Shown here one piece after another: positions 1 through 64,000 of a stretch of 64,000 nt of DNA. Position numbers and translations under genes: made by a program. The stretch covers positions 3,617,001 to 3,681,000 of the forward strand of contig NZ_MEHJ01000001.1 in NCBI RefSeq assembly GCF_001746415.1, written 5' to 3'. Each line of letters opens with the position of its first letter. The stretch's first letter is position 1. Source of the DNA: Streptomyces agglomeratus (GTDB lineage: Bacteria > Actinomycetota > Actinomycetes > Streptomycetales > Streptomycetaceae). The notes under the pieces are model-generated. The model searched no databases and was not told the DNA's origin. It saw nothing but the letters and a program-made list of their open reading frames with translations.

Positions 1-346
1 GCCGCTGCCAGCGAAAGGGCGGGTGTACGACCACGGCCGACGCGCCGAGTTTCTCGGCGGCCGCCTGCGCGCGGCGCAGCTTCGTCCACGGGTCGGTGGT
101 CCACACCCGCTGGGTGATCAGCAGGCAGGGGGCGTGGACGGCCAGTACGGGCACGCCGTGGTAGTCGGAGAGTCTGCGCAGCGCTTCGATGTCCTGGCTG
201 ACGGGGTCCGTCCACACCATGACCTCGACACCGTCGTAGCCGAGGCGTGCGGCGATCTCGAAGGCCGTCGCCGTCGACTCCGGGTACACCGACGCCGTGG
301 ACAGCGCGACCTTCGCATCAGGGATGCGCACCACTGGTTCTGCCAC
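1..346 (-). CDS. Sugar phosphate isomerase/epimerase, TIM-barrel (partial, 3' end outside window)
   Basis: This is the N-terminal part of a xylose-isomerase-like TIM-barrel protein. From the GTG at 344-346 it reads [20 protein letters not shown], followed by [14 protein letters not shown] and [10 protein letters not shown], which are typical first-strand, second-strand and active-site-side segments of the AP-endonuclease-2 fold. The family isomerises or epimerises sugars or sugar phosphates using a divalent metal; the substrate cannot be told from this fragment. It starts 34 bp after the stop of the Ppx/GppA gene on the same strand, so the two are probably cotranscribed. The C-terminal metal ligands lie beyond the window edge. 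Confidence 0.75.
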
Positions 347-380
347 GAGGGACAGCGTACGGGCCCTCCCCCGGTGGGCG

Positions 381-1313
381 TCAGGCGGTCGGCAAGTGAT
401 CCAGACGACGCAGAATGACGCCTTCGCGCAGCGCCCACGGGCAGACCTCCAGCGTGTCGACGCCGAAAAGGTCCATCGCACCCTCCGCGACCAGGGCTCC
501 TGCGAGGAGTTGCGCGGCTCGGCTGTCCGAGACTCCGGGGAGGCCGGCGCGCTGGGCCGCCGGCATCGCGGTGAGCTTGGGCACCCACTCCTCCAGCGAC
601 TTGCGACTCAGCTCACGCTGTACGTACAGCCCTTCGGCGGAGCGGGCCGCGCCCGCGATCCTCGCCAGCTGGCGGAAGGTCTTGGAGGTCGCGACGACGT
701 GGTCGGGGCTGCCGAAGCGGGCGAATTCGCCGACCGTACGGGCTATCCGGGCCCGTACGTGGCGGCGCAGCGCCTTCACGTCCTGCGCGTCCGGCGGGTC
801 GCCGGGCAGCCAGGCGGCGGTGAGCCGGCCCGCGCCTAGAGGGAGCGAGACCGCCGCGTCGGGCTCCTCGTCCATGCCGTACGCGATCTCCAGGGAACCG
901 CCGCCGATGTCGAGGACGAGCAGCTTGCCCGCCGACCAGCCGAACCAGCGGCGGACGGCGAGGAAGGTGAGCCGGGCCTCCTCGGAGCCGCTCAGCACCT
1001 GGAGATCGACGCCGGTCTCGCTCTTGACCCGGGCCAGCACCTCGTCGGCGTTGGTCGCCTCGCGCACGGCGGAGGTCGCGAAGGGCAGGACGTCCTCGCA
1101 CCCCTTGTCCTCGGCGGCCTGGAGCGCGTCGGCGATCGTCGCCACCAGCCGGTCGACGCCGTCGGCGCCTATGGCTCCGTCCCCGTCGAGGAGCTCGGCG
1201 AGCCGGAGCTCGGCCTTGTGCGAGTGGGCGGGCAGGGGGCGGGCGCCGGGGTGCGCGTCCACCACCAGCAGATGAACCGTGTTCGAACCCACGTCGAGGA
1301 CTCCGAGTCTCAT
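381..1313 (-). CDS. Ppx/GppA family phosphatase
   Basis: This 310-aa protein of the exopolyphosphatase/pppGpp phosphatase family would hydrolyse terminal phosphate from polyphosphate or pppGpp in the cytoplasm. It begins [19 protein letters not shown], the ASKHA phosphate-1 loop, and has [14 protein letters not shown] near residue 140, the phosphate-2 loop with its family glycine run. The length fits the short actinobacterial Ppx proteins that lack the C-terminal HD domain. The ATG at 1311-1313 lies 41 bp from the divergent gene at 1355, so the two share an intergenic promoter region. Polyphosphatase and GppA activity cannot be separated from sequence alone. Confidence 0.85.
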
Positions 1314-1354
1314 AGGCGGAACGCTACTGCGGCGGCGCGCTTACCCTTGGCCCC

Positions 1355-2218
1355 GTGTCGAAGACGAAAAAGGCGAAGCCGGGCAAAGCCACAAAGCAGC
1401 CGAAGATCAACCCTCCCGCCGTTCCTCCCGTGGCGCCGGTGGAGGACGAGAAGGGCGGGCTCGATTTCGCCCGCGCCTGGGTGGAGTTCCCCGACCCCGC
1501 GGACGACGAGCAGGTCTTCCGCTGCGACCTGACGTGGCTCACATCACGCTGGAGCTGCATCTTCGGCAGCGGCTGCCAGGGGATCCAGGCGGGGCGCGCG
1601 GACGACGGGTGCTGCACGCTGGGGGCGCACTTCTCCGACGAGGACGACGAGAAGCGTGTCGCCGGGCATGTCGCGCGGCTCACGCCGGATGTGTGGCAGT
1701 TCCACGACGTCGGTACGGAGTCGGGCTGGACCCAGACCGACGAGGACGGCGAGCGCCAGACGCGCCGCTGGGAGGGCTCCTGCATCTTCCAGAACCGGCC
1801 CGGGTTCGCGGGCGGCATGGGGTGCTCGCTGCACATCCTGGCGCTCAGGGAGGGCAAGGAGCCGCTGGAGACCAAGCCGGACGTCTGCTGGCAGCTGCCG
1901 GTGCGGCGTACGTACGACTGGATCGAGCGGCCCGACGACACGCGCGTCCTTCAGATCTCGATCGGTGAGTACGACCGGCGTGGGTGGGGGCCGGGCGGTC
2001 ACGACCTGCACTGGTGGTGCACGTCGGCCACGTCCGCGCACGGGGCGGGGGATCCGGTGTACGTGACGTACCGGCCGGAGCTGACGGAGTTGATGGGGAA
2101 GCCGGCGTACGAGCGGCTGGTGGAGCTGTGCGAGGAGCGGCTTGCGTCGCTGCTGCCGATGGCTCCGCATCCGGCGGACCCGCCCACGCCGACGGACCCG
2201 CCGACGCCGACGGCGTGA
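1355..2218 (+). CDS. Cysteine-rich protein of unknown function
   Basis: This 287-aa soluble protein starts at a GTG. Residues 1-30 are basic and proline-rich ([13 protein letters not shown]). Residues 55-95 carry a cysteine cluster: [15 protein letters not shown] and GCCTLGAHF. Further cysteines occur in GSCIF, GMGCSL, DVCW and WWCTS. The pattern resembles YkgJ-type cysteine-cluster proteins, which suggests a bound metal or Fe-S centre, but I do not recognise the family firmly. The tail is a short repeat, [12 protein letters not shown]. No signal peptide or membrane segment is visible. It is divergent from the Ppx/GppA gene and convergent with the sigma/BACON-like gene. Confidence 0.6.
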
Positions 2219-2285
2219 CGGGACGGCGTGACGGCGTGACGGGGCCGGGGACATGACGGGCCCGGCGGCGTGACGGGCCCGGGGC
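2215..2285. repeat. Short direct repeats of GGCGTGACGG type
   Basis: Just after the stop of the cysteine-rich gene, GGCGTGACGG-like units recur about five times, with imperfect copies interrupted by GGGCCGGGGACAT. They lie between two convergent genes. No clear hairpin with a T-tract is seen. Confidence 0.4.
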
Positions 2286-2372
2286 GGGCTGCTGGGTTCC
2301 GCCCCGGGCCCGCTGCTCACGCGCCGGAGGGGCTGGACGTGGTTGCGGATGTGGTTGCGGTCGAGGCCCCGC

Positions 2373-4102
2373 TCACGGCGTCGGTGACGCCGGCTCCGTC
2401 GCCGGTGGGTCCGACGGGGTCGGCGGAGGTGTCGATTCGGTCGGCACCGGGTCCGACGGGGTCGGCGGGGGTGTCGACTCGGTCGGCGTCGGGTCCGGAG
2501 GCGTGGGTGTGGGCGTCGGGTCGGCGGAGGTGGGCGGCCGGGGTGTCGACGGGCGCGGGTCCGGGTTCGCCGGGGGCGGGGCGGTGCGGCCGTGGCCGCG
2601 CACCGCGATCACCGCACCGGTCGGGTCGATCCCGATCCGCGCACGCCACGGCCCCGCCGGCTCACGCTCGTGATCGACCGACACGTAGAGGGTGAGCGAC
2701 CGGCCCGGCTCCAGCGTGCCCGAGGTCTGGCTCAGGTAGAGCCAGGGCGCGTTCGTCCACGCCGACCAGGACACCGGCCCGTCGCCGGTCGCCCGCAGCG
2801 TGACGACCGTGGTGCTGCCGGCGGACCGCGCCTCGACCGACAGCCGCCCCGAGCCCTCCTCCCCGGGCCGGCCCGGCATCGACGTACCGCCGCTGACGAC
2901 CTCGACCGACACGTCCGGTGAGGGGCCGCCCGCCGTGAAGTCGGGGTGAGGGGTGGTGCGGGCGTTGCCCGTGTTCTCGTACGCGGGTCCGCCGGCGCCG
3001 CCGGGACCCTGGTACGCGCCGGCGCCGGGCCCGTCGGTACTGTCCGCCTCGCTCGCCGTGACCGACGCGCCGCTGTGGCTCTCGCCGGTGAGCGGTGCGC
3101 CCCGGTACGCCGCCCAGAGCGCGAACACGGGGGCGGCGACGACGGTCGCCACGACCGTCGTGGTGACCGCGCGGGTCCGCAGCCGGTCGCGCCGCGCCGC
3201 GTGGTCCTTCGGATCGAGCGGGAAGCCGTCGCGGCCGAAGCGCGGCGCGGACACCCGCGCCCGCGGCACGTGCGTCATCGCCGCGTACGCCGCCGCCCGC
3301 GGGGCCCGGACCACCGGCAGCGCGGCGGGCGAGGCCGCGACCGTGCCCGGCCAGGGCCCGCCGGCCCCCGCCCGCTCGGCGGAGCGCCGGCAGCGCGGGC
3401 AGTCGTCGACGTGGCGGACGAGCTCCTGGCGCAGGGCCGCGCCGAGCAGCACCTGGTTGTCACCGGTCAGCCGGGCGACGATCGGGCAGCTGCCGCTCTC
3501 GACGACGGCGAGCGCGGCCCGGGTCCGCTCCACCTCGCAGGCCGCGGCGGCCAGCAGTTCGCGGGCGGCGGGATAGTCCAGGCCGAGGACGGCGGCCACT
3601 TCGCGCGGGCCGAGCCCGTGGCGCACCGCCAGCTCCAGTGCTTCGCGCTGCTCGGGGTGGTGCCGGCGGCCTCGGGCCACGCCAGCAGTGCCAGCTCGCG
3701 CTGTCGTCGTACGGCGGTCTCGTCCGGTACGGCCGCGACGCCGGACTGCTCGGGGGCGGCGTGCGCGCGATGGCCGCCGTGCGCCCCCTGCCTGCGCCGC
3801 TTCTGCTCCGCGACCCGGCGCAGACAGGCCCATCGCGCCAGCGCGTACAGCCATGCCTTGCGCTCCGGCTCGCGCGACGGGCAGCGTCCGTGCTGCCTTT
3901 CGGCGACGGCGAGTACGTCGCCGAGCACCGCGATCGCCGCGTCGTGGTCGCAGAGCACCGACAGGCAGTACGTGAACAGGCCGTCGAGATACGGCTCGTA
4001 CCGGGGCGGGGGGGCCTGCGCGAGCGCCGGCCGGGGCGCACGGCTCTGCGCCCGGTGTGCGCCGGTGGTGTGCGTAGGGGGCTCCAGCCTGCTGCTTGTC
4101 AC
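2373..4102 (-). pseudogene. Sigma-like / zinc-finger / membrane / BACON-domain protein, frameshifted
   Basis: Two overlapping minus-strand frames together make one protein of about 575 aa. The first frame starts at the ATG at 4100-4102 and holds a sigma region-2-like helical stretch (YLDGLFTYCLSVLCDHDA ... WLYALARWACLRR). After WPEAAGT the sense passes into the second frame: PEQREALELAVRHGLG and REVAAVLGLDY form a region-4-like helix-turn-helix. Then come a zinc-finger motif HVDDCPRCRR (HxxxCxxC, as in anti-sigma factors), a membrane segment TTTVVATVVAAPVFALWAAY, a BACON-like beta domain (VSWSAWTNAPWLYLSQTSGT) and a Pro/Thr-rich tail. The join is at about 3654-3657, where one C is missing from a C run on the coding strand. 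It could be a real null mutation or a sequencing error. I infer that the parent is a membrane-tethered sigma/anti-sigma-like regulator. Confidence 0.75.
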
Positions 4103-4139
4103 CCGGCGACCGTAGGCAACGGAGACAGCCCCCTTAGTA

Positions 4140-4189
4140 CCCCTTGAGCACTTTTAACCCGTACGGGTGAACACTTCGCTCAAAAGGGG
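4140..4189. promoter_or_regulatory. Nested inverted repeats in the divergent promoter region before radA
   Basis: An outer imperfect inverted repeat (CCCCTTGAGC at 4140-4149, GCTCAAAAGGGG at 4178-4189) encloses a perfect 12-bp palindrome, ACCCGTACGGGT, at 4157-4168. CACTT also recurs as a direct repeat inside it. The site is 38 bp upstream of the minus-strand sigma/BACON-like gene and 93 bp upstream of radA, a position suited to an operator. The binding protein is unknown. Confidence 0.4.
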
Positions 4190-4282
4190 ACAGGAATGCC
4201 GGATTCCGGCCGCAGCGGGCGTACGCCGAACGAGTGTCGGCGTGCGGCGACGACTGTCGTAGCCGACCTGTACGGTCACCCC

Positions 4283-5698
4283 ATGGCTGCCCGCACCTCT
4301 CGTTCATCCGCCAAGGACCGGCCGTCCTACCGCTGCGCCGAATGCGGATGGACGACCGCCAAATGGCTCGGCCGCTGCCCCGAATGCCAGGCATGGGGGA
4401 CGATCGAGGAGACCGGTGCGCCCGCCGTACGGACGACGGCCGCCGGCCGCGTGAGTACCGCCGCGCTCCCCATCGGCCAGGTCGACGGCCGCACCGCCAC
4501 CGCCCGCTCGACCGGCGTCGCCGAGCTGGACCGCGTCCTCGGCGGCGGCCTCGTCCCCGGCGCCGTGGTGCTGCTGGCCGGTGAACCGGGCGTGGGCAAG
4601 TCGACGCTGCTGCTCGACGTGGCGGCGAAGGCGGCGAGCGACGACCACCGCACGCTGTACGTCACGGCCGAGGAGTCCGCCAGCCAGGTGCGCCTGCGCG
4701 CCGACCGGATCGGCGCGCTCAACGACCACCTCTATCTCACCGCCGAGACCGATCTGTCCGCCGTGCTCGGCCACCTCGACGCGGTCAAGCCGTCCCTCCT
4801 CGTCCTCGACTCGGTCCAGACGGTCGCCTCGCCCGAGATCGACGGCGCGCCGGGCGGCATGGCGCAGGTCCGCGAGGTCGCGGGCGCGCTGATCCGGGCC
4901 TCGAAGGAGCGCGCGATGTCGACGCTCCTCGTCGGGCACGTGACGAAGGACGGCGCCATCGCCGGGCCTCGGCTGCTGGAGCACCTCGTCGACGTCGTGC
5001 TGTCCTTCGAGGGCGACCGGCACGCACGGCTGCGGCTCGTACGCGGGGTCAAGAACCGGTACGGGGCGACCGACGAGGTCGGCTGCTTCGAGCTGCACGA
5101 CGAGGGCATCACCGGCCTCGCCGACCCCTCGGGCCTCTTCCTCACGCGGCGCGCCGAGGCCGTCCCGGGCACCTGCCTGACGGTCACGCTCGAAGGGCGC
5201 CGCCCGCTGGTCGCCGAAGTCCAGGCGCTGACCGTCGACTCGCAGATCCCCTCCCCCCGCCGCACCACCTCGGGCCTGGAGACCTCGCGCGTGTCGATGA
5301 TGCTCGCCGTGCTGGAGCAGCGCGGCCGCATCACCGCCCTCGGCAAGCGCGACATCTACAGCGCGACGGTGGGCGGCGTGAAGCTCACCGAGCCCGCCGC
5401 CGACCTCGCGATCGCCCTCGCGCTCGCCAGCGCGGCCAGCGACACCCCGCTGCCGAAGAACCTCGTCGCGATCGGCGAGGTGGGCCTCGCGGGGGAGGTC
5501 AGGAGGGTCACCGGCGTCCAGCGCAGACTGGCCGAGGCGCACCGCCTGGGCTTCACGCACGCCCTGGTCCCGAGCGACCCGGGGAAGGTCCCGGCGGGCA
5601 TGAAGGTCGTGGAAGTCGCCGACATGGGAGACGCTCTCAGGGTCCTTCCCCGGCGCTCTCGCGCACAGGCCCCACAAGGCGAGGAACAGCGCCGGTAG
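4283..5698 (+). CDS. radA: DNA repair ATPase/helicase RadA
   Basis: RadA (Sms) is a RecA-like ATPase that loads at D-loops and drives branch migration in recombinational repair. The 471-aa protein shows the complete family layout: an N-terminal C4 zinc finger (CAECGWTTAKWLGRCPEC), Walker A GEPGVGKST near residue 100, the family-specific KNRYGATDE motif, and a C-terminal Lon-protease-like domain (PLPKNLVAIGEVGLAGEVRR). The ATG at 4283 puts the zinc finger at the usual distance; the frame is open further upstream, but that stretch has no family similarity. disA follows 90 bp downstream on the same strand, a common bacterial pairing linking recombination and c-di-AMP signalling. Confidence 0.96.
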   Translation: MAARTSRSSAKDRPSYRCAECGWTTAKWLGRCPECQAWGTIEETGAPAVRTTAAGRVSTAALPIGQVDGRTATARSTGVAELDRVLGGGLVPGAVVLLAGEPGVGKSTLLLDVAAKAASDDHRTLYVTAEESASQVRLRADRIGALNDHLYLTAETDLSAVLGHLDAVKPSLLVLDSVQTVASPEIDGAPGGMAQVREVAGALIRASKERAMSTLLVGHVTKDGAIAGPRLLEHLVDVVLSFEGDRHARLRLVRGVKNRYGATDEVGCFELHDEGITGLADPSGLFLTRRAEAVPGTCLTVTLEGRRPLVAEVQALTVDSQIPSPRRTTSGLETSRVSMMLAVLEQRGRITALGKRDIYSATVGGVKLTEPAADLAIALALASAASDTPLPKNLVAIGEVGLAGEVRRVTGVQRRLAEAHRLGFTHALVPSDPGKVPAGMKVVEVADMGDALRVLPRRSRAQAPQGEEQRR

Positions 5699-5788
5699 AC
5701 TTTGCCCTGGTCTCGCCCACCCGTACGAGTACGCGAGGCGAAGTTCAGTGCCTCAAGGGCACCGCAACCGTGTGACCGGAGGAGTGCA

Positions 5789-6913
5789 GTGGCAGCCATC
5801 GACCGGGCAGCAGCATCCGGGAAGTCCGGCGGAGGCTCGGGCACCGAAGCGCTGATGCGCGCCTCGCTGAGCGCCGTCGCGCCCGGCAAGGGACTGCGCG
5901 ACGGCCTGGAGCGCATCCTCCGTGGCAACACCGGCGGTCTCATCGTCCTCGGTATGGACAAGACCGTCGAATCCATGTGTACCGGTGGATTCGTCCTGGA
6001 TGTGGAGTTCACCGCGACGAGACTCCGCGAGCTGTGCAAGCTCGACGGCGCGCTGATCCTCGACAAGGACATCACCAAGATCCTGCGGGCCGGCGTCCAG
6101 CTCGTACCGGACGCGTCGATCCCGACCGAGGAGACCGGCACCCGCCACCGCACGGCGGACCGCGTCTCCAAGCAGTGCAACTTCCCGGTGGTGTCGGTTT
6201 CCCAGTCGATGCGGCTGATCGCGCTGTACGTCGACGGGGAGCGCCGCGTCCTGGAGGAGTCGGCGACGATCCTGTCCCGCGCGAACCAGGCGCTGGCCAC
6301 CCTGGAGCGCTACAAGCTCCGCCTCGACGAGGTCGCCGGCACGCTGTCCGCGCTGGAGATCGAGGACCTGGTGACGGTCCGCGACGTGACGGCGGTGGCG
6401 CAGCGTCTGGAGATGGTGCGCCGCATCGCGACCGAGATCGCCGAGTACGTGGTGGAGCTGGGCACCGACGGGCGTCTTCTCTCGCTCCAGTTGGACGAGT
6501 TGATCGCGGGCGTCGAGCCGGAGCGCGAGCTGGTCGTACGGGACTACGTTCCGGAGCCGACGGCGAAGCGTTCCCGCACCGTCGACGAGGCACTGACCGA
6601 GCTCGACGCGCTGCCCCACTCCGAGCTGCTCGAACTGCCCGTCGTGGCGCGAGCGCTGGGGTACAGCGGCTCGCCCGAGACGCTGGACGCGGCGGTCTCG
6701 CCGCGCGGGTACCGGCTGCTGGCCAAGGTGCCCCGGCTGCCCGGCGCGATCATCGAGCGGCTCGTCGAGCACTTCGGCGGCCTCCAGAAGCTGCTCGCCG
6801 CGAGCGTCGACGACCTCCAGACGGTCGACGGGGTCGGCGAGGCGCGGGCGCGCTCGGTGCGCGAGGGACTGTCCCGGCTGGCGGAGTCGTCGATCCTGGA
6901 GCGCTACGTCTGA
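5789..6913 (+). CDS. disA: DNA integrity scanning diadenylate cyclase DisA
   Basis: DisA condenses two ATP into cyclic di-AMP and scans DNA for branched structures. The 374-aa product has both catalytic DAC motifs, DGA at residues 86-88 (CKLDGALIL) and RHR at 119-121 ([10 protein letters not shown]). A helical linker and a C-terminal RuvA-like HhH domain ([16 protein letters not shown]) follow. The start is the GTG at 5789, preceded by GGAGGAG at 5778-5784. RadA is known to restrain DisA in Bacillus, and the two genes are adjacent here. In Streptomyces c-di-AMP affects osmotic and developmental control; an osmolyte ABC importer with CBS domains lies 40 kb away in this window. Confidence 0.96.
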
Positions 6914-6949
6914 GCGGAGGGCCGCCGCTCGCGGCAGCCTTCCGCCCGG

Positions 6950-6963
6950 CCGGCGCGCGCCGG
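6950..6963. terminator. GC palindrome between convergent genes (possible weak terminator)
   Basis: CCGGCGCGCGCCGG is a perfect 14-bp palindrome between disA and the convergent membrane-anchored gene. There is no T-tract, so a terminator role is only a guess from position. Confidence 0.25.
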
Positions 6964-6970
6964 TCCTGGC

Positions 6971-7837
6971 CTAGTCCTTCTTCAGTGTGAACGTCGCCGG
7001 GGACTTCGCTCCCGGCAGCTCCAGCAGGTAGGTCCCGTCGTCGACCGTCGCGGCGGACGGTGTCGCGCACTTCGGGGCGCTCTTCCTGAGGTCCCAGTCG
7101 ACGGTGTGCGTGACGGTGCTGTGGGCGGGGACGCGGAGCAGCAGGCTGCCGGGTCCCTCCGGGCAGTCCTTCGAGGTCCACACCGTCTTGTTGTCGTCGT
7201 CGGTGATCGTGAGTACGGCGGCCTTCGGGCCGAAGTCCATCTTGCAGGCCGCGCCCGAGGTGTTCTCGGCGATCAGCTCGAACGTGGGCTTCTCGCCCTG
7301 CTCGTACTCGTTCTTGACGCTGCGCAGGGACAACTCCACTGTGGACGCGTTGCAGTTGGGGATGCTGGAGTCGGCCGGTACGCGCTGACCGCCGCCGGTG
7401 CCGACGCCACTGCCGGCGCCCGCGCCGGCGCCGCCGTTCCCACCGGAACCCGAACCCGAACCGGAACCGGACCCTGACCCGCCGTCGCCCGCGCCGTCGC
7501 TGCCGGCGTCACCGCCGCCGCCGGCGTCCGCACCGGCTCCGCCGTCCTCGCCGCCACCGCCGCCGTCCTCGCCGCCGCTGCCGCCGCCCGTGCCGCCCGG
7601 TTCGTCACGGCCGCCCGGGTCCTCGCTGATGGCGGGGCCCGACGAGCCCGGTCCGGGGGTGATGGTGGAGGGCGCGGGGGTGGCGCCGCCGCGGGCGCCG
7701 TCGTTCTTGCCGTCCTTGCCGCCCGAGGACATGACGACCCATAGGATCACCAGTGCGAGCAGCACCAGCAGGGACAGCGCGACTGCCCTCCGGCGCCAGT
7801 AAATGGAGGAGGGAAGCGGCCCGACTGGATTGCGCAT
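6971..7837 (-). CDS. Membrane-anchored extracytoplasmic protein with Gly/Ser-rich linker, unknown function
   Basis: This 288-aa protein has one N-terminal transmembrane segment (about residues 18-37, VALSLLVLLALVILWVVMSS) and then a long low-complexity linker (about residues 45-165) rich in Gly, Ser, Asp and Pro. A compact C-terminal beta-rich domain has four cysteines (PNCNAS, AACKMDF, KDCPEG, PKCATP), probably two disulphides outside the cell. I prefer the ATG at 7835-7837 (MRNPVGPLPSS) over the in-frame one at 7888. The fold resembles general Ig-like or DUF4232-like extracellular domains, but I assign no function. It is divergent from mutY and convergent with disA. Confidence 0.7.
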   Translation of the reverse strand: MRNPVGPLPSSIYWRRRAVALSLLVLLALVILWVVMSSGGKDGKNDGARGGATPAPSTITPGPGSSGPAISEDPGGRDEPGGTGGGSGGEDGGGGGEDGGAGADAGGGGDAGSDGAGDGGSGSGSGSGSGSGGNGGAGAGAGSGVGTGGGQRVPADSSIPNCNASTVELSLRSVKNEYEQGEKPTFELIAENTSGAACKMDFGPKAAVLTITDDDNKTVWTSKDCPEGPGSLLLRVPAHSTVTHTVDWDLRKSAPKCATPSAATVDDGTYLLELPGAKSPATFTLKKD

Positions 7838-8005
7838 AGATCCCACGGCGCAAACTGTACGAGAGATCGTGCCCAACTCCTGCCCCACCCGCCGCCTGTG
7901 GCCAACTTTTCACGATCATCATTCCGGGCCGCCGCAGATCGTCCGGTCTGTCCGTACCGAGCCTCGTCCGGCCGTGGGCCGAAACGTGTCAGGATCGGTG
8001 GTGCC

Positions 8006-8920
8006 ATGACTGCGACAAGTGAAATCAACTCGAACGCCACCGCCGCCGCCACCGCCCTCCACACCCCCGTCATCGCGTGGTTCGACGCCAACGCCCGCGA
8101 TCTGCCCTGGCGCCGCCCCGACGCCGGCGCCTGGGCCGTGATGGTCAGCGAGTTCATGCTCCAGCAGACTCCGGTCAGCCGTGTGCTCCCGGTGTACGAA
8201 CAGTGGATGGAACGCTGGCCCCGACCCGCCGACCTGGCCGCCGACGCCCCGGGCGAAGCGGTCCGCGCGTGGGGCCGGCTCGGCTACCCGCGCCGGGCGC
8301 TGCGCCTGCACGGCGCGGCCGTGGCGATAAGGGACCGGCACAACGGCGACGTACCGAGCGACCACGCCCAGCTGCTGGCGCTGCCCGGGATCGGCGAGTA
8401 CACGGCCGCCGCCGTCGCCTCCTTCGCGTACGGGCAGCGGCACCCGGTCCTCGACACGAACGTCCGCCGCGTGTTCGCCCGTACGGTCACGGGCGTCCAG
8501 TACCCGCCGAACGCCACAACCGCCGCCGAACGCAAGCTCGCCCGCGCCCTGCTGCCCGGCCAGGAGGCGAGGGCCGCCCGGTGGGCCGCCGCCTCGATGG
8601 AGCTCGGCGCGCTGGTGTGCACCGCGAAGAGCCCGGACTGCGGTGCCTGCCCCGTCGCACAGCAGTGCGCGTGGCGGCTCGCGGGCAAGCCGGCGCACGT
8701 GGGGCCGCCCCGGCGCGGTCAGACATACGCCGGTACGGACCGCCAGGTGCGGGGCAAGCTCCTCGCCGTACTGCGGGAAGCGGCCGAACCGGTTCCGCAG
8801 GCCGCGCTCGACGCGGTGTGGCACGAACCGGTGCAGCGGGCCCGTGCGCTCGACGGGCTCGTCGCCGACGGGCTCGTCGAACCGCTGGGAAACGGCGCCT
8901 ACCGGCTCCCCGCGAGCTGA
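8006..8920 (+). CDS. mutY: A/G-specific adenine glycosylase MutY
   Basis: MutY removes adenine mispaired with 8-oxoguanine in base-excision repair. The 304-aa protein has the catalytic-region motif SEFMLQQTPVSRV with the active-site Glu, a helix-hairpin-helix (LPGIGEYTAAAVASF), the catalytic Asp in HPVLDTNVRRV, and the [4Fe-4S] loop VCTAKSPDCGACPVAQQC with Cys spacing 6-2-5. The C-terminal domain is shorter than in E. coli MutY, as is common in actinobacteria. The ATG at 8006 matches the family N-terminus. It sits alone upstream of sigE, following radA-disA in a genome-maintenance group. Confidence 0.95.
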   Translation: MTATSEINSNATAAATALHTPVIAWFDANARDLPWRRPDAGAWAVMVSEFMLQQTPVSRVLPVYEQWMERWPRPADLAADAPGEAVRAWGRLGYPRRALRLHGAAVAIRDRHNGDVPSDHAQLLALPGIGEYTAAAVASFAYGQRHPVLDTNVRRVFARTVTGVQYPPNATTAAERKLARALLPGQEARAARWAAASMELGALVCTAKSPDCGACPVAQQCAWRLAGKPAHVGPPRRGQTYAGTDRQVRGKLLAVLREAAEPVPQAALDAVWHEPVQRARALDGLVADGLVEPLGNGAYRLPAS

Positions 8921-9078
8921 GCACAGCCTGAGCACATCTCCGTTACACAACCGATGGACAGCCGTGCGTCCGCCGAGGGCTGGCCCGCACAGTGCCGTGA
9001 CAACCCCTCCGTAGCGTCTCCGCCGTAAGCAAGCAGGTCACGGGGTCTGTTTGTCAGTGGGACGGAGGCGGTTCTGAC
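8921..9078 (+). promoter_or_regulatory. sigE promoter region
   Basis: This 158-bp gap between mutY and sigE should hold the sigE promoter, which in S. coelicolor is activated by phosphorylated CseB. I see a TGACAA hexamer near 8998-9003 and CCGTAGCGT downstream, but no certain -35/-10 pair. A strong ribosome binding site, GGACGGAGGCGG, lies at 9060-9071 before the ATG at 9079. Confidence 0.4.
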
Positions 9079-9636
9079 ATGGCGCACGGCGAGGTGCTCG
9101 AATTCGAAGAGTACGTACGCACTCGGCAGGATGCTCTGCTGCGGAGCGCCAGGCGTCTGGTCCCGGACCCGGTGGACGCCCAGGACCTTCTCCAGACCGC
9201 CCTCGTGCGTACGTACGGCCGCTGGGACGGCATAGCGGACAAGTCGCTGGCCGACGCGTACCTGCGCCGCGTCATGATCAACACGCGGACCGAGTGGTGG
9301 CGGGCCCGCAAGCTCGAAGAGGTCCCGACCGAGCAGCTGCCGGACGCGAGCGTCGAGGACGGCACGGAACAGCGCGCGGACCGCGCCCTGCTGATGGACA
9401 TACTCGGCGTACTGGCTCCCAAGCAGCGCAGCGTGGTCGTGCTGCGACACTGGGAGCAGATGAGCACCGAGGAGACGGCCGCCGCGCTGGGCATGTCGGC
9501 GGGTACGGTCAAGAGCACGCTGCACCGGGCGCTGGCCCGTCTCCGGCAGGAGCTGGAGAGCCGCGAACTGGACGCGCACGCCCTGGAGCGTGCGGAGCAG
9601 GGTGACGAACGGGGGATGGAGCGTTGCGCGGCCTAG
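9079..9636 (+). CDS. sigE: ECF RNA polymerase sigma factor SigE
   Basis: SigE is the cell-envelope-stress sigma factor of Streptomyces. This 185-aa member has region 2 (EEYVRTRQDALLRSARRLV ... DLLQTALVRTYGRW, about residues 11-55) and region 4 (LAPKQRSVVVLRHWEQMSTE and GMSAGTVKSTLHRALARLR, about 112-160). No anti-sigma gene follows; cseA, cseB and cseC follow instead. That is the diagnostic arrangement of the SigE system, in which the CseC/CseB pair controls sigE transcription instead of an anti-sigma factor controlling activity. The RBS is GGACGGAGG. The last 13 bp overlap cseA. Confidence 0.95.
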   Translation: MAHGEVLEFEEYVRTRQDALLRSARRLVPDPVDAQDLLQTALVRTYGRWDGIADKSLADAYLRRVMINTRTEWWRARKLEEVPTEQLPDASVEDGTEQRADRALLMDILGVLAPKQRSVVVLRHWEQMSTEETAAALGMSAGTVKSTLHRALARLRQELESRELDAHALERAEQGDERGMERCAA

Positions 9637-10292
9637 ACGGGGGCGGCAGGTTCTCATGGGCGGCGGGGGGCACGGCGGTGGCCGGGGTCGCCGCCGTCGG
9701 CCTGTTCGTGGTGGCGTGCAACGCCGGGGGGACGGGCGCGCGCGACGCGGGTCCGGCGCGTACGGACACAGTGGCGCGGGCGACTCCTTCACTGGGCGAG
9801 CCGTCGTCGGCCACCGCGAAGCGGGTGAACCCGGTGGCGCTCCTCCAGGGCGATCCGAAGGTCAGCGACACGGTGAAGCGGGACCTGAAGCCGTGCGTGC
9901 GGGACGAGTACCCGGTCGACACGTCGTACGGGAAGCTGACCGGCGGGCCGGCCAACGACGTGGTGGTGAATGTGATGACGTGCGGGGACGCTGTGGGCAT
10001 CGGGACGTATGTGTACCGCGAGAACGGGGACGCGTACGAGAATGTCTTCGCGGCCGAGGCCCCCGCGGTCTACGCCGAGATCGACCGCGGTGACCTAGTG
10101 CTGACGAAGCCGGTGTACGGGAAAGACGACCCGATGGCGTATCCGTCCGGGGAAGAAGTGATCACGTACCGCTGGGCCGGGAGCAGGTTCACCGTGCGCG
10201 ACCAGGTGCACAACGACTTCAGCCGGGCGGTCGGCGGGGACCGCGACCTGGAGGACTCGGAGCCCGCCATGACCGCTCCGTCGGACAACTGA
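9624..10292 (+). CDS. cseA: CseA, lipoprotein modulator of the SigE system
   Basis: This 222-aa secreted lipoprotein has an N-terminal hydrophobic stretch ending in the lipobox VVAC (about residues 29-32, with Cys32 as the lipid attachment site). The mature part has charged segments and ends in acidic sequence. In S. coelicolor CseA is a negative modulator of sigE induction at the outer face of the membrane. The start is a TTG at 9624, overlapping the sigE stop by 13 bp, so it is probably translationally coupled to sigE. Identification rests mainly on position between sigE and cseB plus the lipobox. Confidence 0.88.
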   Translation: MRGLDGGGRFSWAAGGTAVAGVAAVGLFVVACNAGGTGARDAGPARTDTVARATPSLGEPSSATAKRVNPVALLQGDPKVSDTVKRDLKPCVRDEYPVDTSYGKLTGGPANDVVVNVMTCGDAVGIGTYVYRENGDAYENVFAAEAPAVYAEIDRGDLVLTKPVYGKDDPMAYPSGEEVITYRWAGSRFTVRDQVHNDFSRAVGGDRDLEDSEPAMTAPSDN

Positions 10293-10299
10293 GAGACCC

Positions 10300-10412
10300 G
10301 CGACCGCACGACCGGACGACTGCGGGACCGCAGGGGACCGCACGACCGCACGACCGCACGACCGCACGACCGCACGACCGCAGGGAACTGCACGACCGCA
10401 GGACCGCTAGAA
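10300..10412. repeat. Tandem GACCGCAC octamer array between cseA and cseB
   Basis: Five perfect copies of GACCGCAC plus one with a final G run from 10336 to 10383. Degenerate copies flank them on both sides (from about 10300 to 10412). The array fills most of the cseA-cseB spacer. An 8-bp period is not codon-like, and no reading frame is conserved. Confidence 0.85.
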
Positions 10413-10448
10413 CCCCGCAACGAGACCCGAGGGAACAGAGAGCAGCGG

Positions 10449-11153
10449 ATGGCCGAGACCCATGTCCTGTTCGTGGAGGACGACGACGTCATCCGCGAGG
10501 CGACCCAGCTCGCGCTGGAGCGCGACGGCTTCGTGGTCACCGCCATGCCCGACGGGCTTTCCGGTCTGGAGGCGTTCCGCCGCGACCAGCCGGACATCGC
10601 GCTGCTCGACGTCATGGTCCCGGGGCTGGACGGCGTGAGCCTGTGCCGGCGGATCAGGGACGAGTCGACGGTGCCGGTGATCATGCTGTCGGCGCGTGCC
10701 GACTCGATCGACGTCGTACTGGGCCTGGAGGCCGGGGCCGACGACTACGTGACGAAACCTTTCGACGGCGCGGTGCTCGTGGCCCGTATCCGGGCGGTGC
10801 TGCGGCGCTTCGGGCACGCGGGCGGTCCGGCGGGCGGTACGTACGACGACGGGGTCTCGCCCGACGGCGGGCTGCTCGTCTTCGGCGACCTGGAGGTCGA
10901 CACCGAGGGCATGGAGGTCCGGCGGGGCGGGGTGCCGGTCGGTCTGACGCCGACGGAGATGCGCCTGCTGCTGGAGTTCTCGTCCGCGCCGGGCACCGTG
11001 CTGTCGCGCGACAAGCTGCTGGAGCGGGTCTGGGACTACGGGTGGGGCGGGGACACCCGGGTCGTGGACGTCCACGTGCAGCGCCTGCGCACCAAGATCG
11101 GCCAGGACCGGATCGAGACGGTCCGGGGCTTCGGCTACAAGTTGAAGGCATGA
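10449..11153 (+). CDS. cseB: Response regulator CseB (OmpR/PhoB family)
   Basis: CseB is the DNA-binding regulator that activates sigE transcription. The 234-aa protein has a receiver domain (residues 1-120) with the acidic pocket EDDD, phospho-acceptor Asp54 in ALLDVMVPG and conserved Lys in DDYVTKPF. A winged-helix output domain (about 145-234) includes LTPTEMRLLLEF, LLERVWDYG and VRGFGYKLKA. It lies directly upstream of its sensor cseC. The 8-bp repeat array separates it from cseA, so it may be read through from sigE or have a promoter of its own. Confidence 0.95.
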   Translation: MAETHVLFVEDDDVIREATQLALERDGFVVTAMPDGLSGLEAFRRDQPDIALLDVMVPGLDGVSLCRRIRDESTVPVIMLSARADSIDVVLGLEAGADDYVTKPFDGAVLVARIRAVLRRFGHAGGPAGGTYDDGVSPDGGLLVFGDLEVDTEGMEVRRGGVPVGLTPTEMRLLLEFSSAPGTVLSRDKLLERVWDYGWGGDTRVVDVHVQRLRTKIGQDRIETVRGFGYKLKA

Positions 11154-11193
11154 CGTTCGCCCGCGTCCGCACACAGATCGGGGCCACCGCACC

Positions 11194-12519
11194 ATGCGTC
11201 TAGCCCTGCGCACCGGCGTCCGCTGGAAGATCAGCCTCGCCATCGCCGCCGTCGGCGCACTCATCGCCGTCGCGCTCAGCCTCGTCGTGCACAACGCGGC
11301 CCGCGTCTCGATGCTGGACAACGCCCGCGACGTACAGGTCGAGCGCCTCCAGTTCGCCCAGCGCTGGTACGAGTCCTCGCGCGAGCCCAGGTTCGGCACC
11401 AAGCTCAACGACCCGGCGCTGCCCGAAGAGCTGAAGGACAGCATGGCGAACGGGCGCCGGGCCACGTACGTCTCGGAGCACCGGGGCGGCGTGCCCGACG
11501 TATGGGCCGCCGCGCCCCTCGGCAACGGTGACGTGCTGTCGCTGCACACCCGGTTCACCGACCGCAGCGCCGCGATCATGGACGAGGTCGACCGCGCGCT
11601 GGTCATCGGGTCGGTCTCGGTCGTCTTCGGCGGCTGCGCGCTCGGCGTCCTGATCGGCGGCCAGCTCTCGCGCCGCCTGCGCAAGGCGGCCGCGGCCGCG
11701 GGCAAGGTCGCGCAGGGCAATACGGAGGTGCGTGTGCGGGACGCGGTCGGCGGCGTCGTGCGCGACGAGACCGACGAGCTCGCGCGCGCCGTCGACGCCA
11801 TGACCGACGCGCTCCAGGAGCGGCTCGAAGCGGAGCGGCGCGTCACGGCGGACATCGCCCATGAGCTGCGTACTCCGGTGACCGGCCTGCTCACGGCGGC
11901 CGAGCTGCTGCCGCCGGGCCGCCCCTCGGAACTCGTACGCGACCGGGCGCAGGCGATGCGCACGCTCGTCGAGGACGTACTGGAGGTGGCGCGGCTCGAC
12001 AGCGCGGCGGAGCGGGCGGAGCTCCAGGAGATCGCGCTCGGCGAGTTCGTCAGCCGGCGGGTGGCGCTCCTGCACCCGGACGCGGTGGTGCGTGTGGTGC
12101 ACGAGTCGTGGGTGAACACCGATCCGCGCCGCCTGGAGCGCATCCTCGGCAATCTGCTGGGCAACGCCGCCAAGCACGGCAGGGCGCCGTTCGAGGTCAC
12201 GGTCGAGGGCCGGGTCGTACGGGTGCGGGACCACGGGCCGGGGTTCCCCGAGGCGCTGCTGAAGGAGGGGCCGAGCCGGTTCCGTACGGGCAGCAGCGAC
12301 CGGGCGGGGCGCGGGCACGGCCTGGGGCTGACCATCGCCGCCGGCCAGGCGCGGGTCCTGGGGGCGCGCCTCACGTTCCGCAACGCGCACCAGGACGGCG
12401 GCGCCATCGCGGTGCTGTGGCTGCCGGAGCACGCGCCGACCGCCACCGGCAGCTTCCCGGTCGTCCAGCTGCCCGACGTCGGGGCGCGGCCGGTGCCGCG
12501 GTCGCGCTCCCGCCGCTAG
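11194..12519 (+). CDS. cseC: Sensor histidine kinase CseC
   Basis: CseC is the membrane kinase that senses cell-wall damage and phosphorylates CseB. The 441-aa protein has TM1 (about residues 12-33), an extracytoplasmic loop (34-133), TM2 (about 135-157), a HAMP region, HisKA with His223 in DIAHELRTPVTGLL, and a HATPase domain: N box ILGNLLGNAAKHG, G1 VRDHGPGFP and G2 GRGHGLGLTIA. It starts 40 bp after cseB. The extracytoplasmic loop is short, which fits sensing through a partner such as CseA or lipid-linked precursors, though that is inference. Confidence 0.93.
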   Translation: MRLALRTGVRWKISLAIAAVGALIAVALSLVVHNAARVSMLDNARDVQVERLQFAQRWYESSREPRFGTKLNDPALPEELKDSMANGRRATYVSEHRGGVPDVWAAAPLGNGDVLSLHTRFTDRSAAIMDEVDRALVIGSVSVVFGGCALGVLIGGQLSRRLRKAAAAAGKVAQGNTEVRVRDAVGGVVRDETDELARAVDAMTDALQERLEAERRVTADIAHELRTPVTGLLTAAELLPPGRPSELVRDRAQAMRTLVEDVLEVARLDSAAERAELQEIALGEFVSRRVALLHPDAVVRVVHESWVNTDPRRLERILGNLLGNAAKHGRAPFEVTVEGRVVRVRDHGPGFPEALLKEGPSRFRTGSSDRAGRGHGLGLTIAAGQARVLGARLTFRNAHQDGGAIAVLWLPEHAPTATGSFPVVQLPDVGARPVPRSRSRR

Positions 12520-12661
12520 CGACCTCGCGGCACTGACCGACTACCTCGCGGCACCCGCTACCTCGCGGTGCGTCCGGCGACGGCCGCACCGACCACTCCC
12601 CCGGCGGCACATGTTCGACCGCTCACGCACCATGGCCCCCGCACGAAGGGCCACGCGCGAA

Positions 12662-12687
12662 GGCCCCCGGCGCGAGCGCCGGGGGCC
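12662..12687. terminator. Hairpin terminator between cseC and the MFS exporter gene
   Basis: GGCCCCCGGCG and CGCCGGGGGCC form a perfect 11-bp stem with loop CGAG between two convergent genes. It can serve both directions. No T-tract is present, as is usual in Streptomyces. Confidence 0.6.
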
Positions 12688-12714
12688 GTGACGTGTGCCG
12701 GTCCGCTCACCGGC

Positions 12715-14328
12715 TCAGGCGATTTCCTTCACCCTCGACCGGGCGGAGGCTGCGCCGTCGGCACCGGCACCGGGCTCGCCTTCCGGGTCCGGCTGCGGTC
12801 CCGCCCCGCGCAGCGGCACCTCCTTCACGAAGAACGCCGCCACGAAACCGATCACCGCGATGATCCCGCCCAGCAGGAACGCCGCCTGCGTCCCGGAAGC
12901 CACCGCGAACTGGTACGCCTCCCGCACGTGCTCCGGCAGCTTCGCCAGGCTCGCCGCGTCGAGCTGCGCCGACTGCGAGGTGGCGGCCGACCCGCCGCGC
13001 TCGGCCATCGCGTCCCGCGCCCGGCTGGTGAAGAGCGCGCCCATGATCGAGACGCCGAAGGAGCTGCCGAGCGTACGGAAGAGGGTCGTCGACGAGGACG
13101 CGACACCCATGTCCTTCATCTCGACGCTGTTCTGCGCGACGAGCATCGTGATCTGCATCAGGAAGCCCATGCCGGCGCCGAGCACCGCCATGTAGAGGCC
13201 CGAGGTCAGCCGCGAGGTCCCGGTGTCCATCTGGGCGAGCAGCAGCAGCCCGGCGACCATCAGGCCGCCGCCGACGATCGGGAAGATCTTGTACTTGCCC
13301 GTGTTGGTGGTCATCCGGCCCGAGATCAGCGAGACGACCATCATCGACAGCAGCATCGGCAGCAGGAGCAGCCCGGAGTTCGTCGCCGAGGCGCCCTGCA
13401 CGGACTGCTGGAACAGCGGCAGGAAGAGTACGGCGCCGAACATCACGAAGCCGGTCAGGAAGCCGATCACCGACATCAGCGTGAAGTTGCGGTTGCGGAA
13501 GATGTGCAGCGGCATGATCGGCTCGGCGGCCCGGGCCTCGACGAAGAGGAAGCCGACGAGTGCGGCGACACCGAGTGCGACGAGTTCCATGATGATGGCC
13601 GACGACCAGGCATACTCCGTACCGCCCCACGTCGTGACCAGCACGATCGCCGTGATGCCGACCGTCAGCAGCGCCGCGCCCAGGTAGTCGACCCGCGCCG
13701 TCGACCGCTCCTTCTTGGGCAGGTGCAGTACGGCGGTGACCATCGCCAGCGCTACCGCGCCGAGCGGCAGGTTGATGTAGAAGCTCCAGCGCCAGCCCAG
13801 GTGGTCGGTGATGGTTCCGCCGACGAGCGGCCCGCCGATCATGGCGAGTGCCATGACGCCGGCCATCATGCCCTGGTACTTGCCGCGCTCACGCGGCGGA
13901 ATCAGGTCGCCGATGATCGCCATGACGCCGACCATCAGGCCACCCGCGCCCAGTCCCTGCACGGCCCGGAAGCCGATCAGCTGGCCCATGTCCTGGGCCA
14001 TTCCGCTGAGGACCGAGCCGAGGAGGAAGACGACGATGGCGGTGAGGAAGATGCCCTTGCGCCCGTACAGGTCGCCGAGCTTTCCCCAGATGGGGGTGGA
14101 GGCCGCCGTGGCGAGGGTGTACGCCGTGACCACCCAGGACAGGTGCGCCAGACCGCCCAGTTCGCCCACGATGGTCGGCATGGCGGTGCCGATGATCATG
14201 TTGTCCAGAATGGCGAGCAGCATCGCGATCATGAGCGCGAGGAGCACCACCCGCACACTGCGCGGCTCAGCCGCCGCTTCGCTCCCCTTCCCCTGCCCGG
14301 CCTTGCCCTGCCGCTTCGTCGCGCCCAT
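12715..14328 (-). CDS. DHA2-family (14-TMS) MFS drug exporter
   Basis: This 537-aa proton-driven multidrug exporter belongs to the EmrB/QacA group. About 14 hydrophobic segments run from residue 28 to 510. Motif A appears as GKLGDLYGRKG, and the antiporter motif C as AMIGGPLVGG followed by LGWRWSFYINLPLG. The N-terminus is basic and low-complexity (KRQGKAGQGKG); the C-terminal tail is Gly/Ala-rich and cytoplasmic. The ATG at 14326-14328 faces a divergent TetR gene across a 108-bp spacer with two operator copies, so repression by that TetR and induction by a substrate is the likely control. Substrates cannot be predicted. Confidence 0.93.
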   Translation of the reverse strand: MGATKRQGKAGQGKGSEAAAEPRSVRVVLLALMIAMLLAILDNMIIGTAMPTIVGELGGLAHLSWVVTAYTLATAASTPIWGKLGDLYGRKGIFLTAIVVFLLGSVLSGMAQDMGQLIGFRAVQGLGAGGLMVGVMAIIGDLIPPRERGKYQGMMAGVMALAMIGGPLVGGTITDHLGWRWSFYINLPLGAVALAMVTAVLHLPKKERSTARVDYLGAALLTVGITAIVLVTTWGGTEYAWSSAIIMELVALGVAALVGFLFVEARAAEPIMPLHIFRNRNFTLMSVIGFLTGFVMFGAVLFLPLFQQSVQGASATNSGLLLLPMLLSMMVVSLISGRMTTNTGKYKIFPIVGGGLMVAGLLLLAQMDTGTSRLTSGLYMAVLGAGMGFLMQITMLVAQNSVEMKDMGVASSSTTLFRTLGSSFGVSIMGALFTSRARDAMAERGGSAATSQSAQLDAASLAKLPEHVREAYQFAVASGTQAAFLLGGIIAVIGFVAAFFVKEVPLRGAGPQPDPEGEPGAGADGAASARSRVKEIA

Positions 14329-14346
14329 GATCCCCGCTCCCCGGAT

Positions 14347-14370
14347 ACTTACTTGCCGCCCGGCAAGTTG
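14347..14370. promoter_or_regulatory. TetR operator copy 1
   Basis: This contains the perfect inverted repeat ACTTGCCGCCCGGCAAGT at 14351-14368. The whole 24-bp site matches the reverse complement of copy 2 (14396-14419) at 22 of 24 positions. It lies 18 bp upstream of the exporter start codon. Confidence 0.7.
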
Positions 14371-14395
14371 ACTACACTCGGGGAAGGTAGACCCG

Positions 14396-14419
14396 CAACT
14401 AGCCGGGCGTCAAGTAAGT
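14396..14419. promoter_or_regulatory. TetR operator copy 2 (opposite orientation)
   Basis: On the minus strand this reads ACTTACTTGACGCCCGGC and then TAGTTG, differing from copy 1 by two bases. Each mismatch weakens the dyad. It sits 17 bp upstream of the tetR GTG. The two sites bracket a 25-bp core that should carry both divergent promoters. Confidence 0.65.
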
Positions 14420-14436
14420 TTTCTTGGGAGAGCAGC

Positions 14437-15009
14437 GTGTCCAGAGGCAACACTCGTCAGCGCATTCAGGACGTCGCCATGGAGCTCTTCGCCGAGCAGG
14501 GCTACGAGAAGACCTCGCTGCGCGAGATCGCCGAGCGGCTCGACGTCACGAAGGCGGCGCTCTACTACCACTTCAAGACCAAGGAAGACATCATCATCAG
14601 CCTCTTCCAGGACCTGACGAGGCCCATGGACGAGCTGATCGCCTGGGGGCAGGAGCAGCCGCGCACCCTGGAGACGAAGAAGGAGATCCTGACCCGTTAC
14701 AGCCTGGCCCTCTCCGCCGCCGCCCCCCTCTTCCGCTTCATGCACGAGAACCAGGCGACGATGCGCGACCTGAGCATCGGCGAGACGTTCAAGGAGCGCA
14801 TGTTCGTGCTGCTGGACCTGGTGAAGGACCCGGAAGCGGTGCTGACGGACCAGGTCCGCTGCGTCAGCGCGCTCTTCACGATGCACGCGGGGATGTTCGT
14901 ACTCAGGGACGCCGAAGGCGACCCCGAGGAGAAGCGCAAGGCCGCTCTCGAGGTCGCCATCGATCTGGTGAGCCAGGCACACGGCCAGGCTCCCGGGGTC
15001 ACGCACTGA
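14437..15009 (+). CDS. TetR/AcrR family transcriptional regulator
   Basis: This 190-aa one-component repressor begins SRGNTRQRIQDVAMELF with the HTH at about residues 10-55 (SLREIAERLDVTKAALYYHF, close to the TetR_N consensus). A helical ligand-binding domain follows (FRFMHENQATMRDLS, ALFTMHAGMFVL). I chose the GTG at 14437 because the HTH then starts near residue 10; the frame is open for almost 2 kb upstream only because of base composition. Divergent orientation and the paired operators show that it probably controls both itself and the DHA2 exporter. Confidence 0.92.
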   Translation: MSRGNTRQRIQDVAMELFAEQGYEKTSLREIAERLDVTKAALYYHFKTKEDIIISLFQDLTRPMDELIAWGQEQPRTLETKKEILTRYSLALSAAAPLFRFMHENQATMRDLSIGETFKERMFVLLDLVKDPEAVLTDQVRCVSALFTMHAGMFVLRDAEGDPEEKRKAALEVAIDLVSQAHGQAPGVTH

Positions 15010-15048
15010 CGCGGATCACGCGTCGGCGCGGTCAGCCGCTGACGGAGG

Positions 15049-15768
15049 TCAGACGCTGACGCCCTCCGCACGGAGGAACGAGACCGGGTTGATCGCCGTG
15101 CCGTAGTTCGGCGTCGTACGGATCTCGAAGTGCAGGTGCGGGCCGCTGGAGTTACCGGTGTTGCCGGACAGGGCGATGCGCTCGCCCGTCTTGACCGTCT
15201 CACCCGGGGTCACCTGGATCTTGGACAGGTGCGCGTACTGCGAGTACGTGCCGTTGGCGTGCTTGATCACGATCGCGTTGCCGTAGGCCGGCCCGTCGCC
15301 GCCACCGTTCGGGCCCGCCTTCACGACGGTGCCGCCGTGCACGGCGTCGACCGGGGTGCCGACCGGCACCGCGAAGTCCTGGCCGGAGTGCTTGCTGGCC
15401 CACATGCCGCCGCCCTTGCCGTACGTGGCGCTGAGCGAGTAGTGCTTGACGGGCTTCTCCCAGGAGGACGCCTTCTTGGCCTTGGCCTTCGCCGCGGCCT
15501 TCTTCACCTCGGCGGCCTTCTTCGCGTCGGCGACCTTCTTCACCTCGGCGGCCTTCTTCGCGTCGGCGGCCTTCTTCGCCGTGTCGGCGGCCTTGGCCTG
15601 AACCTGGGCCTGCTTCTCGACGGCAGACGCGGCGGTCCCCTCGGCGGCGAACGCCACGCCCGCCGTGCCCAGCATCATCGACGCGCCGAGCCCGGCGGCC
15701 ACGACAGCGTTGCGACGGGTACGGACGGACGAGGTGCGGGCGCGGGAGAACATGTCGAACTTCGTCAT
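15049..15768 (-). CDS. Secreted M23-family peptidoglycan endopeptidase
   Basis: This 239-aa secreted cell-wall hydrolase has a basic N-terminus, a hydrophobic stretch and a likely signal cleavage after AFA (about residue 41). A Lys/Ala-rich coiled segment follows (about 50-100) with repeats of KKAAEVKK and ADAKK, then the LytM/M23 domain with metal-binding SKHSGQDF (HxxxD) and HLHFE. The family cleaves peptide cross-links with zinc. The ATG at 15766-15768 has GGAGG nine bases upstream and is preferred over the in-frame ATG at 15804. It stands alone, convergent with tetR and divergent from the NACHT gene. Confidence 0.93.
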   Translation of the reverse strand: MTKFDMFSRARTSSVRTRRNAVVAAGLGASMMLGTAGVAFAAEGTAASAVEKQAQVQAKAADTAKKAADAKKAAEVKKVADAKKAAEVKKAAAKAKAKKASSWEKPVKHYSLSATYGKGGGMWASKHSGQDFAVPVGTPVDAVHGGTVVKAGPNGGGDGPAYGNAIVIKHANGTYSQYAHLSKIQVTPGETVKTGERIALSGNTGNSSGPHLHFEIRTTPNYGTAINPVSFLRAEGVSV

Positions 15769-16188
15769 ACGGGGGGAACCTCCAGGCGTGAATGAACCCG
15801 GCACTCCGCCGGGCTGGCTTCACATTGGTAACCCGTGCTCCCGCCCCACCCAAAATGGCCTATCTACTACCAATGGCCGTATTAGCGTCATCAAGTATTC
15901 GACTCTTGACGCTATCCACAGCACCCGGCAAAAGCATCGAAATAACCCGACTTTGACCTGTTTAGCCCCACGCCAGAGGGCCTGGAACCAGCCATCCGCC
16001 CAGGCTTCCTCGTTCCCCTCCCACAGAGGCCGAAGGTCCCACCGCCCGAGGCCCCAACGTCCCCCGCGCCACGGGGCCCGGCCCCACTACCGGGCGTCGT
16101 AGACCCCAAAACGCCTGTGCGCCTTGTCACCGCCACGACCCCCGATACGCTGATCAACTGGACGGCACAGGCCCCGGGGGGACGGCAC
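15769..16188. promoter_or_regulatory. Divergent intergenic region of M23 and NACHT genes
   Basis: This is a 420-bp gap. The first part (15840-15970) is clearly less GC-rich than its surroundings. Visible elements: a leader hairpin close to the M23 start (stem CCCGGC/GCCGGG at 15797-15802 and 15808-15813, extended by GTGAA/TTCAC); an imperfect inverted repeat at 15884-15913 (AGCGTCA-TC-AAG against CTTGACGCT); and a direct repeat ATGGCC at about 15856 and 15874. I found no ydaO riboswitch signature. Positions 16000-16188 are GC-rich without clear signals, apart from a possible GGGGGGA ribosome binding site for the NACHT gene. Confidence 0.45.
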
Positions 16189-19100
16189 GTGGATCCCGCA
16201 GTAATCGGTACGCGCCTCGCATCGAGCGTGGCCGGACCGCTGGTCAGGAAGCTTTTCGTGGCGGAGGGGCCGGGCGCCGGCCTGGTCGACAAACCGGTCC
16301 GCCTCTCCGGCTACGTCTCCTTCAGGGGCGAGAAGCGCACCCTGACCCGCTCCGACCTGGACAGACTGTCCGGCGAGCTGGTCAAGCAGGCGCTCCGCAC
16401 GGGCGAGCGGCCGGTGTCCCCCGACGAGGAGGAGGCCGTCGTACGCGCACTGGCCACGACGCTGCACTCCCTGGGAGACCTCGCGCTGAGCGACGTGGAG
16501 GCCGTCGAAATGGGCCACACGCGGTTCGCGCGGGCCCTGCGCCGCGCGAGCGACAGACCCGAGCGCCACCTGTCGGCGGACGCCACGTACCTGTACGAGC
16601 GCCTGCTCGACGCCACCTGCCTGCACATCGTCCACTTCTTCACCCAGCGCTCGACCTTCGTTCCGGCGACGCTGGTCGCGCAGAGCCGCCGCCAGGGAGA
16701 GCTGATCGCCAAGGTCGACGCCCTCATCGCCCGCAGCCCGCTGCCGGAAGCACAGGACGTGGCGTTCGAGCGGCGTTACCTGGCGCACATGGCGAAGAAG
16801 CACGGCAAGCTGACGATCTTCGGCATCGATCTGAGCAATTCCCCCGGGAAGTGGCCACTGGACGCGGCGTATCTGAGCCTGGAGGCGACGACTGGCGGCC
16901 CGGGCGACGAGATCGCCTTCGACCCGCGGACGCTGTTCGCCGGCGAATGGTCCGCCCCGGAGGCCGACGAGCGGGCCACCGGGCGGCCCGCCTTCGCCTC
17001 GCGCCCCGCCGACCAGGCCCTCGCCGACCACGAACGCGTCCTGCTGCGCGGCGAGGCCGGCTCCGGCAAGACCACACTCGTGCAGTGGCTGGCGGTCTCG
17101 GCCGCCCGCCGCGACGCCACCGACCGGATGGGTTACCTCCGCGACCGCATCCCCTTCGTACTCCCCCTGCGCACCCTGACCCGCCACGGCGAGCGGCTCC
17201 CCGCGCCCAAGGACTTCCTGAGCGCCGTGGGCTCCCCGCTCGCAGGGGAGCAGCCCGCCGGGTGGGAGTCCCGCGTACTCACGGCAGGCCGCGGCCTGGT
17301 CCTCGTCGACGGCATCGACGAGATCCCGGACGCCGAGCGCGCCCGCACCCGCGCCTGGCTCAGCGACCTGATCGACGCCTGCCCCGGCAATCGCTGGCTG
17401 GTCACGTCCCGCCCCTCGGCCGTACGGGAGGACTGGCTGGCCGACGAGGACTTCACCGAGCTGACCCTCTCCGCGATGAGCCCGGCCGGCGTCGCCGCCT
17501 TCATCGAGCGCTGGCACGCGGCGGCCCGTACCGGGTCCGGGGACGAGGACGCGGCCCTGGCCGGGTACGCACACCAACTCCTCGCGGCGGTACGGGCCAA
17601 ACCCGACCTGGGCCGCCTCGCCACCAACCCCCTGATGTGCGGCCTGATCTGCGCCCTGCACCGCGACCGCCGGGGCTTCCTCCCCCTCGGCCGCAAGGAC
17701 CTGTACACGGCGGCGCTCTCCATGCTGCTGGTCCGCCGCGACCGCGAGCGCGACATGGGCGTACCGGAACTGCGCGAAGAGCCCCAGATCCAGCTCCTCC
17801 AGCGCCTCGCGTACTGGCTGATCCGCAACGGCCGTACGGAGATGGACCGTTCGCGCGCCCGGAGCATCATCGCCGACAGCCTGCCCGCCGTCCCGGAGAT
17901 GGCCGCGCTGGGTGACGCGACGGCGGTCTTCGAACACTTCCTGCACCGCAGCGGCCTGCTCCGCCGGCCGTCGCCGGGAACCGTCGACTTCGTCCACCGC
18001 ACCTTCCAGGACTTCCTCGGGGCACGGGCCGCCGTCGACGAGGGCGACTTCGGGGTACTGATCGGCCACGCGGCGGACGACCAGTGGGAGGACGTCATCC
18101 GCATGGCGGTCGCCCACGCGCGCCCGCGCGAGCGAGCGGAGTTCTTCGCCGGCCTCATCGCGTACGGCGACAGGCACGCGGACCCCGCGGCCCGGACCCG
18201 CGTCCATCTCCTGGCAGCGGCGTGCCTGGAACAGGCCGCCGAACTCTCGCCCGCCGTACGCCAGGAGGTCGAGGCGCGCACGGCGGCCCTCATCCCGCCG
18301 CGCAGCTTCGAGGCGGCCCGCGCACTCGCCGCGGCCGGTCCCGTGATCCTGGATCTCCTGCCGGGGCCGGAGGGCCTGGACGAGGAGACCGCCGAGCATG
18401 TCGTCGTCGCGGCGTCCCATGTGGCGTCGGACCGGGCGATCCCGTACCTCGCCCGGTTCTGCGCACACGAAGGCCGACGGGTCCGGGCTCAGCTCATCTG
18501 GTCGTGGTCCAGGTTCGAGACCGGGCCCTACGCCGCCGACGTCATCGCCCGTGTGGACCCCGCCGGCCTGTACTTCACCGCCATGACGGACGCCGAACTG
18601 GAGGCCCTGCGCGCACTCGGCACCCGGCCGATGCTCGACGCGAGGGGCGCCCTGTCCGAACGCGCCCTGCGCGGGTACGCGGCAGAGGCCGAACTCACCC
18701 ACGTCCGTGTCCGCGAGAACCCGTCCCTGCGGGACTTGTCTTTCCTGCGCGGCCAGGAGCGCCTGCGCGAGCTGTCGGTCGCCGGCTGCCCGGAACTCGT
18801 CGAGCTGACCGGAGTCGAAGGGCTGCCCCTGCGTACGGTCTCTCTGGACCTCATCGGGAACACCGGAATCCGCGCTCTCGCGTCGCTGAGTGACCTGGAG
18901 TTTCTCGTTCTCGGCGGGGACGAGACCCACTGGTCGCTCGCCGACCTCCCCTCGCGGGCCCCGCTGCATGTCCTGCGGCTCAGCCAGGCGGCCGGTCCCG
19001 TCGGCGGACTGCGGGAACTGTCCAGGTACGACGAGTTGACGAACCTTTACCTCCACTTCGGATGCACTCCGCAGAGCCACGACGACTGGTCGGAAATCAG

Positions 19101-19437
19101 CCGCCTGGAGAAGCTGTCGGTGCTGGGGACCACGGGAGAGTCCCTTCTACTGGCCCCCGGTTCGCTGGTACTTCCCTCCGTCACCCACCTCTCCCTCGGC
19201 GCCGAGACCTCCACCGCCGTACTGGAGAGGGCTTGCGAGCTGTTTCCCCGTCTCGTGAGCATGTTGATCGATTCGCCGCGACCCGGCCTCGACCTCACGA
19301 GGGTGAGGGCCCTTCCGGCGCTCCGCGAACTCCAGTTCCCCGACGGCAGCCACGCCGTACACGGCCTCGACCGTCTTCCGGAAGGCGTCCGGGTACACGG
19401 CTACGTCCCCTGGGGAGGCCGCCGGCCCGGTACGTGA
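16189..19437 (+). CDS. NACHT NTPase with C-terminal leucine-rich repeats (bacterial NLR-like)
   Basis: This 1082-aa STAND ATPase has the order helical N-terminal domain (1-230), NACHT NTPase (about 280-600), helical/HEAT-like region (about 600-830) and leucine-rich repeats (about 835-1070). Walker A is RGEAGSGKTTLVQWL (Lys294), Walker B is GLVLVDGIDEIPD (369-381, with the extra NACHT acidic residue) and sensor-1 is LVTSRPSAV. The repeats include LRDLSFLRGQERLRELSVAG and LTNLYLHFG. No enzymatic effector is recognisable at the N-terminus. NACHT proteins of this design are known or suspected phage-defence sensors; in streptomycetes many have no tested role. I prefer the GTG at 16189 (after GGGGGGA) over the GTG at 16117. 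It is monocistronic. Confidence 0.9.
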   Translation: MDPAVIGTRLASSVAGPLVRKLFVAEGPGAGLVDKPVRLSGYVSFRGEKRTLTRSDLDRLSGELVKQALRTGERPVSPDEEEAVVRALATTLHSLGDLALSDVEAVEMGHTRFARALRRASDRPERHLSADATYLYERLLDATCLHIVHFFTQRSTFVPATLVAQSRRQGELIAKVDALIARSPLPEAQDVAFERRYLAHMAKKHGKLTIFGIDLSNSPGKWPLDAAYLSLEATTGGPGDEIAFDPRTLFAGEWSAPEADERATGRPAFASRPADQALADHERVLLRGEAGSGKTTLVQWLAVSAARRDATDRMGYLRDRIPFVLPLRTLTRHGERLPAPKDFLSAVGSPLAGEQPAGWESRVLTAGRGLVLVDGIDEIPDAERARTRAWLSDLIDACPGNRWLVTSRPSAVREDWLADEDFTELTLSAMSPAGVAAFIERWHAAARTGSGDEDAALAGYAHQLLAAVRAKPDLGRLATNPLMCGLICALHRDRRGFLPLGRKDLYTAALSMLLVRRDRERDMGVPELREEPQIQLLQRLAYWLIRNGRTEMDRSRARSIIADSLPAVPEMAALGDATAVFEHFLHRSGLLRRPSPGTVDFVHRTFQDFLGARAAVDEGDFGVLIGHAADDQWEDVIRMAVAHARPRERAEFFAGLIAYGDRHADPAARTRVHLLAAACLEQAAELSPAVRQEVEARTAALIPPRSFEAARALAAAGPVILDLLPGPEGLDEETAEHVVVAASHVASDRAIPYLARFCAHEGRRVRAQLIWSWSRFETGPYAADVIARVDPAGLYFTAMTDAELEALRALGTRPMLDARGALSERALRGYAAEAELTHVRVRENPSLRDLSFLRGQERLRELSVAGCPELVELTGVEGLPLRTVSLDLIGNTGIRALASLSDLEFLVLGGDETHWSLADLPSRAPLHVLRLSQAAGPVGGLRELSRYDELTNLYLHFGCTPQSHDDWSEISRLEKLSVLGTTGESLLLAPGSLVLPSVTHLSLGAETSTAVLERACELFPRLVSMLIDSPRPGLDLTRVRALPALRELQFPDGSHAVHGLDRLPEGVRVHGYVPWGGRRPGT

Positions 19438-19463
19438 GGGAACGCGACGCCTGCCGACCGCCA

Positions 19464-19491
19464 CCGCCAACCGCCAACCGCCAACCGCCAA
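19464..19491. repeat. Four tandem copies of CCGCCAA
   Basis: A 7-bp unit is repeated four times just after the NACHT gene stop, in the spacer before the S13 carboxypeptidase gene. The rest of this 239-bp spacer is simple C-rich sequence (CACCCGC-like runs). Confidence 0.8.
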
Positions 19492-19676
19492 TCTGCCGAC
19501 CCTCGACCCGCATGCCGCCGACCGGATCAGGGCGCGGGTGACCAGCGCGCGGGTACGCCCCACCCGCCACCACCGCCCCACCCGCACCGGCACCCGCCCG
19601 GACACGCCCCCGGGCCGCCGCGCCCACCCGTCCGCGTCCTTCCCCCGGCCGCCCCCGTCCGGGATGCTCCTGTCGC

Positions 19677-21296
19677 ATGAGTAGACCCGTGAACCGCGCG
19701 AAGCGCCCGGCCTCTCGCCGTACCCGCGCGTGGGCGGCACCCGCAGCTGTCGTCCTGGCCTGCACCCTCATCTGGAGTTCCTCCGCCACCACCGTCGCCG
19801 GTCCCTCCGACACCGGCCTCAAGGGGGCGATCGACACGATCCTCACCGACCCCCGCCTCGACGGCGGCGCCGCGAGCGTCGTCGTGGCCGACGCCGCCAC
19901 CAGCGAAACGCTCTACCAGCGCGACAGCGGCGACCGCCTCATGCCCGCCTCCAACACCAAGCTGCCCACGTCGGCCGCGGCCATGGCGATCCTCGGGCCC
20001 GACTACCGCTTCCGTACGGACGCCCTCTCCACCGGCACCCGCCAGGGTTCCCTGCTCCGCGGCAATCTCTACCTCCGCGGCTCCGGCGACCCCACCACCC
20101 TCGCCGCGGACTACGACGCCCTGGCCGCGGAGGTCGCCGCCTCCGGCATCAAGCGCGTCACCGGCCGCCTGATCGCCGACGACACCCGCTTCGACTCCCA
20201 GCGTCTCGGCCGCTCCTGGGCCGCCGACGACGAGTCGTCGTACTACTCCGCCCAGATCTCCGCGCTCACCGTCGCCCCGGACACCGACTACGACGCCGGC
20301 TCGGTCATCGTCTCCGTGGCCCCCGGGACCCGGCCCGGCGCGGCCCCCAGGCTCACCCTGACGCCGCCCACCGACTACGTGGACCTCGACATCCGCGCCA
20401 CGACCGTCCCCGCCGGCCGGCCGAACACCCTCGGCATCGAACGCGAGCACGGTTCCAACACCGTCAGCATCACCGGCAACGTCCCCCTCGACGCGAGCAC
20501 CACCAAGGAGTGGGTCACCGTCTGGGAGCCGACCGGTTACGCCGCCGCCGTCTTCGCCGACGCGCTCGCCGCCCACGGCGTACGCGTCACCGGCGGCCCG
20601 GCCCGCCTCGGCCGCCCCACCCCGGCCGGCGCCGCGCCCCTCGCGACGCACACCTCCATGCCCCTCAAGGAGCTGGTGCGTCCCTTCATGAAGCTGTCCA
20701 ACAACATGCACGCCGAGGCCCTCACCAAGGCCATCGGACACGAGACGGCGGGCAGCGGCACCTGGAGCGCCGGTCTCGCCGGCATCTCCGGCTACCTGAA
20801 GAAGGAGGGCCTCGACACGGCCGCTCTCCGCCAGGTCGACGGCTCCGGCCTCTCCCGCATGAACAACATCCCGGCCGCCGAGTTCGTCAAGCTCCTCCTC
20901 GCCGTACGCGACGCGCCCTGGTACGCCGACTGGTACGAGTCGCTCCCCGTCGCCTGCGCCCCGGACCGCGCGATCGGCGGCACCCTCCGCTCCCGCATGT
21001 GCAGGACGCCCGCCGCCCTCAACGCCCGGGCCAAAACCGGCACCCTGACCGGCGCCTCCGGCCTTTCCGGGTACGTGACGGACGCGGGCGGCCGCGAGCT
21101 CGTCTTCAGCATCGTCCTGAACAACCACCTGGCAGCGTCCGTGAAGAGCATCGAGGACGCGATCGTGACCACCCTCGCGTCCTCGACCGGCACGACCACC
21201 CGTCTCGTACGCCCGCCCACCCCGCGAGCCGCCACCTCCGGCACGGACTCCGCACCGGCCCTCGAATGCTCCTGGCGCAAGCCCTCCCGCTGCTGA
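19677..21296 (+). CDS. D-alanyl-D-alanine carboxypeptidase/endopeptidase (PBP4, S13)
   Basis: This 539-aa exported low-molecular-weight penicillin-binding protein of the DacB type trims or cleaves peptidoglycan peptides. A hydrophobic N-terminal signal (AAPAAVVLACTLIWSSSATT, about residues 20-40) is followed by the three active-site motifs: SxxK in PASNTKLPTSAA, SxN in KLSNNMHAE and KTG in AKTGTLTGASGLSGYV. The S13 insert domain lies between the first two. It begins at the ATG at 19677 and ends before a strong bidirectional terminator. A second S13 protein is encoded at 60.7-62.1 kb; the two share motifs but differ in length and linker sequence. Confidence 0.93.
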   Translation: MSRPVNRAKRPASRRTRAWAAPAAVVLACTLIWSSSATTVAGPSDTGLKGAIDTILTDPRLDGGAASVVVADAATSETLYQRDSGDRLMPASNTKLPTSAAAMAILGPDYRFRTDALSTGTRQGSLLRGNLYLRGSGDPTTLAADYDALAAEVAASGIKRVTGRLIADDTRFDSQRLGRSWAADDESSYYSAQISALTVAPDTDYDAGSVIVSVAPGTRPGAAPRLTLTPPTDYVDLDIRATTVPAGRPNTLGIEREHGSNTVSITGNVPLDASTTKEWVTVWEPTGYAAAVFADALAAHGVRVTGGPARLGRPTPAGAAPLATHTSMPLKELVRPFMKLSNNMHAEALTKAIGHETAGSGTWSAGLAGISGYLKKEGLDTAALRQVDGSGLSRMNNIPAAEFVKLLLAVRDAPWYADWYESLPVACAPDRAIGGTLRSRMCRTPAALNARAKTGTLTGASGLSGYVTDAGGRELVFSIVLNNHLAASVKSIEDAIVTTLASSTGTTTRLVRPPTPRAATSGTDSAPALECSWRKPSRC

Positions 21297-21339
21297 ACCG
21301 GGCCGGCGGAACCCCGGCCACCGGGCCCCGGACCACGAA

Positions 21340-21379
21340 AAGGGCGGCCCCGGAACCATTCGGTTCCGGGGCCGCCCTT
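21340..21379. terminator. Strong bidirectional terminator between the S13 gene and clpC
   Basis: An 18-bp perfect stem (AAGGGCGGCCCCGGAACC pairing with GGTTCCGGGGCCGCCCTT) has loop ATTC. On the minus strand it is followed by TTTTC. It lies between two convergent genes. Confidence 0.85.
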
Positions 21380-21398
21380 CTTGGCCGTCAGCCCGCTG

Positions 21399-23927
<2,529 letters not shown>

Positions 23928-24378
23928 CGTTAATCGCTCCTCAGAGCGGTCGGTCAGTGAGGGGTCGGTCCCCTCCCAGTCCTTCCGCATGCTAGTCCCG
24001 TAGGACGGGACAGCTCATTCCAACTGCCGACATCCGTCCGGATCACCCCCGCCTCCGCGGGGAATCGAGCTGCCGAACAGCCGACACCTGCTCCAACCTG
24101 ATGGTGGGAGACGATGTTCCCGCAGGCCAAGCAGATACCCGTTCATCCACTACGCCGATGGCGAACGTGAGACGGCCCGGCAGGCGTGTCGACCCATTCC
24201 CACTAGGAATGTCTTACCCGTAAGCACTGACACTCCATGCGGCGCGCGCCCGTTCCCTCAGCTACGGGCGAACATCCTTGCGCCGCCGAATGCCCCCGGA
24301 CGCCCCCATCGCCGCAACACAGCGCAGTCGGACGAGAACGCAGCGTAACCCCGGGGCGTTTCCGGAGTTGGTCCGGAC
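23928..24378. promoter_or_regulatory. clpC upstream region
   Basis: This 451-bp gap lies between clpC and the divergent SCO3374-type gene. It contains the ClgR-like box (24150-24166), a small palindrome ATTCC-CACTA-GGAAT at 24196-24210 and otherwise unremarkable sequence. I could not place -10 and -35 hexamers with confidence. No small reading frame here looks coding. Confidence 0.4.
24150..24166 (-). promoter_or_regulatory. ClgR-like operator (CGC-N5-GCG)
   Basis: The minus strand reads GTTCGCCATCGGCGTAG. This fits the published actinobacterial ClgR pattern of CGC-N5-GCG with flanking A/T positions. It lies 222 bp upstream of the clpC start in the orientation expected for activation. Match by eye only. 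Confidence 0.5.
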
Positions 24379-24966
24379 ATGACGTCCACGGTTCCGTTCC
24401 CGCGCACGCCGCTGTCGCTGCCGCCCGAAGACGGTATCGCCCAGTGGTACGAAAACGAGCTCGGCTGGGCCACCGCGCCGGGCGGCGAGGGCCGGCCCGT
24501 CCGGCTGCTGACCGGCCTGCGCTTCGACGTACTGGAGCTGCCCGCGGACGCGGGTTTCGCCGTACTGCGGCGTCACGCGGGGCTCACAGGGCCTGTCGCC
24601 CTCATGGGGCGCCGGATGCGGCTGCTGGTGGCCGCGGGCAGCGCCGAGGAACTCCCCGGACTGCTCGACTGGCTGGAATGGGGCGGCGTGGCCCTCGACC
24701 TGCGCGCACTGGGCGCGGGCGGGCGGATGACCGCGCCCTCACCGCCCGGGTGGGCCGGCGCGCAGGGGGCCGCCGTATGGCTGCGGCCCCCCGAGCCGCG
24801 GCACGAGGTGGAACCGACACTTCCGGCCTTCGCCGGATTCGGGTGCCGTGGGGAAACACCCGATCTCGTACGTCTTGTGGGCACGGCGGCGACGGAATGC
24901 CACCGGGCCCGGTTGTCGCGTACGAATTCCGCTCACGCGAATGCTCAGCCGTTGGCCTTCTCGTAG
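24379..24966 (+). CDS. SCO3374 family protein (prim-pol-like fold, probably non-catalytic)
   Basis: This 195-aa actinobacterial protein is of unknown function. LTGLRFDVLELPADAGFAVL, MGRRMRLLVAAGS and WLRPP recall the N-terminal half of streptomycete bifunctional primase/polymerase-like proteins, but I see no DxD metal site, so it is probably a non-catalytic relative. It lies between clpC and lsr2, the position of SCO3374 in S. coelicolor. Its last 22 bp overlap the end of lsr2 on the opposite strand. The C-terminal 20 residues (TNSAHANAQPLAFS) may therefore be dictated by the lsr2 sequence. Confidence 0.75.
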   Translation: MTSTVPFPRTPLSLPPEDGIAQWYENELGWATAPGGEGRPVRLLTGLRFDVLELPADAGFAVLRRHAGLTGPVALMGRRMRLLVAAGSAEELPGLLDWLEWGGVALDLRALGAGGRMTAPSPPGWAGAQGAAVWLRPPEPRHEVEPTLPAFAGFGCRGETPDLVRLVGTAATECHRARLSRTNSAHANAQPLAFS

Positions 24967-25283
24967 GCCTCGCGGATGTCGGCCGGGACGCGGCCGCGGT
25001 CATTCACGTTGTAACCGTTCGCCTTGGCCCACTTACGGATCTCGGCGGTGTTCTGGTTGCCGCCCGTGGCAGCGGCACGCGCCTTGCCGCGACCCGAAGC
25101 CGCACGGCCACCGGTGCGCCGTCCGCTCTTGGTGTACGGGTCGAGCAGACCACGGAGCTTGTCCGCGTTCGCGGTGGTGAGGTCGATCTCGTAGGTCTTG
25201 CCATCCAGAGCGAACGTCACCGTCTCGTCCGCCTCGCCACCGTCGAGGTCATCGACAAGAAGGACCTGAACCTTCTGTGCCAC
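24945..25283 (-). CDS. lsr2: Nucleoid-associated xenogeneic silencer Lsr2
   Basis: Lsr2 is the actinobacterial H-NS analogue that binds AT-rich and horizontally acquired DNA and bridges it. The 112-aa protein has the N-terminal oligomerisation domain (VQVLLVDDLDGGEADETVTF), a basic Arg/Ala linker (GRRTGGRAASGRGKARA) and the C-terminal DNA-binding domain IRKWAKANGYNVNDRGRVP, containing the RGR clamp that enters the minor groove. The GTG at 25281-25283 has GAAAGGAAA upstream. The preceding in-frame ATG at 25298 would place the RBS inside the gene. The 3' end overlaps the convergent SCO3374-family gene. Confidence 0.97.
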   Translation of the reverse strand: MAQKVQVLLVDDLDGGEADETVTFALDGKTYEIDLTTANADKLRGLLDPYTKSGRRTGGRAASGRGKARAAATGGNQNTAEIRKWAKANGYNVNDRGRVPADIREAYEKANG

Positions 25284-25427
25284 CGGATTTCCTTTCATCG
25301 AAAATGCAGTACGCGGAAAGGAAACCGCTTTTCCCTGGAAAACACAAACCCCCGGTCGAGGTTCAGTACCTCAAGAAGACGGGAAACGTGCGCGTTTCGG
25401 ACATAGGGCTCTGGCTGCTTCTGACGA

Positions 25428-25946
25428 TCACAGGTGCAGAAGCATCCGGCTGTTGCCCAAGGTGTTCGGCTTCACTCGTTCGAGACCCAGGAACTCCGCT
25501 ACGCCCTCGTCATAGGAACGCAGCAGCTCGCTGTAGACATCTCCGTCGACCGGCGCCTCTCCGATCTCCACGAAGCCGTGCTTCATGAAGAACTCGACTT
25601 CGAAGGTGAGGCAGAAAACCTTGCGCACACCGAGCCACCGTGCGGTCTGGAGCAGCTTGCCCAGTACTTGATGCCCCACTCCGGCGCCCTTGAACGAGGG
25701 ATCGACGGCCAGAGTTCGTACTTCGGCGAGGTCTTCCCACATCACGTGCAGCGCGCCGCAGCCGATCACGGTGGCGTCCTCGTCGCGTTCGGCTACCCAG
25801 AACTCCTGGATGTCCTCGTAAAGCGTCACGTTCGCTTTGTCGAGAAGGATGCGGTTCTGCGCGTACGTGTCGACGAGACGGCGTACGGACGGCACATCAC
25901 TGGTCCTCGCCCGCCGGACGGTGATGGCTTTTTGCTCTGACGGCAT
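25428..25946 (-). CDS. argA: GNAT amino-acid N-acetyltransferase (short ArgA-type)
   Basis: This 172-aa acetyl-CoA-dependent acetyltransferase has the GNAT core: beta-4 AEVRTLAVDPSF, the acetyl-CoA loop KGAGVGHQVLGKLL (Q/RxxGxG/A type) and KVFCLTFEVEFFMKHGFVEIG. Length and motifs match the stand-alone N-acetylglutamate synthase of actinobacteria (Rv2747-like), which makes the first intermediate of arginine synthesis. It starts at the ATG at 25946, ten bases from the stop of the BlaI-type gene on the same strand. Substrate assignment follows family similarity. Confidence 0.8.
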   Translation of the reverse strand: MPSEQKAITVRRARTSDVPSVRRLVDTYAQNRILLDKANVTLYEDIQEFWVAERDEDATVIGCGALHVMWEDLAEVRTLAVDPSFKGAGVGHQVLGKLLQTARWLGVRKVFCLTFEVEFFMKHGFVEIGEAPVDGDVYSELLRSYDEGVAEFLGLERVKPNTLGNSRMLLHL

Positions 25947-25955
25947 ACGTCGACG

Positions 25956-26411
25956 CTATCGCCCCGGGCCCCCGGGAGTTCCGGCGCCCTGTTCGCCCTC
26001 GTTGTCCCGTGCGGCTTCCGGCGGGCCGGCGGGTTGTTCCGCGACGGGGCCGGCGCGCCCGACGACGCGCATCGCGTCTTCCAGGGCTTCACGCTGCTCC
26101 GCCGACATCATGCCGAAGAAGGCGACAAGAGCGGCCGCGGGGTTGTCACTCGTCGACCAGGCTTCGTTCATCAGTGCGGCCGAGTAGGCGGCCCGCGTGG
26201 AGACAGCCGTATATCGATAGGCGCGGCCCTCGACTTCCCTGCGGACCCAGCCCTTCTGATGGAGATTGTCCATTACGGTCATGACGGTGGTGTAGGCGAT
26301 GGACCGTTCCTTCTGAAGGTCTTCCAGGACTTCCCTGACGGTGACCGGACGGTTCCACTGCCACACGCGCGTCATGACGGCGTCTTCCAGCTCTCCCAAT
26401 TGGCGAGGCAC
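25956..26411 (-). CDS. BlaI/MecI/CopY family transcriptional repressor
   Basis: This 151-aa winged-helix repressor has the family core MPRQLGELEDAVMTRVWQW, VREVLEDLQKERSIAYTTVMTVMDNLHQKGWV and YTAVSTRAAYSAALMNEAW, with the recognition helix at about residues 38-58. The C-terminal tail (about 115-151) is Gly/Pro/Glu-rich and looks disordered. No BlaR-type sensor protease lies beside it. BlaI relatives in actinobacteria often answer to beta-lactams or oxidative stress. It lies just upstream of the acetyltransferase and could be cotranscribed with it; its target is not evident. Confidence 0.9.
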   Translation of the reverse strand: MPRQLGELEDAVMTRVWQWNRPVTVREVLEDLQKERSIAYTTVMTVMDNLHQKGWVRREVEGRAYRYTAVSTRAAYSAALMNEAWSTSDNPAAALVAFFGMMSAEQREALEDAMRVVGRAGPVAEQPAGPPEAARDNEGEQGAGTPGGPGR

Positions 26412-26464
26412 AGCGCCACCATAGTAGGAGAAATCGGTAATGGCAGGTTATTTGCGCAGCGAAA

Positions 26465-26498
26465 AGGGCGTACGACTCGAAATGAGCCGTACGCCCTG
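26465..26498 (-). terminator. Hairpin with T-tract downstream of the small membrane protein gene
   Basis: AGGGCGTACG at 26465-26474 pairs with CGTACGCCCT at 26489-26498, with a partly paired loop (CTC/GAG). On the minus strand the stem is followed by TTTTCGC. It probably ends transcription of the genes at 26530-27335. Confidence 0.7.
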
Positions 26499-26529
26499 GT
26501 GCGGCGCCCGGTGAAGAGGGGTCCGGCGG

Positions 26530-26715
26530 TCAGGCGTCGCCGGTCTGCGGCGTACCGGCCTGACGGGCCGAATCGGCGCGCGCGAGCGTGGCGTCCACGG
26601 CGGCGTCTTCCTTGGCCTTGTTGGAACCGCCCTGCGTCTTGACGATCGTCGTGACCAGGGCGATGAAGAACGCGGCCATCACCACGGGGGGCAGGAGCGC
26701 GGAAACGTAGTCCAT
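26530..26715 (-). CDS. Small single-pass membrane protein
   Basis: This 61-aa protein has one transmembrane segment near the N-terminus (YVSALLPPVVMAAFFIALVTT, about residues 3-24) and a charged cytoplasmic tail (KAKEDAAVDATLARADSARQ). The start is the ATG at 26713-26715. It lies 14 bp from the end of the upstream gene on the same strand. I do not recognise a function. Small proteins of this kind are conserved next to the coaX region in streptomycetes as far as I recall. Confidence 0.65.
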   Translation of the reverse strand: MDYVSALLPPVVMAAFFIALVTTIVKTQGGSNKAKEDAAVDATLARADSARQAGTPQTGDA

Positions 26716-26729
26716 GCCGTCCAGAGTAG

Positions 26730-27335
26730 CTACCCCGCCGCCCTGCGCTCCCGCGGGGGCACCGGGCGCTTGCGGGGCGGGAACACCTCGGAGGGCTTCG
26801 GCGTGGGGCGCATAGGACGCTCCAGGGGCTCGCGGGCGGGCTCCGGTTTCTTGGGCCTCGGCGGCTCGCCGGAGGCGGGGGTCCGGCCGCCCGCGATGGC
26901 CAGCAGCCTGGTGCGCGGGAGGGGGGCGGCGCTGCGGCCGGCCAGGCGGGCCCGTACGGACTGTTCCGCGATGGCCCGGCAGCGGTCGAGGAGCGCCGCG
27001 CCCGCCGGTGTGCCGCGCAGGCCGCGCAGCGCCACCAGGTCGTCGGGGACCGGCTGGTAGCCGGTGGCCAGGGCGTCCTGGAGGAGCCCCAGATAGCCGT
27101 TGGCGGCCGCGGGGAGCGCGTCGCGGTAGCGGGCCAGGTCGGCGAGCAGGAACGCGCGCAGCCGCTCCGCCTCGCGGACGGCCTCGTCCAGGGAGCCGGC
27201 GAGGCGCAGGCAGTCCTGGACGTCTTCGTCGGACAGAGACGCGGGATGGAGGGCGATGGCGAGGGCGCGTCGGAGCACACGCAGCTCGTCCGCGCCGAAC
27301 GCCATGCCGCCACGGGATCCGTATGGCGTGGGCAT
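26730..27335 (-). CDS. Conserved hypothetical protein with Pro/Arg-rich tail
   Basis: This 201-aa soluble protein has an N-terminal alpha-helical part (LRVLRRALAIALHPASLSDE, AVREAERLRAFLLADLARYR, YLGLLQDALATGYQPVPDDL) and a C-terminal third that is rich in Pro, Lys and Arg and probably disordered (PRPKKPEPAREPLERP). The helical part resembles a short all-helical scaffold domain; I do not assign a family. Two in-frame starts are possible, 27335 (MPTPYG) and 27305 (MAFGADE). It precedes the small membrane protein on the same strand. Confidence 0.6.
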   Translation of the reverse strand: MPTPYGSRGGMAFGADELRVLRRALAIALHPASLSDEDVQDCLRLAGSLDEAVREAERLRAFLLADLARYRDALPAAANGYLGLLQDALATGYQPVPDDLVALRGLRGTPAGAALLDRCRAIAEQSVRARLAGRSAAPLPRTRLLAIAGGRTPASGEPPRPKKPEPAREPLERPMRPTPKPSEVFPPRKRPVPPRERRAAG

Positions 27336-27453
27336 GTGGTGACAATACGCACCAAACGGACAAAATCGGTTTAATTGATCTACGGCGGCGCGCCGGGCGG
27401 GACGCGTCGCGAACGGCCCCGTGGCGCGCACCGCGGCGGGTCCGTCCGTGGCC

Positions 27454-27552
27454 GGCCTCCCGAATCACACCCGGGCGGCACCTCCCGGATCACTTCCGGG
27501 CGGCACCTCCGGGGTCACGTCCGGGCGGGCGCCTCCGGGGTCACATCCGGGC
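27454..27552. repeat. Four imperfect ~25-bp tandem repeats at the 3' end of coaX
   Basis: The unit GGCACCTCCGGGGTCACGTC then CGGGC occurs four times (27454-27476, 27477-27501, 27502-27526, 27527-27552) with 80-90 percent agreement by eye. The last copy includes the coaX stop codon, and its TCA motif recurs in every copy. The array looks like amplification of the gene end. Confidence 0.8.
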
Positions 27553-28347
27553 GACGTTGCGCTCGTACACCAGGCGCAGCCCGATCAGCGTCAGCCACGG
27601 CTCGTGCTCGTCGATCTCCGAGGACTCGCCCAGCACCATCGGGGCCAGGCCGCCCGTCGCGATGACCGTCACGTCGTCCGGGTCGCCGTCCGGGCCCACG
27701 AGCTCGCGCGCCATGCGCTGCGTGACGCCGTCGACCTGGCCCGCGAAGCCGTACACGATGCCGGACTGCATGGCCTCGACGGTGTTCTTGCCGATCACGC
27801 TGCGGGGGCGGGCCAGCTCGATCTTGCGCAGCTGGGCTCCCTTGACACCGAGGGCCTCGACGGAGATCTCGATGCCCGGGGCGATGACGCCGCCCGCGTA
27901 CTCACCGCGAGCCGACACGGCGTCGAACGTCGTCGCCGTACCGAAGTCGACGACGATCGCCGGACCGCCGTAGAGCTCGACGGCCGCGACCGCGTTGATG
28001 ATGCGGTCCGCGCCGACCTCCTTCGGGTTGTCCATCAGGATCGGCACACCGGTCTTGATGCCCGGCTCGACCAGCACGGCGGGTACGTCGCCGTAGTACC
28101 GCCGGGTCACCTCGCGCAGCTCGTGCAGGACGGAGGGGACGGTCGAGCAGATCGCGATGCCCTCGATGCCGTCGCCCAGCTCGTCTCCGAGGAGCGGGTG
28201 CATGCCCATGAGGCCCTGGAGGAGCACGGCGAGCTCGTCAGCCGTACGGCGGGCGTCGGTGGAGATGCGCCAGTGTTCGACGATCTCCTCTCCGTCGAAC
28301 AGGCCGAGGACGGTGTGGGTGTTGCCGACGTCGATGGTGAGCAGCAT
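27541..28347 (-). CDS. coaX: Type III pantothenate kinase CoaX
   Basis: CoaX phosphorylates pantothenate in the first step of coenzyme A synthesis and needs a monovalent cation. The 268-aa protein starts MLLTIDVGNTHTVLGLFDGE (the ASKHA phosphate loop), has DNPKEVGADRIINAVAAVE and VVDFGTATTFDAVS (catalytic and phosphate-2 motifs) and GGVIAPGIEISVEAL. The ATG at 28345-28347 lies two bases after the nadC stop, so it ends the DUF2520 gene-panC-nadB-nadC-coaX run. A 25-bp repeat array follows the stop codon. Confidence 0.95.
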   Translation of the reverse strand: MLLTIDVGNTHTVLGLFDGEEIVEHWRISTDARRTADELAVLLQGLMGMHPLLGDELGDGIEGIAICSTVPSVLHELREVTRRYYGDVPAVLVEPGIKTGVPILMDNPKEVGADRIINAVAAVELYGGPAIVVDFGTATTFDAVSARGEYAGGVIAPGIEISVEALGVKGAQLRKIELARPRSVIGKNTVEAMQSGIVYGFAGQVDGVTQRMARELVGPDGDPDDVTVIATGGLAPMVLGESSEIDEHEPWLTLIGLRLVYERNVARM

Positions 28348-28349
28348 GG

Positions 28350-29342
28350 CTACTTCGCCTCGCGCAGGTCGAGACCGATGTCGAGGATCGGGGAGGAGTG
28401 GGTGAGCGCCCCGACGGCGAGGTAGTCGACGCCCGTGTCCGCGTAGGCGCGGGCGTTCGCCAGGGTGAGGCGGCCGGAGGATTCGAGGGTCGCGCGGCCG
28501 TTCACGAGAGCCACGGCCTCGGCGGTCTGCTCCGGGGTGAAGTTGTCCAGCAGGATCAGGTCCGCCCCCGCCTCCATGACCTCCGTCACCTGGGCGAGCG
28601 TGTCGACCTCGACCTCGATCGGGACCTCGGGGAACGCCTTGCGCACGAGCTCGAACGCCTCGGCCACGCCGCCCGCCGCGACCACGTGGTTGTCCTTGAC
28701 GAGCGCCGCGTCCGAGAGGGACATGCGGTGGTTCACGCCGCCGCCGCAGCGGACCGCGAACTTCTCCAGGGCGCGCAGCCCCGGAGTCGTCTTGCGGGTG
28801 TCGCGGACCTTGGCGCCGGTGCCCTCCAGAACGTCGGCCCACGCGCGCGTGGCGGTCGCGATGCCCGACAGGCGGCAGAGCAGGTTGAGCGCGCTGCGCT
28901 CGCCGGTGAGGAGGTCGCGGGTGCGGGTGGTGACGCTGATCAGCTTCTGCCCGGCCTCGACGCGGTCGCCGTCCTCGACGTGCCGCTCGACCTCGAACTC
29001 GTCCGTACAGACGATGGACAGGACCGCCTCGGCGACGCGCAGACCCGCGACGGTGCCGGCCTCGCGCGCCGTGAAGTCACCGGTCGCGACGGCCTCCTCG
29101 GGGACCGTCGCCACGGTCGTGACGTCCACGCCGTGGGCGAGGTCCTCGGCGAGGGCGACGTTCGCGACGTCCTCCACCTCGACGGGGTCGAGCCCGGCCG
29201 CGACGAGGAGCTGGGCGAGGTCCGGGTCGAGGCTGCACTCGGCGGTGTCGAGTTCGTACGTCTCCTCACCGCCGCAGCCGCAGGCGTCGCCGCAGCCGCC
29301 GGAGGCGGTCGGCAGGAGCTGGGGGTTGTCGGGCGTACTCAC
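28350..29342 (-). CDS. nadC: Nicotinate-nucleotide pyrophosphorylase (carboxylating) NadC
   Basis: NadC (quinolinate phosphoribosyltransferase) converts quinolinate and PRPP to nicotinate mononucleotide. The 330-aa protein has the family motifs LLCRLSGIATATRAW, RKTTPGLRALEKFAVRCGG, NHRMSLSDAALVKDNH and LILLDNFTPEQ. It starts at the GTG at 29340-29342. The N-terminus has an extra segment of about 35 residues with a cysteine cluster (CGDACGCGG, Cys17, 21 and 23) before the catalytic core, longer than E. coli NadC. It follows nadB by two bases, so the two are cotranscribed; nadA, the quinolinate synthase gene, is not in this window. Confidence 0.95.
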   Translation of the reverse strand: MSTPDNPQLLPTASGGCGDACGCGGEETYELDTAECSLDPDLAQLLVAAGLDPVEVEDVANVALAEDLAHGVDVTTVATVPEEAVATGDFTAREAGTVAGLRVAEAVLSIVCTDEFEVERHVEDGDRVEAGQKLISVTTRTRDLLTGERSALNLLCRLSGIATATRAWADVLEGTGAKVRDTRKTTPGLRALEKFAVRCGGGVNHRMSLSDAALVKDNHVVAAGGVAEAFELVRKAFPEVPIEVEVDTLAQVTEVMEAGADLILLDNFTPEQTAEAVALVNGRATLESSGRLTLANARAYADTGVDYLAVGALTHSSPILDIGLDLREAK

Positions 29343-29344
29343 GG

Positions 29345-31087
29345 TTACTGCTCCCTCTGAGCTGGTACGGGGCCGGGGTTCACGGGCGGGAATGACGCGG
29401 ATTCGGTGCGGTGCACGGCGAGGGTGCGGCCGGGGGTGAGACGTACGACGAGGTGGCGGCGCCAGGCGTCGTCGTCCCGGTCCGGGTGGTCCTCGCGCCA
29501 GTGGCAGCCGCGGGTCTCCTCACGGGCGCGGGCGGCGGCGACCAGGACGCGCGAGACGAGGAGGAGGTTGGTGGCCTCCCAGGAGTCCACGCCCGGCTCG
29601 GCGTCCTTGACGTCGTGGGCGGTGTCGTCGCCGTGGGTGGCGCTCTCCTGGTCCGCCGCGTCGGCCGCACTGCGGTACAGGGCCTCCAGCGCCTGAGCGG
29701 CGTGGTCCAGGCTGGCGGCGGAACGGAGCACTCCGGCGCCCGCCGTCATGATCCGCTGGATCGTGATGCGGGTGGCCGGGTCGAGCAGCGGGCCGGGGGC
29801 CTCCGCGCTGTGCACGGCGGGGCCGGGCGAGGCGGAGTGGGCCGCGATGTCCTCGGCGATGCGTTCCGCGAAGACGAGGCCCTCCAGGAGGGAATTGGAG
29901 GCGAGCCGGTTCGCGCCGTGCACGCCCGTGCAGGCCACCTCACCGCAGGCGTAGAGCCCCGGGACCGTCGTACGGCCGTGGAGGTCCGTCCGTACGCCGC
30001 CGGACGCGTAGTGCGCCGCCGGGGCGACCGGGACGGGCTGGGTGACCGGGTCGATGCCGTGGGAGCGGCAGGCGGCCAGGATGGTGGGGAAGCGGGACTC
30101 CCACATCTCGGCGCCGAAGTGCCGGGCGTCCAGGTACATGTGCTCGGTGCCCTGCTCGCGCATCCGGCGCATGATGCCCTTGGCCACGATGTCGCGCGGG
30201 GCCAGCTCCGCCAGCTCGTGCTGCCCCAGCATGAACCGGACGCCGTCGGCGTCGACGAGGTGGGCGCCCTCGCCCCGTACGGCCTCGGAGACGAGCGGCT
30301 GCTGGCCCTCCGCGTCGGCGCCGAGGAAGAGCACCGTGGGGTGGAACTGGACGAATTCGAGGTCCGAGACCTCGGCCCCGGCGCGCAGGGCGAGCGCGAC
30401 GCCGTCACCGGTCGAGACCGACGGGTTGGTGGTGGCCGAGAAGACCTGCCCCATGCCGCCGGTCGCGAGGACGACGGCCGGGGCGCGGACGGCGCCGACG
30501 CCGTCGTGCTGTCCCTCGCCCATGACGTGCAGGGTGACCCCCGCCGTACGTCCGTCGGCGTCCGTCAGCAGGTCCAGGACCAGGGCGTTCTCGATCGTAC
30601 GCAGGGACGCCGACCGTACGGCTTCGACCAGCGCGCGGGAGATCTCCGCGCCCGTCGCGTCGCCGCCCGCGTGGGCGATGCGGCGGCGGTGGTGGCCGCC
30701 CTCGCGGGTGAGCTGGATGACGCCGGACTCGGGGTCGGTGTCGAAGAGCGCGCCGGTGTCGATCAGGCGGCGTACGGCGTCGGGGCCCTCGGTGACCAGG
30801 GCCCGTACGGCCTCCTCGTCGCACAGGCCGGCGCCCGCGACGAGCGTGTCGTCCAGGTGCTGCTCGGGGGTGTCCCCGTCGCCGAGGGCGGCGGCTATGC
30901 CGCCCTGGGCCCAGCGTGTGGAGCCGTCGTCGAGGCGGGCCTTGGTGACGACGACCGTACGCAGGCCCGCGGCGGTGCAGCGCAGGGCGGCGGTCAGGCC
31001 GGCGACGCCGGAGCCGACGACGACGACGTCGGCGTCGACGGTCCAGCCGGGGGCGGGGGCCTTCAGCCGTATACCGGTCCGGGTCAT
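29345..31087 (-). CDS. nadB: L-aspartate oxidase NadB
   Basis: NadB oxidises L-aspartate to iminoaspartate with FAD in NAD biosynthesis. The 580-aa protein has the dinucleotide-binding [13 protein letters not shown] near the N-terminus, [41 protein letters not shown] (active site region) and [20 protein letters not shown] with [22 protein letters not shown] (FAD domain). A helical C-terminal domain carries [17 protein letters not shown]. Its ATG overlaps the panC stop by four bases. Length is typical. Confidence 0.96.
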
Positions 31088-32154
31088 GCCGAAGCTCCCT
31101 GCTCGCGGACGTGCTCGTCGCCGGCGGCGCCGGTCTCGTGGACGAAGGTCAGCGGGATGTTGTCGATGAGACGTGTGGCGCCGACCCTGGCGGCCACGGC
31201 GAGGATCGCGTCGCCGCTGTAGGTGTCGGGGACCTCGGTGAAGTCGGACGGGTCGACCAGGGCGACGTAGTCGAGGGCGAGGGGCGGGTCGAAGCGGGAG
31301 GCTTCGTCCAGGACCGTGGCCGCCGCCGCGCGGACGGCCGCCGGGCCGCTCAGGCCCGCGTGCCCTGCCTGCTCGACGGCGTGCGCGTCGGCCGCGGCAC
31401 GGGCCTCGCCGATGCCCGCGAGGGCGGCCACGCGCGCGGGCGTCGTCGGCGCGCCCTGGGCCACCGCACGCGCGTGCAGGGCTTCCAGCGCGATGAGACG
31501 GTCGCGGGCGGCGAACAGGGCGCGCGAGAGGGCGAGCGCGGTGCGGCGCTCGGGGGGCGCGAGGTAGCGGTTGCGGCTGGACAGGGCCAGGCCGTCGTCC
31601 TCACGGACCGTCGGTACGCCGATGATCTCGACGGGGAAGTTCAGGTCGCGCGCCATGCGGCGGATCAGGGCGAGCTGCTGCGCGTCCTTCTGCCCGAAGA
31701 ACGCGACGTCGGGCTGCGTGAGGTGCAGCAGCTTCGCTACGACGGTGAGCATGCCGTCGAAGTGGCCGGGCCGGGACGCCCCTTCGAGGCGCTCGCCCAT
31801 CGGACCCGCGGTGATGCGGACCTGCGGTTCGCCGCCCGGGTAGACCTCGTCGGCGGACGGGGCGAACACGGCGTTCGCACCGGCTCGTTCGGCCAGGGCG
31901 AGGTCGGCGTCCAGGGTGCGCGGGTACCGGTCCAGGTCCTCGCCCGCGCCGAACTGGAGCGGGTTGACGAACACGGTGACCACGACGAACCCCTGGGGTC
32001 CGACGTGCCGGCGCGCGGTGCGGATCAGCGTCGCGTGGCCCTCGTGCAGGGCGCCCATGGTCATGACGACGGCGGTGCGGCCGGGGGCGCCGGAGTGCTC
32101 CAGCAGGTACTGGAGGTCCGCACGCGTGGGGACCGGCCCGAAGGTGCCGCTCAT
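31084..32154 (-). CDS. panC: Pantothenate synthetase PanC
   Basis: PanC joins pantoate and beta-alanine with ATP. The 356-aa protein has the adenylylation signature [15 protein letters not shown] (HxGH), [30 protein letters not shown] and [17 protein letters not shown]. Residues 200-270 carry an insertion relative to E. coli PanC, Ala/Arg-rich and apparently flexible. It overlaps the DUF2520 gene upstream and nadB downstream by four bases each, so the three are translated in a coupled manner. panB and panD are not in the window. Confidence 0.95.
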
Positions 32155-33164
32155 CGGTCTTCTCCCGTGTCCCCGTCGGTGCCGGACCCGTCGGTGCCGG
32201 GCCTGTCGGTGCCCGGCCTGTCGGTGCGTGCTCCGTCAATGCCACAACCGTCGGCCAGTACTCCGAGAAGGTCCTCGGCCAGCTCCGGCTTGAGCAGTCC
32301 GTGCGCGAGGGCGCGGTCGGCAGTCGTACGGGCCATCGCCAGGTATCCGGCGACGGCCTGCGGGGCGTGCTCGCGCAGCTCCGCGACGTGCGCGGCGACC
32401 GTTCCCGCGTCGCCGCGCGCGACCGGGCCCGTGAGGGCGGCGTCGCCGGAGCGCAGGGCGTTGTCGAGGGCGGCGCCGAGGAGTGGTCCGAGCATCCGGT
32501 CGGGCGCCTCCACACCGGCCGTGCGCAGCAGTTCCATGGACTGGGCCACCAGGGTGACCAGGTGGTTCGCGCCGAGGGCGAGGGCCGCGTGGTAGAGCGG
32601 GCGTGACTCCTCGGCGACCCACTCGGGCTCGCCGCCCATCTCGATGACCAGCGCCTCGGCGGCGAGGCGCAGCTCCTGGGGCGCGGTGACACCGAAGGAA
32701 CAGCCCGCCAGCCGCTGCACGTCGACGGACGTGCCCGTGAACGTCATGGCGGGGTGCAGGGCGAGCGGCAGCGCGCCGGCGCGCAGGGCGGGCTCCAGGA
32801 CGCGGGTTCCGTACCGCCCGGAGGTGTGCACGATGAGCTGCCCCGGCCGTACCGCGCCCGTCTCGGCGAGCCCCTCGACCAGGCCCGGCAGGGCGTCGTC
32901 GGGGACCGTCAGCAGGACCAGCTCGGCGCGGGCCAGGACTTCGGCGGGGGTGACGATCGGCACGTCGGGCAGGAGCGCGGCGGCCCTGCGTACGGACGCG
33001 TCCGAGACGCCGGACACGGCGACCGGGCGATGGCCCGCGAGCCGCAGCGCGGCGGCGAGTGCGGGGCCGACCCTGCCGGCTCCGACCACGCCGACGGTGA
33101 GGCGGGCGGGGCGGTCCCTGGCGTCCAGGGGCTCATGTGCTGCGTTTGGTGCGTTCACGTTCAC
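32151..33164 (-). CDS. Rossmann-fold/DUF2520 oxidoreductase-like protein
   Basis: This 337-aa protein has an N-terminal NAD(P)-binding fold ([20 protein letters not shown], about residues 22-40; [13 protein letters not shown]) and a C-terminal DUF2520 helical domain ([20 protein letters not shown]). The last 35 residues are a Thr/Asp/Gly/Pro repeat ([19 protein letters not shown]). The layout is that of 6-phosphogluconate or ketopantoate reductase-like enzymes. It is the first gene of the panC-nadB-nadC-coaX run, overlapping panC by four bases. Ketopantoate reductase activity is a reasonable guess from position, not from diagnostic residues. Confidence 0.85.
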
Positions 33165-33298
33165 GCGGGGACGGCCTTCCGTTCCAGTCCGCGGGGGGTA
33201 CCGGACGATTTCTCGTCATGCTACGCCAGCGATTCGCGCGGGCGCCTCGCTGTCCACAGGCTGTGGGCAGAGGCCGCACGGTACGCGATGATCGGCTG

Positions 33299-34441
33299 AT
33301 GACAGACACCAGCGAGCAGGAGCAGCGCAGGCGCAGGCTGACGGCCTGGGGGAAGTCCGAGCGCATACTCTCGCGTGCCTCGGCGGAGTCGACGGTGGGC
33401 GGGCAGCTCGCCGCGCTGGCGGCGGACGCGGGGGCCGTGTACGAGCTTTCGGAGCCGGCGGACGTGTACGGCGACGGGGTCGTCGCCGAGCTGGAGCGGC
33501 GCGTCGCCCGGACCCTGGGAACGGAAGCCGCGGCGTTCTTCCCGACGGGGACGATGGCGCAGCAGGTCGCGCTGCGGTGCTGGGCGGGGCGTACGGGCAA
33601 CGCGACGGTGGCGCTGCATCCCCTGTCGCATCCGGAGGTGCACGAGAGCGGCGCGTTCTCGGTGGTGAGCGGTCTGCGCACCGTCCATCCGACGCACGCG
33701 GCGAGGCTACCGACGGCGGACGAAGTCCGGGATTTCGACGAGCCGTTCGGCACCCTGATGCTGGAACTGCCGCTGCGGGACGCCGGTTTCGTCCTGCCGT
33801 CGTGGGAGGAGCTGACAGCGGTCGTGGAATCCGCGCGTGAACGTGATGCGGTGGTGCACTTCGACGGCGCGCGACTGTGGGAGTGCGCCTCGCACTTCGG
33901 CCGTACGCTCCCCGAGATCGCCGAGCTGGCGGACAGCGTGTACGTGTCCTTCTACAAGTCGCTGGACGCGATGTCGGGGGCGGCGCTGGCGGGTCCGGCG
34001 TCCCTGATCGCGGAGGCGCGGACCTGGCGGCACCGGTACGGCGGCCAGGTCTTCCAGCAGTTCCCCGCCGCGCTCTCCGCCATGCTGGGCCTGGAGCGGG
34101 AACTGCCACGACTGCCGGAGTACGTCGCTCACGCGAAGGAAGTGGCGGCGGCGATGGCGGACGGTTTCCGCGCCGCCGGGGTGCCGTGGTTCCGGGTGCA
34201 TCCGGCGCCGCCGCACACGCACCAGTTCCAGGTGTGGCTGCCGTATCCGGCGGAGCTGCTGACGGAGGCGGCGGTGTGCCAGGCGGAGCAGACGGGCGTC
34301 ACGCTCTTCCGCCGCTGGTTCTCGGACACGCCGCCGGGGCTGGCGGTCACCGAGGTGACGGTGTCCTCGGCCGGTCTGGCCTGGACGGCGGACGAGGTAC
34401 GGGCGGCCGTGGCGGACTTCGTGGGACGGCTGCGGGCGTAG
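33299..34441 (+). CDS. Threonine aldolase/beta-eliminating lyase family PLP enzyme
   Basis: This 380-aa fold-type I pyridoxal-phosphate enzyme is close to low-specificity L-threonine aldolases. FFPTGTMAQQVALRCWAG binds the cofactor phosphate, HFDGARLWECA carries the cofactor Asp, and YVSFYKSLDAMSGAALAG has the Schiff-base lysine (FYKSL). The start is the ATG at 33299, within the region divergent from the DUF2520 gene. I cannot tell from sequence whether it cleaves threonine, allo-threonine or another beta-hydroxy amino acid. Confidence 0.88.
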   Translation: MTDTSEQEQRRRRLTAWGKSERILSRASAESTVGGQLAALAADAGAVYELSEPADVYGDGVVAELERRVARTLGTEAAAFFPTGTMAQQVALRCWAGRTGNATVALHPLSHPEVHESGAFSVVSGLRTVHPTHAARLPTADEVRDFDEPFGTLMLELPLRDAGFVLPSWEELTAVVESARERDAVVHFDGARLWECASHFGRTLPEIAELADSVYVSFYKSLDAMSGAALAGPASLIAEARTWRHRYGGQVFQQFPAALSAMLGLERELPRLPEYVAHAKEVAAAMADGFRAAGVPWFRVHPAPPHTHQFQVWLPYPAELLTEAAVCQAEQTGVTLFRRWFSDTPPGLAVTEVTVSSAGLAWTADEVRAAVADFVGRLRA

Positions 34442-34480
34442 AGGGCCGGGGCGCGGGCGGCGCGGGCGGCCGGGGCTCCG

Positions 34481-34625
34481 CCCGGTCGGCCTGGGCTGAG
34501 GCCGCCCCCCTGGGCGGTGTCCGGTCAGCCTGGGCCGAGCCCGGTCAGCCTGGGCCGAGCCCGGCAGGCTTGGGCTGTGTCCGGCCGGCCTGGGCTGCGT
34601 CCGGCCGGCCTGGGCTACGTCCGGT
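34481..34625. repeat. 20-bp minisatellite array
   Basis: Five copies of a 20-bp unit start at 34521, 34541, 34561, 34581 and 34601. The first two are identical (CCGGTCAGCCTGGGCCGAGC) and the next three vary. Two degenerate copies precede them. The array lies between the aldolase-like gene and the small gene at 34676. Confidence 0.85.
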
Positions 34626-34675
34626 CACCCGCGCGTCGGCCGCACGTACCGAATGCCGGCGACCCGCCCGTACGC

Positions 34676-34951
34676 CTAGCCGCGGGCACCTGATCCAGTG
34701 CCTGCCACGGGGCGGGCGCAGCCGGGCGGTGGGCCGGGGCTTCGCTTCGCGGAGGAGGCGAAGAGGCCGGCCAGGACGGCTCGCAGGCGCCGGGTCCGGA
34801 CCGGCCGCCCGGCGACGGCCGCACGCGAGCGCTGGTGGTCGCGTACCTCCCGGAACACCTGCCAGTCGTGGATTCCCGGTGCGGGCGGCGCGAGTTCGCC
34901 GAGCCGGGCGGCGCGGTAGACGTCGAGCATGTGCTGCTGATTGGCGGTCAT
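34676..34951 (-). CDS. Small conserved hypothetical protein
   Basis: This 91-aa protein starts MTANQQHMLDVYRAARLGEL. The N-terminal half is acidic-helical with HDWQVFREVRDHQRSR; the C-terminal half is Arg/Pro-rich (RTRRLRAVLAGLFASS). It resembles small streptomycete proteins found before ArsR-like regulators, as far as I recall. The frame is open further upstream, but the ATG at 34949-34951 fits the start of helical sequence. It is divergent from the DUF5937 gene. Function is unknown. Confidence 0.55.
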   Translation of the reverse strand: MTANQQHMLDVYRAARLGELAPPAPGIHDWQVFREVRDHQRSRAAVAGRPVRTRRLRAVLAGLFASSAKRSPGPPPGCARPVAGTGSGARG

Positions 34952-35051
34952 GTCGCCCACTCTGCGCACCCCGCACCTCGGGACGCGCTTCGTTTGACGA
35001 GCCCCGTCAATCGGCGGCCGGGCTGTCAGTGGCGCCGGGCACGATGGACCC

Positions 35052-36188
35052 ATGAGCGTGTCCATCGACATCACCGGCCTGCCGCCCGAGCGCATCGTCT
35101 TCGAGACCTCTCCCCTGGCGGAGCTCGGCATGGCCCTGCACGCCCTCGCCGAGCCCGGCCACCACCCGGGGCTGCACGGCTGGGCGACGGCGGCCGCCGC
35201 CTCGCTGAAGCCGGACCTCGCCGACCGGATGAGCGAGGCGGACTTCCTGTGGCGCAGCACGTTCTCGGACGTCTTCATGCCGTTCGCCGGCGTGCACGGC
35301 GGCGACGGCAGGACGGGCGCGACGCTCGCCGAGGACCTGGACGCGCTGGACAGGCTGGACGACGAGCGATTCGTCTCCGCCGCCCTGGAGTTCACCTGCT
35401 CCAGCATGTACGGCACCCGCAGCCCGTCCCCGCTCGTCGACTCGGCGATGCGCGAGCGCGCGCTGGACCTCGCCGCCGCGCGCGGGCCGAAGCAGACGGA
35501 CTTCGCCCGCCGTCTGCTGACCGACCCGGCGTCCGTGCGGGCCTGGCTGCGGCGCTTGTTCGAAGACTGCGACCAGGCGTTCTTCGCGGACACGTGGCGC
35601 CGTATACGGGTCCAGCTGGCCGCCGACGCGCGGCACAACGGCGAGGTGCTGCGCCGCAAGGGGCTCGCGGAGGCACTGCACGCGGTCTCCCCCGCCCTGG
35701 CCCTGAAGGAGAGCGACGGCGCGGGCGGGGGCCGGGTCCGTATCCACGCCGACAAGCTGGCCGAAGGCCGCACCAGCGCCGTGGAACCGGACGTCGGCGC
35801 CGGGCTCACCTTCGTCCCGTCGAGTTTCGGGTGGCCGCATCTGTCGGTGCTGCACGCCCCGGGCTGGCGGCCGGTGATCCACTACCCGGTCGGCGCCCCG
35901 GAACTGCCGGGCCCGGCGTCGGTCGAGCTGCTGAAGCTGCGGATGGAAGCGCTGGCCCACCCCATGCGCATGCGGATGTGCCGCAATCTGGCCCGCTCCC
36001 CGTACACAACGGGCGAGCTGGCCGAGTCGCACGGCATCACCGCGCCGGAGGTCTCACGGCACCTGACCGTCCTGCGCAAGGCCGGCCTGCTGACCACCCA
36101 GCGCCGCGGCCGCTACGTCCTGCACAGCCTGGACCTTCAGGTGGTGGCCCGGCTGGGCAGCGACTTCCTGGAGGGCGTGCTGCGCTAG
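35052..36188 (+). CDS. DUF5937 / ArsR-like winged-helix transcriptional regulator
   Basis: This 378-aa protein has an N-terminal DUF5937-type domain (about residues 1-260: VSIDITGLPPERIVFETSPL, LAELGMALHALAEPG) and a C-terminal ArsR-like winged helix (about 290-375: ALAHPMRMRMCRNLA, ELAESHGITAPEVSRHLTVL, TTQRRGRYVLHSLD). The family is common in streptomycetes and usually acts as a local repressor. No metal-binding cysteine motif of classical ArsR proteins is seen. Its stop lies four bases from the convergent nuoD2 stop. Confidence 0.8.
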   Translation: MSVSIDITGLPPERIVFETSPLAELGMALHALAEPGHHPGLHGWATAAAASLKPDLADRMSEADFLWRSTFSDVFMPFAGVHGGDGRTGATLAEDLDALDRLDDERFVSAALEFTCSSMYGTRSPSPLVDSAMRERALDLAAARGPKQTDFARRLLTDPASVRAWLRRLFEDCDQAFFADTWRRIRVQLAADARHNGEVLRRKGLAEALHAVSPALALKESDGAGGGRVRIHADKLAEGRTSAVEPDVGAGLTFVPSSFGWPHLSVLHAPGWRPVIHYPVGAPELPGPASVELLKLRMEALAHPMRMRMCRNLARSPYTTGELAESHGITAPEVSRHLTVLRKAGLLTTQRRGRYVLHSLDLQVVARLGSDFLEGVLR

Positions 36189-36192
36189 CCGG

Positions 36193-37335
36193 TCACTTGT
36201 CGATGTCGCCGACGACGAAGAACAGCGACCCGAGGATCGCCACCATGTCGGCGACGAGCGTTCCCGGGAGCAGTTCCACCAGCGCCTGGATGTTGTTGAA
36301 GGACGCCGAACGCAGCTTCAGGCGGTACGGCGTCTTCTCGCCCTTCGAGACGAGGTAGTAGCCGTTGATGCCCAGCGGGTTCTCGGTCCAGGCGTAGGTG
36401 TGGCCCTCCGGGGCCTTCAGCACCTTCGGCAGCCGCTGGTTGATCGGGCCTGGCGCGAGGTCGGCCATCCGCTCCAGGCAGGCGTCCGCGAGGTCCAGCG
36501 CGTTGTGCGTCTGGTCGAGCAGGATCTCGAAGCGGGCGAGGCAGTCGCCCTCGGCCCTGGTGGCGACCTTGAGGGTGTCCTGGAGTTCGCCGTACGCGAG
36601 GTACGGCTCGTCGCGCCGCAGGTCGAAGTCGACCCCGGAGGCGCGGGCGATGGGGCCGCTCACCCCGTACGCGTGCACGGCCTCGCGGGACAGGATGCCG
36701 ACGCCGCGCGTGCGGCCGCGGAAGATCTCGTTGCCGGTGACCAGGTCGTCGTACACGTCCATCCGGGACCGTACGTCGGCGACGGCCTCGCGTGCGCGGC
36801 CGAGCCAGCCGGCGGGGAGGTCCTCCTTGAGGCCGCCGACCCGGTTGAACATGTAGTGCATGCGGCCGCCGGAGACCTCCTCCATGACGGCCTGGAGCTC
36901 CTCGCGCTCGCGGAACGCGTAGAAGACGGGGGTGATTCCGCCCAGTTCGAGCGGGTACGAACCGAGGAACATGAGGTGGTTCAGGACGCGGTTCAGCTCG
37001 GCGAGGAGCGTACGGGTCCAGACGGCGCGCTCGGGGACCTCCATGCCGAGCATGCGCTCGACGGCCATGACGACGCCCAGCTCGTTGGAGAACGCGGACA
37101 GCCAGTCGTGGCGGTTCGCGAGCATCACGATCTGGCGGTAGTCGCGGGCCTCGAAGAGCTTCTCGGCGCCGCGGTGCATGTAGCCGATGACCGGCTCCGC
37201 GTGCTGGATGCGTTCGCCGTCGAGCACGAGCCTGAGGCGGAGGACGCCGTGCGTGGAGGGATGCTGGGGGCCGATGTTGAGCACCATGTCGGTGCTCTCC
37301 GCCGCGCCGCCGATGCCGACCGTGGTCTCCGTCAT
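36193..37335 (-). CDS. nuoD2: Orphan NADH-quinone oxidoreductase subunit D (NuoD2)
   Basis: NuoD (49-kDa subunit) forms the quinone pocket of complex I. This 380-aa protein has the hallmarks [57 protein letters not shown] and [10 protein letters not shown]. No other nuo gene is nearby, so it is an orphan paralogue. His29 of the quinone-site loop (Thermus His38) is kept. The quinone-binding Tyr (Thermus Tyr87) is replaced by Trp78 (RHDWLSAF), and the partner Asp139 by Glu130 (PLELGG). Arg55 of the HRGAEKL motif matches the arginine methylated in human NDUFS2. Upstream, on the same strand, a MidA-type methyltransferase gene is separated only by a repeat array. Confidence 0.92.
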
Positions 37336-37885
37336 GCGGCCAGTATCCCCCCGCCGGGATCGCCGCCGGTGAGCGGGTGCGGGGCTTCGTGTGGGGGCGG
37401 GGGCTTCGGGGCGGGACTGCGGGGTCGGTGCCGCGTCGGGGCGTCTCCTCGGGTGCCGAACCTTCGGGCAGCGCTGCGGTGTGTGCAGGGTGCTTGCGTT
37501 CGACACCCTGCGGGGAGCGCCCCGACACGGCCCCTCCCGGCACCGCCGAATGCGTCGCGGGGGCTCCGGGCGGGGGACTCGGGGTCGGTGCCGCGCCGGG
37601 GCGTCTCCTCGGGTGCCGAACCTTCGGGCAGCGCTGCGGTGTGTACGGGCCCGTTGCGTTCGGCGCCCTGCGGGGAGCGCCCCGACACGGCCCCTCCCGG
37701 CACCGCCGAATGCGTCGCGGGGGCTCCGGGCGGGGGGCTTCGGGGTCGGTGCCGCGCCGGGGCGTCTCCTCGGGTGCCGAACCTTCGGGCAGCGCTGCGG
37801 TGTGTACGGGCCCGTTGCGTTCGACACCCTGCGGGGAGCGCCCCGGCACGGCCCCTGCCGGCACTCCGGGAGGTGCGGGGAGGCT
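37336..37885. other. Intergenic stretch with tandem repeats, upstream of nuoD2
   Basis: This 550-bp gap lies between nuoD2 and the MidA-type methyltransferase gene. The part from 37421 to about 37870 is the 160-bp repeat array. Positions 37336-37420 are simple G-rich sequence on the plus strand. The open frames crossing the repeats in all directions are a base-composition effect: they carry no domain and repeat with the DNA. Confidence 0.6.
37421..37870. repeat. Three tandem copies of a ~160-bp unit
   Basis: Copies start at 37421, 37581 and 37742 (periods 160 and 161), each opening GGGGTCGGTGCCGCG; the third is truncated near 37870. Each unit contains the hairpin CCGAACCTTCGG and the perfect palindrome GCAGCGCTGC. 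The copies differ mainly in the segment after GTGTGT, where copy 1 has CAGGGTGCTTG and the others ACGGGCCCGTTG. Confidence 0.9.
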
Positions 37886-38869
37886 TCAGGCGGGCAGTGG
37901 GACGGGTTGTCTCAGCCAGGTGAAGTCGCCGAGGCCGCCGCGGGCCGTCAGTTCCGCCGCCTCGCCCGCTCCGGAGAGGGCCCGTACGTACGCGGCCGGG
38001 TCCTTCGTCGCCAGGGCCAGCGGCGGGCGGGCCGCGGTCACGCCCAGGCGGTGCAGTGCCTCGCGCTGCGACAGCAGCTCCGCGCCCGGCAGCGCGCACG
38101 CGTCCAGGGCGACGTGGGAGGTGATGTCACAGGTGCCGTCGGGGACCGGGCGTACCTCCCGGCCCGCCCGGAAGCCGGTCAGCGTGCCGAACGGGGGGCG
38201 CGCCGTCCGCTCGTGGGCGTAGTCCACCGCGACCGCCAGGCCCGCGTCGAGCGTCGCGACGGCCGCGGCCCACGCCGCGTCGCGCGGGCGGCCGATCTCG
38301 GCCCGCAACCCGGGCCCGGCGTCCGGCGGCAGCGGCCACCAGCGCGCGAGCCAGTCCGCGTCCGGCCCGGTCACCGGGTCGCCCAGGCGCTCCTCGCCGT
38401 CCCGGGGGCGGACGAGGACGTAGCGGGCGACACCCGCCGCGTCGGTCTCGGCGACGTCCACCGGGACGTTGTCCAGCCACTCGTTCGCGAACAGCAGCCC
38501 GGTGACGCCCGGCGGCGGCTCCGTGAGCCACTCGATGCGGTGATCCAGTCCGGCCGGCCGGGGCGCGCGCTCAACGCCGTACGCCCGCACGCGCGCCGAC
38601 AGCTCCGGAGCCAGCGCCGCGAGTACGGCCGCCAGCAGCTCGCCCAGCCCCGCGCCCACGTCGACCAGCGCCAGCTCCCGCGGCTGCTCCAGCGACGCGT
38701 CGACCTCCGCGAGCAGCCGCGCGACCGCCCCGGCGTAGAGCGCGGACGCGTGCACCGATGTACGGAAATGACCGGACGGGCCCGGTCCGCCGGGGCGTAC
38801 GTAGAAACCCCCCGGACCGTACAGCGCCTGCTGAGCCGCTTCCCGCCACCCGTCCCACTCATCCGTCAC
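37886..38869 (-). CDS. MidA/NDUFAF7-family SAM-dependent methyltransferase
   Basis: This 327-aa class I methyltransferase is of the MidA (mitochondrial NDUFAF7) family. Family marks are PGGFYVRPG and [10 protein letters not shown] near the N-terminus, the SAM loop [16 protein letters not shown] (about 83-98), [15 protein letters not shown] (the conserved NExxD segment), [10 protein letters not shown], and [12 protein letters not shown] near the C-terminus. NDUFAF7 dimethylates an arginine of NDUFS2, the human NuoD. Here the gene lies upstream of nuoD2 on the same strand. The GTG at 38867-38869 gives the family start ([10 protein letters not shown]). Co-transcription with nuoD2 is plausible across the repeat array. 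Confidence 0.9.
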
Positions 38870-38965
38870 GGCATCAAGTCTCCACCTTGGGGAGTAGGCT
38901 CCGGCCCACCGGATCGCTCCTCCGGTTGACCCCTGCACCTATTTGATTTCCCTACGCTGGGTTAC

Positions 38966-40171
38966 GTGCAACGCCTCTACGATTTCATCCGCAGGCACCC
39001 GACGAGTGTCGACAGCTTCTGGGCTGTGATGCTCTTCGGGTTCTCCCTGCTGTGGGCCGTGCAGGCGTCCATGGGAACGGAACCGCGCATCGCGGCCTTC
39101 CCGATCATCACGCTCCTGTGCCTGGTGGTGGCCCTGCGCCGTCGCGCACCGCAGAAGATGCTGTTGCTGGCGATCCTGATGGGGGTCGCGCAACTGGTGT
39201 GCAACGTGGAGGTCAATCCGGCCGACTGGGCCATGCTCGTCATCATCTACACCGTCGCCGCCAGCGACGGACCGCGCTGGGTCTCACGGGTCGCGCTCGT
39301 CGGCGGCCTCGCCGCGGCACCGATCGCGCAGTTGCGCTGGCCCTCCCCACAGGGCGACAACACGGTCCTGGCCTCGGTCTTCTTCACGATCGTCATGGCC
39401 CTGCCGTTCGCGCTGGCGTGGGTTCTGGGCGACTCGATGCGCACCCGGCGCGCCTACTTCGCCGAGCTGGAGGAGCGCGCCGCGCGGCTGGAGAAGGAGC
39501 GCGAGGCGCAGTCGAAGGTGGCCGTCGCCGCGGAGCGGGCCCGTATCGCCCGTGAACTGCACGACGTCGTCGCGCACAACGTCTCCGTGATGGTGGTGCA
39601 GGCGGACGGCGCGGCGTATGTCATGGACGCCTCGCCAGCGCAGGCCAGGCAGGCGCTGGAGACCATCTCGACGACCGGCCGTCAGGCGCTCGCCGAGATG
39701 CGGCGGCTGCTGGGCGTACTGCGGACCGGCGAGCACCAGGAGAGCGGCGAGTACGTGCCGCAGCCCGACGTCCAGCAGATCGAGGACCTCGTCGAGCACG
39801 TCCGCACGGCGGGGCTCACCGTCGACTTCAAGGTCGAGGGCACACCGCGGCCGCTGCCGAGCGGGGTGGAGCTCACGGCGTACCGCATCGTGCAGGAAGC
39901 CCTCACCAACACGCGCAAGCACGGCGGGCCGGACGTGGGCGCCAGCGTCCGGCTCGTGTACTTCGACGACGGGCTCGGCCTGCTCGTCGAGGACGACGGC
40001 CGGGGCGCGGCGCACGAGCTGTACGAGGACGGCGGCGCGGACGGGCAGGGCCACGGCCTGATCGGCATGCGCGAGCGGGTCGGTATGGTCGGCGGCACGC
40101 TCGACGCGGGGCCGCGCCCCGGCGGCGGCTTCCGCATCAGCGCGCTGCTGCCGCTCAAACCGGCCCACTGA
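38966..40171 (+). CDS. Sensor histidine kinase (NarL-type, HisKA_3)
   Basis: This 401-aa membrane kinase has about five N-terminal transmembrane segments (residues 15-155), a short coiled linker (EERAARLEKEREAQ), the HisKA_3 dimerisation motif with His199 (ARIARELHDVVAHNVSVMVV), and an HATPase domain (IVQEALTNTRKHGG, EDDGRGA, HGLIGMRERVGMVGG). No extracytoplasmic sensor domain is present, so it probably senses within the membrane. It starts at the GTG at 38966 and is followed 55 bp on by its response regulator. In S. coelicolor the pair is, as far as I recall, SCO3390/SCO3389. Confidence 0.9.
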   Translation: MQRLYDFIRRHPTSVDSFWAVMLFGFSLLWAVQASMGTEPRIAAFPIITLLCLVVALRRRAPQKMLLLAILMGVAQLVCNVEVNPADWAMLVIIYTVAASDGPRWVSRVALVGGLAAAPIAQLRWPSPQGDNTVLASVFFTIVMALPFALAWVLGDSMRTRRAYFAELEERAARLEKEREAQSKVAVAAERARIARELHDVVAHNVSVMVVQADGAAYVMDASPAQARQALETISTTGRQALAEMRRLLGVLRTGEHQESGEYVPQPDVQQIEDLVEHVRTAGLTVDFKVEGTPRPLPSGVELTAYRIVQEALTNTRKHGGPDVGASVRLVYFDDGLGLLVEDDGRGAAHELYEDGGADGQGHGLIGMRERVGMVGGTLDAGPRPGGGFRISALLPLKPAH

Positions 40172-40226
40172 GGGCCCTTCCCCCCTGTCCGACTACGCCG
40201 ACGCCGACGAAAGGCCACCCCACCCC

Positions 40227-40913
40227 ATGTCCATCCGCGTGATGCTCGTAGACGACCAGGTACTGCTGCGCACCGGCTTCCGGATGGTCCTGGCCGCCCA
40301 GCCCGACATGGAGGTGGTGGCGGAGGCCGGCGACGGTGCGGAGGCCATCGAGGTCCTGCGCTCCACGGCGGTCGACGTCGTGCTGATGGACGTACGGATG
40401 CCGAGGCTGGACGGGGTCGAGGCCACCCGGCGCATCTGCGCGGAGCCCGACGCGCCGAAGGTGCTCATCCTGACCACGTTCGACCTGGACGAGTACGCCT
40501 TCTCCGGGCTGAAGGCGGGAGCCAGTGGCTTCATGCTGAAGGACGTCCCGCCGGGCGAACTGCTGGCCGCCATCCGGTCGGTGCACAGTGGCGACGCGGT
40601 CGTCGCGCCTTCGACGACGCGGCGGCTGCTGGACCGCTTCTCGCCGATGCTGCCGAGTACGGGCAAGGAGACGCGGGCCGTCGACAGCGCGCTGGCGCGG
40701 CTGACCGAGCGGGAGCGCGAGGTGATGCTGCTCGTGGCACAGGGGCTGTCGAACGGGGAGATCGCGGCGCGGCTCGTGCTGTCGGAGGCCACGGTCAAGA
40801 CGCATGTCGGGCGCATCCTGACCAAGCTCGGCCTGCGCGACCGGGTCCAGGTGGTGGTGCTGGCGTACGAGTCGGGGCTGGTCCGGGCGGGCGGCGGGCC
40901 GGCCGCGGGCTAG
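40227..40913 (+). CDS. LuxR/NarL-family response regulator
   Basis: This 228-aa regulator has a receiver domain with acidic VDD at residues 8-10, Asp55 in VVLMDVRMP, and Lys in GFMLKDVPP. The LuxR-type HTH runs from about residue 150 to 215 (LTEREREVMLLVAQGLSNGE, SEATVKTHVGRILTKLGL). It is partnered with the kinase just upstream. The stop TAG at 40911-40913 lies inside the 6-bp target duplication of the IS481 element that follows. The coding sequence is therefore intact despite the insertion; any downstream read-through is interrupted. Confidence 0.93.
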   Translation: MSIRVMLVDDQVLLRTGFRMVLAAQPDMEVVAEAGDGAEAIEVLRSTAVDVVLMDVRMPRLDGVEATRRICAEPDAPKVLILTTFDLDEYAFSGLKAGASGFMLKDVPPGELLAAIRSVHSGDAVVAPSTTRRLLDRFSPMLPSTGKETRAVDSALARLTEREREVMLLVAQGLSNGEIAARLVLSEATVKTHVGRILTKLGLRDRVQVVVLAYESGLVRAGGGPAAG

Positions 40914-40914
40914 G
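40909..40914. repeat. Left 6-bp target-site duplication GCTAGG
   Basis: GCTAGG flanks the IS on the left and matches the right flank at 41986-41991. It fits the NCTAGN target of IS481-family elements and contains the stop codon of the response-regulator gene. Confidence 0.85.
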
Positions 40915-41985
40915 TGTATTGCCCCGGGAGGTTGTGTACGGGTGATGCAGCTCTAGGCTGAGGGATCTTGAACGAGTAAGGGCCTTCCGGGTTCGGTGTG
41001 GATTGCGACATCTCCACCGAACGACGAAAGGCCCTCATGCCCCACCGTAATGCACCCCTGACCGAGACCGGACGACTGCGGCTCGCCCGCTGCGTGGTCG
41101 AGGACGGATGGCCCCTGCGCCGGGCCGCCGAACGCTTCCAGGTCTCGACAACCACCGCCCAGCGGTGGGCCGGCCGCTACCGAGTTCTGGGCGAGGCCGG
41201 GATGGCGGACCTTTCCTCCCGCCCGCATCACAGCCCCCGGCGAACCCCGACCCGCACCGAACGCCGGATCATCAAGGTGCGCCTCCTGCGTCGCTGGGGA
41301 CCGGCCCGGATCGCTCACCTGCTCGGCCTGGTCCCCTCGACCGTGCACCGTGTCCTGACCCGCTTCAAACTGGCCCGCCTGACCCACCTGGACCGGGCCA
41401 CCGGCCGGGCAGTGCGCCGCTACGAACGCTCCACACCAGGCGAGTTGGTACACGTGGACATCAAGAAACTCGGCAACATCCCCGATGGCGGAGGCCACAA
41501 GGCGCTCGGCCGCCAGGCCGGCCGCAAGACACGGTCCGGCGCCGGCTACAGCTACATCCACACCGCCGTAGACGACCACTCCCGCCTCGCCTACAGCGAG
41601 ATCCACGACGACGAGAAGAAGGAAACCGCGACCGCCTTCTGGACCCGGGCGAACGCGTTCTTCACCACCGCCGGGATCACCGTCGAGCGCGTCCTGACCG
41701 ACAACGGCTCCTGCTACCGCTCACGCGACTGGCACGATGCCCTGGCGGCGGCCGGGATCGCCCACAAGCGAACCCGGCCCTACCGGCCGCAGACCAACGG
41801 CAAGGTCGAACGCCTCAACCGCACCCTGCTCGACGAATGGGCCTACGCCCGCCCCTACCGATCAGAACAAGAACGACGCGACGCCTTCCCACACTGGCTC
41901 CACACCTACAATCACCACCGCGGACACACCGCGCTCGCAGGCAAACCACCCGCCAGCCGCGTCCCCAACCTCACAGGGCAATACA
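40915..41985 (+). mobile_element. IS481-family insertion sequence (1071 bp)
   Basis: The element runs TGT...ACA with terminal inverted repeats: left TGTATTGCCCCGGGAGGTTG at 40915, right (reverse complement) TGTATTGCCCTGTGAGGTTG ending at 41985, agreeing at 18 of 20 positions. It is flanked by the 6-bp duplication GCTAGG. It carries one transposase gene that fills most of the element. The intact repeats, frame and duplication suggest a recent and probably mobile copy. Confidence 0.93.
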
Positions 41986-41990
41986 GCTAG
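41037..41990 (+). CDS. IS481 family transposase
   Basis: This 317-aa DDE transposase starts at the ATG at 41037 (MPHRNAPLTETGRLRLARCV). An N-terminal HTH (PLRRAAERFQVSTTTAQRWA, about residues 22-42) is followed by the integrase core with the catalytic triad: Asp in ELVHVDIKKLG, Asp in VLTDNGSCYRS and Glu in NGKVERLNRTL. The last sense codon (AGC) starts in the target duplication, and the stop TAG at 41988-41990 is supplied wholly by target DNA outside the right inverted repeat. This is known for IS481 elements that insert at NCTAGN. Confidence 0.95.
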   Translation: MPHRNAPLTETGRLRLARCVVEDGWPLRRAAERFQVSTTTAQRWAGRYRVLGEAGMADLSSRPHHSPRRTPTRTERRIIKVRLLRRWGPARIAHLLGLVPSTVHRVLTRFKLARLTHLDRATGRAVRRYERSTPGELVHVDIKKLGNIPDGGGHKALGRQAGRKTRSGAGYSYIHTAVDDHSRLAYSEIHDDEKKETATAFWTRANAFFTTAGITVERVLTDNGSCYRSRDWHDALAAAGIAHKRTRPYRPQTNGKVERLNRTLLDEWAYARPYRSEQERRDAFPHWLHTYNHHRGHTALAGKPPASRVPNLTGQYS

Positions 41991-41991
41991 G
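41986..41991. repeat. Right 6-bp target-site duplication GCTAGG
   Basis: This is identical to the left flank at 40909-40914. It supplies the transposase stop codon. The next 117 bp (41992-42108) hold three loose CCGGACGGGCC repeats and no gene. Confidence 0.85.
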
Positions 41992-42108
41992 GCGCCCCTG
42001 CCGGGCGGAGCCTGTTCCCCGCCGGACGGGCCTGACTCCCCTCCGGACGGGCCGGACCTGCTCGCGCCGGACGGGCCTGCCCGCGCCGGACTGGCCCTTC
42101 CGCGCGTG

Positions 42109-43080
42109 TTACGAGATCGCGCTGCGCAGGACCGCCACGTCGAGCTGTTCCGTTTCGTCGTGAGCCGTCAGGTCGATGACCTGGCCGACCGCCTGTCCCT
42201 CCGCCGTCCGGTGCGCGTCGGCCAGCGCCTCCTCGCCCACCACGTCCGCGAGATCCTCGTGCTGGACGGCTTCGATCGCCGCGGCGGCCGACTTCTGGGT
42301 GCCGAAGAAGTCGAAGCCTCCCTGAATGCGCGAGGCGCGGCGGCGCTCGTCGGCGTACGGCACGACCGAGGAGGCGGCCGCGACACGGCGCGGGACAACG
42401 GCGGACGACGGGCGGGCATGGTCCGGGGAGGACACTGCGTCGCTACCGGCGGCCGCCTCGTGCTTCCCCTCCGGCTCCCCCACCCCACGGCCCCGCGCTT
42501 CGCGCGACCTGCGGGATTCCTGCTCCGCCGCGTTGCGCGACAGGTTGTCCAGGGCCATGGCCGCACGCAGATACGCGGACGGCGTCGGCGTACTGCTCAC
42601 CGCGGGCAGCGCCTTGGCGGGCGCCGCCGCCTCGATGGCCAGCAGCCGGCGGCCTTCCAGCGCGCTGGCCCGCTCGGTCTCCGCGGTCGCGTAGCGCCGC
42701 AGCAGCGCGGCGTGCTCGCCGCGCAGGGCGGCCAGTTCGACCCGCTTGGCGCGCAGCTTCGCGTCCAGCTTGGCGCGCAGCTCGCGCGACTCCTCGACGT
42801 CCGCCTCGAGGTCGGCTATGCGCTCCTCGGTCTTCCACTCGTCGCTCGCGCGCGCCCGCGTCAGCTCGGCCACCCGCCGGCCCGCCGCACGGTCCCAGCC
42901 GCGCATGAGGACCGCGCCGGTGACCGCGGCGGCCGCGGCCGCCGCGACCAGGACGCGCAGCACCACCGGTTCCGCGAACAGCCAGGAACCGGCGGCGCAG
43001 AGTATCGCCGCGCCGGCGACCGCGGATGGCGGAAGGATCCTGTGCAGGGGTGGGGAATGGCGGTGGCGTCCACGTGGCAT
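42109..43080 (-). CDS. Membrane protein with coiled coil, unknown function
   Basis: This 323-aa protein has two adjacent N-terminal hydrophobic segments (about residues 17-35 and 37-60, VVLRVLVAAAAAAAVTGAVL). A long predicted coiled coil follows (about 70-150: EERIADLEADVEESRELRAK, LAALRGEHAALLRRYATAET), then an Ala/Ser/Arg-rich region (160-250) and an acidic C-terminus (HEDLADVVGEEALADAHRTA). The start is the ATG at 43078-43080. I recognise the type from other streptomycetes but no function. It probably anchors a cytoplasmic scaffold to the membrane. Confidence 0.7.
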   Translation of the reverse strand: MPRGRHRHSPPLHRILPPSAVAGAAILCAAGSWLFAEPVVLRVLVAAAAAAAVTGAVLMRGWDRAAGRRVAELTRARASDEWKTEERIADLEADVEESRELRAKLDAKLRAKRVELAALRGEHAALLRRYATAETERASALEGRRLLAIEAAAPAKALPAVSSTPTPSAYLRAAMALDNLSRNAAEQESRRSREARGRGVGEPEGKHEAAAGSDAVSSPDHARPSSAVVPRRVAAASSVVPYADERRRASRIQGGFDFFGTQKSAAAAIEAVQHEDLADVVGEEALADAHRTAEGQAVGQVIDLTAHDETEQLDVAVLRSAIS

Positions 43081-43118
43081 GGCCTGAAATTTACCGTGCG
43101 TAGACGGCGGATGGGGCC

Positions 43119-43144
43119 CCGCCCGGCAATCTGTTCCCGGGCGG
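43119..43144. terminator. Hairpin downstream of the betaine-binding protein gene
   Basis: CCGCCCGG at 43119-43126 and CCGGGCGG at 43137-43144 form an 8-bp stem with a 10-base loop, just after the stop of the minus-strand solute-binding gene. No T-tract is present, so the assignment is by position. Confidence 0.4.
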
Positions 43145-43165
43145 TTACCCAATTCCTTACTCCGC

Positions 43166-44146
43166 CTACTTCTTGAGCAGACCCTTCGACTCCAGATACT
43201 CCTTCGCGGCATCGGCGGGCTTCACCCTGTCGGCGTCGATCTTGCGGTTCAGCTCCACCAGATCCCCGGTCGTCAGCACCTTGGTGAGCTTGCCGAGAGC
43301 GGCCGCTATCTCAGGCGATCCGGCGTCCTTCGCATTGACCACCGGCAGTACGTTGTCGGCGTTCTGGAGCTTCTTGTCGTCCTCCAGGAGCACGAGTCCG
43401 AAACCCTCCAGCGTCGCGTCGGTCGTGGTGGTCAGCACCAGCTGATCCGCCCCGTCCTTGACCGCCTGCTTGGCCTGCGGGGTGCCCACGCCCTTGGGGT
43501 CGACGCCGGTGACGTCGATCCCGTACTCCTTCTTCAGACCGGGTGCGCAGAAGGGCCGGATCTCGCACTCGTCGCCGGCCGCGATCTTCACCTTGAGCTT
43601 GGACTTACCAAGATCGGAAAGGGTCTTGAGGTTGTTCTTCTCCGCGTATTCCCTGCTCACCGCGAAGGCGTTCTGGTCGACGGCCCCGCCGGCCGGCAGC
43701 GCCTTCAGTCCGCGCGGCTGCGCGAGCTTCTCCAGGGCTTCGAAGGTGGCGGTCACATCACTGGAGGCGACCGGATTCTTCTCCGGCGCCTTGGGCCCGT
43801 TGGCCTTCGCGTTGAGGAATTCGGCAAGCGTAGCGGCGTATTCCGGTACGACGTCGATCTCGCCCTTCTCCAGGGCGGGTTCGTACAGTTCGCGGTTCTC
43901 CACGGTCTTGATCGAGGTGCCGTATCCGGCCTCGGAGAGGACCTGTGCGTACAGCTCGGCCAGCACCTTGGACTCGGTGAAGCCGGCCGAACCGACCACC
44001 AGCGAGCCCTTCTTTCCGGCCTCACCGGCCTCGGTCGAGCCGCCGTCCTTGCCCTTCTCCAGGCTTTCGCCGCCGCATGCCGCCAGCCCGCCGGTCAGCG
44101 CGATCACGGCCACTACCGCACCCGCTGTGCGCGAGGTCCTGCTCAT
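43166..44146 (-). CDS. Glycine betaine/choline-type ABC transporter substrate-binding lipoprotein
   Basis: This 326-aa lipoprotein of the ProX/OpuAC class would capture quaternary-amine osmolytes outside the cell. Signal peptide AVVAVIALTGGLAAC ends in the lipobox (Cys24). The mature protein opens with a flexible GGSTEAGEAGKKG linker, then SLVVGSAGFTESKVLAELYA (typical of OpuAC-type proteins), VVPEYAATLAEFL, FAVSREYAEKNNL and AGDECEIRPFCAPG. The start is taken as the ATG at 44144-44146; an ATG at 44158 is also possible. It ends the minus-strand permease operon. Confidence 0.9.
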   Translation of the reverse strand: MSRTSRTAGAVVAVIALTGGLAACGGESLEKGKDGGSTEAGEAGKKGSLVVGSAGFTESKVLAELYAQVLSEAGYGTSIKTVENRELYEPALEKGEIDVVPEYAATLAEFLNAKANGPKAPEKNPVASSDVTATFEALEKLAQPRGLKALPAGGAVDQNAFAVSREYAEKNNLKTLSDLGKSKLKVKIAAGDECEIRPFCAPGLKKEYGIDVTGVDPKGVGTPQAKQAVKDGADQLVLTTTTDATLEGFGLVLLEDDKKLQNADNVLPVVNAKDAGSPEIAAALGKLTKVLTTGDLVELNRKIDADRVKPADAAKEYLESKGLLKK

Positions 44147-44208
44147 GAGGTTCACCATCCAAGTGGAAGAAGAGAGGAAAGGAAGAGGAAGAGAAGGGGG
44201 AGACACCG

Positions 44209-44895
44209 TCAGGCCGCCCGCCGCACCGCTTCGCGCCCGCGCATCGGAGCGAGCAGCCGGTCCACCGCCACCAGTACGCCCTCCACCAGCAGCGCGAGGA
44301 CGGCGACGAGCAGCGCGCCCGCCACCACCTGCGGCGTGTTGTACGTGTTGAAGCCGGCCGTGATGATCCGGCCCAGCCCGCCCTCGCCCGCCATGGCGGC
44401 GAGCGTGGCCGTGGCGACCACCTGGACGGCCGCCGACCTCAGGCCGGTCATCACCAGCGGGTACGCGAGGGGCAGTTCGACCCGGAGGAACACCTGCCGC
44501 CCCGACATGCCCATCCCCCGCGCGGCCTCCACCACCGCCCGGTCCACCTCCCGCATGCCGATGTACGCGTTGGTCAGCAGCGGCGGTACGGCGAACAGCA
44601 CCAGCGCGATGATCGTCGGCAGGTCACCCAGCCTGCCCAGGGGTGTGAGGGTCAGCAGGATCAGCACGGCGAGGGTGGGGATCGCCCGCCCCACGTTCGA
44701 GAGATTGACGGCGAGCGCGCCGCCCCGGCCCAGGTGCCCGAGCCAGAGCGCCACGGGCAGCGCGATCAGGCAGGACAGCAGCAGGCACACACCGCTGAAG
44801 TACAGGTGCTCGGCGAGCCGGTTCCAGACGCCGCTCTCACCCTGCCAGTTGGCGCCGGTCGCCAGCCACGTGAAGGCGTCCCCGATGGCTCCCAT
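44209..44895 (-). CDS. Osmolyte ABC transporter permease (second permease)
   Basis: This 228-aa inner-membrane permease has five to six hydrophobic segments and the coupling-helix region EAARGMGMSGRQVFLRVELP, which contacts the ATPase. PLLTNAYIGMREVDRAVVEA and GAIGDAFTWLATG are typical of the OpuCB/OpuCD group. It starts at the ATG at 44893-44895, three bases after the first permease gene, and precedes the binding-protein gene. Confidence 0.9.
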   Translation of the reverse strand: MGAIGDAFTWLATGANWQGESGVWNRLAEHLYFSGVCLLLSCLIALPVALWLGHLGRGGALAVNLSNVGRAIPTLAVLILLTLTPLGRLGDLPTIIALVLFAVPPLLTNAYIGMREVDRAVVEAARGMGMSGRQVFLRVELPLAYPLVMTGLRSAAVQVVATATLAAMAGEGGLGRIITAGFNTYNTPQVVAGALLVAVLALLVEGVLVAVDRLLAPMRGREAVRRAA

Positions 44896-44898
44896 GGA

Positions 44899-45657
44899 TC
44901 AGCCGGCCTTCGCGATGCGGGTGATGGGCGTGTGCGTCGTACCGGCCGGGGCGCGAACGCCCCCGCGTATGCGGGGCGTACGGACCCTGGTCCACGGGGT
45001 GAGCGCCCGCTGGAGGCCCAGCAGCAGCAAGTCGGCCACCACCGCCAGCAGCACACAGATCACCGAAGCCGTGAGCACCTGCGCCTTGAAGAGCGAGTCG
45101 AGGCCGTCCACGATCAGGGTGCCCAGGCCGCCGTACCCCACGATCGCGCCGACCGTCGTCAGCGCGACCGTCGACACCGTCGCGATCCGCACCCCGGCCA
45201 GCAGCGCGGGCAGCGCCAGGGGCAGTTCGACCTCCCACAGCAGCCGTCCGCGTCCGTACCCCATGCCCAGCGCGGCCTCCCGCGCCTCCGCCGGCACCGC
45301 TTCGAGCCCGGCCAGGATGTTGCGCACGAGGACGGTCAGCGAATAGAGCACGAGACCCGTGACGACCACGGCCGCCGAGAGCCCGAACACCGGCAGCAGC
45401 AGCGAGAACATCGCCAGCGACGGAACGGTGTAGAGCACGGTCGTCAGGCCGAGGACCGGACCGGCGAACCGCGACCGGCGTCCGTCCCGTCCGCGAGCGA
45501 GCAGCGCCAGCGGAAAGGCGATCAACAGGCCGAGCACCACCGAGACCAGGGTGATCCACACATGTTGCACGGTCGCGTCGGCCAATTCCTGGCCACGGGA
45601 GCGGACGTACTCCCCGCAGATCCAGTCGTTCGCCGTCAGACAGCTCCGGCCGCTCAT
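44899..45657 (-). CDS. Osmolyte ABC transporter permease (first permease)
   Basis: This 252-aa permease is paired with the next gene. The ATG at 45655-45657 begins MSGRSCLTANDWICGEYV. Six hydrophobic segments follow with the coupling motif EAREAALGMGYGRGRLLWEV and TVALTTVGAIVGYGGLGTLI. The first periplasmic stretch has a Cys pair (SCLTANDWICGE) not usual in the family. The tail (RTPRIRGGVRAPAGTTHTPI) is basic and cytoplasmic. Two permease types suggest a heterodimeric channel as in OpuC. Confidence 0.88.
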   Translation of the reverse strand: MSGRSCLTANDWICGEYVRSRGQELADATVQHVWITLVSVVLGLLIAFPLALLARGRDGRRSRFAGPVLGLTTVLYTVPSLAMFSLLLPVFGLSAAVVVTGLVLYSLTVLVRNILAGLEAVPAEAREAALGMGYGRGRLLWEVELPLALPALLAGVRIATVSTVALTTVGAIVGYGGLGTLIVDGLDSLFKAQVLTASVICVLLAVVADLLLLGLQRALTPWTRVRTPRIRGGVRAPAGTTHTPITRIAKAG

Positions 45658-45785
45658 GCCGCCCCACCTCCCCCGAGACCCCGAACTTATGTCTGACGAC
45701 CCTATCCCCGGCCACTGACAACCGCCGGAACCTGCCACATTCCCGCAACATGGTGGGGACAGCGGACCGGCCACAATGGGGACTC

Positions 45786-46952
45786 ATGATCCGATTCGAG
45801 CACGTCACCAAGCGGTACGCCGACGGCACCACCGCCGTCGACGACCTGTCCTTCGAGGTGGCCGAGGGCGAACTGGTCACGCTCGTCGGGCCGTCCGGCT
45901 GCGGCAAGACCACCACCATGAAGATGGTGAACCGGCTCATCGAGCCGACCGGCGGGCGGATCTTCCTCGACGGGAAGGACATATCCACCGTCGACCCCGT
46001 CCGGCTCCGCCGCCGTATCGGTTACGTCATCCAGCAGGTGGGCCTGTTTCCCCACAAGACCGTCCTGGACAACACCGCGACCGTCCCGCACCTCCTCGGC
46101 GTCAAGCGCGCCAAGGCCCGTGAGCGTGCCGCCGAGCTCCTCGACCTCGTCGGCCTCGACCCGTCCGTGCACGGCGACCGGTACCCCGACCAGCTCTCCG
46201 GCGGCCAGCGCCAGCGCGTCGGCGTGGCCAGGGCCCTGGCCGCCGACCCGCCCGTACTGCTGATGGACGAGCCGTTCGGCGCGGTCGACCCGGTGGTCCG
46301 CGAGCATCTCCAGAACGAATTCCTGCGGCTCCAGTCCCAGGTGCGCAAGACCGTGCTGTTCGTGACGCACGACATCGAGGAGGCCGTCCGGCTCGGTGAC
46401 CGCATCGCCGTCTACGGGCAGGGCAGGATCGAGCAGTTCGACGCCCCGGCCGCCGTGCTCGGCGCGCCCGCCACCCCGTACGTCGCGGACTTCGTCGGCG
46501 CCGACCGCGGTCTCAAGCGCCTGTCCGTCACGCCCATCGAGCCGGGCGACCTGGAGCAGCCGCCCGTCGTCCACCTCGACGACCCCGTGCGGAAGGCGGC
46601 TTCGAAGCTGGCCGCCGAGGGCGCCCGCTGGGCCGTCGTACTGGACAGCTCCGACGACCTGCACGGCTGGATCTCCGCCGAGCAGGTCCGTGACGCGAGC
46701 GGGACCGTCCGCGAACACGCGCGCCGCATGGAGGCATGGCTGCCCGTCGGCGCCTCCCTCAAGCAGGCGTTCTCCACCATGCTCCAGCACGACGCCGGGT
46801 GGATCGCGGTCATCGACGAGGAGAGCGCGGGACGCTTCCTCGGCGTGCTCACACCGGCTCGTCTGCACGAGGCGCTGCGCCGTTCCATCGACGCCGACGC
46901 CCAGGACGTTCCCCGTACGGCGGTGGAGGTGCGGACGGTCAGCTCGCCCTGA
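45786..46952 (+). CDS. Osmolyte ABC transporter ATP-binding protein with tandem CBS domains
   Basis: This 388-aa ATPase of the ProV/OpuCA type has Walker A GPSGCGKTTT, Q-loop VIQQVGLFPH, signature LSGGQRQR, Walker B VLLMDEPFGAVDP and H-loop FVTHDIEEA. The C-terminal part (about 258-375) holds two CBS repeats (VVHLDDPVRKAASKLAAEG and LPVGASLKQAFSTMLQHDAG). In other bacteria CBS domains of OpuCA sense ionic strength or bind c-di-AMP. It is divergent from the permease genes, an unusual split for one transporter. The ATG at 45786 matches MIRFEHVTKRYADG. Its end overlaps the convergent esterase by 14 bp. Confidence 0.92.
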   Translation: MIRFEHVTKRYADGTTAVDDLSFEVAEGELVTLVGPSGCGKTTTMKMVNRLIEPTGGRIFLDGKDISTVDPVRLRRRIGYVIQQVGLFPHKTVLDNTATVPHLLGVKRAKARERAAELLDLVGLDPSVHGDRYPDQLSGGQRQRVGVARALAADPPVLLMDEPFGAVDPVVREHLQNEFLRLQSQVRKTVLFVTHDIEEAVRLGDRIAVYGQGRIEQFDAPAAVLGAPATPYVADFVGADRGLKRLSVTPIEPGDLEQPPVVHLDDPVRKAASKLAAEGARWAVVLDSSDDLHGWISAEQVRDASGTVREHARRMEAWLPVGASLKQAFSTMLQHDAGWIAVIDEESAGRFLGVLTPARLHEALRRSIDADAQDVPRTAVEVRTVSSP

Positions 46953-48051
46953 GCCGGGCGCTCATCCACTCCATGGCGGCCGGTATCTCGCGCCGCCAGG
47001 TGCCGAAGTTGTGGCCGCCGTTGTCCAGGGTGATCGAGGAGACCCGCGCCGGCGGCCTCACCTTCCCGACGAACTTCACCGTGTCCCGGAGATTTTCCTC
47101 GCCCTGCCTCGAACTGGTCACGAGGAACGACGTCTTCGACGGCTTCACATGGTCCAGGCTCCACATCAGGTCGGCCCGGTTGCGCTCGGTCCTGTCGCCG
47201 TGGAAGAGGTCGCCGGTCGTCGGGTCCTCCGCCGCCCTGTAGTACGCGGACAGACCGGCGCCCGCGCCGAAGGTCCCCGGGTGGTGGATGGCGAACTTCA
47301 GGGCGCAGTAACCGCCGGTGGAATTCCCGATGACGCCCCAGTTCCGAGGCTTGGTGCCCACCCGGTAGGACTCCGACACCGCCTTGGGGATGTCCTTGGC
47401 GAGGAAGGTCTCGGTCTGCGGGCCGCCGGGCACGTTCACGCACTCGGTGTCCCGCGGCGGCGCCACGGTGGGCCGCAGCATCACCAGGATCATGGGCTGC
47501 ATCGTGCCCTTCTGCGCCTGGGTGTGGGCGGTTCGCGGGTAACGCAGGCCCTTGAGCAGGTTCTCGGCCGTGCCCGGGTAGCCGGTGAGCACGAGGGCCG
47601 CCGGGAAGGTCTTCCCGGCGTACTGCGGCCAGAAATACTCGGGGGGCAGATAGACGTACGCCTGGCTCGCTATCTTCGAGTGCTCGCCCGCTATGACGAC
47701 CTTCTGTATCTGGCCCCCCACGGCCGGCTTGGACCCGCCCTGCACATCCATGCCCTGCGTGGCGACGACCGTGAGGTCCCTGGCGCCGGCCGAGTGGTCG
47801 ACGACGACACCCAGCTCGGTCTCCTGGCCGAAGAGGTCGGTCCAGGAGCCGTAGAAGAGGAAGGACTTGTTCGCGGCGAGCCCCAGCGTGGCGAAGAGCA
47901 GCAACTGGGTCACGAGGAGCAGACCGACCCTGCCCAGTACGGCACGCCAATTGCGGCCCGCCAGGCGGGGCCAGAGCGCGACGGTGGAGACGAACAGCAC
48001 CACTGCCAGCACGGCGGCGAGCGCCAGAACCTTGTTACTGGTGAGGCCCAT
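46939..48051 (-). CDS. Membrane-anchored esterase (Esterase D/antigen 85 type)
   Basis: This 370-aa alpha/beta hydrolase has two N-terminal membrane segments (about residues 6-28 and 38-60) and the enzymatic domain outside. YVYLPPEYFWPQYAGKTFPA, the nucleophile elbow GVIGNSTGGYCALKF (GxSxG-like), FLVTSSRQGEENLRD and the catalytic His region GGHNFGTW match the PF00756 family. In mycobacteria members are mycolyltransferases, but Streptomyces has no mycolates, so a carboxylesterase or wall-ester role is more likely. The ATG is at 48049-48051. Confidence 0.82.
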   Translation of the reverse strand: MGLTSNKVLALAAVLAVVLFVSTVALWPRLAGRNWRAVLGRVGLLLVTQLLLFATLGLAANKSFLFYGSWTDLFGQETELGVVVDHSAGARDLTVVATQGMDVQGGSKPAVGGQIQKVVIAGEHSKIASQAYVYLPPEYFWPQYAGKTFPAALVLTGYPGTAENLLKGLRYPRTAHTQAQKGTMQPMILVMLRPTVAPPRDTECVNVPGGPQTETFLAKDIPKAVSESYRVGTKPRNWGVIGNSTGGYCALKFAIHHPGTFGAGAGLSAYYRAAEDPTTGDLFHGDRTERNRADLMWSLDHVKPSKTSFLVTSSRQGEENLRDTVKFVGKVRPPARVSSITLDNGGHNFGTWRREIPAAMEWMSARLRAS

Positions 48052-48191
48052 GATGAGGAGAAAGCTTTCTGCCTGAGAATTTCCCGGGAGCGAGTGAACC
48101 CGCTCCCCGGATGAGCCGTCCTAGAGAGCGCAAATTGTCCGGCTGCTTTCGGCCCAAGGACAGAAATTATCTCGCGGAGCCACGGGAAGCG

Positions 48192-50045
48192 ATGTCTATC
48201 AGGCTAGATGGGGATAAAACCGGAGCGGTTCCCGGTCGGGTACGCCGGATCCTGCGGGGTCCGAGGCCCGAACGCGTCCCCTCCCTCGTCGGTACGGCCT
48301 GCACCTTCGTGGGCTTCCTCGACATCGCCGCCGGCGTCTTCCCGCGATTCCGGCACAGCCGGATGCACGCCTTCGCCGAGGTACTGCCCGGAGCGCTCGG
48401 CCCGTTCGCGGCCGCTCTCGCGATCAGCGCGGGCGTCCTGCTGCTGCTGCTCGCGCACGGCCTCAAGCGCCACAAGCGCCGCGCCTGGCGGGCCGCCGTG
48501 GTCCTGCTGCCCGCCGGGGCGGCCGCGCAGTTCGCGTACCGCAACTCGGTCATCGGCGTACTCATCTCGCTCGCCCTGCTCGCTCTCCTGCTGCGCCACC
48601 GGGGCGAGTTCGCCGCCCTGCCCGACCCGCGCAGCCGCTGGAAGGCGCTCGCGAACTTCTTCCTCCTCGGCGCGGGCTCGCTCGGGCTGGGTCTGGTCAT
48701 CGTCAGCTCGCACCCGGCGAAGGTCATCGGCGACCCGAGCGTGGCGGAGCGCCTGGAGCACGTCCTGTACGGGCTGTTCGGCTTCGAGGGCCCGGTCGAC
48801 TACGCGGGCCGGGTCTCCTGGACCGTCGGCTACTCGCTCGGCGCGCTGGGCCTGCTCACCGCCGTCACGACCATCTATCTGGCCCTGCGGCCCGAGCACC
48901 CGGCGGCGCGCCTCACCGCCGACGACGAGCAGCGGCTGCGCGAGCTGCTGGCCCGGCACGGCGGCCGCGACTCCCTCGGCCACTTCGCGCTGCGCCACGA
49001 CAAGGCGGTCGTCTTCTCCCCCAGCGGCAAGGCCGCCGTCACCTACCGCGTGGTCTCCGGCGTGATGCTCGCCAGCGGCGACCCGATCGGCGACGTCGAG
49101 GCGTGGCCGGGCGCCATCGAACGATTCATGGACGAGGCCAAGGCCCACTCCTGGACCCCCGCCGTGATGGGGTGCAGCGAGACCGGCGGCGAGGTGTGGA
49201 CCCGCGAGACCGGGCTCGACGCGCTGGAGCTCGGGGACGAAGCGGTGGTGCACGTGCCGGATTTCTCCTTGGCCGGGCGCGCCATGCGGAACGTACGCCA
49301 GATGGTCAAACGCATTGAGCGGGGCGGCTACGAGACGCGCGTACGCCGCGTCGGCGACCTCGGTGAGGCGGAGCTGGAGCGCGTGCGCAGGGCCGCCGCC
49401 GACTGGCGCGGCACCGACACCGAGCGCGGCTTCTCCATGGCGCTCGGCCGCATCGGGGAGCCCGGCGACGGGGACTGCGTGATCGCGACGGCCCACAAAG
49501 CGGCGGACGGCGGGCACGGCCAGGAGTCACCGTACGGAGACCTGAAGGCCGTACTCCACTTCGTCCCCTGGGGCACGGACGGGATGTCCCTGGACCTGAT
49601 GCGCCGTGACCGCTCCGCCGATCCCGGCATGAACGAACTGCTGATCGTCGCCGCGCTCCAGGCCGCGCCGCGCCTGGGCGTCGACCGAGTCTCCCTCAAC
49701 TTCGCGATGTTCCGCTCGGCGCTGGCACGCGGCGAGAAGATCGGGGCGGGGCCGGTACTGCGCGTGTGGCGCGGCCTGCTGGTGTTCCTCTCCCGCTGGT
49801 TCCAGATCGAGTCGCTGTACAAGTTCAACGCCAAGTTCCGGCCGCGGTGGGAGCCGCGGTTCGTGGTCTTCCGCACCACCCGCGACCTGCCGCGCATCGG
49901 TTTCGCCGCGATGCAGGCGGAGGGCTTCGTCACGCTGGGCCTGCCCCGCCCGTTCGCCCGCCCGGCCGCGGCGGGCCGGCGGCGGCCGTGCGCCCACCTC
50001 GAACAGGTGCGGGTGCGCCACGAGGCCGGGCAGCCGGCCGCCTGA
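48192..50045 (+). CDS. MprF-like phosphatidylglycerol aminoacyltransferase (DUF2156)
   Basis: This 617-aa protein has about six N-terminal hydrophobic segments (residues 30-245), then the soluble LPG_synthase_C/DUF2156 domain (about 255-590): FALRHDKAVVFSPSGKAAVT, WTPAVMGCSETGGEVWTRET, MSLDLMRRDRSADPGMNELL and FNAKFRPRWEPRFVVFR. Family members transfer lysine or alanine from aminoacyl-tRNA to phosphatidylglycerol, giving resistance to cationic peptides. No LysRS domain is fused, unlike mycobacterial LysX. The start is taken at the ATG at 48192 (MSIRLDGD). Confidence 0.85.
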   Translation: MSIRLDGDKTGAVPGRVRRILRGPRPERVPSLVGTACTFVGFLDIAAGVFPRFRHSRMHAFAEVLPGALGPFAAALAISAGVLLLLLAHGLKRHKRRAWRAAVVLLPAGAAAQFAYRNSVIGVLISLALLALLLRHRGEFAALPDPRSRWKALANFFLLGAGSLGLGLVIVSSHPAKVIGDPSVAERLEHVLYGLFGFEGPVDYAGRVSWTVGYSLGALGLLTAVTTIYLALRPEHPAARLTADDEQRLRELLARHGGRDSLGHFALRHDKAVVFSPSGKAAVTYRVVSGVMLASGDPIGDVEAWPGAIERFMDEAKAHSWTPAVMGCSETGGEVWTRETGLDALELGDEAVVHVPDFSLAGRAMRNVRQMVKRIERGGYETRVRRVGDLGEAELERVRRAAADWRGTDTERGFSMALGRIGEPGDGDCVIATAHKAADGGHGQESPYGDLKAVLHFVPWGTDGMSLDLMRRDRSADPGMNELLIVAALQAAPRLGVDRVSLNFAMFRSALARGEKIGAGPVLRVWRGLLVFLSRWFQIESLYKFNAKFRPRWEPRFVVFRTTRDLPRIGFAAMQAEGFVTLGLPRPFARPAAAGRRRPCAHLEQVRVRHEAGQPAA

Positions 50046-50055
50046 TCCGCTTCGC

Positions 50056-50979
50056 TCAGCCGACGCTGATCGCGATCTTGCCGCGGGTGTGGCCCTCCAT
50101 GCTCAGCCGCAGGGCGTCGGCGGCCTCCGCCAGCGGGAAGACGGCGGCGACCTCGACGGACAGCGCGCCGCGCTCGGCCAGCTCCGTCAGCGCCGTCAGG
50201 TCGGCGGCGTCGGGGCGTACGAAGACGTAGCTGCCGCCGAGGCCCACCACGGCGCCGTCCGCGACGGACGCCAGCCGGCCCCCGGGCGCGAGCAGCTCGG
50301 GCGAGATCTTCAGCGCCTCACCGCCGACGAGGTCGAGCACGGCGTCGACGCCCTCGGGCGCGAGCGCCTTGACGCGGTCGGCCAGTCCGTCGCCGTACGC
50401 CACCGGGACGGCCCCCAGGGAGCGCAGGAAGTCGTGGTTGCGCTCGCTCGCCGTGCCGATGACCCGCGCCCCGAGGGTGCGCGCGATCTGCACCGCGAGG
50501 GCCCCGACGCCGCCGGCCGCCGCGTGCACCAGTACGGTCTCCCCTTCGGTGACCTGGAGCCGGTGGAGCGCCTGGTACGCGGTGAGGCCGGCCAGCGGCA
50601 GCCCCGCGGCCTCCTCGAAGGAGAGGTTGGCGGGCTTGCGGGCGAGCGTGCGCACGGGGGCGGCGACGTACTCGGCGAACGTGCCGCGCGAGACGAAGTC
50701 CTCCCGTACGTACCCGATGACCTCGTCACCCGGCGCGAACTCGGTCACTCCGACGCCCACCTGCTCCACCACACCGGCGACGTCCCAGCCGGGCACTACG
50801 GGGAAGACGGCGTCGAGCGCGGCGTCGAGGTAACCGGCCTGGATCTTCCAGTCGACGGGGTTGACCGCGGCGGCCCTGACGCGGACCAGGACGGCGTCCG
50901 GACCGACCTTCGGGTCCCGGACGTCGGTGTACTCGAGAACGTCCGGGCCGCCGTACGTGCCGTAGGTGATCGCCTTCAT
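50056..50979 (-). CDS. Zinc-independent MDR-family NADP oxidoreductase (quinone-reductase-like)
   Basis: This 307-aa medium-chain dehydrogenase/reductase starts MKAITYGTYGGPDVLEYTDV, has NPVDWKIQAGYLD, VVPGWDVAGVVEQVG, VLVHAAAGGVGALAVQIA (NADPH-binding motif) and GKIAISVG at the end. Zinc ligands are absent, so it belongs with quinone oxidoreductases. It is divergent from a MarR gene, with a 21-bp palindrome 42 bp upstream of its start. Induction by electrophiles or quinones through MarR is a sensible inference. Confidence 0.88.
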   Translation of the reverse strand: MKAITYGTYGGPDVLEYTDVRDPKVGPDAVLVRVRAAAVNPVDWKIQAGYLDAALDAVFPVVPGWDVAGVVEQVGVGVTEFAPGDEVIGYVREDFVSRGTFAEYVAAPVRTLARKPANLSFEEAAGLPLAGLTAYQALHRLQVTEGETVLVHAAAGGVGALAVQIARTLGARVIGTASERNHDFLRSLGAVPVAYGDGLADRVKALAPEGVDAVLDLVGGEALKISPELLAPGGRLASVADGAVVGLGGSYVFVRPDAADLTALTELAERGALSVEVAAVFPLAEAADALRLSMEGHTRGKIAISVG

Positions 50980-51020
50980 GGTGGTGCTCCTGTGGGTGTG
51001 CTGTGGTGACTGGGGGAAGT

Positions 51021-51041
51021 TTGCTTGAGCATCTCAAGCAA
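51021..51041. promoter_or_regulatory. MarR-type operator, perfect palindrome
   Basis: TTGCTTGAG, CAT spacer, CTCAAGCAA: perfect 9-bp arms. It lies between the divergent oxidoreductase and marR genes. Form and length are those expected of a MarR dimer site. Confidence 0.75.
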
Positions 51042-51064
51042 CTGAAAAGACCGTAGACCTCAAC

Positions 51065-51081
51065 CTTTGAGATAGTCAAGC
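51065..51081. promoter_or_regulatory. Second, weaker MarR-type half-site pair
   Basis: CTTTGAGATAGTCAAGC has TTGA/TCAA arms and the TTGAGAT/TCAAG words of the first site. It lies 22 bp upstream of the marR ATG, where binding would block transcription of marR itself. Confidence 0.5.
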
Positions 51082-51102
51082 TTCGCGCGCTAAGCTGGTG
51101 CC

Positions 51103-51555
51103 ATGGCAGAGACGATCAGGACGATCCCCACCAAGGCACAGCTCATGGAGCGGCTCGCCGACTCCTTCAGCGGCTACTACGGCGACTTCTCCGTCGCCGC
51201 CGCCGACGCCGGCCTCAGCGCCAGCCAGGCCAAGACCCTCGGCGTGCTGCGCACGGCCCCCGCCTCGATGCGCGCCCTCGCGACCGTGCTGGCCTGCGAC
51301 GCGTCCAACATCACCGGCATCGTCGACCGGCTGGAGAAGCGCGATCTCGTACGCCGCGAGGTCAGCCCCAGCGACCGCCGGGTCAAGAACGTGGTGCTCA
51401 CCACCGCCGGCGAGGAGACCGTCGACGCCATCCGGGCCCGTATGCACACCACGCACGAGGCCCTGGACGCCCTGGACGACGCCGACCGCACCGCCCTCTA
51501 CGACCTCCTCGGGCGCGTCTTCTGCGGTTCGCGCGGTCCGGGGACCACCACCTGA
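51103..51555 (+). CDS. MarR family transcriptional regulator
   Basis: This 150-aa winged-helix regulator has helical dimerisation ends and a central HTH: SASQAKTLGVLRTAPASMRA, VLACDASNITGIVDRLEKRD (recognition helix) and RREVSPSDRRVKNVVLTTAG (wing). The ATG at 51103 is followed by SIVETIRT-like family sequence in modified form (AETIRTIPTKAQLMERLADS). It is divergent from the oxidoreductase and downstream of two palindromic sites, so autoregulation is likely. folP begins 16 bp after its stop and may be cotranscribed. Confidence 0.9.
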   Translation: MAETIRTIPTKAQLMERLADSFSGYYGDFSVAAADAGLSASQAKTLGVLRTAPASMRALATVLACDASNITGIVDRLEKRDLVRREVSPSDRRVKNVVLTTAGEETVDAIRARMHTTHEALDALDDADRTALYDLLGRVFCGSRGPGTTT

Positions 51556-51571
51556 CGCCTACGCTGGACGC

Positions 51572-52441
51572 ATGAGTACGTTGCGCACGCGTGGCCGGGT
51601 CGAGGGTCTGCCGGAGTGGGACCGCTGTGCGGTGATGGGGGTCGTCAACGTGACGCCCGACTCCTTCTCCGACGGCGGGCGCTGGTTCGACACGACGGCC
51701 GCGGTCAAGCGCGGCCTGGACCTCGTCGCCGAGGGAGCCGACCTGATCGACGTCGGCGGCGAGTCGACCCGGCCCGGCGCCTCCCGCGTCGACGCCGACG
51801 AGGAGCTGAAGCGGGTGATCCCGGTGGTGCGCGGCCTCGCGTCCGAAGGTGTCACCGTCTCCGTGGACACCATGCGCGCCGCCGTCGCCGAACAGGCGGT
51901 CGCGGCCGGCGCGGTCCTGGTCAACGACGTCAGCGGCGGCCTCGCCGACCCCGCCATGATCCCCGCCGTCGCGGCGGCCGGAGCCCCCTTCGTCGTCATG
52001 CACTGGCGCGGCTTCAGTGAGCAGATGAACAGCCGCGCGGTGTACGCCGACGTCGTGAGCGAGGTCGTCGCCGAGCTGCACGCGCGCGTGGAGGCCGTCG
52101 TCGCGGGCGGCATCGCCCCCGAACGCATCGTCGTCGACCCGGGCCTGGGCTTCGCGAAACAGGCCGAACACGATCTCGCCCTGGTCGCCCGGCTCGGCGC
52201 CCTGCGCGCCCTCGGGCGCCCTCTCCTGGTGGCCGCCTCCCGCAAGCGGTTCCTCGGCCACGTCCTGGCGGCCTCCGCCGGCGAGGGTGCCGCCCCACCG
52301 CCCGCGCGTGAACGGGACGCCGCCACCGCCGCCGTCTCCGCCATCGCCGCCCACGAGGGCGCCTGGGCGGTACGCGTGCACGAGGTACGGGCGACCGCCG
52401 ACGCCGTACGGGTCGCCAGGGCCGTAGAGGGCGCCCTGTGA
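51572..52441 (+). CDS. folP: Dihydropteroate synthase FolP
   Basis: FolP joins p-aminobenzoate and dihydropterin pyrophosphate. The 289-aa TIM-barrel has MGVVNVTPDSFSDGGRWFDT, IDVGGESTRPGASRV, ILVNDVSGG-like AVLVNDVSGGLAD, VVMHWRGF, VVDPGLGFAKQAEHDL and VAASRKRFLGHVL. The ATG at 51572 is 16 bases after the marR stop. Its GTGA end overlaps the next gene by four bases, so the folate genes are translated as a coupled set. Target of sulphonamides. Confidence 0.95.
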   Translation: MSTLRTRGRVEGLPEWDRCAVMGVVNVTPDSFSDGGRWFDTTAAVKRGLDLVAEGADLIDVGGESTRPGASRVDADEELKRVIPVVRGLASEGVTVSVDTMRAAVAEQAVAAGAVLVNDVSGGLADPAMIPAVAAAGAPFVVMHWRGFSEQMNSRAVYADVVSEVVAELHARVEAVVAGGIAPERIVVDPGLGFAKQAEHDLALVARLGALRALGRPLLVAASRKRFLGHVLAASAGEGAAPPPARERDAATAAVSAIAAHEGAWAVRVHEVRATADAVRVARAVEGAL

Positions 52442-52890
52442 GCCGCGCGCGCACGGACGCCGAACAGGTCGAAGTGGTCAACACGGCGTTCTACGAGGCC
52501 GTGGAGCGCGGCGACTTCGAAGAGCTGTCGGCGATCTGGCTGGACGACGAGATCTCCTGCGTCCACCCGGGCTGGCCGGTGCTGTCGGGGCGGGGCGAGG
52601 TCCTGCGCTCGTACGCCCTGATCATGGCGAACACGGAGTACATCCAGTTCTTCCTCACCGACGTGAAGGTGACCGTCCTCGGCGACACCGCCCTGGTGGT
52701 CTGCACCGAGAACACCCTCAGCGGCGGCCCGGCCGAGGAGGCGGGCGAACTGGGCCCGCTCGTCGGCCAGCTGATCGTGGCCACCAATGTGTTCCGCCGC
52801 ACAGAGGACGGCTGGAAGCTGTGGTCGCACCACGGCTCCCCCGTTCTGGCCGAAAACGGTGAGGAAGAGGACGACGAGACACCCGCCTGA
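52438..52890 (+). CDS. NTF2-like/SnoaL-like protein
   Basis: This 150-aa protein has an NTF2/SnoaL fold: EQVEVVNTAFYEAVERGDFE, WLDDEISCVHPGWPVLSGRG, EYIQFFLTDVKVTVLGDTAL and ATNVFRRTEDGWKLWSHHGS. The start GTG overlaps the folP stop by four bases, which makes co-translation with folP likely. The C-terminus is acidic (EENGEEEDDETPA-like). Members with this fold range from ketosteroid isomerases to binding proteins; no catalytic dyad is certain here. It sits between folP and folB in a folate operon. Confidence 0.8.
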   Translation: MSRARTDAEQVEVVNTAFYEAVERGDFEELSAIWLDDEISCVHPGWPVLSGRGEVLRSYALIMANTEYIQFFLTDVKVTVLGDTALVVCTENTLSGGPAEEAGELGPLVGQLIVATNVFRRTEDGWKLWSHHGSPVLAENGEEEDDETPA

Positions 52891-53080
52891 GTGGGTAGGG
52901 GCCTGTGGAAGGTTGGCGTCCGGGGCCCCTGGGTATGGGCGGCTACCAGCCCCAAGAGCTTCTGTCCATAGCCCCCGTGGGCGTCCGGTGTCAGTGCTCG
53001 CAGGTAGATTCGGGTAAGGGTGGCAGGCCGACCGCACTCGGCAGGCGCCCTCGTTCTCTACGACAGCAGGAGTGATTCGC

Positions 53081-53440
53081 GTGGATCGTGTCGCGCTGCG
53101 CGGCCTCAAGGCCCGCGGGCACCACGGCGTGTTCCCCCGGGAGCGTGAGGAAGGCCAGACCTTCATCGTGGACCTGGTTCTCAGCCTCGACACCCGCCCC
53201 GCGGCGGCCGACGACGACCTGGCGAAGACCGTGCACTACGGAGTCGTGGCGGAAGAGGTCGTGGACGTCGTCCAGGGCGAGCCGGTCGACCTGATCGAGA
53301 CACTGGCCGAGCGGATCGCCCAGCAGTGCCTCAAGCACGCCGGGGTGAAGGAGGTCGAGGTCTGCGTCCACAAGCCGGATGCCCCGATCACGGTGCCCTT
53401 CGACGACGTGACCATCACCATCACCCGGAGCCGAGTATGA
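53081..53440 (+). CDS. folB: Dihydroneopterin aldolase FolB
   Basis: FolB cleaves dihydroneopterin to 6-hydroxymethyl-dihydropterin. The 119-aa protein has MDRVALRGLKARGHHGVFPR, REEGQTFIVDLVL, TVHYGVVAEEVVDVV, LIETLAERIAQQCL and VHKPDAPITVPFDDV with the catalytic Lys. The GTG at 53081 has AGGAG eight bases upstream. Its stop overlaps folK by four bases. It is preceded by about 190 bp without a gene, possibly holding its own promoter. Confidence 0.93.
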   Translation: MDRVALRGLKARGHHGVFPREREEGQTFIVDLVLSLDTRPAAADDDLAKTVHYGVVAEEVVDVVQGEPVDLIETLAERIAQQCLKHAGVKEVEVCVHKPDAPITVPFDDVTITITRSRV

Positions 53441-54036
53441 ACCGCACAACGAGCGACCCGACCGTGCAGCCGGTGCCCGCCTCCGTGGTGGAACAGGTCG
53501 ACGCTGCGGACATCACGCTGTCCAACCCCAAATGGGCCGTGATCTCCCTCGGCTCGAACCTGGGCAACCGCCTGGAGACCCTCCAGGGCGCGATCGACGC
53601 CCTGGAGGACACCCCCGGCCTGCGCGTGAAGGCCGTCTCCCCGGTGTACGAGACCGAGCCCTGGGGCGTCGACCCCGGCTCCCAGCCGTCGTACTTCAAC
53701 GCGGTCGTCGTCATCAAGACCACCCTGCCGCCGGCCTCGCTGCTGGAGCGCGGCCAGGCCATCGAGGAAGCCTTCGACCGGGTCCGGGAGGAGCGCTGGG
53801 GTCCGCGCACGATCGACGTCGACATCGTGGCGTACGCCGATGTGGTGTCCGAGGACCCGCTCCTCACCCTCCCGCACCCGCGCGCCCACGAGCGCGCCTT
53901 CGTGCTGGCCCCGTGGCACGACGTGGACCCGCAGGCGCAGCTGCCCGGCCGCGGCCCCGTGGGGGACCTGCTGAACGGCGTCGGCGCCACCGGCGTACTC
54001 GCCCGCCCCGATCTGGAACTCCGACTGCCCGAGTAG
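53437..54036 (+). CDS. folK: 2-amino-4-hydroxy-6-hydroxymethyldihydropteridine diphosphokinase FolK
   Basis: FolK transfers pyrophosphate from ATP to the pterin. The 199-aa protein has a 30-residue N-terminal extension, then WAVISLGSNLGNRLETLQG, SPVYETEPWGVDPGSQPSYF, ERWGPRTIDVDIVAY and LPHPRAHERAFVLAPWHDV. All core substrate-binding residues of the family motifs are present. It overlaps folB by four bases. The DUF3180 gene follows after 80 bp. Confidence 0.94.
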   Translation: MNRTTSDPTVQPVPASVVEQVDAADITLSNPKWAVISLGSNLGNRLETLQGAIDALEDTPGLRVKAVSPVYETEPWGVDPGSQPSYFNAVVVIKTTLPPASLLERGQAIEEAFDRVREERWGPRTIDVDIVAYADVVSEDPLLTLPHPRAHERAFVLAPWHDVDPQAQLPGRGPVGDLLNGVGATGVLARPDLELRLPE

Positions 54037-54116
54037 TCGTTAGGCTGACGGACGGCAACGACCGGACGCGTGATCGTGACCGGCTGTGACATGAACCGAT
54101 GTGAGGGGCGCTCTCG

Positions 54117-54599
54117 GTGAAGCAACTTCGGCTCGGGGTACTGGCCGGTCTCTTCGCCGTGGCCGGCGTCCTGTCCTGGGGCGGCGCCCGGCTCTGGGAC
54201 ACGTTCGGCACGCTGCCGAGCGTCCCGCTGGCGGCGCCCGTGGTGCTTGCCGTGATCGCCGTCGTGCTCCTGGCGACCGCGCTGTCGATCCGCTCCCGGC
54301 TGCGCGCCCAGCGGGAGCGCCGGCCGGGCGCGAAGGGCGTGGAGCCGCTGATGGCGGCCCGCGCGGTGGTATTCGGCCAGGCGAGCGCGCTGGTCGCGTC
54401 GCTGGTCTGCGGCATGTACGGCGGCGTGGGCGTCTACCTGCTGATGAACAGCCTCGACGTACCCGCCCGCCGCGACCAGGCCATCTACGCGGGCCTGGCC
54501 GTGCTGGCAGGCGCCGGCGTCGTCGCGGCGGCCTTCTTCCTGGAGCGGGTCTGCAAGCTCCCGGACGACGAGGAAACGGGCGCCGCCCCTACAGCCTGA
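54117..54599 (+). CDS. DUF3180 family membrane protein
   Basis: This 160-aa membrane protein has four hydrophobic segments (about residues 5-22, 37-55, 83-108 and 123-143). LGVLAGLFAVAGVLSWGGAR and RAVVFGQASALVASLVCGMY are the family landmarks. It starts at the GTG at 54117. DUF3180 proteins are found next to folK throughout actinobacteria, yet no function is known; folate or pterin transport has not been shown. Confidence 0.85.
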   Translation: MKQLRLGVLAGLFAVAGVLSWGGARLWDTFGTLPSVPLAAPVVLAVIAVVLLATALSIRSRLRAQRERRPGAKGVEPLMAARAVVFGQASALVASLVCGMYGGVGVYLLMNSLDVPARRDQAIYAGLAVLAGAGVVAAAFFLERVCKLPDDEETGAAPTA

Positions 54600-54603
54600 G
54601 CCC

Positions 54604-54698
54604 CACCGCCGGGAGCGAAAGCCCGGGGAACTCGTACGCACCGCCGGAGCGAAAGCCCGAGGAGCTCATGCGCACCGCCGGAGCGAAAGCCCGGCGGG
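54604..54698. repeat. 34-bp tandem repeats after the DUF3180 gene
   Basis: Two and a half copies of a unit opening CACCGCCGGAGCGAAAGCCC lie at 54604-54638 (35 bp), 54639-54672 (34 bp) and 54673-54698 (partial). They sit between the convergent DUF3180 and folE genes. Confidence 0.85.
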
Positions 54699-54724
54699 CA
54701 CTCTCCCGCCGCCCGGCCCGGAGC

Positions 54725-55330
54725 TCAGCGGGCCATGATCAGGCTCATCGCCTCGTTGCGCGTCGCGGAATCCCGCAGCTGCCCGCGCACGGCCGAGGTG
54801 ATGGTCTTCGCGCCCGGCTTGCGGATGCCGCGCATCGACATGCACATGTGCTCGCACTCGATCACCACGATCACGCCGCGCGGCTCCAGGATCTCCATCA
54901 GGGAGTCGGCGACCTGCGTGGTGAGCCGCTCCTGCACCTGCGGGCGGCGGGCGAACACGTCGACCAGCCGCGCCAGCTTGGACAGACCGGTGATCTTGCC
55001 ACTGGTGGCCGGGATGTACCCGACGTGGGCCACCCCGCGAAAGGGAACGAGGTGGTGCTCGCAGGTCGAGAAGACCTCGATGTCCTTGACCAGGATCATC
55101 TCGTCGTGGCCCAGGTCGAACGTCGTGGTCAGCACGTCCTCGGGCTGCTGCCACAGCCCCGCGAATATTTCCTTGTACGCCCGCGCCACGCGCCCCGGGG
55201 TCGCCCGCAGCCCTTCGCGGTCCGGGTCCTCGCCGATCGAGATGAGGAGTTCGCGTACGGCGTTCTCGGCCCGCTTCTCGTCGAACTCGCCGATGGTGCC
55301 CTCGCCGTCCAACGTCACCGGGTCGGTCAT
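54725..55330 (-). CDS. folE: GTP cyclohydrolase I FolE
   Basis: FolE opens folate synthesis by converting GTP to dihydroneopterin triphosphate. The 201-aa protein has [40 protein letters not shown] (zinc ligands Cys and His, catalytic His), [20 protein letters not shown] and [20 protein letters not shown] (second zinc Cys). Length is typical of the single-domain type I enzyme. It is on the minus strand downstream of ftsH, separated from it by a strong terminator, and convergent with the other folate genes. Confidence 0.96.
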
Positions 55331-55390
55331 CTGTGCCTCGTTCCTGTGCTTTACATGCCGCGGGCGGCCGTACGAATATGCCGCGCCGAA

Positions 55391-55432
55391 AACGCCGCGT
55401 CCCCCAGGCTAAAACCTGGGGGACGCGGCGTT
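55391..55432 (-). terminator. ftsH terminator hairpin
   Basis: An 18-bp perfect stem (AACGCCGCGTCCCCCAGG with CCTGGGGGACGCGGCGTT) has a 6-base loop. On the minus strand it is followed by TTTCGG. It separates ftsH from folE, so folE needs its own promoter or read-through. Confidence 0.85.
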
Positions 55433-55462
55433 CATTCCGGGCCCCGCGCGGGGGCCGGACGA

Positions 55463-57496
55463 TCAGCTCTCGGGGCGCTCCTCCGGGATCGCCTCGGTGG
55501 CCGGGGTGTCCACGGGGCCGGCCGTCACCGCGGGAGTCCCACCGTTGGCAGTGGCGCCATTGGTGAGGGAGAGCTCCTTCGGGGAGAGCACCGGCGGCCG
55601 CGTCGACGGCATACGGCGGGAAGAACCGGTCCACGCGGGGCGGGCCGGGCGCTTCACGATCGGGCTGAAGATCTCGGCGATCTCCTCCTTGTTCAGCGTC
55701 TCCTTCTCCAGGAGGGCCAGAACCAGGTTGTCGAGAACGTCGCGGTTCTCGACGAGGATCTCCCACGCCTCGTTGTGCGCGGTCTCGATGAGCTTCTTGA
55801 CCTCTTCGTCGACCAGCGCGGCGACCTCTTCCGAGTAGTCGCGCTGGTGACCCATGTCACGGCCGAGGAACGGCTCGGAGCCGTCCTGACCGAACTTGAT
55901 CGCGCCGAGGCGCTCGGTCATGCCGTACTGCGTGACCATCGCGCGGGCCGTGGCGGTGGCCTTCTCGATGTCGTTCGAGGCGCCCGTGGTGGGGTCGTGG
56001 AACACCAGTTCCTCGGCCGCACGGCCGCCCATCATGTAGGCGAGCTGGTCCAGCATCTCGTTGCGCGTGGTCGAGTACTTGTCCTCGTCCGGGAGCACCA
56101 TCGTGTAACCGAGGGCACGCCCGCGGGACAGGATGGTGACCTTGTGCACCGGGTCGCTGTTGGGAGAAGCCGCCGCGACCAGGGCGTGACCGCCCTCGTG
56201 GTACGCGGTGATCTTCTTTTCCTTCTCGCTCATGATCCGGGTCCGCTTCTGCGGTCCGGCCACGACACGGTCGATCGCCTCGTCAAGAGCGTGGTTGTCG
56301 ACCAGCTTCTTGTCCGTACGGGCGGTCAGCAGCGCCGCCTCGTTCAGCACGTTCGCCAGATCGGCGCCGGTGAAGCCGGGCGTACGACGGGCGACGGCCC
56401 GGAGGTCGACCTCCGGCGTGACCGGCTTGCCCTTCGCGTGCACCTTGAGGATTTCGAGGCGGCCCATGAGGTCCGGACGGTCGACCGCGATCTGCCGGTC
56501 GAAGCGGCCCGGGCGCAGGAGCGCCGGGTCGAGGATGTCCGGACGGTTCGTGGCGGCGATCAGGATGACGCCGCCCTTCACGTCGAAGCCGTCCATCTCG
56601 ACGAGCAGCTGGTTCAGCGTCTGCTCGCGCTCGTCGTGACCGCCGCCCATGCCGGCGCCGCGGTGACGGCCCACGGCGTCGATCTCGTCGACGAAGACGA
56701 TCGCCGGAGCGTTCGCCTTGGCCTGCTCGAAGAGGTCACGCACCCGGGAGGCACCGACACCGACGAACATCTCGACGAAGTCGGAACCGGAGATCGAGTA
56801 GAACGGGACTCCGGCCTCACCGGCGACGGCACGCGCGAGCAGCGTCTTGCCCGTACCGGGCGGGCCGTACAGCAGGACACCCTTGGGGATCTTGGCGCCG
56901 ACGGCCTGGAACTTCGCCGGCTCCTGGAGGAACTCCTTGATCTCGTGGAGTTCCTCGACCGCCTCGTCGGCGCCCGCCACATCGGCGAACGTCGTCTTGG
57001 GGGTGTCCTTGGTGATGAGTTTGGCCTTGGATTTCCCGAACTGCATGACCCGGGAGCCGCCGCCCTGCATCTGATTCATCAGGAACAGGAAGACGACAAC
57101 GATCAGGACGAAGGGGAGCAGGGAGAGCAGGATCCCGACGAACGGGTTCTGCTTGGAGGGGGAGACCGTGTAGCCCTTGTCGATGTCCCCGCTGTCGAAC
57201 TTCGACTGCAGCTTGTTGGCGAGCGCGACGCCCTGGTCGCCGATGTAGCTCGCCTGGATCTTGCTGCTGTCCTTGACCTTCTGGCCGTCCTTGAGCTCGA
57301 CCTTGATGACCTGTTCGTCACCGGTCGTCAGCTTGGCCTGCTTGACCTGGTTCTTGTCGATCGCCTGGACGACCTCGGCAGTGTCCACCGTCTTGTAGCC
57401 GCCGGACGAGCCGACAACCTGCATCAACACGACCACGGCGAGGACGGCCAGCACGATCCACATGACCGGCCCACGGAAGTATCGCTTCACGTCCAT
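55463..57496 (-). CDS. ftsH: ATP-dependent zinc metalloprotease FtsH
   Basis: FtsH is the membrane AAA protease for quality control. The 677-aa protein has TM1 (about residues 10-26), an extracytoplasmic domain, TM2 (about 117-138), the AAA domain with Walker [20 protein letters not shown], Walker [39 protein letters not shown], and the zinc protease motif [10 protein letters not shown]. The C-terminus has a Pro-rich extension ([10 protein letters not shown]..., [20 protein letters not shown]) longer than E. coli FtsH. The ATG is at 57494-57496, and hpt lies upstream on the same strand. Confidence 0.97.
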
Positions 57497-57693
57497 CCAT
57501 ACGGGGCGGTAATCGCCCCGTCCCTCCTGCCCGTAGGTAAATGCTGCTGTTTAAAAAGACTGTTCTTCGGACGGTACCCCAGCATTGTCACCCGCGACTG
57601 CCGGGGACGGCTGACGAACCTGCCTTCCCATGCTCCAACGGCGGGGCAAGGGTGGAGGTTCCCGGCAGGCGACGCCCGGCTCGCCGCGCGGGC

Positions 57694-58257
57694 TCAGCCG
57701 CCGTAGACGTGCGGGGCGAGCGTCCCGACGAACGGCAGGTTGCGGTACTTCTCCGCGTAGTCCAGGCCGTAACCGACGACGAACTCGTTCGGGATGTCGA
57801 AGCCGACCCACTTCACGTCGAGCTGGACCTTCGCCGCCTCAGGCTTGCGCAGCAGCGTGCAGACGTTCAGCGACGCCGGCTCACGCGATCCGAGGTTCGA
57901 CAGCAGCCAGGAGAGCGTCAGACCCGAGTCGATGATGTCCTCGACGATCAGGACGTGCTTGCCCTTGATGTCGGTGTCGAGGTCCTTGAGGATGCGGACG
58001 ACGCCGGAGGACTGGGTACCCGCGCCGTACGACGAGACCGCCATCCAGTCCATCGTGACGGGCGTGGACAGCGCCCGTGCCAGGTCGGCCATCACCATGA
58101 CGGCGCCCTTGAGGACACCCACGATGAGCAGGTCCTTGCCCGCGTACTCCGCATCGATCTTCGCGGCCAGCTCGACCAGCTTCGCGTCGATTTCTTCCTT
58201 GGTGATGAGCACCGACTTGAGGTCGGTGCCCATGTCCTTCTCGTCCACCGGGGTCAC
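57694..58257 (-). CDS. hpt: Hypoxanthine phosphoribosyltransferase Hpt
   Basis: Hpt salvages hypoxanthine and guanine with PRPP. The 187-aa protein has [20 protein letters not shown], the flexible loop [18 protein letters not shown], the PRPP motif [18 protein letters not shown], and [21 protein letters not shown] start at the GTG at 58257 (20 bases after the tilS stop); an ATG at 58233 is the alternative. tilS-hpt-ftsH is a widely conserved order in bacteria. Confidence 0.95.
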
Positions 58258-58277
58258 TTTCGTAGTGCTTCAGCGCA

Positions 58278-59336
58278 TCAGCCCTGCCGGATGACCAGTC
58301 TGCCACCCTGCCGCCGCGCCTCCACCCGTCCGGGGAGGTTGATGACTCCCTGCCCGCGCCAGCCCGTGATCAGCCGGTCCACCTCTTCGACGTGCCGCGC
58401 GAAGAGCGATCCGGCCGGCGAGCCCGCGGAGATGGCGGCCCGGCGCAGGACCCGGCGGCGTACGGCCGGGGGCAGGGCGTAGAGCTTCACGCACTCCAGC
58501 TGACCGGATTCGTCCCGTACGGACGCGTCCGCCTCGGCGGCCCAGTCGTCGAGGGCGTCGGCGTCGTCGCGGGAGAGCTGCGCGGTCCGGGCGAGGGCCT
58601 CGACGACGCCCTTGCCGAGCGCCTTCTCCAGGGCCGGCAGGCCGTCGTGGCGCAGCCGCGAGCGGGTGTAGGCGGGGTCGGTGTTGTGCGGGTCGTCCCA
58701 GACGGGCAGCGACTGGACCATGCATGCCTTGCGGGCGGTCTGCCGGTCGATCTGGAGGAAGGGCCTGCGGTAGCGGCCGGCGCCGGTCACGGCGGCCATG
58801 CCGGACAGCGAGCGGATGCCGGAGCCGCGGGCGAGGCCGAGCAGGACCGTCTCCGCCTGGTCGTCGCGCGTATGGCCGAGCAGGACGGCGGCGGCGCCGT
58901 GGCGCTCGGCGGCGGCGTCCAGCGCCGCGTAGCGGGCGTCGCGGGCGGCTGCTTCGGGGCCGCCGTCACGGCCGACGGTCACGGCGACGGCCTCGGCGGG
59001 GTCGAGGCGCAGCGCGGTGAGGCGGGTGACGACCTCGGCGGCCCTGATGTCGGAGCCTTCCTGGAGGCCGTGGTCGACCGTGACGCCGCCGGCCCGGATG
59101 CCGAGTTTGGGCGCCTCGAAGGCGAGGGCGGAGGCGAGCGCCATGGAGTCGGCGCCGCCGGAGCACGCCACGAGCACGAGCGGCGCCGGTGGCGGCTCGT
59201 GGGGCGCGGCGCCCGGCGGGCCGCCCGCCATGGCGCGCGGGGTGATGCCGGTGCTGTCGGTGATGTCGGTCAGTACGTCGTGGAGTACGCGGCGGACCGC
59301 CAGGCGTATCGCTGCGACCGCAGGATGGGGACCCAT
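58278..59336 (-). CDS. tilS: tRNA(Ile)-lysidine synthase TilS
   Basis: TilS modifies the wobble C34 of tRNA-Ile2(CAU) to lysidine so that it reads AUA. The 352-aa protein has the PP-loop [18 protein letters not shown] (SGGxDS), [32 protein letters not shown] and [20 protein letters not shown]. The C-terminal domain is shorter than in E. coli, as in other actinobacteria. I chose the ATG at 59334-59336 ([15 protein letters not shown]). Confidence 0.95.
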
Positions 59337-59511
59337 GTCCGGTGCCCTTCGGTGAAGTTGGTGTGCCTCGGGAGGAGAAGGCCAGTCACTCAGAGTGCGT
59401 CGATGGTGACAGAGCCGGGCCATTCCCCGAGCATTGCACGCCTACCCAGCGCCTACGGTCCCTCGGATGGGTGATTGGAGGGGCGTTCTCCTGCCACCGA
59501 CCGCATCCGTG

Positions 59512-60642
59512 TCACGACTCCGCCTTGCGGTGCACCCGCGCGACCCAGTCCGCCGGTTTGGCGATCTCCGCCTTGGTGGGGAGCGTGTTCGGGGAGGTCC
59601 AGACCCGGTTGAAGCCGTCCATTCCCACTTCCTCCACCACAGCCCGTACAAAACGCTCACCGTCACGGTACTGCCGGAGCTTGGCGTCCAGACCGAGCAG
59701 TTTGCGCAGGGCCAGGTCCAGGCGGCTGGCGCCGCGGGCCCTGCGCTGCTGGAACTTCTCGCGGATCTCGGCGACGGACGGCACCACATCGGGCCCCACG
59801 CCGTCCATCACGAAGTCCGCGTGGCCTTCGAGCAGCGACATGACGGCCGTCAGCCGGCCGAGGATCTCGCGCTGGGCGGGGGTCTGGACGATCTCGACCA
59901 GGCTGCGGCCGCCGTCCTCGCCCGCCTCGCCCTCGGGGCGGCCCCCGGCGAGCGACTGGGCCGCCTCGCGCAGGCGCTCCAGCACGGTCATCGGGTCGAC
60001 CTCGGTCTCGGCGAGGAACGACTGGATTTCGCCCTCCAGGTGGTCGCGCAGCCAGGGCACGGCCGTGAACTGGGTGCGGTGGGTCTCCTCGTGCAGGCAC
60101 ACCCACAGCCGGAAGTCGTGCGGGTCGACTTCGAGCTCCCGCTCGACGTGCACGATGTTCGGCGCGACGAGCAGGAGGCGGCCGCCGCCGGTTCCGGCGG
60201 GCAGGTCGCGGGAGGGCGGGGCGAAGGTCTCGTACTGTCCGAGGACGCGCGAGGCGAGGAAGGACAGCAGCATGCCGACCTCGACGCCGGTCACCTTGCC
60301 GCCGACCGCGCCGAGCACGGCGCCGCCGGGTCCGTCGCCCCGTCGTTCCTGCATCTTGTCGAGGAGCGGGCGCAGGATCTCCCTGAACCCGGCGACGTTC
60401 GCCCTGATCCAGCCGGCCCGGTCGACGACGAGGACCGGGGTGTTCTGCGGCTCGTGTCCCTCGGGGATCATCCGCGTGAAGGCGCGGACGTGCTCTTCCG
60501 ACGCCTTGGCGTGCCGGCGGAGCTCGGCGACGACGGCGCGCGCCTCGTCCCGGCTCACCTCGGGACCTGGCCTCACCAGTCGGGTCGCGGTCGCCACCGC
60601 GAGGTTCCAGTCGACCATCTCCGCACCACCGATGCTCGTCAT
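59512..60642 (-). CDS. DUF2342-family zinc-dependent metallopeptidase-like protein
   Basis: This 376-aa soluble protein carries the motif [14 protein letters not shown] (HExxH) near residue 190, preceded by [19 protein letters not shown] and followed by [17 protein letters not shown], which supplies a third ligand candidate. It belongs to the actinobacterial DUF2342 group sometimes called coenzyme F420 biosynthesis-associated. Activity is unproved. It lies between dacB and tilS on the same strand. Confidence 0.82.
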
Positions 60643-60718
60643 GCGTCAACCGTACGTTGTCGACCCGGTCGGCGGAGAGGTGTTGTCCTCCACCTGTACC
60701 CCTGAACTTTGTCGGGGG

Positions 60719-62143
60719 TCAGGTCCGGCCCGGCCGCCCCGCGGACGGTTCGCAGCCGCAGTTGGCGATCGTGGAGGCGAGCCGGTCCAGGGCCGACTGG
60801 GCGGCTTCGGGGCCGGTGGAGCCGGAGGCGAGGAAGGCGAAGGAGAGCAGCCGGCCGTCCGCGTCGACGACCGTTCCGGCCAGGGTGTTCACGCCGCTGA
60901 GGGTGCCGGTCTTGGCGCGGACCATGCCCGTACCGGGTGCGTCCTCGGCGTACCGGCTGCTCAGTGTGCCGCTGAAACCGGCCACCGGCAGGCCGGTGAG
61001 GACGGGCCGCAGCGCGGGGCGGGCCGGGTCGGCGGCGCGGGCGAGCAGGCCGGACAGCAGGGCCGCGGACATGCGGTCGTCGCGGTCGAGGCCGCTGCCG
61101 TCCGAGAAGCGGGCGCCGTCCAGCGGCAGCCGCAGCTTCCTCAGGCTGGACTCGACGGCCCTGCCCGCGCCCTCGAAGCTGGCCGGTTCGTCCGAGGCGA
61201 GTGCCGTCTGGCGGGCGAGCGCCTCGGCGATGTCGTTGTCGCTGTGGGTGAGGGTGCGCTCGACGAGGGCGGACAGGGGCGCGGAGAAGACCCGGGCCAC
61301 CGGTTCGGCGCCGGCCGGGCCCTTGCCGGGTGCGGGGTCGCCCTTCGTCCGGACGCCGCGCTCGCGGAGCATCAGCGCGAAGGCGCGGGCGGCGTCGGCG
61401 GCGGGGTCGGCGCTGCGCGGGGCGGGCCCGCTGCGGGAGCCGTCCAGCCGGCCTTCCTCGATCATCAGGGGGCTGACGGGGCTGATGTTCTCGTTGGGGC
61501 CGATGGGGTGAAGGTCGGGTCCCGAGTACAGCGTGGTGTCGTACGCCAGCTCCGTCTCGGCGGCGCCGCGGTCGCGCAGGACGCGGGCCGTGTCGTCGGC
61601 CAGGGCGCCCAGCGCGTCCCGGTCCAGGGTCGGGTCGCCGCCGCCGACCAGCACGGTCTTCTCCCCGTCGCGGTCCGCTGTGACGGTGGTGGCGATGCGG
61701 TGGCCGGGTCCGAGGGCGGAGAGTGCGGCGACCGCGGTCGCGATCTTGATGGTGGACGCCGGAACCATTCCGTCCGCGTCGCCCTTCCCGTACACCTGCG
61801 CGCCGGTCGCGGTGTCGATCACGGACGCGGTACGCCGCGTGCCGAGCGCGGGGTCGCGCAGCAGCGGGTCGAGGGCGTCCGCGAGGCCGCTCGCCGCGGG
61901 CGGCGGTACGGGCCTGCCGAGCGCGGTGAGCACGCCGGGCGCCCGGGGGGCGGGCGGCGGGGCGTCGGGCGCCCCCGGCTGGTGATGTGCGCCACCCGTG
62001 CCGTCCTGGGAGGCGGCCCACGCCCGCTCGGCCTTACGCTGACCGGAGTCCCAGGGGCCTGCCGCGGCCACCGCACCGGCAGAGAGGGCGAGACCGGCGA
62101 CAGCCGCGATCGCCGCGAGCTGCCACGTTTTGCGCTCCGGCAC
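60719..62143 (-). CDS. dacB: D-alanyl-D-alanine carboxypeptidase DacB (S13)
   Basis: This 474-aa exported S13 penicillin-binding protein has an N-terminal signal/anchor ([20 protein letters not shown], about residues 9-28), SxxK in [16 protein letters not shown], SxN in [14 protein letters not shown] and KTG in [17 protein letters not shown]. It trims peptidoglycan peptides like PBP4. I take the GTG at 62143 (PERKTWQL), with AAAGGGG upstream; a GTG at 62188 is the alternative. This dacB-DUF2342-tilS-hpt-ftsH order is common to streptomycetes. It is divergent from ppa. Confidence 0.93.
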
Positions 62144-62320
62144 CTCGGACCAGCCCCTTTCGCGATCACACACCTGCGTGAGGGACACTTAACCACTGCG
62201 TGTTGCCGGGAGCATGACGCCCCGGCTCGTCCGGCCTACCGAACCGGCCGACGGTCCGGGGCTCGCCCCGGAAGGACGCAGCGCCATCCGGAGTTTGTGC
62301 TGATCATGGAGGAACCACCC

Positions 62321-62815
62321 GTGGAGTTCGACGTCACCATCGAGATTCCGAAGGGTTCGCGGAACAAGTACGAGGTGGACCACGAGACCGGCCGGATCCG
62401 CCTGGACCGTCGACTCTTCACTTCCACGAGCTACCCGGCGGACTACGGCTTCGTCGAGAACACCCTCGGCGAGGACGGCGACCCGCTGGACGCGCTCGTA
62501 CTGCTCGACGAGCCCACGTTCCCCGGCTGTGTCATCAAGTGCCGCGCGATCGGCATGTTCCGGATGACCGACGAGGCCGGCGGCGACGACAAGCTGCTGT
62601 GCGTTCCGGCGTCTGACCCGCGCGTCGAGCACCTGCGCGACATCCACCACGTGTCGGAGTTCGACCGCCTCGAGATCCAGCACTTCTTCGAGGTCTACAA
62701 GGACCTGGAGCCCGGCAAGTCCGTAGAGGGCGCCGACTGGGTCGGCCGCACCGAGGCCGAGGCCGAGGTCGAGGCTTCGTACAAGCGCCTCCAGGCGCAG
62801 GGCGGCAGCCACTGA
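62321..62815 (+). CDS. ppa: Inorganic pyrophosphatase (family I)
   Basis: Ppa hydrolyses pyrophosphate with Mg and drives biosynthesis forward. The 164-aa enzyme has [34 protein letters not shown], the signature [14 protein letters not shown] (three metal-binding Asp), [19 protein letters not shown] and [20 protein letters not shown]. The GTG at 62321 follows GGAGGAA; an ATG at 62306 lacks a good RBS. A strong terminator follows. Confidence 0.96.
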
Positions 62816-62840
62816 CGAGCCCCTGGGCTTGACTGACATC

Positions 62841-62882
62841 GCGGCGGGCGGTGCACCCCAATGGGGGTGCACCGCCCGCCGC
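62841..62882. terminator. ppa terminator
   Basis: A 19-bp perfect stem (GCGGCGGGCGGTGCACCCC with GGGGTGCACCGCCCGCCGC) has a 4-base loop AATG, directly after ppa. No T-tract is present. Confidence 0.85.
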
Positions 62883-62990
62883 GTGTTGAGCGACGCGCAA
62901 GGGGAAGGCGTCCGTCCGCATACTGGGCATGTCTGGCCATGGGTTGGGCATACGAACGTACTGGATCAAGGACTCGAAGCGAGGCAAGTA

Positions 62991-64000
62991 GTGGCGGAGC
63001 CGAAGCGCGGCGGCAGCGGGGCCGAGAGTGAGGGCCCCGAGGACCGCAAGCCGCAGTCGGACGAGGCGCGCAGCGCCTTCACTCCGCCGGCCGGGGTGGA
63101 GCAGCCGGAACCGCCCGAGGAGGACAGCCCCACCTCGGAGTTCGCCCTCCCGGAAGGGCTGACCACGGGCGAGCACCCCATCCCGCCGGAGGTCTCGGCC
63201 TTCGACACCCCGAGCACCTACAGCGCCCGCAACGCGCCGCCCGCCTTCACCCCGGCCCACGGGGTGCCCATGGTCCGGCTGACCAAGGAGGCTCCCTGGC
63301 AGGACCGGATGCGCACGCTGCTGCGCATGCCGGTGGGCGACCGGCCGGTGCCGGAGCCGGTGCAGCGGCACGACGAGGCGGGGCCCGCCGTGCCGCGCGT
63401 GCTGGACCTGACGCTGCGTATCGGCGAGCTGCTGCTCGCGGGCGGCGAGGGTGCCGAGGACGTCGAGGCCGCGATGTTCGGCGTGAGCCGGGCCTACGGG
63501 CTCGACCGCTGCGAGCCGAACGTCACCTTCACGCTGCTGTCCATCTCGTACCAGCCCTCACTGGTGGAGGACCCGGTCACGGCGAGCAGGACCGTACGCC
63601 GCCGGGGCACCGACTACACGCGGCTGGCGGCCGTCTACCACCTCATCGACGACATCACGTCGCCGGACACCGACGTCACGCTGGAAGAGGCGTACCGCAC
63701 CCTCGCGGAGATACGGCGCAACCGTCACCCGTACCCGGGCTGGGCGCTGACCGCGTCCAGCGGGCTGCTGGCGGGTGCGGCCTCGGTGCTGGTCGGCGGT
63801 GGTCCCGTGGTGTTCCTGGCCGCCGCGATCGGAGCGATGCTCGGCGACCGGCTGGCGTGGCTGTGCGCGGGGCGCGGACTGCCCGAGTTCTACCAGTTCG
63901 TGGTGGCGGCGATGCCGCCCGCCGCCATAGGAGTGGCCCTCACGCTGGCGCCCACGACGACGATGTGGGACGTGCGGCCCTCCGCGGTGATCACCGGTGG
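62991..64000 (+). CDS. Threonine/serine exporter ThrE family (partial, 3' end outside window)
   Basis: This gene begins at the GTG at 62991 and runs off the window, giving at least 336 residues. About the first 105 residues are hydrophilic and Pro/Glu-rich (GAESEGPEDRKPQSDEARSA), probably disordered. Then VLDLTLRIGELLLAGGEGAE, DVEAAMFGVSRAYGLDRCEP and YHLIDDITSPDTDVTLEEAY match the N-terminal ThrE domain (PF06738), followed by membrane segments (LLAGAASVLVGGGPVVFLAA, FYQFVVAAMPPAAIGVALTL). The family exports threonine and serine. The long N-terminal extension is typical of streptomycete members. Confidence 0.85.
   Translation, partial: MAEPKRGGSGAESEGPEDRKPQSDEARSAFTPPAGVEQPEPPEEDSPTSEFALPEGLTTGEHPIPPEVSAFDTPSTYSARNAPPAFTPAHGVPMVRLTKEAPWQDRMRTLLRMPVGDRPVPEPVQRHDEAGPAVPRVLDLTLRIGELLLAGGEGAEDVEAAMFGVSRAYGLDRCEPNVTFTLLSISYQPSLVEDPVTASRTVRRRGTDYTRLAAVYHLIDDITSPDTDVTLEEAYRTLAEIRRNRHPYPGWALTASSGLLAGAASVLVGGGPVVFLAAAIGAMLGDRLAWLCAGRGLPEFYQFVVAAMPPAAIGVALTLAPTTTMWDVRPSAVITG

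Follow-up and report, generated by a model that had tools for sequence, protein, structure and literature searches.

A NuoD paralogue encoded beside a MidA-type methyltransferase probably completes a second complex I of Streptomyces and many related bacteria

Why does a Streptomyces genome encode a second NuoD, the 49-kDa subunit of complex I, apart from its nuo operons and beside a gene for a methyltransferase of the MidA/NDUFAF7 type? We addressed this question for a locus of Streptomyces agglomeratus lying in a stretch of 64,000 nucleotides that was analysed as a whole and is called the window here (Table 1). Our analysis suggests that this NuoD2 is probably the D subunit of a second, 11-subunit complex I without an NADH module (NuoA2, B2, C2, D2, and H2–N2), that its Arg55 at cluster N2 is most likely dimethylated by the neighbouring MidA, and that several lineages keep only NuoB2, C2, D2, and I2 together with MidA.

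Table 1. Coordinates of the features of the midA–nuoD2 locus (positions in the window).
Feature	Position	Strand	Remark
MidA/NDUFAF7-type SAM methyltransferase gene (midA)	37886..38869	-	327 aa from GTG 38869
160-bp repeat, 2.9 copies, between midA and nuoD2	37397..37864	.	dispersed family of this genome
nuoD2, NuoD/49-kDa subunit paralogue	36193..37335	-	ATG 37335, stop ends 36193, 380 aa
His29 codon of nuoD2 (= Thermus Nqo4 His38)	37249..37251	-	counted from ATG 37335
Arg55 codon of nuoD2, HRGAEK motif (= Nqo4 Thr64)	37171..37173	-	candidate methylation site
Trp78 codon of nuoD2 (= Nqo4 Tyr87)	37102..37104	-	
Glu130 codon of nuoD2 (= Nqo4 Asp139)	36946..36948	-	canonical NuoD likewise Glu

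NuoD2 matches PF00346 (Complex1_49kDa) over its full length with 239 bits (cut-off 24) and NCBIfam NF004739 with 379 bits (cut-off 360), and lies under the cut-offs of TIGR01962 (388 versus 459) and of the Bacillus-type NF008974 (408 versus 522). Solved complex I structures align with it, and the best 120 protein matches listed comprised only Streptomyces-like neighbours. Residues were placed against Thermus Nqo4 (2fug_4) with a query carrying three extra residues, so that the printed alignment numbers run 3 higher; the alignment bore out the original prediction in all four residues, His29, Arg55, Trp78, and Glu130, and in its Thermus numbering.

The same residues were then read in the relatives of NuoD2, leaving aside matches shorter than 500 bases (250 bases for NuoB). 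Arg55 and Trp78 were each invariant, in 148/148 genomes and records as well as in 19/19 further divergent copies, and the quinone Tyr of Nqo4 (Tyr87) was absent throughout; His29 was conserved in 149/151 loci and in 13/19 more divergent loci. The 148 sequences comprise 80 named records and 68 genomes, between which species may overlap, and genome G097, whose NuoD2 is split across frames, was excluded from this count and from the NuoD2 tree. In Thermus, quinone is bound by Tyr87 and His38, and His38 pairs with Asp139 (PMC7434922). The suggestion that NuoD2 has lost its quinone residues holds for the change from Tyr to Trp, which is particular to NuoD2, but His29 is kept, and Glu130 was rejected as a lost quinone residue because canonical actinobacterial NuoD likewise carries Glu there (64/64 loci read). 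In Thermus the Tyr at this place forms a hydrogen bond with quinone (PMC7434922); since NuoD2 has Trp78 instead, its reduction of quinone is not assured, and the quinone site may be altered.

MidA matches PF02636 (Methyltransf_28) with 64.3 bits (cut-off 23.3) and the DUF185 structure 1zkd with an E-value of 5e-8, and its length equals that of its closest database relative among the matches listed (annotated relatives of 327 aa). Two blocks align with 1zkd, which we take to be the glycine-rich SAM motif and the NE(Y/W)-x-D block. As originally described, midA lies upstream of nuoD2 on the same strand with a gap of 550 bp. Most of this gap is filled by a 160-bp repeat whose family has at least 30 matches in the genome (best 40 of 153 candidates scored). 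Each repeat unit can form a long hairpin (z -2.3). No exact 36-base match to the repeat was found in any of the relatives' loci, and the repeat is probably unrelated to the function of the gene pair. A promoter and terminator scan across the midA–nuoD2 region found nothing. A gene for a DUF5937 plus ArsR-type regulator (window 35052–36188) is convergent with nuoD2, the two ends being 4 bases apart; a 330-aa frame at window 40998–41990 resembles, by eye, an insertion-sequence transposase; and a nadC-nadB-panC-DUF2520 block near the pair (window 28350–33164; loci L118–L157) is conserved in many families of the class.

The genome holds exactly two NuoD, of which the canonical one sits in a nuoA–N cluster (L087). 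A second cluster, nuo2 (L086), lies about 35–40 kb from the canonical cluster and about 0.18 Mb from nuoD2 on the same chromosome; it encodes NuoA2, B2, C2, H2, I2, J2, K2, L2, M2, and N2, and carries no D, E, F, or G. NuoA2, C2, H2, I2, L2, and M2 were assigned by Pfam, NuoB2 against solved structures, and NuoJ2, K2, and N2 by position and similarity. Compared with the known 11-subunit type, this gene list lacks D alone. With D supplied from the window, the set A, B, C, D, and H–N is complete in the genome and E, F, and G are absent from it; the FeS ligands of N2, N6a, and N6b are present. The nuo2 operon and a separate nuoD2 have already been named in Streptomyces (PMC3765725, PMC8388888). 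Elsewhere nuo2 was said to lack NuoCDEFG and L, with unclear function (PMC9239103); unlike in that description, as far as its available text goes, C2 and L2 are present in the nuo2 of this genome.

The same division of genes recurs in relatives. None of 26/26 nuo2 stretches, several of which end at contig or stretch ends, has a D gene inside the operon. We searched the same 296 genomes of the class for NuoD2, NuoH2, MidA, and PF02636, counting NuoH2 as present at E < 1e-75 and MidA as present when either the MidA or the PF02636 search found it; 267 genomes were of good quality, in classes drawn from lists with rounded completeness values. Of these 267, 60 have both NuoH2 and NuoD2, 40 have NuoD2 but not NuoH2, none has NuoH2 without NuoD2, and 167 have neither. 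NuoD2 as a stray paralogue was rejected, since the nuo2 set misses only D and NuoH2 never occurs without NuoD2. The original proposal that NuoD2 may work outside complex I does not stand as worded, because NuoD2 accompanies this set; a membrane-less setting does exist in other lineages, as described below.

MidA follows the same distribution. It was present in 60/60 good-quality genomes with both NuoD2 and NuoH2, in 31/40 with NuoD2 and no NuoH2, and in 3/167 without NuoD2, two of the last three (G078 and G166) being weak single-sequence matches. Over all 296 genomes, NuoD2 was found in 116, spread over 30 of the 46 family codes of the sample, and 104 of the 116 have MidA; MidA without NuoD2 was found in 7, of which 4 are less than 85% complete. 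The sampled genomes are related, so these counts are not independent and the Fisher value overstates the evidence. At the level of loci, MidA lies within about 5 kb of NuoD2 in 73/80 Streptomycetaceae loci: 40 on the same strand and upstream, 23 convergent, and 10 divergent; one locus with full flanks (L078) showed no MidA. In other families it was found in 35/40 loci, always upstream on the strand of NuoD2, often several kb off and mostly near DUF2520, panC, nadB, and coaX genes. In genome G022 the two genes overlap by 4 bases, and nuoN2 is convergent on both. Thus, the pairing that had been predicted from one locus is widespread, and MidA tracks the Arg-bearing NuoD2 across the 296 genomes, but the operon-like order is variable, with opposite strands in 33/73 Streptomycetaceae loci and distances of up to several kb.

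This variability bears on an alternative that we consider unlikely, namely that the linkage reflects the intact inheritance of the DUF2520-panC-nadB-coaX side of the chromosome and that MidA modifies something else. Conservation of this neighbourhood extends to many of the 40 non-Streptomyces loci, the orientation and distance of the pair vary, and nine good-quality genomes have NuoD2 with no MidA detected. Against this, MidA tracks NuoD2 rather than the neighbourhood, if the relatedness of the genomes is kept in mind; it is the sole PF02636 protein in the genome of the window; and the one demonstrated target of the family, Arg85 of human NDUFS2 modified by NDUFAF7, is the equivalent Arg (PMC3829151). 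In the nine genomes Arg55 is kept, and it persists in the most divergent NuoD2 copies even where MidA is missing. Escherichia coli has the equivalent Arg without dimethylation (PMC8042128), so that the Arg does not require MidA. Among 14 named control genomes, PF02636 was present in Caulobacter, Synechococcus, and Haloferax and absent from E. coli and Thermus. The comparison favours MidA and NuoD2 as a likely enzyme–substrate pair, as originally proposed, on the strength of their co-occurrence and of the Thr that canonical NuoD carries at the site. The claim of novelty for bacteria was overstated, because dimethylation of the equivalent Arg has been reported in Paracoccus denitrificans (PMC8042128).

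NuoB was sought in 28 genomes that have NuoD2 and no NuoH2. A contiguous NuoB2-C2-I2 trio with no nuo2 membrane gene alongside was found in 22 of them; of the remaining six, G161 has the trio with an insertion, G016, G070, and G229 are cut by contig ends, G030 is degenerate, and in G190 it was not found. Of the 40 good-quality genomes of this class, 27 were read: 21 have contiguous trios, and the other 6 are those just listed. G070, which keeps A2 and has C2 at a contig end, probably belongs to the full type, its contig being broken. A search for the NuoH family gave a single strong match per genome in all 28, five of which showed weak additional matches; eight full-type control genomes gave two strong matches each. 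The trio occupies the place of nuo2, between korAB and htpX/yajQ where the stretch includes them. In G161 (L269, 10900–15000), other genes fill the 4 kb between nuoC2 and nuoI2, which is the nuoH2 position of the full type.

The NuoB2-C2-I2 tree implies three changes between the types and, with starred support, nests G161 and G030 in full-type clades. When canonical NuoD is used to root the NuoD2 tree, the full type falls within the membrane-less type, which speaks against simple loss, but long branches make this root unsafe. Thus, loss of the membrane genes is shown for G161 and G030 only, by their nesting and by a NuoH2 remnant in G030.

The membrane-less genes might be decaying leftovers without function, a reading to which we give perhaps one chance in a handful. 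It would fit the long branches of this type, the remnant in G030 together with the lack of a NuoC2 match there, and the decay of the NuoD2 loop at residues 127–143, which is invariant in 30 full-type copies and decays in 21 membrane-less ones; Glu130 within it is invariant in 30/30 of the former versus 5/21 of the latter. However, both CxxCxxCxxxC motifs are intact in all 50 NuoI2 copies checked, the four Cys of NuoB2 are kept in 41/44 loci, the other three being loci that the alignment does not resolve, and open frames are intact across many family codes. Arg55 and Trp78 do not vary, and residues 54–78 of NuoD2 hardly vary in either type. The region of NuoD2 next to N2, with the presumed methylation site, is thus kept without a membrane arm. 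We tentatively propose, at somewhat less than even confidence, that a Q-module of NuoB2, C2, D2, and I2 has been cut loose from the membrane arm in many Actinobacteria and acts independently or plugs into another partner, MidA still maturing N2 at Arg55. If so, methylation would serve N2 itself rather than quinone chemistry or attachment of the membrane arm.

The residues around N2 also indicate which subunits would belong together. The HRGxE motif of Yarrowia has its Arg121 near N2, and this residue is dimethylated, while Thermus has Thr at that place and an Arg of NuoB (Nqo6 Arg83) occupies the same space (PMC8042128). Canonical NuoB Arg75 aligns with Nqo6 Arg83, and NuoB2 carries Thr, as NDUFS7 does at the same place. 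Canonical NuoD has Thr at the Arg55 place and Tyr at the Trp78 place in 52/52 genomes, and canonical NuoB has Arg in 52/52, which is the Thermus pattern; NuoB2 has Thr in 43/43 genomes, facing Arg in 148/148 NuoD2, which is the Yarrowia pattern. These counts leave aside one NuoB-like copy of the genome of the window, whose site the alignment does not resolve. Genome G203 has an additional NuoB-like copy with Ala at the switch site. Such a pattern would follow from NuoD2 being paired with NuoB2, and canonical NuoD with its own NuoB. That NuoD2 is instead an alternative D subunit swapping into canonical complex I is very improbable: 40 good-quality genomes do have NuoD2 without NuoH2 and with canonical Nuo, and for Streptomyces coelicolor a complex mixing nuo and nuo2 products has been suggested (PMC9239103), but the swap would set the Arg of NuoD2 against that of canonical NuoB at N2, 22/28 such genomes examined have the NuoB2-C2-I2 set, and no good-quality genome has NuoH2 while lacking NuoD2.

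For the second complex I, with NuoD2 as its probable D subunit, the observed gene content, co-occurrence, residue covariation, and conserved FeS ligands lead us to infer how it might assemble and work. A MidA-type enzyme would dimethylate Arg55 of NuoD2 during assembly, and this Arg would shield the terminal cluster N2, as in mitochondria. No methylation would be needed in the cell's canonical complex I, because there the N2 arginine comes from NuoB. Electrons from a soluble donor, perhaps ferredoxin, would enter NuoI2 and then reach N2 between NuoB2 and NuoD2; in the full type, menaquinone would be reduced while the membrane arm pumps. KorAB adjoins nuo2 in this genome, and KorA/KorB genes stand beside nuo2 or the trio in 27/46 stretches (12/26 full, 15/20 membrane-less), many of which end early. 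KorAB as a NuoD2-specific partner was weakened as a candidate by the presence of KorB in 229/296 genomes, including those without NuoD2, and this wide occurrence makes the adjacency weak evidence for the electron donor. In genome G022, a NuoF-like frame (L202, 8355–9533; 40% to canonical NuoF) lies just past nuoA2, divergent from nuo2, and could be a private electron-input subunit.

Our results give the orphan nuoD2 a probable home and suggest that Streptomyces and many of its relatives have a second complex I with all its subunits. Each such cell would hold both natural solutions for the N2 arginine, one MidA-dependent and one not, so that a single organism would suffice to test genetically whether methylation acts in assembly or in redox tuning; in the membrane-less sets, methylation would be uncoupled from both the membrane arm and quinone binding. 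Among the matches listed in the open-access literature, we found no prior description of the NuoD2–MidA pairing, of an Arg/Thr switch between two complexes of the same cell, or of membrane-less NuoBCDI sets.

This study also places the second complex I among known systems. The published accounts of Streptomyces (PMC3765725, PMC8388888, PMC9239103) have the nuo2 operon and separate nuoD2 in common with ours; in their available text they list neither NuoC2 nor a methyltransferase, and both are found here. Haloarchaeal Nuo likewise has no NuoEFG, and 2-oxoacid:ferredoxin oxidoreductases (KorAB) were proposed as its source of electrons (PMC8305020); in contrast, the korAB link here comes from gene neighbourhood only. 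By our profile search, Haloferax also has PF02636. The 11-subunit complex I of Desulfitobacterium hafniense (PMC11238625) has the same subunit list without NuoE, F, and G, and its donor is likewise left open in the available text; here, the D gene lies outside the operon and next to the MidA gene, a canonical 14-subunit complex coexists, Trp stands at the place of Tyr87, and there are membrane-less relatives. With human NDUFAF7 and Arg85 of NDUFS2 (PMC3829151), the actinobacterial system shares the Methyltransf_28 enzyme and the HRGxEK motif, and it differs in being a bacterial pair with a putative methylation, kept in part of the lineages without any membrane arm.
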